From Chitinophagaceae bacterium (GTDB lineage Bacteria > Bacteroidota > Bacteroidia > Chitinophagales > Chitinophagaceae), in NCBI GenBank assembly GCA_025934485.1, contig JAICXX010000031.1, forward strand, positions 1 through 45,796: 45,796 nucleotides of DNA, written 5' to 3'. The position numbers and the translations under genes were made by a program. A model generated the notes under the pieces. It was not told where the DNA came from and searched no databases. It saw only the letters and a list, made by a program, of their open reading frames with translations. The first letter of the stretch is position 1. Every line of letters starts with the position of its first letter. Positions 1 to 45,796 of this stretch are shown piece after piece.

Positions 1-894
1 CACGAGACCCTGGTGTGGGATAAAAAACAGAACAAGTTCCGCAATCTCTGGCGCATGACGCGACGCATCCGGCGCGAAAACTACGATAAGGTCATCAACG
101 TGCAACGATTTGCGGCAACGGGGATCCTCACGGCTTTTTCGGGTGCGAAGGAAACCATCGGGTTCGACAAGAATCCGCTGAGCCGTTTTTTTACGCGCCG
201 TATCCCGCATGTGATCAGTGCCCATGTAGAACCCGGCAAGATACCCACCGGTCCTACCATCCACGAAGTCGAGCGGAACCAGGCGCTGATCGCGGCGTTT
301 ACGGATAAGCAACCGGCCCGGCCGCGGCTCTATCCCACGGCTGCCGATGTACAGAAGGTCGCGTCCTATAAAGATCGACCCTATATCACTATCTCGCCCG
401 CGAGCGTATGGTTTACGAAACAATTTCCCGCCGGCCAGTGGGCGAGCTTTATCCACGCGTTGTCGGCGGCGCAGACACCCCCGAACATATACCTGCTGGG
501 CGCACCCGGCGACCGCGAGCTTGGTGACAGCATCATGGCCATGGCCACAACCACCAACATCGTCAATCTCGCCGGCGAGCTGAGCTTCCTCCAGAGTGCC
601 GCGCTGATGAAGGGCGCCGTTATGAACTTTGTCAACGACAGTGCACCCATGCACTTCGCGTCGGCCCTCAACGCCCCGGTGACGGCCGTCTATTGCTCGA
701 CGATACCCGGGTTTGGGTTTGGACCGCTCGCCGACGATAGCCATGTCGTCGAGATCGAAACGCCATTGAGCTGCCGGCCTTGCGGACTGCATGGTTATAA
801 GGCCTGTCCGCAGGGGCATTTCAACTGCGCCCGGAAGATCGGGGACAGCCAGTTGCTGGCGACGCTCGCGAATCAAAACCCTGCCACGTCCTGA
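1..894 (+). CDS. Glycosyltransferase family 9 (heptosyltransferase-like), 5' end missing
   Basis: The reading frame is open from base 1, so the N-terminus lies outside the window; 297 codons plus stop remain. The visible part has the C-terminal Rossmann half of GT9 enzymes: the strand-loop [15 protein letters not shown], a conserved LLGAPGD segment, and the nucleotide-sugar region around [20 protein letters not shown] Cys-rich tail ([15 protein letters not shown]) is also common in this family. GT9 enzymes transfer ADP-heptose or related sugars to lipopolysaccharide core or other envelope glycans on the cytoplasmic face of the inner membrane. The acceptor cannot be told from sequence. The next gene starts about 120 bases downstream on the same strand and has an unrelated role. 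Confidence 0.85.
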
Positions 895-1012
895 GCCGCC
901 GATCAACGGCGATGCACCCGCACGGGCGACCGCAAATCCTCGGGCATTCCGGCCTCATTTCTTTAACTTCGCGCATTGCGGCCCCTCGCAAGGATCAGGG
1001 CGGCGACCGATT

Positions 1013-2434
1013 ATGGATATCAACTGCTCAGAAAAAGAACGTTTCGTCTTCGAAAAGATCGCCCGTGCCGCCGCTGCCCTGGGAACGCAAGCCTATTTGA
1101 TCGGCGGTTTCGTCCGGGATAAACTTATAGGTCGTCCTACCAAAGACGCCGATATCGTCTGCGCCGGCGATGGCATCGCGCTGGCGCGTAAAGTGGCGGA
1201 AAACCTCTCGCCAAAACCCGCAGTAGCCTGGTTCAAGAATTTCGGAACCGCGCAGATCAAATGGAATGATTGGGAGATCGAATTCGTGGGCGCCCGCAAA
1301 GAATCCTACCGGGACGAGTCGCGCAAACCGGACGTGGAGCCCGGCACCATCGAAGACGACCAGCTGCGCCGTGATTTCACGATCAACGCCATGGCCATCA
1401 GTCTCAACGATGCGGATTATGGGACCCTCATCGATCCTTTCGACGGACGTAGTGACCTGGAGAAAAAGCTGATCCGGACACCGCTGGACCCCTTGAGGAC
1501 CTTCAGTGATGACCCGCTCAGGATGCTCCGCGCCATCCGTTTTGCCACACAGTTAGGCTTCTCGATCGTGGACCCGGCGATCAAAGCGATCACCGAGGAC
1601 GCCCACCGCATAAAGATCGTTTCGCAGGAGCGGATCACCGATGAGCTGAATAAGATCATCATGACCGCAAAACCCAGCGTGGGGTTCGACCTGCTGTATA
1701 AGACCGGATTACTGAAGATCATTTTTCCGCAAATGGTCGATCTTGCGGGCGCGGAATACGTCGATGGGATGGGGCATAAGGACAATTTCTATCATACCCT
1801 TCAGGTGCTGGACAATATCGTGCCGAACACGGACGACCTGTGGCTGCGCTGGGCGGCGATCCTGCATGACATCGGGAAACCGGCGACAAAGAAATTCGAG
1901 CAAGGGCATGGCTGGACCTTTCATGGCCATGAAGTGGTGGGTAGTCGCATGGTTCCCAAGATCTTCAATAAACTGAAGCTGCCGCTCAACGAGAAAATGA
2001 AGTTCGTCCAGAAGCTGGTGGAATACCATTTGCGTCCGATAAGCCTGACCAAAGAGAATATTACGGATTCGGCCATTCGCCGCCTGCTTTTCGATGCCGG
2101 TGACGATATCGACGCATTGATGACGCTTTGCGAAGCCGACATCACTTCTAAGAATAAGATCAAGGTCAGGCGCTATCTGGATAATTTTGAACTGGTTCGC
2201 CAGCGTTTGAAAGAAGTGGAGGACAAGGATCGCATCCGTAACTGGCAGCCACCCGTCACCGGCGAGCTGATCATGGCGACCTTCAACCTGCCGCCGGGCC
2301 GCATCGTCGGCGAGATCAAAAACGCCATCCGCGAGGCCATTCTGGACGGGGAGATCGAAAATAACTATGATGCTGCCTCTGCGTTTATGTTGAAAAAAGC
2401 CGCCGAACTTGGCTTGCCGGCGCCTCGGAGCTAA
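1013..2434 (+). CDS. CCA tRNA nucleotidyltransferase / poly(A) polymerase family with HD domain
   Basis: This 473-aa protein belongs to the class II nucleotidyltransferases that add or repair the CCA end of tRNA in the cytoplasm. The catalytic head shows GGFVRD (residues 31-36) and the metal-binding pair D45-A-D47, followed by the typical [10 protein letters not shown] motif. An HD phosphohydrolase domain follows, with [10 protein letters not shown] giving the HD pair, and the length fits bacterial CCA enzymes fused to HD. The open frame extends upstream to 791, but that part overlaps the preceding gene and has no family similarity, so I start at the ATG at 1013 ([11 protein letters not shown]). 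A weak -7-like box, TAACTTCG at 964-971, lies upstream. Family identity is sure; CCA addition versus polyadenylation is inferred. Confidence 0.9.
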
Positions 2435-2488
2435 ACCGCCAAAATTCTTGAATTTATGTATCTTGTGACCTTAAACTGAATTGTAGCC

Positions 2489-3082
2489 ATGGCGATATTG
2501 AAATTTCGGGTGTATTTCGAGGAAGACGATAGTATTTACAGAGATGTGGCGGTAAAGCATACACAAACTTTTCTGCAACTGCATCAGGTGATCCTGAAAG
2601 CCTATGAATTCGACAGCAAGCACCAGGCCACCTTCTACCGCAGCAACGATCACTGGCAGCGTGGCCGGGAGATCTCGCTGGAGAAGTACGATAAACCCTA
2701 TAAGGTCGCACCCTTACTCATGGCGGATACGGTGATCCGCAGCGAGATCTTCGACCCCAATCAGAAATTCGTCTATGTCTACGATTTTGTGAAGAACTGG
2801 AGCTTCCTGGTCGAGCTGATCAATGTCGCCAAGGAAGATTCCTCGAAACTGGACTATCCCGCCGTGGTCAAGGTCGAAGGGATCGCGCCGTCGCAATACG
2901 GCACCAAAGGTCTCGTGGGGGACAAGCTCACGGAGATAGAGGAGAAATATGATCTCACCAAAGGCACCGAAGGTTTTGGCGTTGAGGGTGAAGTAGGAGA
3001 GTCCGAGGAGGGGGAAGAAGAAGCCGGTGAAGGCGGCGAAGGCGGCGAAGGCGGCGAAAGCACAGAAGAAGAAATACTCTGA
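2489..3082 (+). CDS. PRiA4_ORF3-like (IS1096 passenger TnpR-type) protein
   Basis: A 197-aa soluble protein resembling the plasmid pRiA4b ORF-3 family, which some pipelines name IS1096 element passenger TnpR. That name is historical: no transposase or inverted repeats lie around it. The core (about residues 1-140) has the family pattern of a beta-rich start (ILKFRVYFEED), a LHQVILKAYEFD helix and the FVYVYDFVKNWSFLVELI segment. The last 35 residues are very acidic, ending in repeated Glu-Gly-Gly units from a 9-bp tandem repeat, and are probably disordered. It sits 3 nt before miaA and is likely co-transcribed with it. Function is unknown. Confidence 0.75.
   Translation: MAILKFRVYFEEDDSIYRDVAVKHTQTFLQLHQVILKAYEFDSKHQATFYRSNDHWQRGREISLEKYDKPYKVAPLLMADTVIRSEIFDPNQKFVYVYDFVKNWSFLVELINVAKEDSSKLDYPAVVKVEGIAPSQYGTKGLVGDKLTEIEEKYDLTKGTEGFGVEGEVGESEEGEEEAGEGGEGGEGGESTEEEIL
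3029..3055 (+). repeat. 9-bp tandem repeat coding for Glu-Gly-Gly
   Basis: Three perfect copies of GAAGGCGGC lie in frame in the 3' end of the PRiA4-like gene, followed by a partial copy. They extend its acidic tail by EGG units. Such in-frame repeats can change length by replication slippage without breaking the frame. Confidence 0.85.
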
Positions 3083-3085
3083 TCA

Positions 3086-3973
3086 ATGGCGGGCACTGTA
3101 ATCATCGTCGTCGGGCCGACAGCAGTAGGCAAAACCGCCGCCGCGATCCGGCTGGCTCAAAAGCTCGGCACCCGCATCATCTCGGCCGACTCGCGGCAAT
3201 GTTATCGGGAGCTGGATATCGGCGTGGCCAAACCGACGCCGCAGGAACTGGAGACCGTTCCCCATTACTTTATTAACTCACATTCGATCGCCGAGGAGGT
3301 CAATGCCGCCACGTTCGAAGGACTGGCCCTGCAATGGACCTCCGAGATCTTTCAAACATCTCCGGTGGCCGTCATGGTAGGTGGAACCGGATTGTATATT
3401 CGCGCCTTTACGGATGGGCTCGATGCCATTCCCCCCGTGGACGGATCGATCCGTGCTCATATCCGTGATCACTATGAAGAGCACGGTCTTGCCTGGCTGC
3501 AAAGCGAGATAGAGAAATACGATCCCGATTACTATAATAAAGGAGAGATACTCAATCCGCAGCGGCTCATGCGGGCGCTGGAAGTGCGGATGAGCACCGG
3601 ACAATCCATTCTGAGCTTTCAAAACCGGGAGCCGCAGACCCGGCCTTTCCAGGTGAAGATCATCGGCCTGAACCTGCCGCGCGAGCAGCTCAATCAGCGG
3701 ATACACACGCGGGTCGACCAAATGATGAAGGACGGGCTCCTCGCCGAAGCCGAACGCCTCCTCCCATACCGGCATCACAATGCGCTGCAGACGGTGGGGT
3801 ATAAGGAGCTGTTCCATTATTTTGACGAGGGAGGCAAGGAAACCCTCGATCAGGCCATTACGGCGATCAAGAACAATACCCGGCAATACGCCAAACGGCA
3901 GCTCACGTGGTTCCAAAGGGATCTTTCGATCCGCTGGACCGACCCATCCACCCCCCTCGAGACGTTGATCTGA
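3086..3973 (+). CDS. miaA: tRNA dimethylallyltransferase MiaA
   Basis: A 295-aa cytoplasmic enzyme that transfers a dimethylallyl group from DMAPP to N6 of A37 in tRNAs reading UNN codons. The P-loop GPTAVGKT is at residues 10-17. It is followed by the family motifs DSRQCYRELDIGVAKP and VGGTGLYIRAFTDGL, and by NPQRLMRALEV with the tRNA-contacting region. The C-terminal KNNTRQYAKRQLTWF is the diagnostic end of MiaA. Length is normal for the family. It starts at the ATG 3 nt after the PRiA4-like stop codon, so the two genes probably share a transcript. Confidence 0.96.
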   Translation: MAGTVIIVVGPTAVGKTAAAIRLAQKLGTRIISADSRQCYRELDIGVAKPTPQELETVPHYFINSHSIAEEVNAATFEGLALQWTSEIFQTSPVAVMVGGTGLYIRAFTDGLDAIPPVDGSIRAHIRDHYEEHGLAWLQSEIEKYDPDYYNKGEILNPQRLMRALEVRMSTGQSILSFQNREPQTRPFQVKIIGLNLPREQLNQRIHTRVDQMMKDGLLAEAERLLPYRHHNALQTVGYKELFHYFDEGGKETLDQAITAIKNNTRQYAKRQLTWFQRDLSIRWTDPSTPLETLI

Positions 3974-4062
3974 TCACGCCGCCCCGTCACCCGCGCCATC
4001 CGCCCTCGTCTCCCGGTCCCTCCCCCGGGCGATCCACCCCACACGCCCCAGCCCTGTCAATG

Positions 4063-4087
4063 CCCACCCGCCCCATGCAACCCGCCC
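4063..4087 (-). other. G-quadruplex candidate in a C-rich spacer
   Basis: The spacer 3974-4182 between miaA and the GH1 gene has no convincing gene and is strongly strand-biased, with many C-runs on the plus strand. Read on the minus strand, 4063-4087 gives GGG-C-GGG-N6-GGGG-C-GGG-T-GGG, which satisfies the usual G3+N1-7 quadruplex rule. More G-runs lie on both sides (about 3980-4110). Any RNA copied rightward would be C-rich, so a quadruplex could form only in the minus DNA strand or in antisense RNA. Confidence 0.5.
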
Positions 4088-4182
4088 TCACGCGCCCCCG
4101 GCCCCAAAAAAACATAACCCAATCTTAATATGCATTTTAGACCCTTTGGCTAAAATTTGCGGCTTAAAAGTTCCAGCGGCCG

Positions 4183-5535
4183 ATGGACCAACTGTATAAA
4201 CTGAATGCCAAAGAGTTCGGCGACGATTTTTTATGGGGAGTAGCTATGGCCGCCGTTCAGAACGAGGGGGCCTGGAACAGTTACGGGAAAGGTCCGTCGA
4301 TCTGGGACACCTTTTCGCGCCGCCAGGGCAAGATCAAGGGCGGCGGCAAGCCGATGGTGGCCTGCGATTTCTATCACCGGTACAAAGACGATATTCTCCT
4401 GGCCAAGGCGCTCGGCTTTACGGTCTTCCGGTTTTCGCTTTCCTGGGCCCGCATTTTACCTGAGGGTGTGGGTAGGGTCAACAGAGAAGGTCTTACCTTT
4501 TATCATAAGGTGATCGAAGAATGTCTGAAACTGGGGATGATCCCCTACGTTACCCTTTATCATTGGGACCTGCCGATGGCGCTGGAGAAGGAAGGCGGGT
4601 GGACGAGCCATCTGATGCTTCGGTGGTTTACGCGGTTTGCCACGCTCTGCGCTACGGAATTCGGGCCCACGGTGAAGAACTGGATCGTGCTGAACGAGCC
4701 CTTTGGGTTTACGAGTCTGGGTTATATGCTAGGCAGGCATGCCCCCGGTCGCATGGGCTTGTCAAATTTCCTGCCGGCGATCCATCATGCTGCGCTGGCC
4801 CAGGCGGAAGGCGGGCGCATCTTACGGCAGCATGTACCGGACGCGCATATCGGGACCACCTTTTCCTGTTCGGAGATCATCCCCTACACAAACTCTGCCG
4901 AGGACATTGCAGCCGCGAAACGCATGGACATCCTCATGAACCGCCTGTTCATAGAACCCGCTCTCGGCCGCGGCTATCCGCGGGAAGACTTCAAATTCCT
5001 CGAACGCCTCGAACTCCATAACCGCTCGTGGAAATATACCGAAAGGATGACCTTCAATTTCGACTTCATCGGTATCCAGAACTATTTTCCGGTGGTGATC
5101 CGTTACAATCCCCTGATCCCCATCGTTCAGGCTTCCGAGGTCCGCGCTCCGGGCCGCGGCGTGCCGCACACCGCCATGGGATGGGAGATCAACCCGGATA
5201 GTTTCTATCGCATCCTCAAACGCTTCTGGCTATATGGCGGTGTCAAAGAGATTATTGTCAGCGAAAGCGGCGCCGCCTTTAAAGACGAGGTCGTAGGCGG
5301 CATCGTCGACGACCAGCCCCGCGTCGACTACTACCAGCAATACTTGCTCGCCCTGCTCAGGGCCAGGAAAGAAGGTGTCAATATCAAAGGCTTTTTCGCC
5401 TGGACGCTGATGGACAATTTCGAATGGGCCGAAGGCTACAAGGCCCGTTTTGGACTCATCCACGTGGATTTCGAGACGCAATTACGCACGATCAAACGTT
5501 CCGGTTACTGGTTTCGCGACTGGTTGAACGGATAG
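4183..5535 (+). CDS. Glycoside hydrolase family 1 (beta-glucosidase-like)
   Basis: A 450-aa GH1 (beta/alpha)8-barrel. GH1 enzymes are retaining exo-glycosidases (beta-glucosidase, beta-galactosidase, beta-fucosidase). The acid/base Glu172 lies in VLNEP and the nucleophile Glu361 in VSESG, where most family members have TENG. Other barrel landmarks are FLWGVAMAAVQNEGAW near the N-terminus, FRFSLSWARILPEG, YHWDLP and the late WTLMDNFEWAEGY aglycone-site strand. There is no signal peptide, so it should act in the cytoplasm on imported oligosaccharides or glycosides. It appears to be a lone gene: 209 bases separate it from miaA and 234 from the ROK gene. Substrate is not predictable. Confidence 0.93.
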   Translation: MDQLYKLNAKEFGDDFLWGVAMAAVQNEGAWNSYGKGPSIWDTFSRRQGKIKGGGKPMVACDFYHRYKDDILLAKALGFTVFRFSLSWARILPEGVGRVNREGLTFYHKVIEECLKLGMIPYVTLYHWDLPMALEKEGGWTSHLMLRWFTRFATLCATEFGPTVKNWIVLNEPFGFTSLGYMLGRHAPGRMGLSNFLPAIHHAALAQAEGGRILRQHVPDAHIGTTFSCSEIIPYTNSAEDIAAAKRMDILMNRLFIEPALGRGYPREDFKFLERLELHNRSWKYTERMTFNFDFIGIQNYFPVVIRYNPLIPIVQASEVRAPGRGVPHTAMGWEINPDSFYRILKRFWLYGGVKEIIVSESGAAFKDEVVGGIVDDQPRVDYYQQYLLALLRARKEGVNIKGFFAWTLMDNFEWAEGYKARFGLIHVDFETQLRTIKRSGYWFRDWLNG

Positions 5536-5582
5536 AATAACTAAATTTTAGCTGCAATTTTTCCTGTTTCATAAGAAATTTT

Positions 5583-5612
5583 TAAGACGCTGAACTGGTT
5601 TCTTGCGTCTTA
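5583..5612. repeat. 8-bp inverted repeat downstream of the GH1 gene
   Basis: TAAGACGC and GCGTCTTA form a perfect inverted repeat separated by 14 bases. It lies 47 bases after the GH1 stop codon. There is no T-run on the plus side, so it is not a classical terminator for GH1. It could be a weak hairpin or a protein site. Confidence 0.4.
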
Positions 5613-5664
5613 TAATGCGCGCAACTTACTCAAGGTCAATGGTTCATTGATTTAGTATATTATT

Positions 5665-5682
5665 TAACTAATCCTAACTAAT
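5665..5682. promoter_or_regulatory. Direct repeat TAACTAAT with 10-bp period upstream of the ROK gene
   Basis: Two perfect copies of TAACTAAT are separated by CC, so they recur every 10 bp, on the same face of the helix. They lie about 90 bases before the ROK start codon in an AT-rich spacer. A -7-like box, TAACTTTA (5725-5732, one mismatch to TAnnTTTG), follows. The placement fits a regulator-binding site, perhaps for the ROK protein itself, but this is inference. Confidence 0.4.
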
Positions 5683-5769
5683 TAAAAATATTAACAACTT
5701 CATAATATTTTTATAAAAGTTTTTTAACTTTATCGGAGACAAGCGCAAAGGTTAACACCAATAACAGCC

Positions 5770-6948
5770 ATGAGCGAAAAAAACTTGCTTTACAAAGGGA
5801 AGATCATTAAACAGTTGTACTTCGCAAGTTCCTTGTCCTGTTCAGACATCAGTACATTGATCGATACCAGTTTGCCCGTGACGACCAGGATGATAAATGA
5901 GCTTGTAAAAGAAAACGATGTCCTGGAGACCGGGTTAGCTCCTTCCAGGGGTGGTAGGAGACCGCAGCTATATGCGCTGAGGCCGGATCGGATGTATACG
6001 GTGGCTGTTGCGATGGACCAGCATTTTACGCGGATAGTTATTACGGATATGTTACGTCAGCCCGTTTCGCGGCTGGAAAAGGTGGAACTTCATCTGGCTA
6101 GAAATGCCGATGCTTTGGAAATGCTCGCCCAAAAGCTGGACGATCACATCGGAAGAACGGGGATCGAAAAGGAAAGGATCGCGGGGATCGGCATCGGTAT
6201 GCCCGGCTTTGTAGATTCCAGGAAGGGCCTCAATTATTCTTTTCTTTCGTCCGGCGAGATAAGCATTACTGAGTATATACAGGAACGCGTGGGCGTTCCC
6301 ACTTTCATAGAAAATGATTCGAGCCTTATCGCCCTCGCCGAACTGAGCTTTGGCGCTGCACGGAATAAAAAAAGCGCGATGGTCGTGAACCTTAGTTGGG
6401 GAATCGGCCTTGGTCTTATCCTGAACGGCAAATTGTTCAGAGGATACAATGGGTTTGCAGGTGAGTTTAGCCATCTGCCACTGTTCTCGAACGATAAACT
6501 TTGCTCCTGCGGAAAAATGGGTTGCCTGGAGACTGAAGCATCACTGGTCGTCGTTGTAGACAAAGCATTGGAGGGGGTCCGCAACGGCCGTGTGACCATG
6601 ATGAAAGAGGAAATGCTGGAAGACAATCTCGACAGCGCGTCTTACGCCGTTATCCAGGCCGCCAGTAAAGGCGACAAATTTGCTGTTGAACTCTTATCCG
6701 AATCCGGCTATAATATTGGCCGGGGCGTTGCTATCCTTATTCACCTACTTAACCCGGAAACCATTGTATTGGGCGGCCGTGGTGCTGCTGCCGGTAAGAT
6801 CTGGCAGACGCCTATTCAACAAGCGTTGAATGAGCATTGCATCCCGCGGTTGGCCGGAAATACGCAGATCGAAGTTAGTGCGTTAGGTTATGATGCGGAA
6901 TTGATTGGCGCGGCTGCATTGGTCATGGACAACTCACTGGTCACTTAG
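5770..6948 (+). CDS. ROK-family transcriptional repressor (NagC/XylR-like)
   Basis: A 392-aa protein with an N-terminal winged helix-turn-helix (about residues 8-60, including SCSDISTLIDTSLPVTTRMINEL) and a C-terminal ROK sugar-kinase-like domain. The ROK zinc cluster appears as H235 followed by CSCGKMGC (245-252), and the kinase-type Asp183 lies in ENDSS. The first phosphate loop, normally rich in Gly (as in GGTK), reads AMDQHFTRI, which points to a sensor or repressor rather than an active kinase. Such proteins bind a sugar or sugar phosphate and leave DNA. It lies 53 bases upstream of the SusC gene on the same strand, so it probably controls the uptake operon. Confidence 0.88.
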   Translation: MSEKNLLYKGKIIKQLYFASSLSCSDISTLIDTSLPVTTRMINELVKENDVLETGLAPSRGGRRPQLYALRPDRMYTVAVAMDQHFTRIVITDMLRQPVSRLEKVELHLARNADALEMLAQKLDDHIGRTGIEKERIAGIGIGMPGFVDSRKGLNYSFLSSGEISITEYIQERVGVPTFIENDSSLIALAELSFGAARNKKSAMVVNLSWGIGLGLILNGKLFRGYNGFAGEFSHLPLFSNDKLCSCGKMGCLETEASLVVVVDKALEGVRNGRVTMMKEEMLEDNLDSASYAVIQAASKGDKFAVELLSESGYNIGRGVAILIHLLNPETIVLGGRGAAAGKIWQTPIQQALNEHCIPRLAGNTQIEVSALGYDAELIGAAALVMDNSLVT

Positions 6949-7001
6949 CGTTTATATTCATTTTTCTTAACACACACATTTAAAATCAAAACACACTGCT
7001 C

Positions 7002-10000
7002 ATGAAACGAACACTCAAGCCATTGTTCGCATTTGCGATGCTATCGCTCGCCTTTTTGCTGCTTGGGCTATCCGTAAATGCCCAGGAGAAAAGGTTGATC
7101 ACCGGCGTGGTACGCGATACCTCCGGTCTCCCTGTTCCAGGTGTCACGGTCAAGGTCAAAGGGGGGGCTGCCAATACGGGCACGATCACCGATGAGACCG
7201 GCGGCTTTTCTCTCCACGCATCTCCGGGACAAACACTGGTTTTCTCCTCTATTGGTTATGTAACCAAAGAAGCCACGGTTGGCGCCGGAGGCAATGTCTC
7301 CGTACTGTTGGACAAGAACAGCAGTGCCCTCGGCGAGGTCGTCGTTACCGGTTTCGGTGGACGCACGAATACCCGGAAACTCTCCTATTCCGTTACGGAG
7401 GTAAAAGGGAGCGAGTTGGTCGCTGCCAACAACTCCAATATCGGCGATGCCCTGCAAGGAAAAGTAGCAGGTGTGACGATCTCGCAGGGGACCGGCGGTC
7501 CTTCTTCGAGCTCGCGTATCCAGATCCGCGGTAACGCCCGGTTATCGGGCAACACGGAGCCGCTGGTGGTTCTCGATGGTATCCTGCTTCAACCCTCGAC
7601 TACCGGCGCCGACTCGTGGGGCACGGGTGCCGACTTTGGTAATATCGTCAAGGATCTGAACCCGGACGATTACGAAAGCATTACGGTGCTCAAGGGCGCC
7701 GCCGCAACTGCAGTTTATGGTGAAATGGGTCTGAACGGTGTTCTGCTCATCACCACCAAAAAAGGCCATGCGCGCAAGGGACTGGGTGTTACGTATAACC
7801 AAACGGTCTCTATCGATCACGCCTATAAGTTCCTCGATCTCCAGAATCAATTCGGTGGTGGTCTGAGCCCCACCTTTGCTACCGATGCGCAAGGCAACCG
7901 CCTGGTGGACAATACGGCTACCCCTTATGTCAACCCTAACGGTGGTTATTCCTACGGACCTGCTTTCGACGGCAAACCTGTAAAGGACATCGACGGCCGG
8001 ATCATTCCCTGGAAGGCGAACAACCCCCTGAAGGATTTCTTCAAGGATGGCCAGTATATCAACTCCAACGTAGCAGTCGAAGGCGGTAACGAGAACGGCA
8101 ATTTCCGCGCGTCCTGGACCAACCTCTGGAATACCAGCGTGGTGCCGAACAACAGCCTGAACAAGAATGCCTTTACGTTGCATGCATCGCAAAAATTGTC
8201 CAGCGTCCTGAGTCTGGATGTCAGCGGCAACTATACCAGCACAAAGGTTATCAACCCCGTTCAGCAAGGTGGCGGCGGTGATATCCAGAGTCTGGGTGGC
8301 AACGGTAACCCGGTGCAGGACTTCGTTTACCTGGCTTCCCGCGGCGCCGATATCAATTACTACAATCATAACTATATCGCAGCAAACGGTGGTTTGAAAC
8401 ACGGTCTGGCGAACGACCCCTATTTGCTGGCCGCTTCCATCTGGCCGATGTATCAGAACAACAATATCCGGAATGAGAATGTGTTGCTGGCGGACGTGGA
8501 TCTGAATGCCAAGATCTTGCCCTGGCTCACCGGTTTGGTCCGCGCCAACGTGCAGAACTATAACGACGAGACGCAGCTGAAATACAATGGGATAGGCAAC
8601 AATTTCTCCGGCGGCTCCTATGAGCTCATCGAGAGTGATTACAGGAAAACCCGTTTCCAGGGTTTGTTGACGGCCAACCGCCAATTCGGCGAAGATCTTG
8701 TACTAAACGTCTCCGTAGGTGGCGAAACGGACCGCTGGCAGCTTGGTGATATTACCGATGCCAAAACCGTTGGCGGGCTGCAAACCCCGAGCCTGTACTT
8801 TATTTCCAACTCCGTAAGTGCGCCGACGATCACGCAAACCTACAATCCCACCTACCGGACTGATGCCCTTTTGACTTACGGCGATCTTACCTGGAAGGAT
8901 ATGTTGACATTCAACTTCAGCCTCCGGAACGACTGGTCCTCTTCGCTGACCTATGCAGATGGGCATGGTCATTATAGCTATGCTTATCCCAGTTTGGGTC
9001 TGGCCTGGGTATTCACCGAACTCCCAGCCTTCAAGAACCGAAATTCTATCCTCAGCTATGGCAAATTGAGGGGAAGCCTTGGCTGGGCAGGGTATGATGC
9101 CGGTCCATATCTGACTAACCAATATGGCAACTATGGTTCCGTGGGAACATTCTATGGTGCCAGTGGCAACCAGACACTGTATAGTTTTTCGGATGGTCAG
9201 GGTAACTACAACACTACGCTCGGCAATCAGAACCTCAAGAACGAGCTGGCCCGTGAGCTCGAGTTCGGCGCCGATATACGGTTCTTCAACAACCGGCTGG
9301 GTTTGGATGCCGCCTGGTACAAAAAGAATTCCTTTAACCAGATCATTTCGCTGCCTGCGGACCAGGAATCGGGTATCTCTTCGCGTTATATCAACGCGGG
9401 TAATATCCAAAACGAGGGTATCGAGCTGTTGCTGAATGCGACTCCGGTCCAGACCAAGAATTTCAACTGGAATTTCACGATCAACTTTACGCGTAACGTC
9501 AACAAGGTCATTGCGCTTTATCCCGGTGTGCAGAACTATCAGCTTCAGCTGGCCTTTGGTGCCGACGCCGCAGCTTATGCCGTTGCCGGACAACAGTATG
9601 GTCTTGTCACCACGGGTTATGGGTATGCGAAATACGTAGGTAAGAATGCCGCCGCCACGGGTCAAAAGGTATTGGGTCTGGCGCCCTACGGGACTACCGC
9701 CAATGCATATACCTATATGCGTGAGAGCGATTATAGACCCGGCACGCAGGATACGCTCGGTACCATCATGCCGAAATTCCTGTGGGGAACCTACCAAACC
9801 TTTACCTATAAGAACTTCACCCTCGGTATCCAGGTCGACTCCAAAGTGGGTGGTCTGATGGCTTCCGCTACGGACCAGTACGGTTCCGAGACCGGTTCGC
9901 TCAAGAATTCGCTCCACGGCCGTAACGCGGCATTGGGTGGTTTGACCTATACCAACGGTACGCAAACAAAAGACGATGGCATCATTCCGAACGGCGTATT

Positions 10001-10400
10001 TGCCGATGGGACGCTCATTGGTTCAACCGATGTCGGTGGTATGAGTTATGCCGACGCCGTAAAACAAGGTCTCGTGAAGCCCGTTCCGGCCTATGCGTAC
10101 TACGAGAACCTGTATCAGTGGTCCAGCGGTATCCGTGCCCAGTCCATCTTCGATAACTCCTGGGTAGCGCTTCGTCAGGTGTCGGTAAGCTATAGCCTGC
10201 CTCAAACGGTGATTAAGCCGTTGCATTTGCAAGGTCTCCGGTTTACCCTCACGGGACGGAATATCATCTATATCTGGAAAAATGCCCCGGATGGTATCAA
10301 CCCCGAAGGTTTGTATAACAACCAGGCTGCTTCATTCGCCGAAGGTGGTGGATTGCCCTTCGTCAGAAGTTATGGTGCAACGTTAAATGCTAACTTCTAA
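7002..10400 (+). CDS. SusC/RagA-family TonB-linked outer-membrane transporter
   Basis: A 1132-aa outer-membrane protein with a signal peptide (cleavage near VNAQ, residue 28), an N-terminal carboxypeptidase-D regulatory-like domain (about 31-108), a TonB box-like LGEVVVTGFG (110-119), a plug domain (VAGVTI, IQIRGNARL, EPLVVLDGILL) and a large beta-barrel. SusC proteins import oligosaccharides or peptides through the outer membrane using TonB energy and pair with a SusD lipoprotein lid. The SusD partner is the next gene, 31 bases downstream. The preceding ROK gene and the following redox genes give the context. The cargo cannot be read from sequence. Confidence 0.95.
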   Translation: MKRTLKPLFAFAMLSLAFLLLGLSVNAQEKRLITGVVRDTSGLPVPGVTVKVKGGAANTGTITDETGGFSLHASPGQTLVFSSIGYVTKEATVGAGGNVSVLLDKNSSALGEVVVTGFGGRTNTRKLSYSVTEVKGSELVAANNSNIGDALQGKVAGVTISQGTGGPSSSSRIQIRGNARLSGNTEPLVVLDGILLQPSTTGADSWGTGADFGNIVKDLNPDDYESITVLKGAAATAVYGEMGLNGVLLITTKKGHARKGLGVTYNQTVSIDHAYKFLDLQNQFGGGLSPTFATDAQGNRLVDNTATPYVNPNGGYSYGPAFDGKPVKDIDGRIIPWKANNPLKDFFKDGQYINSNVAVEGGNENGNFRASWTNLWNTSVVPNNSLNKNAFTLHASQKLSSVLSLDVSGNYTSTKVINPVQQGGGGDIQSLGGNGNPVQDFVYLASRGADINYYNHNYIAANGGLKHGLANDPYLLAASIWPMYQNNNIRNENVLLADVDLNAKILPWLTGLVRANVQNYNDETQLKYNGIGNNFSGGSYELIESDYRKTRFQGLLTANRQFGEDLVLNVSVGGETDRWQLGDITDAKTVGGLQTPSLYFISNSVSAPTITQTYNPTYRTDALLTYGDLTWKDMLTFNFSLRNDWSSSLTYADGHGHYSYAYPSLGLAWVFTELPAFKNRNSILSYGKLRGSLGWAGYDAGPYLTNQYGNYGSVGTFYGASGNQTLYSFSDGQGNYNTTLGNQNLKNELARELEFGADIRFFNNRLGLDAAWYKKNSFNQIISLPADQESGISSRYINAGNIQNEGIELLLNATPVQTKNFNWNFTINFTRNVNKVIALYPGVQNYQLQLAFGADAAAYAVAGQQYGLVTTGYGYAKYVGKNAAATGQKVLGLAPYGTTANAYTYMRESDYRPGTQDTLGTIMPKFLWGTYQTFTYKNFTLGIQVDSKVGGLMASATDQYGSETGSLKNSLHGRNAALGGLTYTNGTQTKDDGIIPNGVFADGTLIGSTDVGGMSYADAVKQGLVKPVPAYAYYENLYQWSSGIRAQSIFDNSWVALRQVSVSYSLPQTVIKPLHLQGLRFTLTGRNIIYIWKNAPDGINPEGLYNNQAASFAEGGGLPFVRSYGATLNANF

Positions 10401-10431
10401 TTATTCGCAATCATCAAAACAAGATTTAATT

Positions 10432-12045
10432 ATGAAACGATATAAATTTCTATTTCTGGCGATGATACCGGCGATGTTGACGGTGTCCTGTAAGAAGTCG
10501 GCTTTTGTAGAAGCAAACATCAATCCCTCTACACTCACGTCGGTAGACCCGGGAGCCCAGTTCCTCTATGCGGCTGTACACGCCACCAATGACTTCGAAA
10601 CCTATTATGATTATTACCGTGCGATTATGCCGTGGATGCAGATGATCACGAATTCCGCCGGTAACGCCGAAAACTTTACCAACCAGAGCGGGAATTTCAA
10701 CTACCGCTATGGGAATTTCTACGGCAATGTGGGATTGGCATTGTCCGATATTCCGCATCTGGTAGCAAAGATGACAACAGCGGAACAGGCGGCCCGGGTT
10801 GACGAGCTGGCTATCGCCGCTATCTACAAGGCTTACTATGCCTTTTATGTGAGCGATATCAACGGGAGCATCCCTTATTCGCAGGCCTTCAAAGCGCGTT
10901 ATGGTGGAACGCTGACGCCTACTTACGACGAACAGCAGAATCTTTTCGATTCGCTGGATCTGCAGGTAAAGACGGCGGTGAATACGCTGGAGGCGACTAA
11001 CGAGTCGACCCAGACGCTTTATGGCGGTAACGACCCGTTCTACGGTGGGGCAGGCGATGAGGCGCTGGCCTGGGAAAAAGCAGGTAATGCCCTTCGCCTG
11101 AAGATGGCGATGCGGTCGCTGAAACGCAACCCCAGCGGTGTGGCTACCATCGTTCAGGAGGTGCTGGCCGATACTCACCAGATGTCCGCCTATACCGATT
11201 CGTGGGTGTTGCCCGTCGGGACTGCTTTTGCTACCTCGACCAGCGCGAACAGCAACTACAACCCCACCGGTTTCCTGGCCGCAGCGCCCCTGGTAAACTT
11301 CATGAACGCGAACAGCGATCCCCGGGAACCCATCTACTACCGGAAAAATGTCCATGGGATCTATCTGGGCAGCCCTACCAGCCCGGATACCTGTACCGAC
11401 GCTTACTGGCAGAATGTGTATAAGAATGACGCGGATACGTTCTCCGCTGTACAGCACCGCCTTTTCACCCCCGATTTCGACGAGGGTGATGGCAATGGCA
11501 CCGGTGCCGGAACAGGCTTCTATCCGCTGCTGACCTATGCTGAATACTGCTTTATCCGGGCGGACCTCGCTGCTCGTGGGGTCACTACGGACGATGCCCA
11601 GACCTGGTATACCAGCGGCGTAACGGCCTCTATTCAGTTTTACGACAAAGAGGCGCAGAACGCCCAGATCGCCAATTATACGCCCGTTACAGCGACCCAG
11701 ATCATTAACTATCTGGCTGCTCCGGGTGTAGCCTGGAATGCCGCCAAGGCTGAAGAACTCATCGCATGTCAGGCACATATCGACTTCTATCGTCAGCCGA
11801 GTGAAGCCTGGGCCTGGTGGAAACGCACGGGTTATCCCAACACTACCTCCGTTATCGCCTGGTCGACGCTTAGCAGCAATGGTGCGTTCAATACCCTCAA
11901 CCGCAGGGTGTCGCTGACACTATTGCCGACTTCAGACGCCAACTATGCCAATCAGCAGGCTGCCTACACGCAGATGGCGACCGATCCTAATTTCGGTACC
12001 AGCCCCAGTGATGCGCAAGGCCGTGTATGGTGGGATGCGCCTTGA
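10432..12045 (+). CDS. SusD/RagB-like nutrient-binding outer-membrane lipoprotein
   Basis: A 537-aa lipoprotein. The signal peptide ends in LTVSC (lipobox Cys near residue 20), followed by KK. The body matches the SusD-like_2 branch: YAAVHATNDFETYYDYYRAIMPWMQ near the start, TPR-like helices in the middle (WEKAGNALRLKMAMR) and the late ACQAHIDFYRQPSEAWAWWKRTGYPNT segment. SusD proteins cap the SusC channel at the cell surface and bind the substrate. An open frame extends 15 codons upstream into the end of susC; I chose the ATG at 10432 because it begins a proper lipoprotein signal. A strong terminator starts 20 bases after the stop. Confidence 0.93.
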   Translation: MKRYKFLFLAMIPAMLTVSCKKSAFVEANINPSTLTSVDPGAQFLYAAVHATNDFETYYDYYRAIMPWMQMITNSAGNAENFTNQSGNFNYRYGNFYGNVGLALSDIPHLVAKMTTAEQAARVDELAIAAIYKAYYAFYVSDINGSIPYSQAFKARYGGTLTPTYDEQQNLFDSLDLQVKTAVNTLEATNESTQTLYGGNDPFYGGAGDEALAWEKAGNALRLKMAMRSLKRNPSGVATIVQEVLADTHQMSAYTDSWVLPVGTAFATSTSANSNYNPTGFLAAAPLVNFMNANSDPREPIYYRKNVHGIYLGSPTSPDTCTDAYWQNVYKNDADTFSAVQHRLFTPDFDEGDGNGTGAGTGFYPLLTYAEYCFIRADLAARGVTTDDAQTWYTSGVTASIQFYDKEAQNAQIANYTPVTATQIINYLAAPGVAWNAAKAEELIACQAHIDFYRQPSEAWAWWKRTGYPNTTSVIAWSTLSSNGAFNTLNRRVSLTLLPTSDANYANQQAAYTQMATDPNFGTSPSDAQGRVWWDAP

Positions 12046-12064
12046 TAAATTTTTTCTGATTCTT

Positions 12065-12099
12065 CTAAACTCCGGGCGAATGTTTCGTCCGGAGTTTAG
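12065..12099 (+). terminator. Intrinsic terminator after the SusD gene
   Basis: A 16-bp stem (CTAAACTCCGGGCGAA with TTCGTCCGGAGTTTAG, one G-T pair) closes on a 3-nt loop and is followed by TATTTTTAT. It lies between the SusD stop codon (12045) and the redoxin start codon (12113). It should end or reduce transcription from the SusCD operon before the redox genes. Confidence 0.85.
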
Positions 12100-12112
12100 T
12101 ATTTTTATAGAG

Positions 12113-12649
12113 ATGTTACGGTTGCCAAAAATCCTTGTGATCCTGGCCGTTTGCGGCTGGCAGACGGGCTTCACCCAGAGCGGGAAAACCTCGTCCGCGG
12201 CTGAGGCGGACAAAGCTGCGACGGTGTACGTATTTCTCTCGCCCGAATGTCCGCTTTGCCAGAACTATACCCGCACATTGAATCAATTGGAAACGCAATA
12301 CGCCGGAAAGATCAGCATCATCGGCATCGTCCCCGGAAAGACCTGGAAGACAGCGGACCTCACGGCTTTCGAATCGAAATATCACCTTTCCTTTCCTTTG
12401 CAGATCGACCGTGACCTGCATGTCGTTCACCGGCTCCATGCGACGACTACGCCCGAAGCCATCCTTATCAGGGCAGACAATACCGTTGCCTACCAGGGCG
12501 CGATAGACAATTGGTATCAATCGCTGGGCCGCCCGCAAAACCATCCCACACAAAACTATCTGCAGGACGCGATCGACCATACCCTGCGCCACGAGACTCC
12601 GCCGGTGACCAAAACGACGCCGGTAGGCTGTCTTATAAATGATTTTTAA
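12113..12649 (+). CDS. Exported redoxin/thioredoxin-fold protein
   Basis: A 178-aa protein with a signal peptide (about residues 1-22, ending near GFTQS) and one thioredoxin-like domain. The active-site motif is C46-P-L-C49 in LSPECPLCQNY, and a cis-Pro region follows at TTTPEAILI. The tail PVTKTTPVGCLINDF contains an extra Cys. From memory, the same redoxin type ending in GCLI occurs as the N-terminal part of larger redoxin-cytochrome-monooxygenase proteins in Planctomycetes and Acidobacteria, so the next gene is probably its partner. I start at the ATG at 12113 because the longer frame overlaps the SusD gene and the terminator. A role in periplasmic thiol chemistry or copper-site maturation is inferred. 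Confidence 0.8.
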   Translation: MLRLPKILVILAVCGWQTGFTQSGKTSSAAEADKAATVYVFLSPECPLCQNYTRTLNQLETQYAGKISIIGIVPGKTWKTADLTAFESKYHLSFPLQIDRDLHVVHRLHATTTPEAILIRADNTVAYQGAIDNWYQSLGRPQNHPTQNYLQDAIDHTLRHETPPVTKTTPVGCLINDF

Positions 12650-12656
12650 CTATCGC

Positions 12657-13961
12657 ATGAAACTCTTTTTTTCATCGCTGTTGCTGCTTGTCGGGATCGG
12701 CGCCTACGCACAGAAACCCACGTGGTATAAAGACATTGCCCCGATCGTCCTGACCAATTGCGCCCCTTGTCATCAACCCGGAGAGGCCGCTCCCTTTTCC
12801 TTGCTGAGCTATGAAGACGCCGCCAAACGGGCTTCTTTTATCAAGAAGGTGGTGCAAAGCCGCTATATGCCACCGTGGAAGGCCGACAACAGCTATCGGC
12901 ATTTTGCCAACGAACGCACGCTTACCGATGCGCAGATCGCGCTGATTGCCCAATGGGTCGATAACAAGGCCCCCGAAGGTAAAGCCGCGGATGCACCGCC
13001 GCTCAAGCCGCTGGTACGGGGTACGCTGTTTGGCCGCAAGCCGGACCTGGTGCTGACTGCAGACTCGTTCCATCTGCCGGGCGATAACGGCGAGCGATTT
13101 GTCCTATTCAAGATCCCCTTCGATCTTAAAGACTCCGCCAATGTCGAGGCGATCGAGTTCTTTTGCAGCAATAAAAAACTGATCCACCACGCCAACTATG
13201 CGATCCAGGCCGTTCCCGACACGTCGATCGATCTTTATAAGACCGACCCTTATGTCAATGCCACCGACGACGACCGCACCAAGGTAGATCAGTATATGCC
13301 TTACCGCAAGATCATGTCCTATTATGGCGGTTGGATCCCGGGTACGAGTTTCGAATATTTTCCAAAGGAATTCGGCTGGGTGATGCCAAAGCGGGGTGTG
13401 ATCCTGCTGACAGTGCATTATGCCCCCAGTGCGACGGACGAGACGAGTGTGTGCGGAGTCCATTTGTTCTTCAAGAAGACGCCCATTACCCGAACGATGA
13501 AGGTGGTGAGCTTTGGCTCGGGCGGCATCGGCGAAGGACAGATCGAACCTATTTTTTATGTCAAGGCAAACACGGTGCAGACGTTTAAACTGGAAGTGAC
13601 CAATCAAACGGCGGATCAATCCCTGCTTTACGTCTGGCCGCATATGCATCTTTTAGGAAAGGAATACAAGGCCTATATTGTCGGTCCTGCGGGCGATACC
13701 ACGAACCTTGTCCATATACCGAATTGGGATTTTCGCTGGCAGGAGATCTACCGGTTCCCTCATCCGATCAAAGTGATCAAGGGCTCGGTGATCCACATCG
13801 AAGGAACGTATGACAACACTGCGGATAACCCCGCTAACCCCAATAACCCGCCCAAAAATGTATTCTCCATGGGCGACATGAGGACCACCGACGAGATGAT
13901 GACCCTGATGATGGGTTTCCTTCCCTACAGGGAAGGTGACGAAAAGATCGATCTGAAATGA
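12657..13961 (+). CDS. Cytochrome c domain fused to a PHM-like copper type II monooxygenase
   Basis: A 434-aa exported protein (signal peptide to about residue 19, AYAQ). A small cytochrome c domain carries the haem motif C35-A-P-C-H39. A copper type II, ascorbate-dependent monooxygenase-like module follows. All copper ligands known from peptidylglycine hydroxylating monooxygenase have visible counterparts: H177-H178 and H254 for the first copper; H329-M-H331 and a Met in TDEMM (414-415) for the second. The module is therefore probably catalytic; its substrate is unknown. An alternative ATG lies at 12639 inside the redoxin gene; I chose 12657 because it begins a clean signal peptide. The stop overlaps the next start (ATGA), suggesting translational coupling. 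Confidence 0.85.
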   Translation: MKLFFSSLLLLVGIGAYAQKPTWYKDIAPIVLTNCAPCHQPGEAAPFSLLSYEDAAKRASFIKKVVQSRYMPPWKADNSYRHFANERTLTDAQIALIAQWVDNKAPEGKAADAPPLKPLVRGTLFGRKPDLVLTADSFHLPGDNGERFVLFKIPFDLKDSANVEAIEFFCSNKKLIHHANYAIQAVPDTSIDLYKTDPYVNATDDDRTKVDQYMPYRKIMSYYGGWIPGTSFEYFPKEFGWVMPKRGVILLTVHYAPSATDETSVCGVHLFFKKTPITRTMKVVSFGSGGIGEGQIEPIFYVKANTVQTFKLEVTNQTADQSLLYVWPHMHLLGKEYKAYIVGPAGDTTNLVHIPNWDFRWQEIYRFPHPIKVIKGSVIHIEGTYDNTADNPANPNNPPKNVFSMGDMRTTDEMMTLMMGFLPYREGDEKIDLK

Positions 13962-16900
13962 AACATATTCTCCTCCTCCTTTGCTGCTTCGCCCCTGCGC
14001 TGTTGCGTGCCCAGGGAGGGGCGCCTTTGTTCACGCTTATGGACGAGAAACAAACCGGTATCTCCTATCTCAACAAGATCGAAGAAGATGACTCGCTCAA
14101 CGTCTTCCGCTATGAGTATCTCTATAACGGAGCGGGCGTAGGCGTCGCCGATCTCAACAACGACGGTCTGCTGGATATTTTTTTCTCCGGAAACACCGGG
14201 CCCTGTAAGCTTTTCCTTAACCGGGGGAATTTTCATTTTGAAGACGTGACCAGGCAGGCGCATGTCGCCGGTAACGGCTACTGGTGTACCGGGGTCAGCA
14301 TCGCCGATGTGAATGGGGATGGACTGTTGGATATTTATATCTGTCATTCGGGCAAGTACACCGACTCCATGAAGCTCTGCAACGAGCTGTATATCTGCCA
14401 GGGTATAAAGAATGGCATCCCGGTGTATAAAGAGATGGCCAAAGAATATGGCCTGGATGCACCGGGTACGCAATCCACACAGGCGATATTCTTCGACTAT
14501 GACAAGGACGGCGATCTGGATATGTTCCTGCTCGATCACTCGAACCATACCTATAACCCCTACGTCGATACTCGCAAGACGCGGGCGACACCCGACCTGC
14601 ATTTTGGGAACCGGTTGTTCCGGCAGGATCGGGATGCGGCCGGCCATATCCATTTTACCGATGTTACCTCAAAGGCGGGCATCATCAATAACCCGCTGAA
14701 TTTCGGCCTTAGCGCAACCGTAAGCGATGTCAACGGCGACGGCTGGCCGGATATCTATACCACCAGCGACTATACGGAGCGGGATTGCTTCTATCTCAAT
14801 AATCACGACGGGACTTTCACGGAATCGCTGGAACAATCGTTTACCCATATCTCCAGAAATTCGATGGGTTCCGATATCGCCGACTACAATAACGACGGGA
14901 GGCCGGATGTGCTGACGCTCGACATGCTTCCGGAAGACAATCATCGCCAGAAGCTGTTAAAGGGACCCGATGACTACGATGCCTATCATCTCCTGCTGGA
15001 CAGCGGCTTCTATCACCAGCAGATGCGCAATATGCTGCATCTCAACGAAGGGCTGGACGACCAGGGACATTTGCGATTTTCAGAGATCGGCCAATTGGCA
15101 GGGGTATCCAATACGGACTGGTCGTGGTCGCCGCTCCTTGCCGATTTCGACAACGACGGCTGGAAAGATCTGTTTGTGAGCAATGGCTATTTGCGCGATT
15201 TCACCGATCTTGATTTTTTGAAATATACCGTTCCGAATGCGCAGCTCGCGGCAATGCGGGAGGGCAATCCCAATTATAAGACGTTGGACCTGGTGCGGGT
15301 GATGCCATCTACCAAAGTGAGCAATTATATCTTTCATAATAATGGCGATCTGACCTTTGCCGATGTGACAAACGAGTGGGGATTGAACCGGCCCACGGTG
15401 TCCGGTGCTGCGGCATATGCCGATCTGGACAATGACGGCGATCTCGATCTCATCATCTGCAATAACAACGAGCCGGCGATGGTCTATCGCAACAACGAGA
15501 GTGAACTGCGAAAGAATCATTATATCCGGTTGCGGCTCACCGGCCAGGGAGCCAACACCTATGCCTATGGCGCCAAGGCGCTGTTGACGCTGAATGACGG
15601 GAGCCGTCAATATGAGGAGCTTTACCCGGTGCGCGGATACCAAAGCTGTATGCCCCCGGAACTGTTCTTCGGGTTTCCGAAGGAGAGAATGATCGCGGGG
15701 ATCGAGATCACGTGGCCCGATGACCGGGTGACGAAGATCGATCAACCGCAGGCGGATCAGATCCTGGCCGTGAAGGAGGAGGGGGCGCAGACAGTCCCGG
15801 TTTCGGGCGGTGTGGCCGGGAAGCGGCTTTTTACGGATATCACCACCGCGGCGGGTATCGACTTCCGGCACCGCGAGAACGATTTCATCGATTTCAAAGA
15901 CGAATCGCTTTTGCCATACCAGCTATCGCGTCAGGGGCCGGCGCTGGCTTCGGCCGATGTCAATGGAGATGGATTGGCCGATGTCTTTTTGGGCGGCGCC
16001 ATCGGCCAGGGCGGTCAGCTATACCTCCAAACCAGGGATGGGCATTTTCAGCAGGCGCCGTCACAGCCCTGGGCCCTGGATACGGTTTCGGAGAAGGTCA
16101 ACGCGATCTTCTTCGACGCGGATGGGGACGGCGATATGGACCTCTATGTCGTGAGCGGCGGCAACGAATACAACGACCAGAGCGCAGGGTTCCGGGATCA
16201 TCTCTATCTCAACGACGGGCATGGGAATTTCACGCTGGCCCCCGATAGCGCATTACCACCCATGCTGAGCAGCAAATATGCTATTGCCGCCGGGGACTTC
16301 GATCACGACGGGACGATCGATCTTTTCGTGGGTGGGCGTGGGATGCCAGGTTCGTTTCCGCTGCCGTCGAAGAGTTATCTTTTGCATAACGAGTCGCGTG
16401 GCGGCACGGTGAAGTTTACCGATGTCACAGATGCGGTATGTCCGGCCCTTCGGTTACCCGGCATGGTGACAGCGGCGGTTTGGACGCCGGTAGGAGATGC
16501 GAATTACCCCGATCTACTCATCGCGGGCGATTGGATGCCGGTGATGCTTTTCCAGAACGATAAAGGTAATTTGACGGATGTTTCCGCTTTGGCAGGGCTC
16601 ACGGGGCTCGATGGCATGTGGTCTTCGATCACCCCGGCAGACGTGGATGGAGACGGGCGCACCGATTTCATCCTCGGGAACTGTGGACTCAACGTCCAGT
16701 TCAAGGCCTCGCCCACGCAACCGCTTTCGCTGTATGCAGCTGATTTCGACAACAACGGAACGATCGACCCCATTCTTTGTTATTATATCCAGGGCAAAAG
16801 CTACCCCTTGGCGTCGCGGGACGAACTGCTCGGCCAGATCACGGTGCTGCGTAAGAAGTTCAACAGCTATAAGGCCTATGCCGACGCGACGATCCAGGAT

Positions 16901-17314
16901 ATTTTCCCTCCGGAGAAGCTCGCACAGGCCAGGGTGCTGCATTGCAACCAGCTCGCCTCGGGCATTCTGTATAACAAAGGCAACGGGAAATTCGTATTTT
17001 CACCACTGCCTCTCGCGGCGCAGTTCTCCAAGGTCTTTGGCTCTTTAGTTGACGATTTTGATCGCGATGGAGTGCCGGACATCCTCGTTGCCGGGAATTT
17101 CTTTCCTTACCGGACGCAACTGGGACGGTCCGATGCCAGCCTGGGGATGTTACTCAAGGGGCCGGATTGGCGGCCCATAGACCCTCCACTCAGTGGCTGT
17201 TATATTGGCGGCGATGTCCGCGGGATCGTGGAGGTCAAGGATGCCGCCGCCGGCAGGATGCTGATCGTTGCGAAAAACAACGATGCTGTGCAGGTACTTC
17301 GATTGAATAAATGA
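13958..17314 (+). CDS. CRTAC1-like VCBS/FG-GAP propeller protein with ASPIC/UnbV domain
   Basis: An 1118-aa exported protein (signal peptide ending near LLRAQ, residue 19). It carries many FG-GAP/VCBS repeats with calcium-loop patterns such as DLNNDGLLD, DVNGDGWPD, DADGDGDMD and DVDGDGRTD, in two propellers. Between them, near residues 530-620, lies an ASPIC/UnbV domain (GAKALLTLNDGS to GIEITWPDDRVTKI). Proteins of this size and architecture are common beside SusCD pairs in Bacteroidota; their role is unknown, possibly glycan or protein binding at the cell surface. The start overlaps the monooxygenase stop by 4 nt, so the two are probably made together. Confidence 0.88.
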   Translation: MKHILLLLCCFAPALLRAQGGAPLFTLMDEKQTGISYLNKIEEDDSLNVFRYEYLYNGAGVGVADLNNDGLLDIFFSGNTGPCKLFLNRGNFHFEDVTRQAHVAGNGYWCTGVSIADVNGDGLLDIYICHSGKYTDSMKLCNELYICQGIKNGIPVYKEMAKEYGLDAPGTQSTQAIFFDYDKDGDLDMFLLDHSNHTYNPYVDTRKTRATPDLHFGNRLFRQDRDAAGHIHFTDVTSKAGIINNPLNFGLSATVSDVNGDGWPDIYTTSDYTERDCFYLNNHDGTFTESLEQSFTHISRNSMGSDIADYNNDGRPDVLTLDMLPEDNHRQKLLKGPDDYDAYHLLLDSGFYHQQMRNMLHLNEGLDDQGHLRFSEIGQLAGVSNTDWSWSPLLADFDNDGWKDLFVSNGYLRDFTDLDFLKYTVPNAQLAAMREGNPNYKTLDLVRVMPSTKVSNYIFHNNGDLTFADVTNEWGLNRPTVSGAAAYADLDNDGDLDLIICNNNEPAMVYRNNESELRKNHYIRLRLTGQGANTYAYGAKALLTLNDGSRQYEELYPVRGYQSCMPPELFFGFPKERMIAGIEITWPDDRVTKIDQPQADQILAVKEEGAQTVPVSGGVAGKRLFTDITTAAGIDFRHRENDFIDFKDESLLPYQLSRQGPALASADVNGDGLADVFLGGAIGQGGQLYLQTRDGHFQQAPSQPWALDTVSEKVNAIFFDADGDGDMDLYVVSGGNEYNDQSAGFRDHLYLNDGHGNFTLAPDSALPPMLSSKYAIAAGDFDHDGTIDLFVGGRGMPGSFPLPSKSYLLHNESRGGTVKFTDVTDAVCPALRLPGMVTAAVWTPVGDANYPDLLIAGDWMPVMLFQNDKGNLTDVSALAGLTGLDGMWSSITPADVDGDGRTDFILGNCGLNVQFKASPTQPLSLYAADFDNNGTIDPILCYYIQGKSYPLASRDELLGQITVLRKKFNSYKAYADATIQDIFPPEKLAQARVLHCNQLASGILYNKGNGKFVFSPLPLAAQFSKVFGSLVDDFDRDGVPDILVAGNFFPYRTQLGRSDASLGMLLKGPDWRPIDPPLSGCYIGGDVRGIVEVKDAAAGRMLIVAKNNDAVQVLRLNK

Positions 17315-17329
17315 TATTTACGTTTCGAA

Positions 17330-18595
17330 ATGCCCGGTTTGAAAAAATATCAGCTTACTTTTTTGCTGGCGCCTGCGATCTACCTCGTTACGGCCCGATG
17401 GACGCCGCGCACCGATCCCGCATCTTTGCCCCCCACCGGTGACCAGGCCAAATTCGTGGGGGCCGCCGCCTGCGCGCCATGCCACAAAAATATCTATGCC
17501 ACGCATCTCCAAACGGCGCACTATCTGGACTCACGGCCCGCTAGCGCAGCGGCGATCAAGGGTTCGTTCAAATATGGCAAGAACCGTTTTGTCTACAACG
17601 ATCATATGGAGGTTCACATGGAGAAAAAGGGCGGCGGGTTCTTTCAAACGGCCCTATTTAACGGAAATGTCATGGAGAGCGAGGCTTTTGCCATCGTGAT
17701 CGGTTCGGGCCGCAAGGGACAGTCCTATTTGTATTGGGATGGAGACCGGCTTTTTCAATTGCCCATTTCCTACTATGTTCCGCTCGAAACCTGGTGTAAC
17801 AGTCCTGGCTACCCGTCCAATATGGTCTATTTTGGCAAACAGGTCCGCGGTCAATGTATGGAATGCCACGGCACCAACGCCAGGATCACCGAGGTGGAGG
17901 GAAAGGGGACGATATTCGACAGCGCCAGTATCCGCTACGGAATAGACTGTGAACGCTGTCATGGCCCGGGCTCCGAACATGTGGCGTGGCATACCGCCCA
18001 CCCCGGTGAAGTTACCGGTCGCTATATAACCAATGCTGCCCATCTCAGCCGGCAACAGCGGCTCGATGCCTGCGCCCTATGTCATTCGGGCTTTCGGAAA
18101 GAATTTGCGCCCTCTTTCAGTTTTGCGGTCGGGGATTCCCTGGATAACTATTCCACAGCGGACTACGACACCTCGGCCACTGCAACCCTCGACGTACACG
18201 GTAACCAGTATGGGCTGCTGACGGCAAGCAAATGCTTCCGGTTCTCGGACAAGCTGGATTGCGGGAGCTGTCACGACCCGCATACCAATGAATTTGGTCA
18301 GGTGGCGGTCTATTCCGCGCGTTGTATGAACTGTCACAATGGGGTTGCGCAGCATGGCTGCACGATGCCGGAGATCTCGAAACAGCTCGCGAAGGCCGCG
18401 GCATCGAGCGTCCCAACGGAGAAAGTGGCTCACGCGGTGAACTGCATCGATTGTCATATGCCGGCGTTGCCGTCCAATAAGATCACGTTGCAGATCGATG
18501 GACAGGATCAGCCGGTTCACGACCTGGTGCGTACACATCGCGTAGCGATCTATCCGGATATAGCGCGGGAATACCTAAGCGAGCACGGACATTGA
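17330..18595 (+). CDS. Exported seven-haem c-type cytochrome (cytochrome c554-like)
   Basis: A 421-aa protein with a short N-terminal hydrophobic segment (about residues 9-21) and seven CXXCH haem-binding motifs: CAPCH (48-52), CMECH, CERCH, CALCH, CGSCH, CMNCH and CIDCH. Spacing is irregular, as in the cytochrome c554/multihaem family. Each motif would bind one covalent haem c in the periplasm, giving an electron wire. Extra His residues that could be distal ligands include GPGSEH and DPH. It begins 15 nt after the CRTAC1-like gene and ends the operon. It plausibly feeds electrons to, or drains them from, the copper monooxygenase; that link is inferred from position. Confidence 0.9.
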   Translation: MPGLKKYQLTFLLAPAIYLVTARWTPRTDPASLPPTGDQAKFVGAAACAPCHKNIYATHLQTAHYLDSRPASAAAIKGSFKYGKNRFVYNDHMEVHMEKKGGGFFQTALFNGNVMESEAFAIVIGSGRKGQSYLYWDGDRLFQLPISYYVPLETWCNSPGYPSNMVYFGKQVRGQCMECHGTNARITEVEGKGTIFDSASIRYGIDCERCHGPGSEHVAWHTAHPGEVTGRYITNAAHLSRQQRLDACALCHSGFRKEFAPSFSFAVGDSLDNYSTADYDTSATATLDVHGNQYGLLTASKCFRFSDKLDCGSCHDPHTNEFGQVAVYSARCMNCHNGVAQHGCTMPEISKQLAKAAASSVPTEKVAHAVNCIDCHMPALPSNKITLQIDGQDQPVHDLVRTHRVAIYPDIAREYLSEHGH

Positions 18596-18611
18596 GCCGC
18601 AAGCCCCCTAA

Positions 18612-18629
18612 GCCCGGCATGAACCGGGC
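18612..18629. terminator. Short hairpin between convergent genes
   Basis: GCCCGG and CCGGGC flank a 6-nt loop between the converging cytochrome and deacetylase genes. No T-run follows on either strand, so it is at best a weak or bidirectional terminator. Confidence 0.3.
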
Positions 18630-18635
18630 GGCCGA

Positions 18636-19418
18636 TCAATGAAAATCGCGCTTGATCGCGGCGTCGAAGGTCTTGAGACTCCAGCCACCGCCGACGATGA
18701 TGCGGCGGACCGTCATCAGGGGATCGTTGCGATCCATCTTGTCCGCCAGCTGAAAGGCCATAATAAAGCCTCTTTTGCGCAGTTCAGGCAGTGCCTGGGG
18801 ATTCCACAAACCAAAAGGGTAGGCGAAGTAGTTGATCTTCGTGCCGGTGATGGCTTCGAGCTGTTTGGTGGGTTTGTCGATCTGTATCTCCCAATCCTTC
18901 CCCTGGTATTTTTTTACATTATGATGGTCCCAGGTATGGCTGCCGAGGACATTGCCGGCGGCATAGAGCTCTTTTACCTGCGCTACCGTCATATAATGCG
19001 GAAGCTTGTTGAGACTGATGGTCATGATAAAGAAGACGCCGCGGAAGCCATACTTCTTCATTTCCGGCCAGGCAACGGCAAATTGGTCTTCGTCGGTATC
19101 ATCGAAGGTCAGCATGATGGGCTTGCTGGGAAGCGCTGCGCCTTTGGTGAGGTAGGCATAGAGCTGATCGGGGAGGATCGTATGATAACCGCTGTCGTGG
19201 AGCATCTTCAACTCGGCCTTGAGATCGGCCGGCGGCATGATATAATCTTTGGAGACCTTGGAGTCCGTGGGTTTCCAGTCGCGGATCTGGTGATAACAAA
19301 GGATGGGAACTTCTTTTCTTCCCAGGATCACGGAAGGTGGCACCGGGCCCTGGGCCTTTGCCGCGGACGTGGCTAAAACGAATGTTACGATACCGAATAC
19401 GATCAGCTTCTTGCTCAT
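18636..19418 (-). CDS. Secreted polysaccharide deacetylase (NodB homology)
   Basis: A 260-aa exported enzyme with a signal peptide ending at AAKAQ (about residue 22). The NodB domain shows MLTFDDTDED (catalytic and metal Asp pair), the metal-binding SHTWDHH and the late YPFGLWN motif. The family removes N- or O-acetyl groups from chitin-like polymers, peptidoglycan or other polysaccharides in a zinc-dependent way. A longer frame extends to 19526, but the ATG at 19418 starts the signal peptide. It lies 43 bases after the methionine sulfoxide reductase gene on the same strand and may share its transcript. Substrate is unknown. Confidence 0.92.
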   Translation of the reverse strand: MSKKLIVFGIVTFVLATSAAKAQGPVPPSVILGRKEVPILCYHQIRDWKPTDSKVSKDYIMPPADLKAELKMLHDSGYHTILPDQLYAYLTKGAALPSKPIMLTFDDTDEDQFAVAWPEMKKYGFRGVFFIMTISLNKLPHYMTVAQVKELYAAGNVLGSHTWDHHNVKKYQGKDWEIQIDKPTKQLEAITGTKINYFAYPFGLWNPQALPELRKRGFIMAFQLADKMDRNDPLMTVRRIIVGGGWSLKTFDAAIKRDFH

Positions 19419-19461
19419 GTTAGATTTAAAATAATTGCTTCTTAACGATACGGACCGGTTT

Positions 19462-19944
19462 TTATGCGTTGACGCCCGGAATAATTTTAACCACATCCTC
19501 GAGCCATTGCTGATCTTCCCGATCAAAGGCGTTCAATTCTATACTATCCACGTCTAACACCCCTACGATTTGGGCGCCGCTATGGATCGGCACTACGATC
19601 TCGGAACGTGAGAGGCCGCTGCAGGCGATATGACCGGGGAAGGCATCCACATCGGGCACGATCAGGGTCCGTTCTTCGGCCCAGCTTGTCCCGCAGACAC
19701 CTTTACCTTTCCGGATGCGCGTGCAGGCGACGGGACCCTGGAAGGGACCGACGACGAGCTCCCCTGCTTTCACCAGGTAGAAGCCCACCCAAAGCCAGCC
19801 GAATTGCTCTTTGAGGGCGGCGGCGATATTAGCGAGGTTGGCCGTCGGGTCCGACTCGCCTTCCATGAGCGCCCTGATCTGAGGCAGCAGCGCAGCATAT
19901 TGCTCTGTTTTTGTGCCCCGGGCTATCTGTAGATCTTCCGCCAT
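19462..19944 (-). CDS. msrC: Free methionine-(R)-sulfoxide reductase (GAF domain)
   Basis: A 160-aa cytoplasmic GAF-domain enzyme that reduces free L-methionine-(R)-sulfoxide. It keeps the three Cys residues of the family at C74, C84 and C108, with the same spacing (10 and 24) as I recall for the E. coli enzyme (Cys84, 94, 118). Motifs GVCGTSWAE, HIACSGLSRSEIVVPI and GVLDVDSIELNAF are typical. The frame stays open far upstream to 21075, but that part is antisense to the Rieske gene and meaningless; the ATG at 19944 fits the family length. A good promoter lies directly upstream. Confidence 0.93.
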   Translation of the reverse strand: MAEDLQIARGTKTEQYAALLPQIRALMEGESDPTANLANIAAALKEQFGWLWVGFYLVKAGELVVGPFQGPVACTRIRKGKGVCGTSWAEERTLIVPDVDAFPGHIACSGLSRSEIVVPIHSGAQIVGVLDVDSIELNAFDREDQQWLEDVVKIIPGVNA

Positions 19945-19949
19945 GGGCG

Positions 19950-19982
19950 CAAAATTACGATAACTCTTTCTTATCTTACAAA
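19950..19982 (-). promoter_or_regulatory. Bacteroidota-type promoter of the sulfoxide reductase gene
   Basis: Read on the minus strand, TTTG (19982-19979) is followed after 21 bp by TAATTTTG (19957-19950), matching the TTTG-N19-21-TAnnTTTG pattern. Only 5 nt separate the -7 box from the ATG, so the transcript should start at or next to the start codon (leaderless or nearly so). Confidence 0.65.
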
Positions 19983-19983
19983 T

Positions 19984-21099
19984 ATGCCTCCCATACCCCG
20001 ATTTATTATCGACCCCGATATCGCCCGGGCTCGTACGCTGGATACGGCTTTCTATACCGATCCGGCAATTTTCACGCGTGCCAAAGAAAAACTGTTCGCT
20101 CCTTCCTGGCAGTTTATCGGTGATACTTCGCAGGTACCTGCGGCGGGGAATGCTTTGCCTTTTACATTGCTCGAGGGATATCTCGACGAACCGTTGGTGC
20201 TGGTATGCGATGCGGCCGGAGCGCTTCGGGTGTTGAGCAATGTATGCACACACCGCGGAAATATCGTGGTGGGTGAGGCTTGTAAGCTGATGCACCTGCG
20301 ATGCCGGTATCATGGGCGGATATTCGAGCTGGACGGACGGTTTCGAAGTATGCCGGAGTTTAAGGGAGTGGCCGATTTTCCATCGGCGGCGGACGATCTG
20401 GTGCGGTTGCCGGTGGAGACCTGGGGGCCGTGGTTGTTTACGACGCTTGACATGGGTGACGGGGCGGCTCGATCCGGGGCCGGCAGCGGGTTTCGCGACT
20501 ACTGGGGGGATATCATGGACCGGTTGCACTGGCTGCCGCTGGAAAAATACGTGCTGCGGCCGGAACTGAGCCGCGATTTCACAGTAAAAGCCCATTGGGC
20601 ATTGTATTGCGAGAATTATCTCGAGGGTTTTCACATCCCTTTTGTACATGCCGGACTCAACTCGGTAATAGATTTCGGTAATTACACCACCGAATTGTTT
20701 CGCAACTCCAGTCTGCAATTGGGCATCGCCAAAGACGATGAAGAGATATTCGACCTGCCGGCGAGTTCCGCAGACTATGGCAAGCGGGTGGCGGCGTATT
20801 ATTTCTTTGTCTTTCCTAATTTGATGTTCAATTTCTATCCGTGGGGCCTTTCCGTGAATATTGTGAAGCCCGTGAACCCTGGTGAGACATGCGTTTCGTT
20901 CCTTACTTATGTGGCCGATGAAAGCCGGTATAATAAAGGCGCGGGGGCCGGCCTCGATACCGTAGAGCTCGAGGATGAAGAGGTGGTCGAGGCGGTGCAG
21001 CGGGGCGTACGTTCGCGGTGTTATACACATGGGCGGTATTCGGTGACGCGCGAACAGGGAACGCATCACTTTCACCGGCTGATAGCTGAGTTATTATGA
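19984..21099 (+). CDS. Rieske non-haem iron oxygenase, alpha subunit
   Basis: A 371-aa aromatic ring-hydroxylating-type oxygenase. The Rieske [2Fe-2S] ligands are C88-T-H90 and C107-R-Y-H110. The C-terminal catalytic domain has CENYLEGFHIPFVH, giving the mononuclear iron ligands H217 and H222. The bridging acid of this family, usually Asp, is Glu214 here. The size and the NYLEGFH pattern resemble the choline/carnitine/betaine monooxygenase-type branch more than dioxygenases of polycyclic aromatics, but substrate is a guess. A reductase gene is not adjacent. The gene overlaps the permease start by 4 nt (ATGA), so uptake and oxidation of one compound are likely linked. Confidence 0.88.
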   Translation: MPPIPRFIIDPDIARARTLDTAFYTDPAIFTRAKEKLFAPSWQFIGDTSQVPAAGNALPFTLLEGYLDEPLVLVCDAAGALRVLSNVCTHRGNIVVGEACKLMHLRCRYHGRIFELDGRFRSMPEFKGVADFPSAADDLVRLPVETWGPWLFTTLDMGDGAARSGAGSGFRDYWGDIMDRLHWLPLEKYVLRPELSRDFTVKAHWALYCENYLEGFHIPFVHAGLNSVIDFGNYTTELFRNSSLQLGIAKDDEEIFDLPASSADYGKRVAAYYFFVFPNLMFNFYPWGLSVNIVKPVNPGETCVSFLTYVADESRYNKGAGAGLDTVELEDEEVVEAVQRGVRSRCYTHGRYSVTREQGTHHFHRLIAELL

Positions 21100-22529
21100 C
21101 GCAGCAGCTCAAAAAAAGCATTGGGTTGTGGTCCGCCGTTTCCATCGTAATGGGGAGTGTGATCGGGTCCGGTATATTTATGCGACCGGCCTCGATGGCG
21201 CAGCGGCTGGGCTCCCCCAAGCTGCTTTTGCTGGTGTGGCTGGTGGCGGGTGCTGCGTCGCTGCTTGGAGCGATGATCTATTCGGAGTTGGGCACCATGT
21301 TTCCCGAGACCGGCGGGCCTTATATCTATCTGCAGAAGATCTATGGCAATTTTGTCGCGTATCTCTATGGCTGGTCGGCGATGGCGGTGATCAATACCGC
21401 TTCGCTCGCGGCTATCACCATCGTGTGTGCGCAGTATGCCGGGTTCTTTATCCATTTGCCGCGATTCCCGCGGGCCACGGAGCTTTCGGTTCATCTCCAC
21501 ATTCCGTATATCGGGGAGATCTATCCCCTGGAGGATTTTGGGGTAAAGGTGCTCACTTCGCTGATCCTGGCATTGCTGACGGTAATCAATTATCTAAGTG
21601 TGCGTTTTGGGAATGCGGTACAGCTGGTGGCAACGATCATGAAGACCCTCGCGCTGGTGTTGCTGATCGGTGGGTTGCTGTTCTCGGGGCAGGGGCATGT
21701 GGCGAATTTTTTTACGAACAGCCCGGATTTCAAGCCTTCCTTTTGGCTGGTGCTCACGGGCTTTATGGCTGCCACATCTGGCGCCTTCTCTTCGTATGAC
21801 GGATGGTATAACATCAATATGGTTGCGGGAGAGCTGGAAGATCCGCGGCGGAATATCAGCCGTAGTCTTTTCATCGGACTCGGCGCCTGCATGGCGATCT
21901 ATATCCTGGTGACGCTGGCGTACAATTATATCCTGCCCATCGGGGTGATGGCGCACTCCACGCTGGTGGCGGCGGATGCGGTCCAGCAGGTGCTTGGCAC
22001 GGCTGCTGCGGGGCTGGTGTCGCTGTTGATCGTCGTGTCGACTTTTGGCGCTACGCATGTGAACCTGCTCACCAATGCGCGGGTGACGTTTGCGATGGGC
22101 GAGGACGGGAGCTTTTTTCCTTGGGCAGGGAAAGTCCAGCCACGTTTTGGCACACCGGGAAATGCGGTGATCATCATGGGGGTGTGGAGCATCCTTTTTG
22201 TGTTTAGCGGCAGCTTCGATGTCCTGGCGGATATGTTTGCCTTTATGTCCTGGGTCTTTCATGGACTCATGGCGATAGGGCTGATGATCCTCCGGCGGCG
22301 GATGCCCGATGCTCCGCGGCCCTACAGGGTGCGGCTATATCCCTGGATACCGCTGCTCTTTGCCGCGTTTACCTTGTTCTATCTCGTAACGACTATTTAC
22401 AATGATGTGGTCGCTTACCGCAGTGGACAGGCGCCTATGATCGACTCCGTTCTTGCTTTGGTGCTCACTGCTACGGGGATACCTTTTTATTTGTATTTTC
22501 AGCGTAAAACCAGGACAGATGCTACATAG
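21096..22529 (+). CDS. Amino acid permease (APC superfamily)
   Basis: A 477-aa inner-membrane transporter with about 12 membrane segments. The first helix has the APC signature SIVMGSVIGSGIFMRPASMA, an unwound-helix GSGIF motif that contacts the amino-acid backbone. Other landmarks are YSELGTMFPETGGPYIYLQ after helix 2 and FSSYDGWYNINMVAGEL before helix 7. The pattern is closest to L-type/serine-threonine exchanger-like permeases. It is translationally coupled to the Rieske gene, and the amidohydrolase start lies within its 3' end. Substrate is unknown; an amino acid or small amine derivative is plausible. Confidence 0.9.
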   Translation: MTQQLKKSIGLWSAVSIVMGSVIGSGIFMRPASMAQRLGSPKLLLLVWLVAGAASLLGAMIYSELGTMFPETGGPYIYLQKIYGNFVAYLYGWSAMAVINTASLAAITIVCAQYAGFFIHLPRFPRATELSVHLHIPYIGEIYPLEDFGVKVLTSLILALLTVINYLSVRFGNAVQLVATIMKTLALVLLIGGLLFSGQGHVANFFTNSPDFKPSFWLVLTGFMAATSGAFSSYDGWYNINMVAGELEDPRRNISRSLFIGLGACMAIYILVTLAYNYILPIGVMAHSTLVAADAVQQVLGTAAAGLVSLLIVVSTFGATHVNLLTNARVTFAMGEDGSFFPWAGKVQPRFGTPGNAVIIMGVWSILFVFSGSFDVLADMFAFMSWVFHGLMAIGLMILRRRMPDAPRPYRVRLYPWIPLLFAAFTLFYLVTTIYNDVVAYRSGQAPMIDSVLALVLTATGIPFYLYFQRKTRTDAT

Positions 22530-23850
22530 ATTGCTGTTTCAACTGGCCTTTTTGCTCGTGTGCCGGATGGGCTGGTCTCAGGACCCGCATAGCACTCTCG
22601 GCCATTCGCGGGCCGCAGCTCCGGCGACGCATGACACTACCTACGCCTTGCGACCGGATCGGGTCTTCGACGGCGAACAAGTGCATGAGGGCTGGGCGGT
22701 GATCGTGCGTGGACGAACGATTGTGGCGGCAGGCCCGGTGGCATCTCTTTCGGTGCCTTCGGGCGCAGTGGTGTTGGAGCTGCGCGGCGCGACGTTGTTG
22801 CCCGGGTTGATCGAAGGACACAGCCATCTCTTTTTGCATCCTTATAACGAAGTCTCCTGGAATGACCAGGTGTTAAAGGAATCCCGGGCGGAACGTGTGG
22901 CGCGGGCGGTCGTTCATGCCCGGGCAACCCTGCTGGCAGGATTTACGACAACCCGTGATCTGGGTACCGAGGGCGCGATGTATGATGATGTAGGGTTAAA
23001 GCAGGCCATCGAGAAGGGCGTTATTCCGGGGCCACGAATTTTATGCGCTACCCGTGCGATCGTGGCAACAGGAAGTTATGGACCCAAAGAGCTGGCCTAT
23101 GATATCGAGTCGCCGCATGGTGCGGCGGAGGCGGATGGGGTAGAAGGGCTCACCCGCGAGGTGCGGACGCAGATAGGTCATGGCGCCGATGTCATCAAAG
23201 TCTATGTGGACTATCGGTGGGGCATCAACGGCGCGGCGGCTCCGACGTTTACAGTGGAAGAGCTAAAGAAGGTCGTTGAAGTCTCCTCCAGCGCAGGCAG
23301 GATAGTGGCGGTACACAGTGGAACCATGGAGGGTATGCGTCGGGCCATCGAGGCAGGTGTCACGACGATCGAGCATGGTGATGGGGGTACGCCCGAACTG
23401 TTTGCCGAGATGAAGGCGAAAGGGATCGCGTTATGTCCGACCCTTGCCGCGGGTGATGCGATCGCGCAATATGGTGGCTGGAGGAAGGGGATCGACCCCG
23501 AGCCGGAGCGGATCAAGGCAAAACGCGCCAGCTTCAAGGCGGCGATGGATGCCGGCGTCACCATTTGTATGGGCGGCGACGTGGGGGTATTTACGCATGG
23601 CAACAATGCAATGGAAATGGAAGACATGGTCGACTATGGGATGAAACCACTGGATGTTTTGCGGAGCGCTACTTCCGTGAATGCCGATGTGTTCCGGCTG
23701 GCTTCTACCGTTGGTCGGATCAGGCCCGGGTTGCTGGCGGACATCCTTGTAGTATCCGGAAATCCGGCGGTGAACATCTCCGACGTTCGAAAGGTGGTTT
23801 GGGTAATGAAGGATGGAGTGATCTACCATCCCGATGCCGCATCGAAATAG
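22519..23850 (+). CDS. Exported metal-dependent amidohydrolase (imidazolonepropionase-like)
   Basis: A 443-aa amidohydrolase-superfamily enzyme with an N-terminal signal peptide (about residues 1-20, ending GWSQ). Metal and catalytic residues are visible: H101-S-H103 in GLIEGHSH, K227 in DVIKVYVD (possible carboxylated Lys), H266 in AVHSG, H286 in TIEHGDGG and D354 in GGDVGV. This is the set expected for binuclear prolidase/imidazolonepropionase-like enzymes, which cleave amide or ester bonds. The start overlaps the permease stop by 11 nt; a longer frame to 22453 would overlap more and lacks a signal. An exported hydrolase beside an importer suggests it releases the imported compound. Confidence 0.9.
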   Translation: MLHRLLFQLAFLLVCRMGWSQDPHSTLGHSRAAAPATHDTTYALRPDRVFDGEQVHEGWAVIVRGRTIVAAGPVASLSVPSGAVVLELRGATLLPGLIEGHSHLFLHPYNEVSWNDQVLKESRAERVARAVVHARATLLAGFTTTRDLGTEGAMYDDVGLKQAIEKGVIPGPRILCATRAIVATGSYGPKELAYDIESPHGAAEADGVEGLTREVRTQIGHGADVIKVYVDYRWGINGAAAPTFTVEELKKVVEVSSSAGRIVAVHSGTMEGMRRAIEAGVTTIEHGDGGTPELFAEMKAKGIALCPTLAAGDAIAQYGGWRKGIDPEPERIKAKRASFKAAMDAGVTICMGGDVGVFTHGNNAMEMEDMVDYGMKPLDVLRSATSVNADVFRLASTVGRIRPGLLADILVVSGNPAVNISDVRKVVWVMKDGVIYHPDAASK

Positions 23851-23885
23851 CCGGCGCTAAAAGGAACTTGCCGTGTGAGCCGAAA

Positions 23886-24404
23886 CTACCGTGTGAATTG
23901 GCGGATCAGATCCGCGTGATCCGGATATTGTGTGCTAAGCGTCCCGGCGTTCGCCAGCTCGAAATCGGCAAAGTCGAAACCCGGGGCGACCGTACATCCC
24001 ACAAGCGCATATTCACTTCCTGGCGCCGGCGCCGAGGCAAACCAGCTACCGGCTTTTACCACTGCTTGAAACGTTTCTCCTTTTTCGGGGTTGGAGCCGA
24101 GTACATGGGTACAAAGCCGGCCGTTGTGCCCGATCTCATAGACATATAGCGGGTCGCCGTAATAGAAATGCCAGAGCTCATCAGAAGCAATGCGGTGAAA
24201 GGCCGAGAATTGTCCTTGTGAAAGCAGGAAATAGATGCTTGTCGAGGCGTTGCGGGAGCCCTGGAAAAAAAGGGGCAGCGCGGCCTTGGGTACTGTGAGC
24301 TCGGAGCGGTAGACTTCGCGGAACGCTCCGCCTTCTACATGGGCAGTGAGCTCCAGCTTTTCGATCCAGTAAGAGGCGGACGGTCTTATAGATGGACGGG
24401 TCAT
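23886..24404 (-). CDS. DUF985 cupin-fold protein
   Basis: A 172-aa cytoplasmic protein of the DUF985/Cupin_5 family. The family start, YWIEKLELTAHVEGGAFREVYRS, spans two conserved blocks. TSIYFLLSQGQFSAFHRIASDELWHFYYG is the sugar-binding-like beta-barrel core, and SWFASAPAPGSEYALVGCTVAPGFDFADFEL is the C-terminal block. Homologues are of unknown function, though the fold resembles sugar-nucleotide epimerases of the RmlC type. The start codon overlaps the stop of the upstream HU/SPOR-like gene (ATGA), so the two minus-strand genes are coupled. Confidence 0.88.
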   Translation of the reverse strand: MTRPSIRPSASYWIEKLELTAHVEGGAFREVYRSELTVPKAALPLFFQGSRNASTSIYFLLSQGQFSAFHRIASDELWHFYYGDPLYVYEIGHNGRLCTHVLGSNPEKGETFQAVVKAGSWFASAPAPGSEYALVGCTVAPGFDFADFELANAGTLSTQYPDHADLIRQFTR

Positions 24405-25447
24405 TTTTCGATCACGACATTGGCCGCATAGACATCGGCTATTGAATCTTTGATATGCGTGGTGTCTCTGGGCACGGCGGCTACAGGGAAATAGAGCTTG
24501 AAAAAGGTGGAGTCTTTGGTCTCCATCCTGATGTTGAGCCGAAAACCGAGTAGCTGGTTATAGCGTCGCAAGGCATGGACCTTGTTGGGCGTGCGGAGGA
24601 TCACGAAATGATAAAGGCTTTGACCTTCCGTAGGCACGGGGTCGTGAGGGACGTAGGCCGGGGGCGTGACGGTTGGTACTGCGGTCGGCGAAACTGGCGG
24701 TGCGGCTGCAGGTTTGGCGGCGACGGCATCGGCTTTCGCGGTGTCCGCTTTAGTCAATGCACCCGTGACGGTGGGGTTTTTCGATGTCGTCGAATCCGTC
24801 GCAGGCGGGTTTGCCGCGACGGTATCGGCAGACTTGGCTGCCGGGGTATCCGGTATAGCCGTGGCCCGGTTCTCCGGTCCGGCCTGTTCGGAAAAATTGT
24901 TCCGTTGGTAGAGATAATAACCACCCCAACCGACCACCACGACTCCGGCGATGAGCAGTACCAGCAGCATCGTCTGCCGTTGCCTGACATTATTAGCCTT
25001 TGGTTCTTCGCGGGGGGGCTCGTCATAGGAGTTACGGGACCTCTCCCTTTCAGGGCCGGCGAGTTCGTCGATGCGGGGGATGAGATAGTCGCCGGGGGTG
25101 AAGTCCAGGTGCCCTTCTTTGTTCTTGAGCAGGGTTCCGACCCCCTCGATAAAAAAAGGTTTGCCGATATTCAACAACTGGCGGCCCGTGGTGAGGTAAA
25201 AATCGAGGTCCGCTGCGGCCAGGGACTTCATCTTGCCCGTGTGCTCCTTGATATAGGTGATCAGGGCATCGTCGGGTGTAAAGATATTCGCGTTCTTAAA
25301 GCTGATGCCGGAAGCGGGCTGTTGTCCCATACGGTCGGATTCCTGTGGGATGACAGCGGCGGCGTCAAGGGTGAAGCTGCCAATACCCGGAAGGTCCATC
25401 TTCCTGGTTTGATATAAGTATTGCGACAATAACTGTGGTAGTTTCAA
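24401..25447 (-). CDS. HU-CCDC81 domain membrane protein with SPOR-like C-terminus
   Basis: A 348-aa protein. The first 130 residues (LLSQYLYQTRKMDLPGIGSF and onward) resemble the paired HU-CCDC81 domains of Bacteroidota, relatives of the HU DNA-binding fold. One membrane segment follows (about 170-190, MLLVLLIAGVVVVGWGGYYL), then a Pro/Ala/Thr-rich linker and a C-terminal SPOR-like domain (SLYHFVILRTPNKVHALRRYNQLLG). SPOR domains bind denuded peptidoglycan, so the protein may link a cytoplasmic HU-like module to the cell wall. The frame begins with TTG at 25447; no upstream ATG exists before a stop at 25469-25471. A near-consensus -7 box (TATCTTTA, 25477-25470, minus) lies 22 bases before it. 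Confidence 0.8.
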   Translation of the reverse strand: MKLPQLLSQYLYQTRKMDLPGIGSFTLDAAAVIPQESDRMGQQPASGISFKNANIFTPDDALITYIKEHTGKMKSLAAADLDFYLTTGRQLLNIGKPFFIEGVGTLLKNKEGHLDFTPGDYLIPRIDELAGPERERSRNSYDEPPREEPKANNVRQRQTMLLVLLIAGVVVVGWGGYYLYQRNNFSEQAGPENRATAIPDTPAAKSADTVAANPPATDSTTSKNPTVTGALTKADTAKADAVAAKPAAAPPVSPTAVPTVTPPAYVPHDPVPTEGQSLYHFVILRTPNKVHALRRYNQLLGFRLNIRMETKDSTFFKLYFPVAAVPRDTTHIKDSIADVYAANVVIEK

Positions 25448-25500
25448 ACAATCGGATTTTAAGACAGGCTAAAGATAAAGAACTTTCATCTACTTACACG

Positions 25501-25508
25501 TAACTTTG
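25501..25508 (+). promoter_or_regulatory. -7 promoter box TAACTTTG
   Basis: A perfect TAnnTTTG box lies 20 bases before the ATG of the small membrane protein. No clear TTTG -33 box was found at the expected distance. Confidence 0.5.
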
Positions 25509-25528
25509 TGGAAACTAATGGTCCTGGT

Positions 25529-25891
25529 ATGCTGTCGAAGGAAGAAAATGATTTTATCCGGTATTGGGAGGCCAACCGCATGCGGCGGAAAAAGACGGTG
25601 CAGCAGTTCCTTTTAGGGATACCCGCCGGGTTGCTGATCGTGATCCCGATCGTGATCAATCTGGTTTCGGGCTGGAATAAAGGGGCGGCAATGGAGGCCA
25701 ACAGCCAGGATTTCAATCCCGGGGTGCTCCTGGTGGCGCTGTTGCTCATCGTTGGGTTCACGGCTATTTTTTGGCAGCGGCATAAGTGGGATCTGTTCGA
25801 GCAGCGGTACCGGGAATTGCTGGCGAAGCGGGATCGGCAGGCCGGAGCAACTCAGACCAGTGATGAGGGGCCGGCAGAAGATGAGAGATAA
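25529..25891 (+). CDS. Small two-helix membrane protein of unknown function
   Basis: A 120-aa protein with a charged N-terminus, two hydrophobic helices (about residues 29-46, FLLGIPAGLLIVIPIVIN, and 65-82, VLLVALLLIVGFTAIFW) and a charged tail (LFEQRYRELLAKRDRQ) that may be coiled. No family was recognised. The frame extends 7 codons upstream to a GTG at 25508, but that GTG overlaps the -7 box, so the ATG at 25529 is preferred. It is divergent from the HU/SPOR-like gene. Confidence 0.65.
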   Translation: MLSKEENDFIRYWEANRMRRKKTVQQFLLGIPAGLLIVIPIVINLVSGWNKGAAMEANSQDFNPGVLLVALLLIVGFTAIFWQRHKWDLFEQRYRELLAKRDRQAGATQTSDEGPAEDER

Positions 25892-25894
25892 AAG

Positions 25895-25927
25895 AAAAAA
25901 ATAAAGCCCCGGAGGATACCAGGGCTC
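25895..25927 (-). terminator. Intrinsic terminator for leftward transcription
   Basis: On the minus strand AGCCC and GGGCT form the base of a hairpin (25926-25905) with an inner GG/CC pair, followed by TTTATTTTTTTC. It lies downstream of the minus-strand gene 26139-26516 and probably ends its transcript. The spacer 25928-26138 holds this 3' region and the tandem repeat at 25987; nothing else was recognised there. Confidence 0.6.
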
Positions 25928-25986
25928 TTAGCAGGTAGTTCATGGTTACTGCACATCAAGCAGATGTATATCAAAATTGGGATGGA

Positions 25987-26006
25987 TGAGACTAATTGAG
26001 ACTAAT
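25987..26006. repeat. Tandem 10-bp repeat TGAGACTAAT
   Basis: Two perfect adjacent copies of TGAGACTAAT lie in the non-coding stretch downstream of the minus-strand regulator gene. The meaning is unknown; it may be a chance repeat or part of an element boundary. Confidence 0.6.
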
Positions 26007-26138
26007 GTGATGTGGCGGTTAGAATTGGCTACGACTCCTTCGCAAATACAAGCTCCGTAAAATAGACAACCGGTTATTCGGGATTGCTGCAAGGAAATTA
26101 AAAAAACTTCAAAATATTTTAATTTTCTCCGGTTTCCC

Positions 26139-26516
26139 CTATCTCCGTCCGTATTTCGACCTTCTTAGCCTGATCAGGATCGCCGAGTTAATCCTGCGAA
26201 GGGCCTTTATTTCCCTGCGCAATTCCTTTATTTGGTCATATGGCGCAATTGGCTCGTCAATTTCCAGGCCAAGTTCTTTTGGATAAGCTTCTTTGATCCA
26301 ATCCGTGTATCGCCTGAGAAGTTTGAGGCTATGGGTCTTTCCGCCAACCGGATCACTATAATGGCGGGTTATCGTTGATTTGGTTAAGGTCCGGTCCATT
26401 GATCTAAGCCTGTCCTGAATATCGTCACGGCTGATCTTTTGCGCCTTCAACCGGTCAATAATCTCCTTAAAAGTTGTATGAGCCTGAACGGTATCGTGAT
26501 ATTCTTTGGGTGGCAA
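26139..26516 (-). CDS. Putative small DNA-binding regulator with coiled-coil tail
   Basis: A 125-aa basic protein. The N-terminal half, with ISRDDIQDRLRSMDRTL and TKSTITRHYSD, resembles a helix-turn-helix of the XRE type. The C-terminus (YDQIKELRREIKALRRINS, about residues 93-111) is a likely amphipathic helix for dimerisation. No named family was recognised. The frame begins with TTG at 26516; no in-frame ATG lies nearby upstream and the first internal Met is residue 45. It is transcribed away from the putative toxin module, and its upstream region overlaps a plus-strand promoter, so it could regulate that module. The region is more AT-rich than its surroundings. Confidence 0.55.
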   Translation of the reverse strand: MPPKEYHDTVQAHTTFKEIIDRLKAQKISRDDIQDRLRSMDRTLTKSTITRHYSDPVGGKTHSLKLLRRYTDWIKEAYPKELGLEIDEPIAPYDQIKELRREIKALRRINSAILIRLRRSKYGRR

Positions 26517-26536
26517 GGAAATATTTTCAAAAAAAA

Positions 26537-26568
26537 GTTGTAAAATTGATCCGAATGGTCTATTTTTG
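26537..26568 (+). promoter_or_regulatory. Bacteroidota-type promoter upstream of a possible small RNA
   Basis: GTTG (26537-26540) is followed after 20 bp by a perfect -7 box TATTTTTG (26561-26568). It points right, but the next coding sequence begins only 200 bases later, with a terminator between. Confidence 0.6.
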
Positions 26569-26573
26569 TTCTG

Positions 26574-26680
26574 AAACGAGGTTCTTTAAGACCTCAGGAA
26601 AACAATCGAAGCCAATTGATTGATTTTCAATTGCTGTTTATTGCGCCAAGCTTTCTACGGTGCAATTATAGTATTTTTTG
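26574..26680 (+). ncRNA. Candidate small RNA of about 105 nt
   Basis: The segment starts just after a strong promoter and ends at an intrinsic-type terminator, with no start codon giving a credible protein. It contains a hairpin GAGGT..ACCTC (26578-26595), a CAATTG pair (about 26618-26640) and the terminator stem. It matches no RNA family I know. It may be a regulatory RNA tied to the neighbouring two-gene module, or a short attenuated leader. Ends are approximate. Confidence 0.35.
26641..26679 (+). terminator. Intrinsic terminator of the candidate small RNA
   Basis: TTGCGCC and GGTGCAA pair over 7 bp (one G-T) around an 11-nt loop, followed by TTATAGTATTTTTT. The 6-T run ends at 26679. Confidence 0.5.
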
Positions 26681-26728
26681 ACTTTTATTCCCCAACATTT
26701 TTGGACCTATACTTGGCTCAAATAAGTT

Positions 26729-26736
26729 TATATTTG
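26729..26736 (+). promoter_or_regulatory. -7 promoter box TATATTTG of the two-gene module
   Basis: A perfect TAnnTTTG box lies 38 bases before the ATG of the 49-aa gene. The nearest TTTG upstream (26700-26703) is 25 bp away, wider than usual, so the -33 element is uncertain. Confidence 0.5.
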
Positions 26737-26774
26737 TACACCAACCTTATAGTGTCCAACACAAAGCGCATCAC

Positions 26775-26924
26775 ATGACTCAGGAAGCCATTCAAGCCCA
26801 AATTGAGTCTCTCGATAGAGTAGCTGAACGCATCAATACTCCGGAGGCTGCACGTCAATTCCTGATGGATGCCGGAATCATCAAAGTTAAGGCGCCGAAA
26901 AAGAAGATAAAGGCGAAGCGCTAG
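26775..26924 (+). CDS. 49-aa protein, putative partner or antitoxin of the next gene
   Basis: ATG at 26775 opens a 49-codon frame ending TAG at 26922-26924. The protein begins MTQEAIQAQIESLDRVAERI, a likely amphipathic helix, continues with NTPEAARQFLMDAGI, and ends in a Lys-rich tail (KKKIKAKR). The phrase TPEAARQFLMDAGI resembles short proteins I recall beside similar larger genes in other bacteria. It has its own -7 box and lies 18 bases before the ART-like gene, so the pair is almost surely one transcript. Size and position fit an antitoxin or small regulator, but this is inference. Confidence 0.6.
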   Translation: MTQEAIQAQIESLDRVAERINTPEAARQFLMDAGIIKVKAPKKKIKAKR

Positions 26925-26942
26925 CCAATTAAACGAGAAATA

Positions 26943-27551
26943 ATGGCTTTTCATCAACCCTATCAGGTGATTGGGTTCCATAGTTGTGACCGTGAAGTAG
27001 GGTTACGAATGATCAGCGGAAATGATCATTTGCGACCCAGCGACAACCCATGGGACTGGCTAGGACCGGGAACTTATTTCTGGGAGGATAATCCCTTTCG
27101 TGCATTGAGCTATGCTATCGATTGTGCGGAAAAGAAACAGAAATTTAGCGGTTCTATAAAAACCCCTTTTGTGATCGGCGCCATTATTGAGTTAGGCAAC
27201 TGCCTAAATTTGATTGAACCCAATTCGATCAGCATTATCGAAAACGCATATGATAAATTAAAAAGATACATTGAACTTACCGGCGGTCGAATGCCAATGA
27301 ACAAGGGTGCTAACCGAAGCCTGGATTGCGCCGTGATCAAGTATTTGCATGAATCCAATAAAAAAGACGGGATTCCGCCTTACGATACCATCCGCAGTCC
27401 CTTTCACGAAGGAGAGGCTATTTATGACCAGGCCAACTTTACGACCGGACTGCACATCGAGATCTGCGTTATCGACCCCAAACAGATCAAAGGGTATTTT
27501 CTCCCTCAGCCGCTGGAGAAATTCAACCCCTGGCTGAACAAAGAGTTTTAA
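26943..27551 (+). CDS. Putative ADP-ribosyltransferase-fold protein (toxin-like)
   Basis: A 202-aa soluble protein. Three spaced motifs fit the H-Y-E pattern of PARP-type ADP-ribosyltransferases: H13 in IGFHSC, Y45 in GPGTYFWED and E173 in LHIEICVID. The block [20 protein letters not shown] is strongly patterned, and RALSYA resembles the helix after the Tyr strand. ADP-ribosyltransferases of this size often act as toxins or effectors on RNA, DNA or proteins. No signal peptide is present. The preceding 49-aa gene could be its antitoxin. The stop codon overlaps the -7 box of sdaA. Fold assignment is motif-based and unproven; a fold-only relative with another activity is possible. Confidence 0.5.
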
Positions 27552-27556
27552 CTTTG
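27549..27556 (+). promoter_or_regulatory. -7 promoter box TAACTTTG of sdaA
   Basis: A perfect TAnnTTTG box overlaps the stop codon of the ART-like gene (27549-27551) and lies 14 bases before the TTG start of sdaA. No TTTG -33 box is evident at 19-21 bp. Confidence 0.55.
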
Positions 27557-27570
27557 CCAAAATTCAAGTC

Positions 27571-28998
27571 TTGCCGCACGAAAGCATTTCCGTATTCGAC
27601 ATGTTCAAGATAGGCGTAGGTCCCTCCAGCTCGCATACGCTTGGACCCTGGCGCGCCGCACAGCGATTTACCGATTCACTGGTCGCCCGGCATGGGCTTG
27701 AGGGCCTCCGCCAGGTGACGGTGATGCTGTATGGCTCGCTGGCGAAAACAGGGAAAGGCCACGGAACAGATATCGCCATCCAGCTCGGGCTGGCCGGCGA
27801 AGACCCGGTGACATTCGATCCCGCCAACATCGATACGGCCATCGAAGCCATCCGGACCAAAAAGGAACTCAATATCCGCGGCACGCACCGCATCGAATTC
27901 GATCCCGCCGTAAACGTGGTCTTTCTGTATGCCGAGAGCCTGCCTTACCATCCCAATGCAATGACCTTCACCGCCGAATGGAAAGACGGCTATCAGCTGG
28001 CCGAGACCTGGTATTCCATCGGGGGCGGTTTTGTCAAGAAAGAAGGGGAAGAAACCGCGGCAGGGGCGTCTGTTCAGTTGCCCTTTCCCATAGATACCAA
28101 TAATGACCTGCTCCACTGGTGCCGGATGACAGGCCTCTCCATCAGCGAAGTAGTGATGGAAAATGAGGCGACCTGGCGCCCGGAAGCCGAAACACGGGCG
28201 GGCGTGCTGCGCATCTGGACCGTGATGCACCAATGCGTCTATCGCGGATGCCACGCCGAAGGGATGCTGCCGGGCGGGCTGCACGTACAACGGCGGGCCG
28301 CCGCCTTGAATCGCCGGCTTATCGATGGGCAACCCTACGAGAACTTCGAGTCCTGGATACGGGCGATCCGCGCCGGCGGCAACGGGTTCAAATATACACT
28401 CGACTGGGTAAGCTGTTTTGCGCTTGCCGTAAACGAAGAGAATGCTTCCTTTGGCCGGGTAGTCACGGCCCCCACCAATGGCGCCGCAGGCGTAATTCCC
28501 GCCGTGCTGATGTATTTCGTCGCTTTTTGCGACGGCTTCTCCGACGAAAAGATCTATCGCTTTATCCTCACAGCCTCCGAGATCGGCAGCATCTTCAAAA
28601 AAGGCGCCACCATCTCCGCTGCAATGGGCGGCTGCCAGGCCGAGATCGGTGTGAGCTCCGCCATGGCGGCGGCGGCACTTACGGAGGCGGTAGGCGGCAA
28701 CCAACGCCAGGCCATGATGGCCGCGGAAATTGCCATGGAACATCACCTCGGCCTCACCTGCGACCCCATCGGCGGACTCGTCCAGGTCCCCTGTATCGAA
28801 CGCAATACCATGGGCGCGATCAAGGCCATCACAGCCTCTCAGCTGGCACTGCAGAGCACACCGGATTTCGCCAAGGTTTCGCTCGATGCGGTGATCCGAA
28901 CCATGTGGAATACCGCACAGGATATGAACAGCAAATACAAAGAGACATCCGACGGCGGACTGGCAGTGCAGATACCGCTGGGTCTCAGCGAATGCTGA
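27571..28998 (+). CDS. sdaA: L-serine ammonia-lyase (L-serine dehydratase), single-chain iron-sulfur type
   Basis: A 475-aa cytoplasmic enzyme converting L-serine to pyruvate and ammonia with an oxygen-labile [4Fe-4S] cluster. The beta-like N-terminal domain starts [21 protein letters not shown]. The alpha-like C-terminal domain holds [14 protein letters not shown] and the Cys residues of the cluster, including those in [17 protein letters not shown]. Length fits the fused single-chain type. The start codon is TTG at 27571, supported by the -7 box 14 bases upstream and by the family N-terminus; the first ATG (27601) would remove conserved residues. Confidence 0.95.
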
Positions 28999-29071
28999 CG
29001 CGAGACGCTGGCCGCAGCAATACCATTACCGGATAACCATCGGCCCGGGCGTGTTTGCGATCCGAGTAGCG

Positions 29072-30250
29072 CTAATTCAGCGTCGGGTCCTGCATCAACT
29101 CTTCGAGGGGGATGTCCTTGTAGTTCCTGATCTCCTTATAAAGCGTATCGCGTTCGACGGGTTCGCGGCCTACCTGGCGAATTAACGAAACGAGCTGCGC
29201 CGTACTGAGGCTGGGCGTTTGCTCCTCGCTGCCCGCCATCGAATAGATCTTCGTGGTATCGTCGATGGTGCCATCGAGGTCGTTTACGCCAAAGGCAAGG
29301 GTGAGTTGGGCATTTTGCCGGCCGAGCATGGGCCAGTAGGCCTTGAGATGCGGGAAATTGTCCATATAAAGCCGCGCGACTGCATAAAGCTTCATGTCCT
29401 CGACCACCGAAGATTCAGGCACATTGCTCATGTCATTGTCCTTATTCCGGAATTTTAGCGGGATAAAGGTGTTGAAGCCGCCCGTGCGGTCCTGCAACTC
29501 TCGCAGCCGCTCCATATGATCGATACGATGCGCATAGCTCTCGATATGCCCATACAACATGGTCGCATTGGTATGCATCCCTTCGCGGTGCGCGGCTTCA
29601 TGGATAGCGAGCCAGCCATCCGCGTCGACCTTGTCGGCGCAAATGACATTCCTCACATCGGGATGGAAGATCTCGGCGCCACCGCCCGGCATAGAGTCGA
29701 GACCCGCGGCGTGCAGCCGTTTCATCCCTTCTTCCACGGAGAGCTTGGCTTTGCGGAACATATAGTCGAGCTCCACGGCGGTAAAGCCCTTGATATGGAG
29801 ATCCGGACGATGTGCTTTTATCTTGGCGAGGAGCTCGGCGAAGAATTCGAGGTTCATCTTGGGATGCACACCGCCGACGATGTGGACCTCGGTCACGGGC
29901 TTGCCGTCATAGCTTTTGACAATATCGAGCATCTGTTGCTGCGTCATCTCCCAACCTTCGTCGCGATGAGCATACACCCGCGAATAGGAACAAAAGTTAC
30001 AGGTAAAGACACACACGTTGGTGGGTTCGATATGGAAATTGCGGTTGAAATAGGTTTTGTCGCCATGGAGCCTTTCGCGGACGTGATTGGCTAATGCGCC
30101 GAGAAAGGGCAGAGGGCCCTTTTCGAAGAGGAGGACACCTTCTTCCGGGGTAATGCGCTGCCGGGCGATGACCTTTTCCCCGATCTGACGTAAATCCTTG
30201 TCTACTGTTTCTAAAATGGCTTCGATGCCATTGGTTGTGCTATGAATCAT
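29072..30250 (-). CDS. mqnE: Aminofutalosine synthase MqnE (radical SAM)
   Basis: A 392-aa radical-SAM enzyme of the futalosine menaquinone pathway; it joins 3-[(1-carboxyvinyl)oxy]benzoate to S-adenosylmethionine to give aminofutalosine. The [4Fe-4S] motif reads CVFTCNFC in IEPTNVCVFTCNFCSYSR. The phrases EVHIVGGVHPKMNLEFF and GLDSMPGGGAEIFHP, with Phe-His after GGGAEI, separate MqnE from the cyclase MqnC. I chose the ATG at 30250; one at 30274 is possible, but the -7 box lies within that extension and family N-termini are about this long. The frame further upstream to 30535 is antisense to the next gene. Confidence 0.93.
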   Translation of the reverse strand: MIHSTTNGIEAILETVDKDLRQIGEKVIARQRITPEEGVLLFEKGPLPFLGALANHVRERLHGDKTYFNRNFHIEPTNVCVFTCNFCSYSRVYAHRDEGWEMTQQQMLDIVKSYDGKPVTEVHIVGGVHPKMNLEFFAELLAKIKAHRPDLHIKGFTAVELDYMFRKAKLSVEEGMKRLHAAGLDSMPGGGAEIFHPDVRNVICADKVDADGWLAIHEAAHREGMHTNATMLYGHIESYAHRIDHMERLRELQDRTGGFNTFIPLKFRNKDNDMSNVPESSVVEDMKLYAVARLYMDNFPHLKAYWPMLGRQNAQLTLAFGVNDLDGTIDDTTKIYSMAGSEEQTPSLSTAQLVSLIRQVGREPVERDTLYKEIRNYKDIPLEELMQDPTLN

Positions 30251-30255
30251 AACCG

Positions 30256-30263
30256 CAAATTTA
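30256..30263 (-). promoter_or_regulatory. -7 promoter box TAAATTTG of mqnE
   Basis: On the minus strand a perfect TAnnTTTG box ends 5 nt before the ATG at 30250, the same spacing as for the sulfoxide reductase gene. A -33 TTTG is not clear, so it could be chance. Confidence 0.4.
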
Positions 30264-30307
30264 CTATCTTCCATGTTTGTTCCATTCACATAAGTAAAAA
30301 ATAGCAA

Positions 30308-31546
30308 GTGAAGATCAAATTCCGCCTGACCGTCATGAATTTCCTGGAGTTCTTTGTTTGGGGAGCATGGCTGATCTCGTTGGGCGGATATATGTTCAAC
30401 GTTCTGCATTTCAATGGCCGGCAGGTTGGGAGCGTCTATGGCACCATGGGGGTGGCCTCGATCTTTACGCCCGCGCTTTTTGGCATCGTGGCGGACCGGT
30501 GGCTGAATGCGGAGCGGGTTCTCGGCATTTGTCATCTCATCGGGGCCGGGATGTTAATCTGGGCCGCCAACCTGCATGATTTCGGCGTGTTCTATGTCGC
30601 GATGCTCTTCAATTCGTTCTTCTTTATGCCTTCCATCGCCCTGAACAATACCGTTTCTTATATCCTGCTTGAACGCAAAGGCTTCAATGTCATCAAAGAA
30701 TTTCCGCCGATCCGCGTATGGGGGACGGTGGGTTTTATCTGCGCGATGTGGGTAGTGGATTTCTGCGGCTGGAAACAAAGTCCTTCTCAGCTATACCTGA
30801 GCGCGGGAGCCGGCATCTTTCTGGGGCTGTACGCGTTTACGTTGCCAGCCTGTTTTCCGGTGCGGACCGGCCCCAAGCCGAGCCTTTTCGCATCGCTGGG
30901 GCTGGATGCCTTCGTATTGTTCAAGCGCCGGAAGATGCTCATCTTCTTTATCTATTCCATGCTGCTGGGTTTTGCGCTGCAAATCAGCAATGCCTTCGGG
31001 GATGGCTTTATCAGCGATTTTGCGCATGTACCAAAGTATGCCCATTCCTTTGGCGTGCGTCATAGCGTGCTGCTGATCTCCATGTCGCAGATCTCGGAGA
31101 CCTTATTTATATTGACGATCCCCTTCTTCCTGCGAAAGTTCGGGATCAAACGGGTCATCCTGATCAGCATCTTTGCCTGGGTATTCCGGTTTGGGCTGTT
31201 TGGCGTCGGTAATCCGGGCACGGGGCTGCCGCTGTTGCTGCTATCGATGGTCGTTTATGGGATGGCCTTCGATTTCTTCAATATCTCAGGATCGCTTTTC
31301 GTGGAGCGGGAGGCCGAGGTCAAGATCAGGGCGAGTGCGCAGGGACTCTTTATGTTAATGACCAATGGTTTCGGCGCCTATGTGGGCACCTTTCTGAGCG
31401 GCTGGGTCGTAGACTATTTTACGACGGCCGGTATCCGGGACTGGCATAATATCTGGTTCACTTTTGCCGGCTATGCGCTGCTGCTTGGCGTGTCGTTCCC
31501 GCTAGTGTTCCGATATCGCCACACCGAAACGAATGTTGCCAATTAA
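30308..31546 (+). CDS. Nucleoside:H+ symporter-like MFS transporter
   Basis: A 412-aa inner-membrane protein of the major facilitator type, closest to the nucleoside:H+ symporter family (NupG/XapB-like). The N-terminus KIKFRLTVMNFLEFFVWGAWLISLGGY is characteristic, and helices continue to residue 405 with about 12 membrane segments. WGTVGFICAMWVVD near residue 138 is another conserved block. The frame starts with GTG at 30308; the next ATG (30335) would remove the conserved KIKFRLTV start, so GTG is preferred. It is divergent from mqnE with 57 bases between start codons. Confidence 0.88.
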   Translation: MKIKFRLTVMNFLEFFVWGAWLISLGGYMFNVLHFNGRQVGSVYGTMGVASIFTPALFGIVADRWLNAERVLGICHLIGAGMLIWAANLHDFGVFYVAMLFNSFFFMPSIALNNTVSYILLERKGFNVIKEFPPIRVWGTVGFICAMWVVDFCGWKQSPSQLYLSAGAGIFLGLYAFTLPACFPVRTGPKPSLFASLGLDAFVLFKRRKMLIFFIYSMLLGFALQISNAFGDGFISDFAHVPKYAHSFGVRHSVLLISMSQISETLFILTIPFFLRKFGIKRVILISIFAWVFRFGLFGVGNPGTGLPLLLLSMVVYGMAFDFFNISGSLFVEREAEVKIRASAQGLFMLMTNGFGAYVGTFLSGWVVDYFTTAGIRDWHNIWFTFAGYALLLGVSFPLVFRYRHTETNVAN

Positions 31547-31566
31547 TTTCCCCAATTAACGCTTAA

Positions 31567-31581
31567 TTAATCGATTATTAA
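31567..31581. promoter_or_regulatory. TTAAT-N5-ATTAA operator-like motif, copy 1
   Basis: TTAAT-CGATT-ATTAA followed by GGGC lies 43 bases before the start of the SGNH-GH2 gene. A near-identical copy lies upstream of the SusC gene at 44388. Shared, palindromic and placed before both transcription-unit starts, it looks like a regulator site. Confidence 0.5.
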
Positions 31582-31595
31582 GGGCCTGACCCTTA
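31579..31595. terminator. Small hairpin downstream of the nucleoside transporter gene
   Basis: TAAGGG and CCCTTA pair around a 5-nt loop, followed by TTTG. It may be a weak terminator of the upstream gene, or simply part of the control region since it overlaps the TTAAT-N5-ATTAA motif. Confidence 0.35.
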
Positions 31596-31597
31596 TT

Positions 31598-31623
31598 TGC
31601 AGGCACACTCGCATCTGCCTGCA
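31598..31623. promoter_or_regulatory. 8-bp inverted repeat abutting the start codon
   Basis: TGCAGGCA and TGCCTGCA are perfect reverse complements separated by 10 bases; the right arm ends one base before the ATG at 31625. As RNA it would form a hairpin next to the start codon and could hinder ribosome entry; as DNA it could be an operator. Confidence 0.5.
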
Positions 31624-31624
31624 T

Positions 31625-34600
31625 ATGAAGAATTTCTATTTAGTGACCACCTGCTTGTTCTTTTCGATCCGGACCCTTTCGCAGCAGCCGGTAACCGTTG
31701 CCTGTCTGGGCGCAAGCATCACCGCGGGCGCCACGCTTCCGCAACCCGGGACGCAGGCTTATCCGCAGCAGTTGCAAAAGCTGCTCGGAAGCAGTTACCA
31801 CGTGACCAACTATGGCGTCAGCAGTGCCACCCTTTTGCGTAAAGGCGATCTGTCCTATTGGAGCACTTCGGCTTACCAAACTGCGCTTCGGAGTCAGCCC
31901 GATATTGTCACCATCGACCTCGGGGGTAATGACAGCAAGCTCATCAACCGCATCTACGCCGACGAATTGTTGAAGGATGGCGCCGATCTAATCCGGAGCT
32001 TTTTCTGCGGCGGCCATCATCCGCGGATCATCATCCTGCTTCCCCTGCCGTGTTTTCTGGCGGATACCACACAAATTTACGACCGGGTGATCGTGCAGGA
32101 GATCGTTCCGCGGCTGCAGCAGTTGGCCAGGGCATTTCACGCGGAGGTGTTGGACCTGCATACCCCTTTTGTCGATAAAAAGAGCTGGTTTCGGGACGGT
32201 ATCCACCCCGATGAGCGGGGGGCTGCATTGACCGCGGGAAAGCTTGCCGGGCTGATCCGTCGTGGCCCTCCTGCGCACGTGGCGGTAGACTCCCCGCTTT
32301 CGCGGACCTTGTTCACGCCGGACTTTGCACCGGGTGAGCGCGCGACGACACCAGCGGAACGTGCTTTTCGGAATGATACCTGTCTCAACGGCTCCTGGCA
32401 GTTCATGCCGGTGGCGCTGGACGCCCATCCTGACCGCAGCGCGCTGGAGCAGGTGCAGCCGCCGGCGCATTTTGCCCGTGACCCCACGCCGATACGCATC
32501 CCCTCGCCCTGGAACGTGAATAGTTTTCCCGGCAGCAAGGACGGCGGAGATTTTATAACGTATCCCAGCTATCCCGCCCGGTGGGATACCGTGAGAGCAG
32601 GTTGGCTGCGGCGATGCATCCCGTATAAACCGGAGTGGCAAGGGCATCGTTTGCTGCTGCATTTCGAAGCGGTGGCCGGTTATTGCCGGGTATTTGTGAA
32701 TGGTGTTCTCGTCGGCAGTCATTTCGATAATTTTCTGCCGTTCGATCTCGATATTACTCCTGCGATGCGACTGGGAAAGTCCAACGAGCTGCTGGTGTGG
32801 GTGGCATCGTCACGGCTCTTTGACCGGCCCGGACCATATGGCCGCCGCCCGTATGTGGGCGGTTCGTTCTGGGGACAGCATATCGCCGGTATCTGGCAGG
32901 ATGTGAACCTGCTGGTCCGGCCCGCGACCTATATCAGTGAGACCGTGGTACAGACGCTAGTGTCACAGGACTCCTTGCGGCTACAGGTGACGGTATGCAA
33001 TACGCAGGCACATGCGGTGTCGGTGCGGCTGAGTGCCGTCGTTCGTCCCTGGATCAACGAGGTCGGAACTTCGGTGGTCGAAGCCCCCGAGCCCCGTTGG
33101 CGATTGGGGGAGGAGGTGATGGCTTTTGATGGCCCCACGGTGGTGATTCCGGCACGTGCCGATACGACCGTGGCCTTTTCGGTGGTCGTTCGAGGCCGTC
33201 TGGCGCGCTGGGAGCCGGCGCACCCGAATCTTTATGGCGTGCTTGTAAAGACGGGAAATGATATTGCCTACACCCGTTTTGGCTGGCGCGAGACGACCAT
33301 CCGAGATAAAAAATTCTTCTTGAATGGTGAGCCGGTAATTCTCAAAGGGGACTCCTGGCATTTCATGGGTATCCCGCAGCTCACACGCCGCTATGCCTGG
33401 GCCTGGTATACGATGCTGAAGGCGGCGCATGCCAACACCGTGCGGCTGCATGCCCAACCCTATCCTTCGTTCTATCTCGATATGGCAGATGAAATGGGCA
33501 TCCTGGTGTTGGACGAGACGGCGATGTGGGCCAGCGACGGCGGGCCGGATATCACCTCCGGGGAATATTGGACCAGGGCGGCCGATCATTTGCGAAACCT
33601 GATCACCAGGGACCGCAATCATCCGAGTGTCTTTGGCTTCAGCGTCTGTAACGAGAATATCCCCGTCGCGATAAATGTATATCATGCGCCGGAGCCGCTT
33701 GTACAACGGCAGCTGGCGGAGATCGACCGCTGGGTGAAGATCGTGCAGGAAATGGATCCCACGCGGCCATGGATCTCCGGTGACGGCGAGACGGGCCGGC
33801 GTACGACGCTGCCGACCCTCATCGGGCACTATGGCGGAGATGCCGCTTACAAGGGATGGTCATCGGGCCCTGTACTATGGGGCGTGGGTGAGTCGGGAAT
33901 GGCGTATTATGGTACGCCGCGGCAGACGGCCGCTTACAATGGCGAGGCTTCCTATGTCTCGGCGGCGGGACGAATGCAGGGCGTGGCCGATGAAGCGCTG
34001 AAACTGGCAAATGCGCAAAAACGCTACCATGCGATCTACCGTTCTATCTTCAACCTGGTATGGTATGGCCTGAAACCCCTGGAACTGGGGCTTGCCGATA
34101 CGACCCGTGCGCCGATGCCGTGCGACGGCATCTTTTTTCCTGCTTTCAAAGAGGGACAGCCCGGTGTACAGCCCGAACGGCTTGGACCCTATACGACAAC
34201 GTTAAACCCGGGCTATGACCCGAACCTGCCGTTGTATCGCCCCTGGCCGCTTTTCACCACACTTGCCGCCTCGTATGGCGATACAGCGGTGCAGGCGGAC
34301 CCAGCGAAACCACCAACGGCTGAAAGCCCGGCTGCCGGTTCGGGCACGGCTATGACAGGAAGGGCTGCTACGAGCTCGGTGCAGGTGCTGTCCGGAGATC
34401 CGGCTTCGCTCGACACATTGCTGCAACAGCTAGGGGTAAGGGTGGACAAAACGTCCGATCATATTCTCATCGATGGCATCCATCTTCCTGATGCCGCGGC
34501 GCTGACGATGGTGATGGCCGCCGCGCGAAACGGGGCTTCGGTATTGATCTGGGGTATCCGGCCTTCGACAGTTCCCGCGATCAACGCGGTGTTGCCGCTA

Positions 34601-35383
34601 CCCATCACACTCACGGCGCGCAGGGCGACGTCTTTTATTCCTGCGGATAGAGCGCTTGGTGAGAATGCAGACTGGTATTTCAGCGAGTTGTCGAAACAAC
34701 CCGTGAGCGAATATGCTTTCAGCGGGGACGCGGTGAGCCATGGCCGGGTGTTGCTTGCCGCGTGCCGTGCCGATTGGCAACGCTGGAACGGCCGGCCCGA
34801 ATATGCCAAGACAGGGGCCTTGATTCGCAGTGAACGCGAGGCAAAACCCGCCGGTAATGTGCTGGTGAGCTTCACAACCGGCGTTGGCAGAATAGAACTT
34901 TTCTCGATCGATCCCGCGACTTTATACAAAGTTTCCAAACCGGCCTTGCGGAACGTCCTCGAAGCCTGGGGCTTGCGACCGGCAGATAGCACTGCCAACA
35001 CCAATGCCGCTTTAGACGCGGAAGGCCGGCTTGTCCGGGCAATGGTGAACGGATCGGTAACCGCTGTCACGGATGTCGCCGCGCCAATGCAGCTTGGCTT
35101 TTGGCTGTATAGCCCACGGTCGCTGGTGAACCTGCTGGTGGAACCCGATATTCCCACGGTGAGCCTGACGGTCCAGGGCAGCGACGATTGGCAGCTACGC
35201 GTGGGCGATAGCCCGGCAAAACCCCGCGCGCTGCCTTTGCAGAAAGGCTGGAACCATATTTTGATCGATATCCGGAAGTGTACGGCCGGGGAGTTGAAGA
35301 TCAGGCTTTCGAGCGACCATCCGGCGTTCTTATCCACCTTCCGTTCCAATGCCCTTGCCGCGGATACGGATGCAACAAATTAA
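31625..35383 (+). CDS. SGNH esterase fused to glycoside hydrolase family 2
   Basis: A 1252-aa exported enzyme (signal peptide to about residue 20, TLSQQ). Residues 22-215 form an SGNH/GDSL hydrolase: Ser31 in GASIT, Gly64, Asn102 in GGND, and Asp191/His194 in DGIHP. Residues about 253-880 form a GH2 module: sugar-binding jelly roll (LNGSWQF, WQGHRLLLHFEAVAGYCRVFVNG), an Ig-like domain and a TIM barrel with the putative acid/base Glu677 in VCNENIP and nucleophile Glu756 in WGVGESG. The remainder is beta-rich. One chain may deacetylate and cleave the same substituted glycan in the periplasm or at the surface. It is the first gene of the last locus; the next starts 2 nt downstream. Confidence 0.87.
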   Translation: MKNFYLVTTCLFFSIRTLSQQPVTVACLGASITAGATLPQPGTQAYPQQLQKLLGSSYHVTNYGVSSATLLRKGDLSYWSTSAYQTALRSQPDIVTIDLGGNDSKLINRIYADELLKDGADLIRSFFCGGHHPRIIILLPLPCFLADTTQIYDRVIVQEIVPRLQQLARAFHAEVLDLHTPFVDKKSWFRDGIHPDERGAALTAGKLAGLIRRGPPAHVAVDSPLSRTLFTPDFAPGERATTPAERAFRNDTCLNGSWQFMPVALDAHPDRSALEQVQPPAHFARDPTPIRIPSPWNVNSFPGSKDGGDFITYPSYPARWDTVRAGWLRRCIPYKPEWQGHRLLLHFEAVAGYCRVFVNGVLVGSHFDNFLPFDLDITPAMRLGKSNELLVWVASSRLFDRPGPYGRRPYVGGSFWGQHIAGIWQDVNLLVRPATYISETVVQTLVSQDSLRLQVTVCNTQAHAVSVRLSAVVRPWINEVGTSVVEAPEPRWRLGEEVMAFDGPTVVIPARADTTVAFSVVVRGRLARWEPAHPNLYGVLVKTGNDIAYTRFGWRETTIRDKKFFLNGEPVILKGDSWHFMGIPQLTRRYAWAWYTMLKAAHANTVRLHAQPYPSFYLDMADEMGILVLDETAMWASDGGPDITSGEYWTRAADHLRNLITRDRNHPSVFGFSVCNENIPVAINVYHAPEPLVQRQLAEIDRWVKIVQEMDPTRPWISGDGETGRRTTLPTLIGHYGGDAAYKGWSSGPVLWGVGESGMAYYGTPRQTAAYNGEASYVSAAGRMQGVADEALKLANAQKRYHAIYRSIFNLVWYGLKPLELGLADTTRAPMPCDGIFFPAFKEGQPGVQPERLGPYTTTLNPGYDPNLPLYRPWPLFTTLAASYGDTAVQADPAKPPTAESPAAGSGTAMTGRAATSSVQVLSGDPASLDTLLQQLGVRVDKTSDHILIDGIHLPDAAALTMVMAAARNGASVLIWGIRPSTVPAINAVLPLPITLTARRATSFIPADRALGENADWYFSELSKQPVSEYAFSGDAVSHGRVLLAACRADWQRWNGRPEYAKTGALIRSEREAKPAGNVLVSFTTGVGRIELFSIDPATLYKVSKPALRNVLEAWGLRPADSTANTNAALDAEGRLVRAMVNGSVTAVTDVAAPMQLGFWLYSPRSLVNLLVEPDIPTVSLTVQGSDDWQLRVGDSPAKPRALPLQKGWNHILIDIRKCTAGELKIRLSSDHPAFLSTFRSNALAADTDATN

Positions 35384-35385
35384 GT

Positions 35386-38300
35386 ATGATGACCCGAAGA
35401 AACTATATGCTGATAGCCCTCGCCCTGAGCCTGCCGCGAATGGTCGCCGCTCAGCTGAGCCAATATGACATTAGCTGGGATACGCCCGGACCGACTTCCG
35501 CCGCCTCCATGCCCTTAGGCAATGGAGATGTCGGCCTGAATGTATGGGTCGATCCCGGCGGCGATCTGCTGTTCTATATTTCGAAAACCGATGCGTGGGA
35601 CGGAGAGAAAGACGCCGCGGCCGATCCCTGGATGCAACAGGGCGGTGTACTGATGAAGTTGGGGATGATCCGGGTGCACAATGCCGCGGCGGACGTCTCG
35701 CATTTCCGGCAGACCTTGCATTTACAGGAAGGGATGATCACCGTCGAGGAAGGCAACATAGGTTACCGCGTTTGGGTCGATGCGAACCATCCGGTGATCC
35801 GGGTAGAGGTCTCCGGTACTTCCCCTACCACCGTTACCTTGCACGACTGGCGGATGAATGGCCTGGGGGATACTGTCATCGGGCACAGCGGAAATGGTAT
35901 CGAATGGTTCCATCACAATCCCCGTCCTGGCGATCCGCGGCTTGCCGATCCGCATCTGGCGGATATCGCCTTCGGCGCAGTGATCAGGGGGCAAGGGCTG
36001 AACAGGAAAGACGATACTACGCTCGCGGGCACGACAAAACTGCTCTCGATCTATCCATTGACGACCACCGGTGGTGATTGGACCGCCGCATCCGACCGGA
36101 ACGTTGCGCGGCTCGGGCGGCTCGATGTTGAAAAAACCTATAAGGAACATCGCGAATGGTGGGCAAAATTCTGGGACCGCAGCTATATCTATCTGCATGG
36201 CGATGCTGCCGCGGACAGCGTGACGCAGGGGTATGTGCTGCAGCGTTTTGTTACGGCCTGTGCCGGTAGGGGCGCCTATCCTATAAAATTTAACGGATCG
36301 ATATTCGTCGTCGACAATCCTGAATGGAAAGAACACGGCAAACCCGCGCCAAAGAATGCTGATTTCCGCGCCTGGGGCGGACAGTACTGGTTCCAGAATA
36401 CTCGGCCGATATATTGGCCGCGGCTTGCCGCGGGGGATTTCGATATGATGTTGCCGCTGTTCGACATGTATCTGCACATGTTACCAGAGAATGAAGTGCT
36501 GGTCCGGAAATATTACGGTCACGACGGGGCTTATTTCCAGGAGACCGCGCCCTTTTGGGGCGGGTTGCCTTTTATGGGCCCGGACGAGCAGGCGTTATAT
36601 ACCCATCACTATTTCACACCGATACTCGAGCTGAGCATGATGATGCTGGATTATTATGAATACACCGGCGACAAAGGATTCCTACGGAAATATCTTCTGC
36701 CGGTCGCCGGCGCGGGGCTCGAATTCTTTGATAAGCATTTTCCGCGGGATAGCGCGGGCAGGCTTTTGCTCGATCCCGATAATTCCATCGAGATGTTCTG
36801 GAAGGTGCATGACCCGGCGCCGGATATTGCCGGGCTGCATGCCGTATTGCCCCGGATGCTCGAGCTTCCGGTGGATGAAAAACTAAAGAGCAGTTGGCGG
36901 AAGTTGCTGGATATATTGCCGTCCTTGCCTGTCGACAGTACCGGCGCGGAACCCCGGCTGTTGCCCTACACCGGCGCGCAGACGGCAAAGTCGCATAACG
37001 AAGAGAACCCGGAACTGTATGCTATCTATCCCTTCAGATTGTTTGGGCTCGACAAGCCGGGGTTGGAGCTGGCCCGTCATACCTTTGACATCCGCAAATG
37101 TCCGCAGAAGGGCTGCTGGTCGCAGGATCCTGTGGAAGCGGCGATGTTAGGAAATGCCGATATGGCCAAAGAAGACGTTCGGTTCAATCTTACCCGGAAA
37201 GATGCAGACCTGAAATTCCCGGCATTCTGGGCAGCCGGTCATGACTACAAACCCGATGAGGACAATGGCGGGAATGGGGAATTGGGTCTCGAGCAAATGC
37301 TGTTGCATACAGATGGGAAGAAAATAATGTTGCTTCCGGCGTGGCCCGCTGGTTGGGATGCTGACTTCAAATTACATGCTCCTTACAAGACCATCATCGA
37401 AGGCAAGGTTCGGGATGGGCAACTGGTCGATCTCGTAGTGACACCGGCGGAGCGAAGGAAAGATATTGTCGAGCTGCCGAAGCATAGCGCTACCTCTCGT
37501 TTTACCTCTTATAAGGGACTGGTGATGGCCGGTTACCAGGGATGGTTCAACGCGCCCGGCGATGGGGCGGGACGCGGCTGGAACCATTACCATGCGAAAG
37601 GTCCGCTGGAAGACGGCAATTGCAAATTCGATCTCTGGCCGGATGTCTCGGAATATCCCAAGACCTACAAATCCCCCTTCACGCATGCCGATGGCAGCCC
37701 GGCCTATCTCTTTAGCTCGTATGACAGCAGTACTACGAATGTCCATTTCCGTTGGATGCGGCAGTATGGGATCGACGGCGTTTTTGTGCAACGTTTTGTG
37801 GGCAGTGTGCGATCCGATCCCAGCAGGCACGTTAACAATGTGGTGCTGGAGCACTGCCTGAATGCATCGCGTAAATATGGTCGCGCCATCGCCGTGATGT
37901 ACGATCTGAGCGGCATGCGGGACAGTGTCGATGTGGATGTCGTGATCAACGACTGGAAATACCTCGTAGACAGCCTGCGGCTTACGTCCCGCGGCGATGA
38001 CCAAACTTATCTCTATGAACATGGAAAACCCCTGGTGGCGGTGTGGGGCGCGGGATTTGGCGATCACCGGCCCTATACCTCCCGGAGTGTGGAGCGCATC
38101 CTGAACTTCCTACAGTATGACCCCGTCTATGGCGGTTGCGCGATCTTGCTGGGAGTGCCGACCTACTGGCGTGACCAGGGTAGCGATGCCGATAAAGACC
38201 CGTATTGGATGGATCTTTACAAACGGGTAGATATTATCCAGCCCTGGATGGTCGGGCGTTATCACGAAGATACCTATGCACCTTTTAAAGAACGGATCAG

Positions 38301-38733
38301 GGCCGATATCGCGTGGACGAAGACGCATCATGAGGAGTATGTGCCCGTGGTCTTTCCAGGGTTTAGCTGGCACAATATGTATCCCAATTTTCCTCCCAAC
38401 CAGATACCGCGGGATAGCGGCAAATTCTTCTGGGAACAGATCACCGGCGATATCCGGGCCGGCGCGCAGATGCTGTATGTGGCAATGTTCGACGAGATCG
38501 ACGAAGGGACGGCTATCATGAAGGCTTCGCTGGATCCACCCGTAGGCAAGAGCACCTTCGTGAAATTCGATCCGGGGATACCCAATGATTATTATCTGCA
38601 GCTTGCAGGGCATGCCGCAAAGCTGCTTCGGGGCGAGGAGCCATTCCGGCCGGACCCGCCGCCACCGGGAGACACGGCGAAACAGCCGCTTTACCTGGAC
38701 CTGAAAGGTACAACTATTACTCTTGCACAATAA
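35386..38733 (+). CDS. DUF5703-type glycosidase fused to a GH71/GH99-like domain
   Basis: A 1115-aa exported protein (signal peptide to about residue 23, MVAAQ). The N-terminal 700 residues begin WDTPGPTSAASMPLGNGDVG, the DUF5703_N signature, and continue in a helical-barrel region like GH95/GH65-clan enzymes (HDGAYFQETAPFWG, MLPAWPAGWDADFKLHAPY). From about residue 709 a second enzyme-like domain starts (YKGLVMAGYQGWFN) with the GH71/GH99-like pattern: GIDGVFVQRF, VMYDLSG, FPGFSWHNMYPN and YVAMFDEIDEGTAI. GH99 members cut alpha-mannosides, but this branch is poorly known. The frame is continuous. I start at the first of two tandem ATGs; the frame further upstream is inside the previous gene. 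Confidence 0.82.
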   Translation: MMTRRNYMLIALALSLPRMVAAQLSQYDISWDTPGPTSAASMPLGNGDVGLNVWVDPGGDLLFYISKTDAWDGEKDAAADPWMQQGGVLMKLGMIRVHNAAADVSHFRQTLHLQEGMITVEEGNIGYRVWVDANHPVIRVEVSGTSPTTVTLHDWRMNGLGDTVIGHSGNGIEWFHHNPRPGDPRLADPHLADIAFGAVIRGQGLNRKDDTTLAGTTKLLSIYPLTTTGGDWTAASDRNVARLGRLDVEKTYKEHREWWAKFWDRSYIYLHGDAAADSVTQGYVLQRFVTACAGRGAYPIKFNGSIFVVDNPEWKEHGKPAPKNADFRAWGGQYWFQNTRPIYWPRLAAGDFDMMLPLFDMYLHMLPENEVLVRKYYGHDGAYFQETAPFWGGLPFMGPDEQALYTHHYFTPILELSMMMLDYYEYTGDKGFLRKYLLPVAGAGLEFFDKHFPRDSAGRLLLDPDNSIEMFWKVHDPAPDIAGLHAVLPRMLELPVDEKLKSSWRKLLDILPSLPVDSTGAEPRLLPYTGAQTAKSHNEENPELYAIYPFRLFGLDKPGLELARHTFDIRKCPQKGCWSQDPVEAAMLGNADMAKEDVRFNLTRKDADLKFPAFWAAGHDYKPDEDNGGNGELGLEQMLLHTDGKKIMLLPAWPAGWDADFKLHAPYKTIIEGKVRDGQLVDLVVTPAERRKDIVELPKHSATSRFTSYKGLVMAGYQGWFNAPGDGAGRGWNHYHAKGPLEDGNCKFDLWPDVSEYPKTYKSPFTHADGSPAYLFSSYDSSTTNVHFRWMRQYGIDGVFVQRFVGSVRSDPSRHVNNVVLEHCLNASRKYGRAIAVMYDLSGMRDSVDVDVVINDWKYLVDSLRLTSRGDDQTYLYEHGKPLVAVWGAGFGDHRPYTSRSVERILNFLQYDPVYGGCAILLGVPTYWRDQGSDADKDPYWMDLYKRVDIIQPWMVGRYHEDTYAPFKERIRADIAWTKTHHEEYVPVVFPGFSWHNMYPNFPPNQIPRDSGKFFWEQITGDIRAGAQMLYVAMFDEIDEGTAIMKASLDPPVGKSTFVKFDPGIPNDYYLQLAGHAAKLLRGEEPFRPDPPPPGDTAKQPLYLDLKGTTITLAQ

Positions 38734-38743
38734 AAATCTGTAT

Positions 38744-40093
38744 ATGACACATAATCGTCGTGAATTGATCAAGATGCTGGGGCTCGGCGGCGCCGCATCC
38801 ATTTTAGGCCCTGTGGCGGCAAAGGCTGCACCGGAGTCGCGGACGGGTCGAGAGCTTCCGCGGATGTCTACGGGCGGACTGCCCCCGGTGACCATTCGTT
38901 CCGTGAAGGCCATCGCTACCAACCCGGCAGGCGCGAATCTCGTAGTGGTGAAGGTAGAGACCTCGGAGCCAGGGCTATATGGTGTTGGCTGCGCCACGTT
39001 TACACAGCGGGCGGAGGTGGTGGTAACCGCGATCAACAGCTATATGCCCGACTTCTGCGTCGGCAAGGATGTGGATAATATCGAAGACCTATGGCAGTCG
39101 TTTTTTGTGAGTTCTTATTGGCGCAACGGTCCCGTGCTCAACAACGCGCTTAGCGGACTCAACCAGGCGCTTTGGGATATCAAAGGGAAGCGTGCCAATA
39201 TGCCCGTGTATCAGCTGCTCGGCGGCAAGGCCCGGTTTGCGGTGGACTGCTATGCGCATGCCGACGGTAAGACGCCGGAAGAGGTAGCGGCGAACACGCA
39301 GAAATATATGGACGAAGGTTTCCGCTATGTACGTATCCAGCAGGGTGGCTATGGTAGCTTGCAATTGGCGAAACGACCGGACTGGCGCGATGCGGGGTTC
39401 GGCCGGCCCACCGATGATTTTATGGACCGGCACGCCTATGTGCTGGCCATTCCCAAATTATTCGAGACGGTACGAAAGGCTTGTGGCCAGGAAGTGGAGC
39501 TCCTGCACGATACCCACGAGCGGGTACAGCCGCAGGATATGATCAATATGTGCAAACGCCTCGAGGAGTTCGACCCGTATTGGATCGAAGACCCGCTGAC
39601 GCCGGAGAATATGCATTTGTTTCCGCAGCTAAGGGCGGCGACGACAGTGCCGTTTGCCATGGGCGAGCTCTTCAATAACCCCAACGAGTTCGTGGATTAT
39701 ATCGCCCATCGCGATTTTGATTATTTCCGCTGTCATGTCTCGCAGATCGGGGGCATCACCCCGGCGCTCAAGGTGGCTCACCTCGGTGAGTTCTTCAATG
39801 TCCGGAGCGGTTGGCATGGCCCCGGCGATGTTTCGCCCGTCGGACATGCGGCGCAGTGTCATATCGATCTGGCCATCTGGAATTTTGGCGTACAGGAGTC
39901 GATCTTTTTCAACGATCTCATCAAGGAGGTGTTCCCGGGTACGCCCGAGCTGAAGAAAGGCTATATGTATATCAACGAGGCGCCGGGGCTGGGTGTGGAC
40001 ATCAACGAAAAATTGGCGGCCAAATATCCGATCAACAACAATGCCGGCAAATGGACGCTACGTGGCCGGGATGGGACCATCATCAGACCGTAG
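38744..40093 (+). CDS. Tat-exported enolase-superfamily sugar-acid dehydratase (ManD/RspA-like)
   Basis: A 449-aa protein with a twin-arginine-type signal (NRRELIKMLGLGGAASILGP, residues 4-23). The body is an enolase-superfamily barrel of the mannonate dehydratase/RspA group. Metal ligands are D256 in LLHDTHERV, E282 in WIEDPLTPENM and E308 in FAMGELFNNP; likely catalytic residues include H258 and H358 in SGWHGPGDVSPVGHA. The family dehydrates acid sugars such as D-mannonate or D-gluconate to 2-keto-3-deoxy acids. Relatives are usually cytoplasmic, so export is notable. I start at the ATG 10 nt after the previous stop, not the TTG at 38723. Neighbours are an oxidase and a mutarotase-like gene, which fits. 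Confidence 0.88.
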   Translation: MTHNRRELIKMLGLGGAASILGPVAAKAAPESRTGRELPRMSTGGLPPVTIRSVKAIATNPAGANLVVVKVETSEPGLYGVGCATFTQRAEVVVTAINSYMPDFCVGKDVDNIEDLWQSFFVSSYWRNGPVLNNALSGLNQALWDIKGKRANMPVYQLLGGKARFAVDCYAHADGKTPEEVAANTQKYMDEGFRYVRIQQGGYGSLQLAKRPDWRDAGFGRPTDDFMDRHAYVLAIPKLFETVRKACGQEVELLHDTHERVQPQDMINMCKRLEEFDPYWIEDPLTPENMHLFPQLRAATTVPFAMGELFNNPNEFVDYIAHRDFDYFRCHVSQIGGITPALKVAHLGEFFNVRSGWHGPGDVSPVGHAAQCHIDLAIWNFGVQESIFFNDLIKEVFPGTPELKKGYMYINEAPGLGVDINEKLAAKYPINNNAGKWTLRGRDGTIIRP

Positions 40094-40124
40094 GCAACAC
40101 GATGACAAAAACAAAATCGAGACC

Positions 40125-41072
40125 ATGCGAATGAGGATAATCGCGACAATGATCTTGCTGGCGACCGGCTTGACCGGCCTAACGCAGAGTCCGCCGCAGG
40201 CGGAGATCTCAAACGGGATCGTGCGGGCGCGGTTCTATCTGCCGGATACGGCCAATGGCTACTATCGCGCTACGCGGTTCGACTGGTCGGGTGTGATGCC
40301 TTCGTTGGAACATGCGGGCCACAGCTATTTCGGTCAGTGGTTTCCGAGATATGCGCCGACGATCCATGACGCGATCATGGGACCGGTGGAATCCTTTTCG
40401 CCACTGGGCTATGGGGATGGAGACACCTTCGTACAGATCGGCGTTGGCGTGCTGGTACGGCCGGATAGCGCGGCGTATTCGCCGTTCCGTTATTACCGGA
40501 TCAGGGATGCCGGGAAGTGGGTCGTCCGCAAAGGGCTGCGGCAGGTGGAGTTCCGGCAAACGGTCGCGGGCTATGTCTATACCAAGACGGTGAGCCTGAC
40601 CAGGGGAAAGCCCCAGCTGGTGATCACGCACCGGCTGCGAAACACGGGCAGCCGGCCCATCGAGACCGAGGTATTCGATCATAACTTTTTTGTTACCGAC
40701 AGCCAGACGATCGCCCCGGGTATCGTGCTGAAGTTCCCTTTCCCACTCGAGGCGGAGCAGGCCCGTGGGCTGAACCTGGCGGCGATCAGGGGTGATTCGA
40801 TCTCTATCCTTCGGCCCCTGAAGATCAACGAGTCGATGTATGCGATCCTGCACGGGTATGGCCCTATGGCATCGGATTATGACATCCGCCTGGAGAACCA
40901 TATCACCGGCGCCGCGGTCCGCATCCGCGCCGACAGACCGCTTTCAAAATTGATCTATTGGGGTTCCGTGAAAACCCTTTGCCCCGAACCTTATATCCAT
41001 GTGAGCGTAGCGCCAGGTAGGACGTTTAGCTGGACGCTTTATTACGATCTTTATACTGTCAACCCCTACTAA
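40125..41072 (+). CDS. Exported galactose-mutarotase-like beta-sandwich protein
   Basis: A 315-aa protein with a signal peptide (about residues 1-22, ending LTGLTQ). The remainder is beta-rich with blocks such as ISNGIVRARFYLPD, YYRATRFDWSG, HSYFGQWFPRY and THRLRNTGSRPIETEVFDHNFF, resembling the supersandwich fold of aldose 1-epimerases and related sugar-binding proteins. An epimerase His/Glu pair is not certain; H218 in THRLRN-like and E/D residues in FDHNFF are candidates by pattern only. Proteins that catalyse anomer exchange would supply the beta-anomer to a PQQ dehydrogenase, the next gene, which starts in the stop codon (TAATG). Function is inferred. An ATG at 40131 is an alternative start. 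Confidence 0.6.
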   Translation: MRMRIIATMILLATGLTGLTQSPPQAEISNGIVRARFYLPDTANGYYRATRFDWSGVMPSLEHAGHSYFGQWFPRYAPTIHDAIMGPVESFSPLGYGDGDTFVQIGVGVLVRPDSAAYSPFRYYRIRDAGKWVVRKGLRQVEFRQTVAGYVYTKTVSLTRGKPQLVITHRLRNTGSRPIETEVFDHNFFVTDSQTIAPGIVLKFPFPLEAEQARGLNLAAIRGDSISILRPLKINESMYAILHGYGPMASDYDIRLENHITGAAVRIRADRPLSKLIYWGSVKTLCPEPYIHVSVAPGRTFSWTLYYDLYTVNPY

Positions 41073-44000
41073 TGAAACTGCTATTTGGTTGTTGTTTTCT
41101 TTTTTTGCTTGCGTGTAACCGGCAGCATGGACCCAATGTCGATTATGCGGTGTATGGCGGGAACAAGCAGAATAATCGTTATTCGGCTTTGCGGCAGATC
41201 GATGGTTCGAATGTCAAAGATCTGCAGCCGGCGTGGACGTATAATTCCGCCGATACCGGCGTCTCCAAACATGAGCATGATATCCAATGTCAGCCCATCG
41301 TGGTGGATGGCATCTTATATGGGGTAAGCCCCACGTTGAAACTATTTGCGGTGAGTGCGGCAACGGGTCAGCAGATCTGGAAATTCGATCCCTTCAAATT
41401 CGCCGCGCCGCGGTTCAACCAATGCCGGGGGATGGCTTATTGGACCGATGGAAAAGAGAAGCGCATCTTCTACTCCGCCGGCCCCAATCTTTATTGTGTC
41501 GACGCGCTTACCGGCACCCAGGAACCCAGGTTTGGCCATGACGGCCGGATCTCTTTGTACACCGGTCTCGCCATCAATCATCCCGTAATCGATCTATATG
41601 TGACCGCGACCTCACCACCTGTGATCTATAAGAATATCCTGATCGTTGGTTCCGCCGTATCGGAATCGGGCGACGCCGCCCCGGGGTATATCCGGGCTTT
41701 TGATGTGCTCACGGGGAAACTGTTATGGACCTTTCACAGCATACCCCAACCGGGCGATCCGGGATACGACACCTGGCCGGCGGCTACCTATAAATGGATG
41801 GGCGGAACGAACAACTGGAGCGGTCTTTCGCTGGATGAAAAACGCGGCGTGGTGTATTTCGGCACCGGCTCACCCTCGTCCGACTTCTATGGCGGCGACC
41901 GGGCCGGCATGAACCTTTTTTCCGATTGTATCATGGCGTTGGATGCGACCAGCGGGAAGATCAGGTGGTATTATCAGACCATACATCATGATCTGTGGGA
42001 CCGGGATATCCCCTGTCCGCCGAATCTCACTACGGTGATGCACAATGGGAAGCGGGTGGATGTCGTTGTTCAGAGTACAAAGGACGGATTGGTCTATGTG
42101 CTCGACAGGGACAGCGGCATCTCACTTTTTCCGGTGGAAGAACGGCCGGTTCCGACGCATGGTCTACCTGGCGAACATCCCTGGGCTACGCAGCGCTATC
42201 CATCGAAACCGTTGCCGTTCTCGCACCAAACGGTAACCGACACAGATCTTACAAACATCTCACCTGCGGCACATGACTACGTGCAGCGCATCTTCGATCA
42301 AACGACCAGGGCGCCGAAAAATAAGTTCCTCCCGCCGGACACGGGAGGAACGGTACTCGTAGGCTATAGCGGTGGTGCCGAATGGGGCGGTAATGCGGTC
42401 GACTCCGAAGGTGTTTTCTATCAGAATGCCAATGATGCTCCCTGGCTGCTCAGGATGATCTCGATGGAAGCGCGGCAGAAAGAGATCGCGAAATTATCCG
42501 TTGGCTATGGGCTGTATATCGCCAACTGCGCGCCTTGTCATGGTGCGGACCGAAAAGGCAATGGGCATGAGATCCCCGAGCTGCTGCATGTTGGCCAACG
42601 ACTGAAGCCTGCGGACATGGCGGGCATTCTCAGAAACGGCCAGGGGCGGATGCCCAGTTTTCAGCAGCTGCCGGAGGAGCAGCGAACAGCGATCATCAAC
42701 TTTTTAGCCAGCGGCCACGATGGATACCGGGTCGCGGCAGAGCACCGGGAAACACCGGCAGCGCCGGAGGTGAGGACTCGCGAGCGGGCCGGGACCGAGG
42801 AGATAACCTTTCCCTACAAACCACCTTATATCAGCAAGGAATGGGAGAAGCTCACCGACTCCGACGGATATCCCGGTATCAAGCCGCCGTGGGGTACGCT
42901 GAATGCCATCGACTTGAATACCGGCGACTATCGGTGGCGGGTGCCGTTGGGTGAATTTCCCGAGCTAACGAAAAAGGGGATACCCGTTACTGGGATGGAA
43001 TCATATGGCGGCCCGCTGGCGACGGCGGGAGGTCTCGTGTTTATTGCAGGGACGCGGGATGAGATGATCCGCGCTTTCGACAAGGCGACGGGTAAGGTGG
43101 TATGGCAGTATCATTTGCCTGCGGCCGGTTTTGCCACACCTATTACTTATATGGTCAACGGCGTCCAGTATATCGCCATAGCGGCAGGAGGGGGCAGGGG
43201 GTTGAAAACGGGCGGCGATTATGTTGCTTTTGCGTTGCCACAGTTCGCACATGCCGCCACAGCCCCTGGCGGACCGGGTGGGTGGATACTCATGGGGTTA
43301 TTTGTGTTGCTCGCCCTGCTGGTCCGGCGTTCGCCCACGCTGAAGGGCTTCTCGTTTACGCTGACGATCTTTGCCGCGGTTAGTCTCGCGATGTATTACC
43401 CTGCGTATTTTACACACATTGGAAGCTTCAAGCTGTCGAGGCTGATCTTGCCGCTGATACAAATCATTATGTTCGGGATGGGGACCGAGCTCTCGCTACA
43501 GGAATTCCGCAATGTGGTCCGGATGCCCAAGGGTATATTGATCGGAGTGATGTGTCATTATACCATCATGCCGCTGGTGAGTATTGCCGTGACCTCGCTT
43601 TTCCATTTTCCCAGCGAGATCGCCGCGGGCATTATTTTGGTGGGTTGTTGCCCCAGTGGATTGGCCAGCAACGTGATGTCATATCTCGCACGGGCAAATC
43701 TGGCGCTAAGTGTCTCGGTGACGGCGATCTCGACCCTGCTTGCGCCGTTTCTGACGCCCATGCTAATGAAACTGTTCGCCGGGCAGTACATCGATATCCA
43801 CCTGGGCGCCATGATCTGGGATATTGTCCAGATCGTGATCATCCCGATCGCTGCGGGTTTGCTCTTCCATTATATTGTCCGGGGACGTTTTCGCTGGCTG
43901 GATAAGGCCATGCCGCTCGTGTCGATGGCCGGCATCGCGCTCATCATCGTGGTGATCACGGCTGCGGGGCGCGATAGCCTGCTGAAGGTAGGCGTGCTGC

Positions 44001-44308
44001 TGATCGTGGCAACGCTGGTGCAGAATTTTGCCGGCTATACCCTGGGTTATTGGGCTGCACGGTGGATGGGACTTGGGGAAGGGGACCGAAGGACGATAGC
44101 GCTCGAGGTGGGAATGCAGAATGCGGGGCTGGCATCGGGGCTTGCATTGGGATTAGGGAAGCTCGCGACGGTAGGGTTGGCCCCCGCCGTGTTTGGACCG
44201 ATGATGAATATTTCCGGGTCGGCCCTCGCGACATGGTGGCACAAGCGGCTGCCGGCGGAGGCCGACATCGCCGAAGATGAAAAAAAATCCCTGAAAATCA
44301 GCGATTAA
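41072..44308 (+). CDS. PQQ dehydrogenase with inserted cytochrome c, fused to a BASS-family transporter
   Basis: A 1078-aa single frame. A lipoprotein-type signal ends LLAC (Cys15). Residues about 22-470 and 570-723 form a quinoprotein propeller (YGGNKQNNRYSAL, LQPAWTY, a final YIAIAAGGGRGLKTGGDYVAFALP). Between them lies a cytochrome c domain with CAPCH at 486-490 and its axial Met in GRMPSF. After the propeller comes one extra membrane helix (738-751), then a complete bile acid:Na+ symporter-like (BASS) transporter (about 757-1060): FGMGTELSLQEF, GCCPSGLASNVMSYLA, and E1012-x3-Q1016-N1017, the Na+-site motif. The enzyme half oxidises sugars or alcohols in the periplasm; BASS transporters import organic acids. 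No stop codon or frame change separates the halves. I know of no described fusion like this. Confidence 0.9.
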   Translation: MKLLFGCCFLFLLACNRQHGPNVDYAVYGGNKQNNRYSALRQIDGSNVKDLQPAWTYNSADTGVSKHEHDIQCQPIVVDGILYGVSPTLKLFAVSAATGQQIWKFDPFKFAAPRFNQCRGMAYWTDGKEKRIFYSAGPNLYCVDALTGTQEPRFGHDGRISLYTGLAINHPVIDLYVTATSPPVIYKNILIVGSAVSESGDAAPGYIRAFDVLTGKLLWTFHSIPQPGDPGYDTWPAATYKWMGGTNNWSGLSLDEKRGVVYFGTGSPSSDFYGGDRAGMNLFSDCIMALDATSGKIRWYYQTIHHDLWDRDIPCPPNLTTVMHNGKRVDVVVQSTKDGLVYVLDRDSGISLFPVEERPVPTHGLPGEHPWATQRYPSKPLPFSHQTVTDTDLTNISPAAHDYVQRIFDQTTRAPKNKFLPPDTGGTVLVGYSGGAEWGGNAVDSEGVFYQNANDAPWLLRMISMEARQKEIAKLSVGYGLYIANCAPCHGADRKGNGHEIPELLHVGQRLKPADMAGILRNGQGRMPSFQQLPEEQRTAIINFLASGHDGYRVAAEHRETPAAPEVRTRERAGTEEITFPYKPPYISKEWEKLTDSDGYPGIKPPWGTLNAIDLNTGDYRWRVPLGEFPELTKKGIPVTGMESYGGPLATAGGLVFIAGTRDEMIRAFDKATGKVVWQYHLPAAGFATPITYMVNGVQYIAIAAGGGRGLKTGGDYVAFALPQFAHAATAPGGPGGWILMGLFVLLALLVRRSPTLKGFSFTLTIFAAVSLAMYYPAYFTHIGSFKLSRLILPLIQIIMFGMGTELSLQEFRNVVRMPKGILIGVMCHYTIMPLVSIAVTSLFHFPSEIAAGIILVGCCPSGLASNVMSYLARANLALSVSVTAISTLLAPFLTPMLMKLFAGQYIDIHLGAMIWDIVQIVIIPIAAGLLFHYIVRGRFRWLDKAMPLVSMAGIALIIVVITAAGRDSLLKVGVLLIVATLVQNFAGYTLGYWAARWMGLGEGDRRTIALEVGMQNAGLASGLALGLGKLATVGLAPAVFGPMMNISGSALATWWHKRLPAEADIAEDEKKSLKISD

Positions 44309-44314
44309 TCGCTG
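44299..44314. repeat. Perfect 16-bp palindrome at the end of the fusion gene
   Basis: CAGCGATTAATCGCTG is its own reverse complement and contains the stop codon TAA of the dehydrogenase-transporter gene. It could form a 6-bp hairpin with a TTAA loop, but no T-run follows. It lies 2 bases before the operator-like motif at 44317. Confidence 0.6.
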
Positions 44315-44316
44315 GG

Positions 44317-44331
44317 TTAATCGATAATTAA
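44317..44331. promoter_or_regulatory. TTAAT-N5-ATTAA operator-like motif, copy 2
   Basis: TTAAT-CGATA-ATTAA followed by AGGC lies 56 bases before the SusC start codon at 44388. Within TTAATCGATWATTAARGGC it differs from copy 1 (31567-31581 plus 4 bases) at only two positions. Confidence 0.5.
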
Positions 44332-44387
44332 AGGCTTTGTTAATGTTCCACGCGTTCTTTTGTATTCTATAAAAACAACATTGCTGT

Positions 44388-45796
44388 ATGAAAAAATGTC
44401 TGCTACTGCTCCTGCTAGCATTGAGTCTTTTGAGAACAAATGCACAGGACAAAACGGTCAAAGGAACAGTTTCCGATGAAACCGGCAAGCCCCTCGCCGG
44501 TGCCACGGTCACTATCAAGGGTACCAATATTTCTTCTGTCACCAACGCCGAGGGCGTTTTCACGATCAACACAGGTAGTGTGCTGAAGCCCGTTTTCACC
44601 ATTTCTTTTGTGGGGTACGAGAACCAGGAGTACACCTTTAAGGGACGTTCCGGTTTTACCGTTGCCCTTCACCAGGATTCCCGGACCTTAGGTGACGTGA
44701 TCGTAGTTGGTTATGGTGTCCAACGGAAACGCGACGTTACCGGCGCTACCGCGGAAGTCAAGGCTGCCGACATCGTAAAGAAGCCGATCGTCCGGGTGGA
44801 AGAGGCCCTGCAGGGAACGGTTCCGGGCGTGACCGTTCAGAGTGTCAACGGGATGCCGGGCAAAGAGCTGGCCGTGCGTATCCGGGGTACTGCCTCTATT
44901 AACGGCAACAACGATCCGCTTTATGTGATCGACGGTCAGATCGGCGGGGACATTTCCACGATCTCACCCAATGACATCGAGTCGATCGAAGTCCTCAAAG
45001 ACGCCTCGGCGACCGCCATCTATGGATCGCGTGGTTCTACCGGCGTAGTCATCATCACCACCAAGCTGGGGCATGAGGGCAAGCCTCGTATCGATATCAA
45101 CCCCTGGATAAAGAAAGAGGAGATCGCCAAGGAACTGCCGATCATGAACGCTTATCAATTCGCCATCGCGACCAATGCACAGTATGCGACGACGGGTCAG
45201 CCCGCGGCTTTCAGCGACGCGCAGATCCAGTCCTTTCAGACAAATCACGGCACTAACTGGCAGAAGGCCCTCCAGGATAAACCGTGGGTCCAAAACTACC
45301 AGGTATCCGTTTCCGGCGGTTCGAACGATGTGAGATATATGGTCTCTTATCTCCACCTGGACAACCCCGGACTGATCATCAACCAATGGTATCGTACGGA
45401 TATTGCCCGCGCGAATCTTTCGATCAAGGCCAGCGACCGCATCAGCCTTCAGTTCAATCTCACCGGTTCGCTGCCGCATAACCGCAACACGCAATACCAG
45501 GGTGATATCACCGATCCATTCGGAGAGGCCTATTCCTGGGACCCGACCTCGCCCATCAGGGATGCCAGCGGCAATTTTATTCTCGAATCGCAATATGCGG
45601 CGCTGGGGATCAATCCCATCGCCCAGGAGACGAACGGGCTCAACGACAACACCGGGACTCATTTGGCCGGGACGGGTATTCTGACCTGGCGTATCCTCAA
45701 GGGCTTGACCTTTACGTCGAACAATACGTATGCCAACAGCTCGAATATGAACCGTCAGCTCTATGGACCCGGCACGAGCACCTATCTGGCGAGTTC
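44388..45796 (+). CDS. SusC/RagA-family TonB-linked outer-membrane transporter, 3' end missing
   Basis: The frame runs off the window after 469 codons. It has a signal peptide (ending LLRTNAQ, residue 20), a carboxypeptidase-D regulatory-like domain (KTVKGTVSDETGKPLAGATV), a TonB-box-like LGDVIVVGYG, the plug (QGTVPGVTVQSVNGMPGKE, IRGTASINGNNDPLYVIDG, EVLKDASATAIYGSRG) and the start of the barrel. It presumably imports the oligosaccharide handled by the upstream fusion enzymes, with a SusD gene expected just outside the window. It is 79 bases downstream of the dehydrogenase-transporter gene and has the shared upstream motif. Confidence 0.94.
   Translation, partial: MKKCLLLLLLALSLLRTNAQDKTVKGTVSDETGKPLAGATVTIKGTNISSVTNAEGVFTINTGSVLKPVFTISFVGYENQEYTFKGRSGFTVALHQDSRTLGDVIVVGYGVQRKRDVTGATAEVKAADIVKKPIVRVEEALQGTVPGVTVQSVNGMPGKELAVRIRGTASINGNNDPLYVIDGQIGGDISTISPNDIESIEVLKDASATAIYGSRGSTGVVIITTKLGHEGKPRIDINPWIKKEEIAKELPIMNAYQFAIATNAQYATTGQPAAFSDAQIQSFQTNHGTNWQKALQDKPWVQNYQVSVSGGSNDVRYMVSYLHLDNPGLIINQWYRTDIARANLSIKASDRISLQFNLTGSLPHNRNTQYQGDITDPFGEAYSWDPTSPIRDASGNFILESQYAALGINPIAQETNGLNDNTGTHLAGTGILTWRILKGLTFTSNNTYANSSNMNRQLYGPGTSTYLAS

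Follow-up and report, generated by a model that had tools for sequence, protein, structure and literature searches.

A protein that joins a quinoprotein dehydrogenase, a cytochrome c domain and a BASS transporter in one real, uninterrupted chain is encoded in the window (the whole stretch of DNA analysed, 45,796 nucleotides of a Chitinophagaceae contig). With moderate confidence, we propose that it links the opening and closing steps of the extracytoplasmic part of a sugar-acid route, in which aldose oxidation and ManD-like dehydration would be followed by import of 2-keto-3-deoxygluconate (KDG) by the BASS half.

Architecture of the fused chain

The window sequence and its list of open reading frames give a single ATG-to-stop frame at 41072–44308 on the forward strand, 1078 residues long. 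The chain starts with a signal sequence (residues 1–15, 41072–41116) that carries a lipobox-like LLAC and is modelled as a helix at residues 2–17. The PQQ propeller that follows is split into a first part (about residues 24–470, 41141–42481) and a last part (about residues 575–725, 42794–43246), between which a cytochrome c domain is inserted (residues 476–547, 42497–42712, with CxxCH at 486–490; PF13442 and PF00034). A linker of low model confidence (about residues 726–735, 43247–43276) leads to an extra membrane helix, b (residues 736–752, 43277–43327; helix scoring and model), and to a complete ten-helix BASS core (residues 760–1057, 43349–44242), in which the E-x3-Q-N motif occupies residues 1012–1017. 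The first-pass annotation had claimed this domain build, and Pfam bears it out, with all three families above their curated cut-offs: PQQ in two stretches (PF01011; the better at 27–470, E 5.6e-175; 583.9 against 26.7 bits, which places the protein in the PQQ dehydrogenase superfamily), Cytochrome_CBB3 at 476–545 (E 1.3e-12) and SBF at 794–971 (PF01758; E 1.4e-41; 142.8 against 24.3 bits). The fusion scores below the cut-offs of TIGR00841 (223.7 against 326.3 bits), the PanS equivalog NF047939 (230.1 against 400 bits) and TIGR03074 (427.2 against 832.65 bits). No description of such an enzyme was found in titles and abstracts of the open-licence PMC literature, and, to our knowledge, redox enzymes are very rarely fused to secondary transporters.

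Structure prediction of the full chain, proposed as a check in the same annotation, recovers a propeller, a separate helix at 736–752 and BASS helices at 760–1057, two of which are broken. The AlphaFold2 model (mean pLDDT 80.9, pTM 0.63) was built from an alignment of 47 rows, most of which span only one half of the fusion. In Foldseek searches the BASS part matched ASBT_NM (8oyf, TMt 0.92; 3zux, 0.93), and the predicted BASS half thus has the ASBT_NM fold with its two broken, crossing helices; the propeller matched the quinoprotein dehydrogenases 8gy2 and 1kb0. Residues 708–730 have a pLDDT below 50, at which contact between the halves is not readable from the linker.

The number of helices before the BASS core differs between fused and unfused proteins. 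Two extra N-terminal helices are present in 78 of the 87 scored single BASS proteins (one in 7, three in 2) and one in all four scored PQQ–BASS fusions, counted over 45 upstream residues for PQQ–BASS and up to 75 for the other types, with 12 of 105 rows, including L034 (a cut fusion in the reverse order), dropped for a missing anchor motif. With one extra helix in place of two, the N-terminus would flip to the outside; the propeller is predicted to sit outside the membrane, in agreement with the topology first suggested for this chain. At what we take to be the Na1 and Na2 sites of BASS transporters, all 105 rows have Ser, Asn, Ser and Thr at the Na1 positions, and 104 have Glu (the other has a gap); at the Na2 site, the Gln77 ligand position is occupied by His in 87 rows and by Gln in 18. 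The Gln264 and Asn265 positions are each kept in 104 of the 105 rows (one gap each).

Gene neighbourhood and a candidate sugar-acid route

The neighbouring genes are also on the forward strand. Directly upstream lies a mutarotase-like gene (40125–41072; model and Foldseek), whose stop codon shares one base with the fusion's ATG; its product has a hydrophobic N-terminus, an uncertain start codon and no Pfam or NCBIfam match, and only about residues 130–314 are modelled well, the first 129 being weak. Two genes upstream of the fusion, profile and structure-database matches identify a ManD-like sugar-acid dehydratase of the enolase superfamily with a twin-arginine-type start (38723–40093), which does not reach the NCBIfam ManD equivalog cut-off (376 against 550 bits). 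It is preceded by a glycosidase with DUF5703 and GH95-like parts (35383–38733; Pfam) and a C-terminal GH99-like part (37477–38637; Pfam GH99 at 30.6 bits, just under the cut-off of 33), and a SusC-type TonB-dependent receptor found by profile search (44388–45794) is cut by the window end. GH92 or GH99-like genes occur at PQQ or ManD-like loci in four genomes.

A scan of contigs with the single protein returned no relative; a four-row alignment returned at least 80 loci. PQQ and BASS occur together in 13 of the 80 listed, a proportion that overstates the frequency of the pair because these loci were selected for resembling the fusion. Around BASS-picked loci, an RraA-like or MR_MLE gene lies within about 1.5 kb in 29 of 29 cases and PQQ in none. 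BASS is present at 8 of 14 ManD-like loci, one of the six others (L056) being contig-cut. A crude motif test, run on proteins with at least 40% identity to the query, with the first possible start codon, overlapping loci counted more than once and some proteins cut by locus ends, found Tat-type N-termini on 12/13 ManD-like, 9/9 UxuA-like, 16/16 DgaE-like and 16/16 RidA-like proteins but on only 38/59 galactonate-dehydratase-like ones, and hydrophobic N-termini on 101/104 RraA-like proteins. This BASS clade shares its operons with sugar-acid enzymes, most of them exported as judged from their N-termini. Two flavobacteria (L099 and L107) have PQQ and BASS genes side by side but unfused, with genes for a KDG-kinase-like protein and a KDPG aldolase immediately after them; the kinases score below the KDG-kinase cut-offs, and the nearest matches to both enzymes stand in tandem in the window's own genome (G000, contig C173; 36% identity each).

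We hypothesize that the propeller and cytochrome c, outside the inner membrane, oxidize an aldose (mannose or glucose) to a lactone or aldonate, and that the built-in haem relays the electrons to the respiratory chain. In that compartment the ManD-like dehydratase, itself exported, would convert the aldonate to KDG. The BASS half would bring KDG into the cell, probably together with sodium, for KDG kinase and KDPG aldolase to complete the route. On this view, one further enzyme probably acts on the oxidation product before it is imported. This modifies the mechanism offered by the first-pass annotation: its pairing of an acid-transporter family with an oxidase holds, but its direct hand-over of the oxidation product does not sit well with the dehydratase upstream or with the KDG-kinase-like and KDPG-aldolase genes of the two relatives. 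The same two observations make KDG a likelier cargo than the aldonate.

Weighing against this proposal are the conserved Asn265 position, the mostly His Gln77 position, the cut-offs missed for ManD, TIGR03074 and KDG kinase, the absence of PQQ from all 29 BASS-picked loci, the absence of BASS from six of the ManD-like loci and from two members of the PQQ clade that contains the fusions, and the lack of PqqE or PqqC above cut-off in the genome. This last search had no positive control and does not establish absence: the best PqqE match in G000 reaches 60.7 of 381 bits, and all 14 control genomes also gave weak matches, none passing the cut-off; PqqC gave nothing in G000 or the controls; and PqqE at 1e-60 gave nothing in ten genomes or the controls.

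It is unlikely, though worth weighing, that BASS imports the propeller-made aldonate itself (mannonate or gluconate) and that dehydration takes place inside, as first suggested. The presence of both domains in one chain would suit such a transfer. According to excerpts of PMC10645422, ASBT_NM binds pantoate, not ketopantoate, which is put down to Asn265; given the conserved Asn265 position and this preference, a 2-hydroxy acid such as an aldonate would fit better than a 2-keto acid. An operon of PQQ, RraA and dehydratase genes (L060) also has, in place of BASS, an MFS gene nearest to the D-galactonate transporter model (267 against 395 bits), and no close BASS was found in its genome (G006). 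Against aldonate import stand the Tat-type starts of the dehydratases, the kinase and aldolase genes that follow BASS in L099 and L107, and the BASS-picked loci, at 29 of 29 of which BASS has a dehydratase or RraA gene for a neighbour but no PQQ. A further locus, L113, has both BASS and an MFS gene resembling that of L060.

We consider it improbable that the BASS half is a mere membrane anchor for the oxidase without coupled transport. The genes are neighbours in relatives, so their join could be neutral, and in the PQQ clade of the fusions BASS is missing from two of seven rows (L057 and L040), whose genomes each contain another close BASS and thus can do without the join. However, a lipobox is already present on the propeller, the residues of the Na1 site are conserved as described above, and at E≤1e-60 G000 yields no BASS match other than the fusion, a more distant one (48–49%) lying on contig C51. 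Import of pyruvate made outside by an RraA-like aldolase is very improbable, even though RraA-like genes are found in 56 of the 80 listed named loci and somewhere in 8 of the 10 genomes searched, and one is fused to BASS in G007. At E≤1e-20 no RraA match was found in G000 (93% complete) or G018 (74% complete), which makes it unlikely that RraA carries out aldol cleavage outside the membrane here; RraA is also absent from 14 of 14 ManD-like loci (two genomes counted more than once), and if pyruvate were imported, the KDG kinase and KDPG aldolase encoded next to BASS would be superfluous.

Recurrence of the join

The PQQ–BASS order recurs on separate contigs in five genomes of the genus. It is complete in the window and in G031; in G023 the contig ends just past the BASS core, in G029 inside BASS and in G004 just after helix b. 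A database search for the same domain order, suggested at first pass, thus added four further genomes, one with a complete chain, and this recurrence places the protein among enzyme–secondary transporter fusions. That an assembly or frameshift error joined two genes, the outcome the first-pass annotation had named as fatal to its claim, has negligible probability: relatives do have adjacent separate genes (G018, G003 and G013), but the join is found on different contigs in five genomes, with linkers of 8, 10, 13, 28 and 48 residues between fixed motifs and no stop.

Other fusions occur in the reverse order or with another enzyme. A BASS–PQQ chain is complete in G032 (1116 residues) and cut in G004 (L034); L042 in G029, in which BASS is followed by a lipobox-like helix and then the contig end, is probably another. 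BASS–RraA was found once (G007, 674 residues). Both the BASS–PQQ and the BASS–RraA chains contain an internal helix that resembles a signal sequence. In the BASS tree (105 rows), a branch with 98% SH-aLRT support parts PQQ–BASS rows from BASS–PQQ and BASS–RraA rows; the count of four changes is rough, the contig-cut L042 having been labelled single. Unfused genes branch together with the PQQ–BASS rows from an unresolved fork, and the tree does not show a single origin. Fused frames from outside the genus were absent among the matches listed in the samples searched. PQQ and BASS are adjacent and unfused in two Acidobacteria (L112 and L102). On a Haematobacter plasmid, BASS and a PQQ dehydrogenase lie ~1 kb apart, with TetR and a hypothetical gene between them; we did not count this as the same system.

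That fusion took place repeatedly, in both orders and with a further enzyme of the pathway, suggests selection for closeness of enzyme and importer. More tentatively, and at somewhat below even chances, we suggest that Bacteroidota run an unphosphorylated, upper Entner–Doudoroff-like half outside the inner membrane, that the BASS clade imports KDG-type keto acids, and that one genus repeatedly fused this importer, at either end, to different pathway enzymes, giving a covalent oxidise–dehydrate–import assembly. Such a scheme gives a large BASS clade a candidate cargo (KDG or aldonate) and predicts that many Bacteroidota dehydrate sugar acids outside the cytoplasm, passing electrons to respiration before the carbon enters.

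Comparison with known systems

The BASS half has the same fold as the transporters ASBT_NM, ASBT_YF and PanS (TMt up to 0.96 among the listed matches) and keeps their Na1 positions. It differs in its additional N-terminal helix and enzyme, in scores below the TIGR00841 and PanS cut-offs, in Leu, Met or Val at the Thr112 position and in the mostly His Gln77 position. With the membrane-bound PQQ glucose, quinate and shikimate dehydrogenases (TIGR03074) the fusion has the PQQ propeller in common, but it falls below their cut-off and a transporter follows; its HHDLWD and K-x-G stretches presumably correspond to similar ones in E. coli glucose dehydrogenase. The quinohaemoprotein alcohol dehydrogenases 1kb0 and 1kv9 likewise combine propeller and cytochrome c in one chain; there the cytochrome follows the propeller, whereas here it precedes the last propeller part and a transporter comes after. 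The upstream dehydratase matches the ManD-family enzymes 3t6c, 4ihc and 3tw9 over residues 57–456 (E 5.8e-132 to 3t6c), from which it is set apart by its twin-arginine-type start and its score below the NCBIfam ManD cut-off. Finally, SulP transporter–carbonic anhydrase fusions join an enzyme to the transporter that it serves; the protein described here likewise links enzyme and transporter, in unrelated families and with unrelated substrates.

Structure and recurrence of the fusion

The fusion is encoded by a single uninterrupted frame at 41072–44308 (+). Pfam places a PQQ propeller in two stretches (the best at residues 27–470), a cytochrome c domain within the propeller (476–547) and an SBF/BASS domain (794–971). 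The AlphaFold2 model comprises the propeller, an extra helix (helix b, 736–752) and the BASS helices; in Foldseek searches, one half resembles quinoprotein dehydrogenases and the other half resembles the BASS transporter ASBT_NM. The first-pass annotation of a quinoprotein, cytochrome c and transporter in one chain was correct in its coordinates, sodium-site motif and junction.

We searched 58 genomes, the window's own (G000) and 57 relatives, reading frames from fetched stretches. The same domain order, PQQ–BASS, was found in four of the relatives. The frame is complete in G031, where the gene matches public record JAFDYE010000440.1 (MAG SZAS-43); it runs to the contig end just past the BASS core in G023, is cut within BASS by the contig end in G029 and stops with the contig at 802 residues, just past the extra helix, in G004. 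An error joining two genes, the artefact raised in the first-pass annotation, does not explain these data: the join recurs in other genomes, the linkers between fixed motifs vary (8, 10, 13, 28 and 48 residues) and the frame is kept throughout. This enzyme–transporter fusion is thus real and recurrent. The same PQQ and BASS genes adjoin unfused in G018 and G003, and in G013 the two frames as called share four bases, provided that the TTG start assigned there is real.

Close BASS genes (E ≤ 1e-60) occur in 19 of 33 genomes of the genus, and 6 of the 23 matches lie in frames longer than 600 residues (G000, G023, G031, G029, G032 and G007). An even draw of 394 genomes of the family, a few from the genus included, gave a BASS match at E ≤ 1e-70 in 89; the phylum gave one at E ≤ 1e-60 in 28 of 395. 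Among the matches listed, the window's own apart, no frame exceeds 467 residues in the family and the longest in the phylum is 401 residues, so the fusion looks confined to this genus within the samples searched.

Two arrangements from more distant sources were also seen. At 8243–8248 of an acidobacterial stretch (L102), the TGA stop of a PQQ gene is followed immediately by an in-frame GTG opening the BASS frame, a single stop codon parting the two. On Haematobacter plasmid pOT1-3 (L185), approximately 1 kb separates a BASS gene from a PQQ dehydrogenase gene, which may be a parallel case in Alphaproteobacteria.

Other fusion types and predicted topology

The reverse fusion, BASS–PQQ, is found in G032 (1,116 residues, BASS first, PQQ second) and, as a start cut by the contig, in G004; G029 probably holds another (at locus L042, BASS leads into a lipobox-like helix, after which the contig stops). 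A third type, BASS followed by an RraA-like domain, was read from the frame in G007. In the BASS tree (105 rows, SH-aLRT support only), BASS–PQQ and BASS–RraA each sit amid unfused genes, separate from the PQQ–BASS rows. The PQQ tree (33 rows) groups the five PQQ–BASS rows in a 99% clade of seven with the unfused loci L057 and L040. The tail of L057 starts PKNDLAG, resembling the linker of its sister L054, which suggests that L057 lost its BASS part.

Two hydrophobic helices precede the BASS core in 78 of the 87 single BASS proteins scored (one in 7, three in 2); one precedes it in all four PQQ–BASS proteins scored. Twelve of the 105 rows lacked the anchor motif and were left out of this count, which covered 45 upstream residues in PQQ–BASS and up to 75 in the others. 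Dropping the first helix would place the part preceding helix b outside, and the basic stretch RRSPTLK after helix b fits a cytoplasmic end. BASS–PQQ and BASS–RraA have a signal-like helix between their halves; in L033, L034 and L042 this helix terminates in a lipobox-like sequence. The enzyme half is predicted, from sequence, to lie outside in every fusion arrangement. In the BASS–PQQ fusion at L033 3977–7327 (+), this helix ends in LTGC, where the chain could be cut and lipidated internally. That of the BASS–RraA fusion at L035 5708–7732 (−) ends IHA-Q, like a signal-peptidase site; its operon also encodes a PQQ dehydrogenase, a gluconolactonase-like protein, and DgaE-like and RidA-like proteins with Tat-type starts, and looks like an exported glucosaminate route. 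The DgaE-like protein scores below the cut-offs of the DgaE-family ammonia lyase models that it matches.

Gene neighbourhoods and the sugar

An RraA-like or MR_MLE dehydratase gene lies within approximately 1.5 kb at all 29 loci chosen by BASS similarity alone, and PQQ at none of them. Eighty named loci were chosen by similarity to the fusion; those listed have RraA or MR_MLE at 64, DgaE-like plus RidA-like genes at 15, and both PQQ and BASS at 13. By a crude motif test, Tat-type starts are carried by ManD-like (12/13), UxuA-like (9/9), DgaE-like (16/16) and RidA-like (16/16) proteins, but by just 38 of 59 galactonate-dehydratase-like proteins, and 101 of 104 RraA-like proteins have hydrophobic N termini. 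The enzymes around BASS thus mostly bear predicted export signals. Sugar-acid routes built from these enzyme families would yield 2-keto-3-deoxygluconate (KDG) or a similar 2-keto-3-deoxy acid.

Upstream of the fusion, one gene encodes a ManD-like dehydratase with a twin-arginine-type start, its nearest solved relatives being ManD-family dehydratases. Another gene there, the stop of which overlaps the fusion ATG by one base, has a product that resembles a mutarotase (3nre in Foldseek, E 2e-9; model good in the second half only). Among 116 sources compared, 14 loci have a ManD-like gene (two genomes counted more than once), with PQQ in 11, BASS in 8 and RraA in none; of the six lacking BASS, L056 carries a fusion truncated at the contig end. 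Two observations count against the route proposed below: in Dyadobacter, loci L103, L105 and L106 have PQQ and ManD-like genes with no BASS within the stretch, and PQQ synthesis genes were not found by a search that had no positive control.

Mannose is favoured as the sugar by GH92 or GH99-like matches at five of the 116 sources (the window, L040, L057, L058 and L143; four genomes). The window's GH99 part scores just under the Pfam cut-off (30.6 versus 33) and is 58% identical to that of L058. Either acid, mannonate or gluconate, would yield KDG, making the cargo independent of the sugar. The frame at 35383–38733 is another fusion within the same cluster, joining DUF5703, GH95-like and GH99-like parts, the last a separate gene in L058; a 1,252-residue frame at 31625–35383 holds a GDSL-lipase domain and GH2 domains.

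Cargo of the transporter

The best fit to these observations, and a fairly probable one, is that an aldose is oxidised outside, the aldonate is dehydrated there by the ManD-like enzyme and BASS imports KDG. Adjacent PQQ and BASS genes occur in Allomuricauda sediminis (L099) and in a flavobacterial MAG (L107); downstream of each pair, in the same orientation, lie genes for a sugar kinase and an aldolase. The aldolases score 365.8 and 368.5 bits, above the 275-bit equivalog cut-off for KHG/KDPG aldolase; the kinases fall below the cut-offs of their best matches, which are a model of an aldolase/sugar-kinase fusion and models of KDG/KDGal kinase. The nearest matches in G000 lie approximately 40 bases apart (C173:24958–26617; 36% identity each). 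A Flavobacterium KDG kinase and KDPG aldolase are characterised in PMC5334617.

The first-pass annotation suggested direct hand-over of the oxidation product to the transporter. Import of the propeller-made aldonate, with dehydration inside, seems unlikely. In its favour, G006 has no close BASS genome-wide but encodes an MFS protein whose best-matching model, reached below cut-off, is a D-galactonate transporter (L060 10674–11927, in a PQQ/RraA/dehydratase operon on a stretch without BASS); at the corresponding place in L066 lies an equally long gene with a very similar start. Evidence from BASS relatives is mixed, as ASBT_NM binds pantoate and refuses ketopantoate, whereas PanS is implicated in ketopantoate transport (PMC10645422). 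The Asn held responsible for this choice in ASBT_NM is kept in 104 of 105 BASS rows, which counts against KDG as cargo; at the Thr112 position, 82 rows have Leu, 18 have Met and 5 have Val. For the window's genome, a route with RraA cleavage outside is unlikely: of ten genomes searched (E ≤ 1e-20), eight have an RraA match somewhere, and the two with none are G000 (93% complete) and G018 (74%).

Import of KDG remains our preferred reading. More tentatively, Bacteroidota may run an unphosphorylated upper Entner–Doudoroff-like route outside, with this BASS clade importing KDG-type acids and one genus repeatedly fusing the importer to pathway enzymes. The position of the Na2 ligand Gln77 (43556–43558, residue 829) is His in 87 of 105 BASS rows, and sodium stoichiometry may differ. 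Searches of an open-licence library showed no description of such a build; by that measure it is a novel enzyme–transporter fusion, both for the families it joins and for having arisen in either order.
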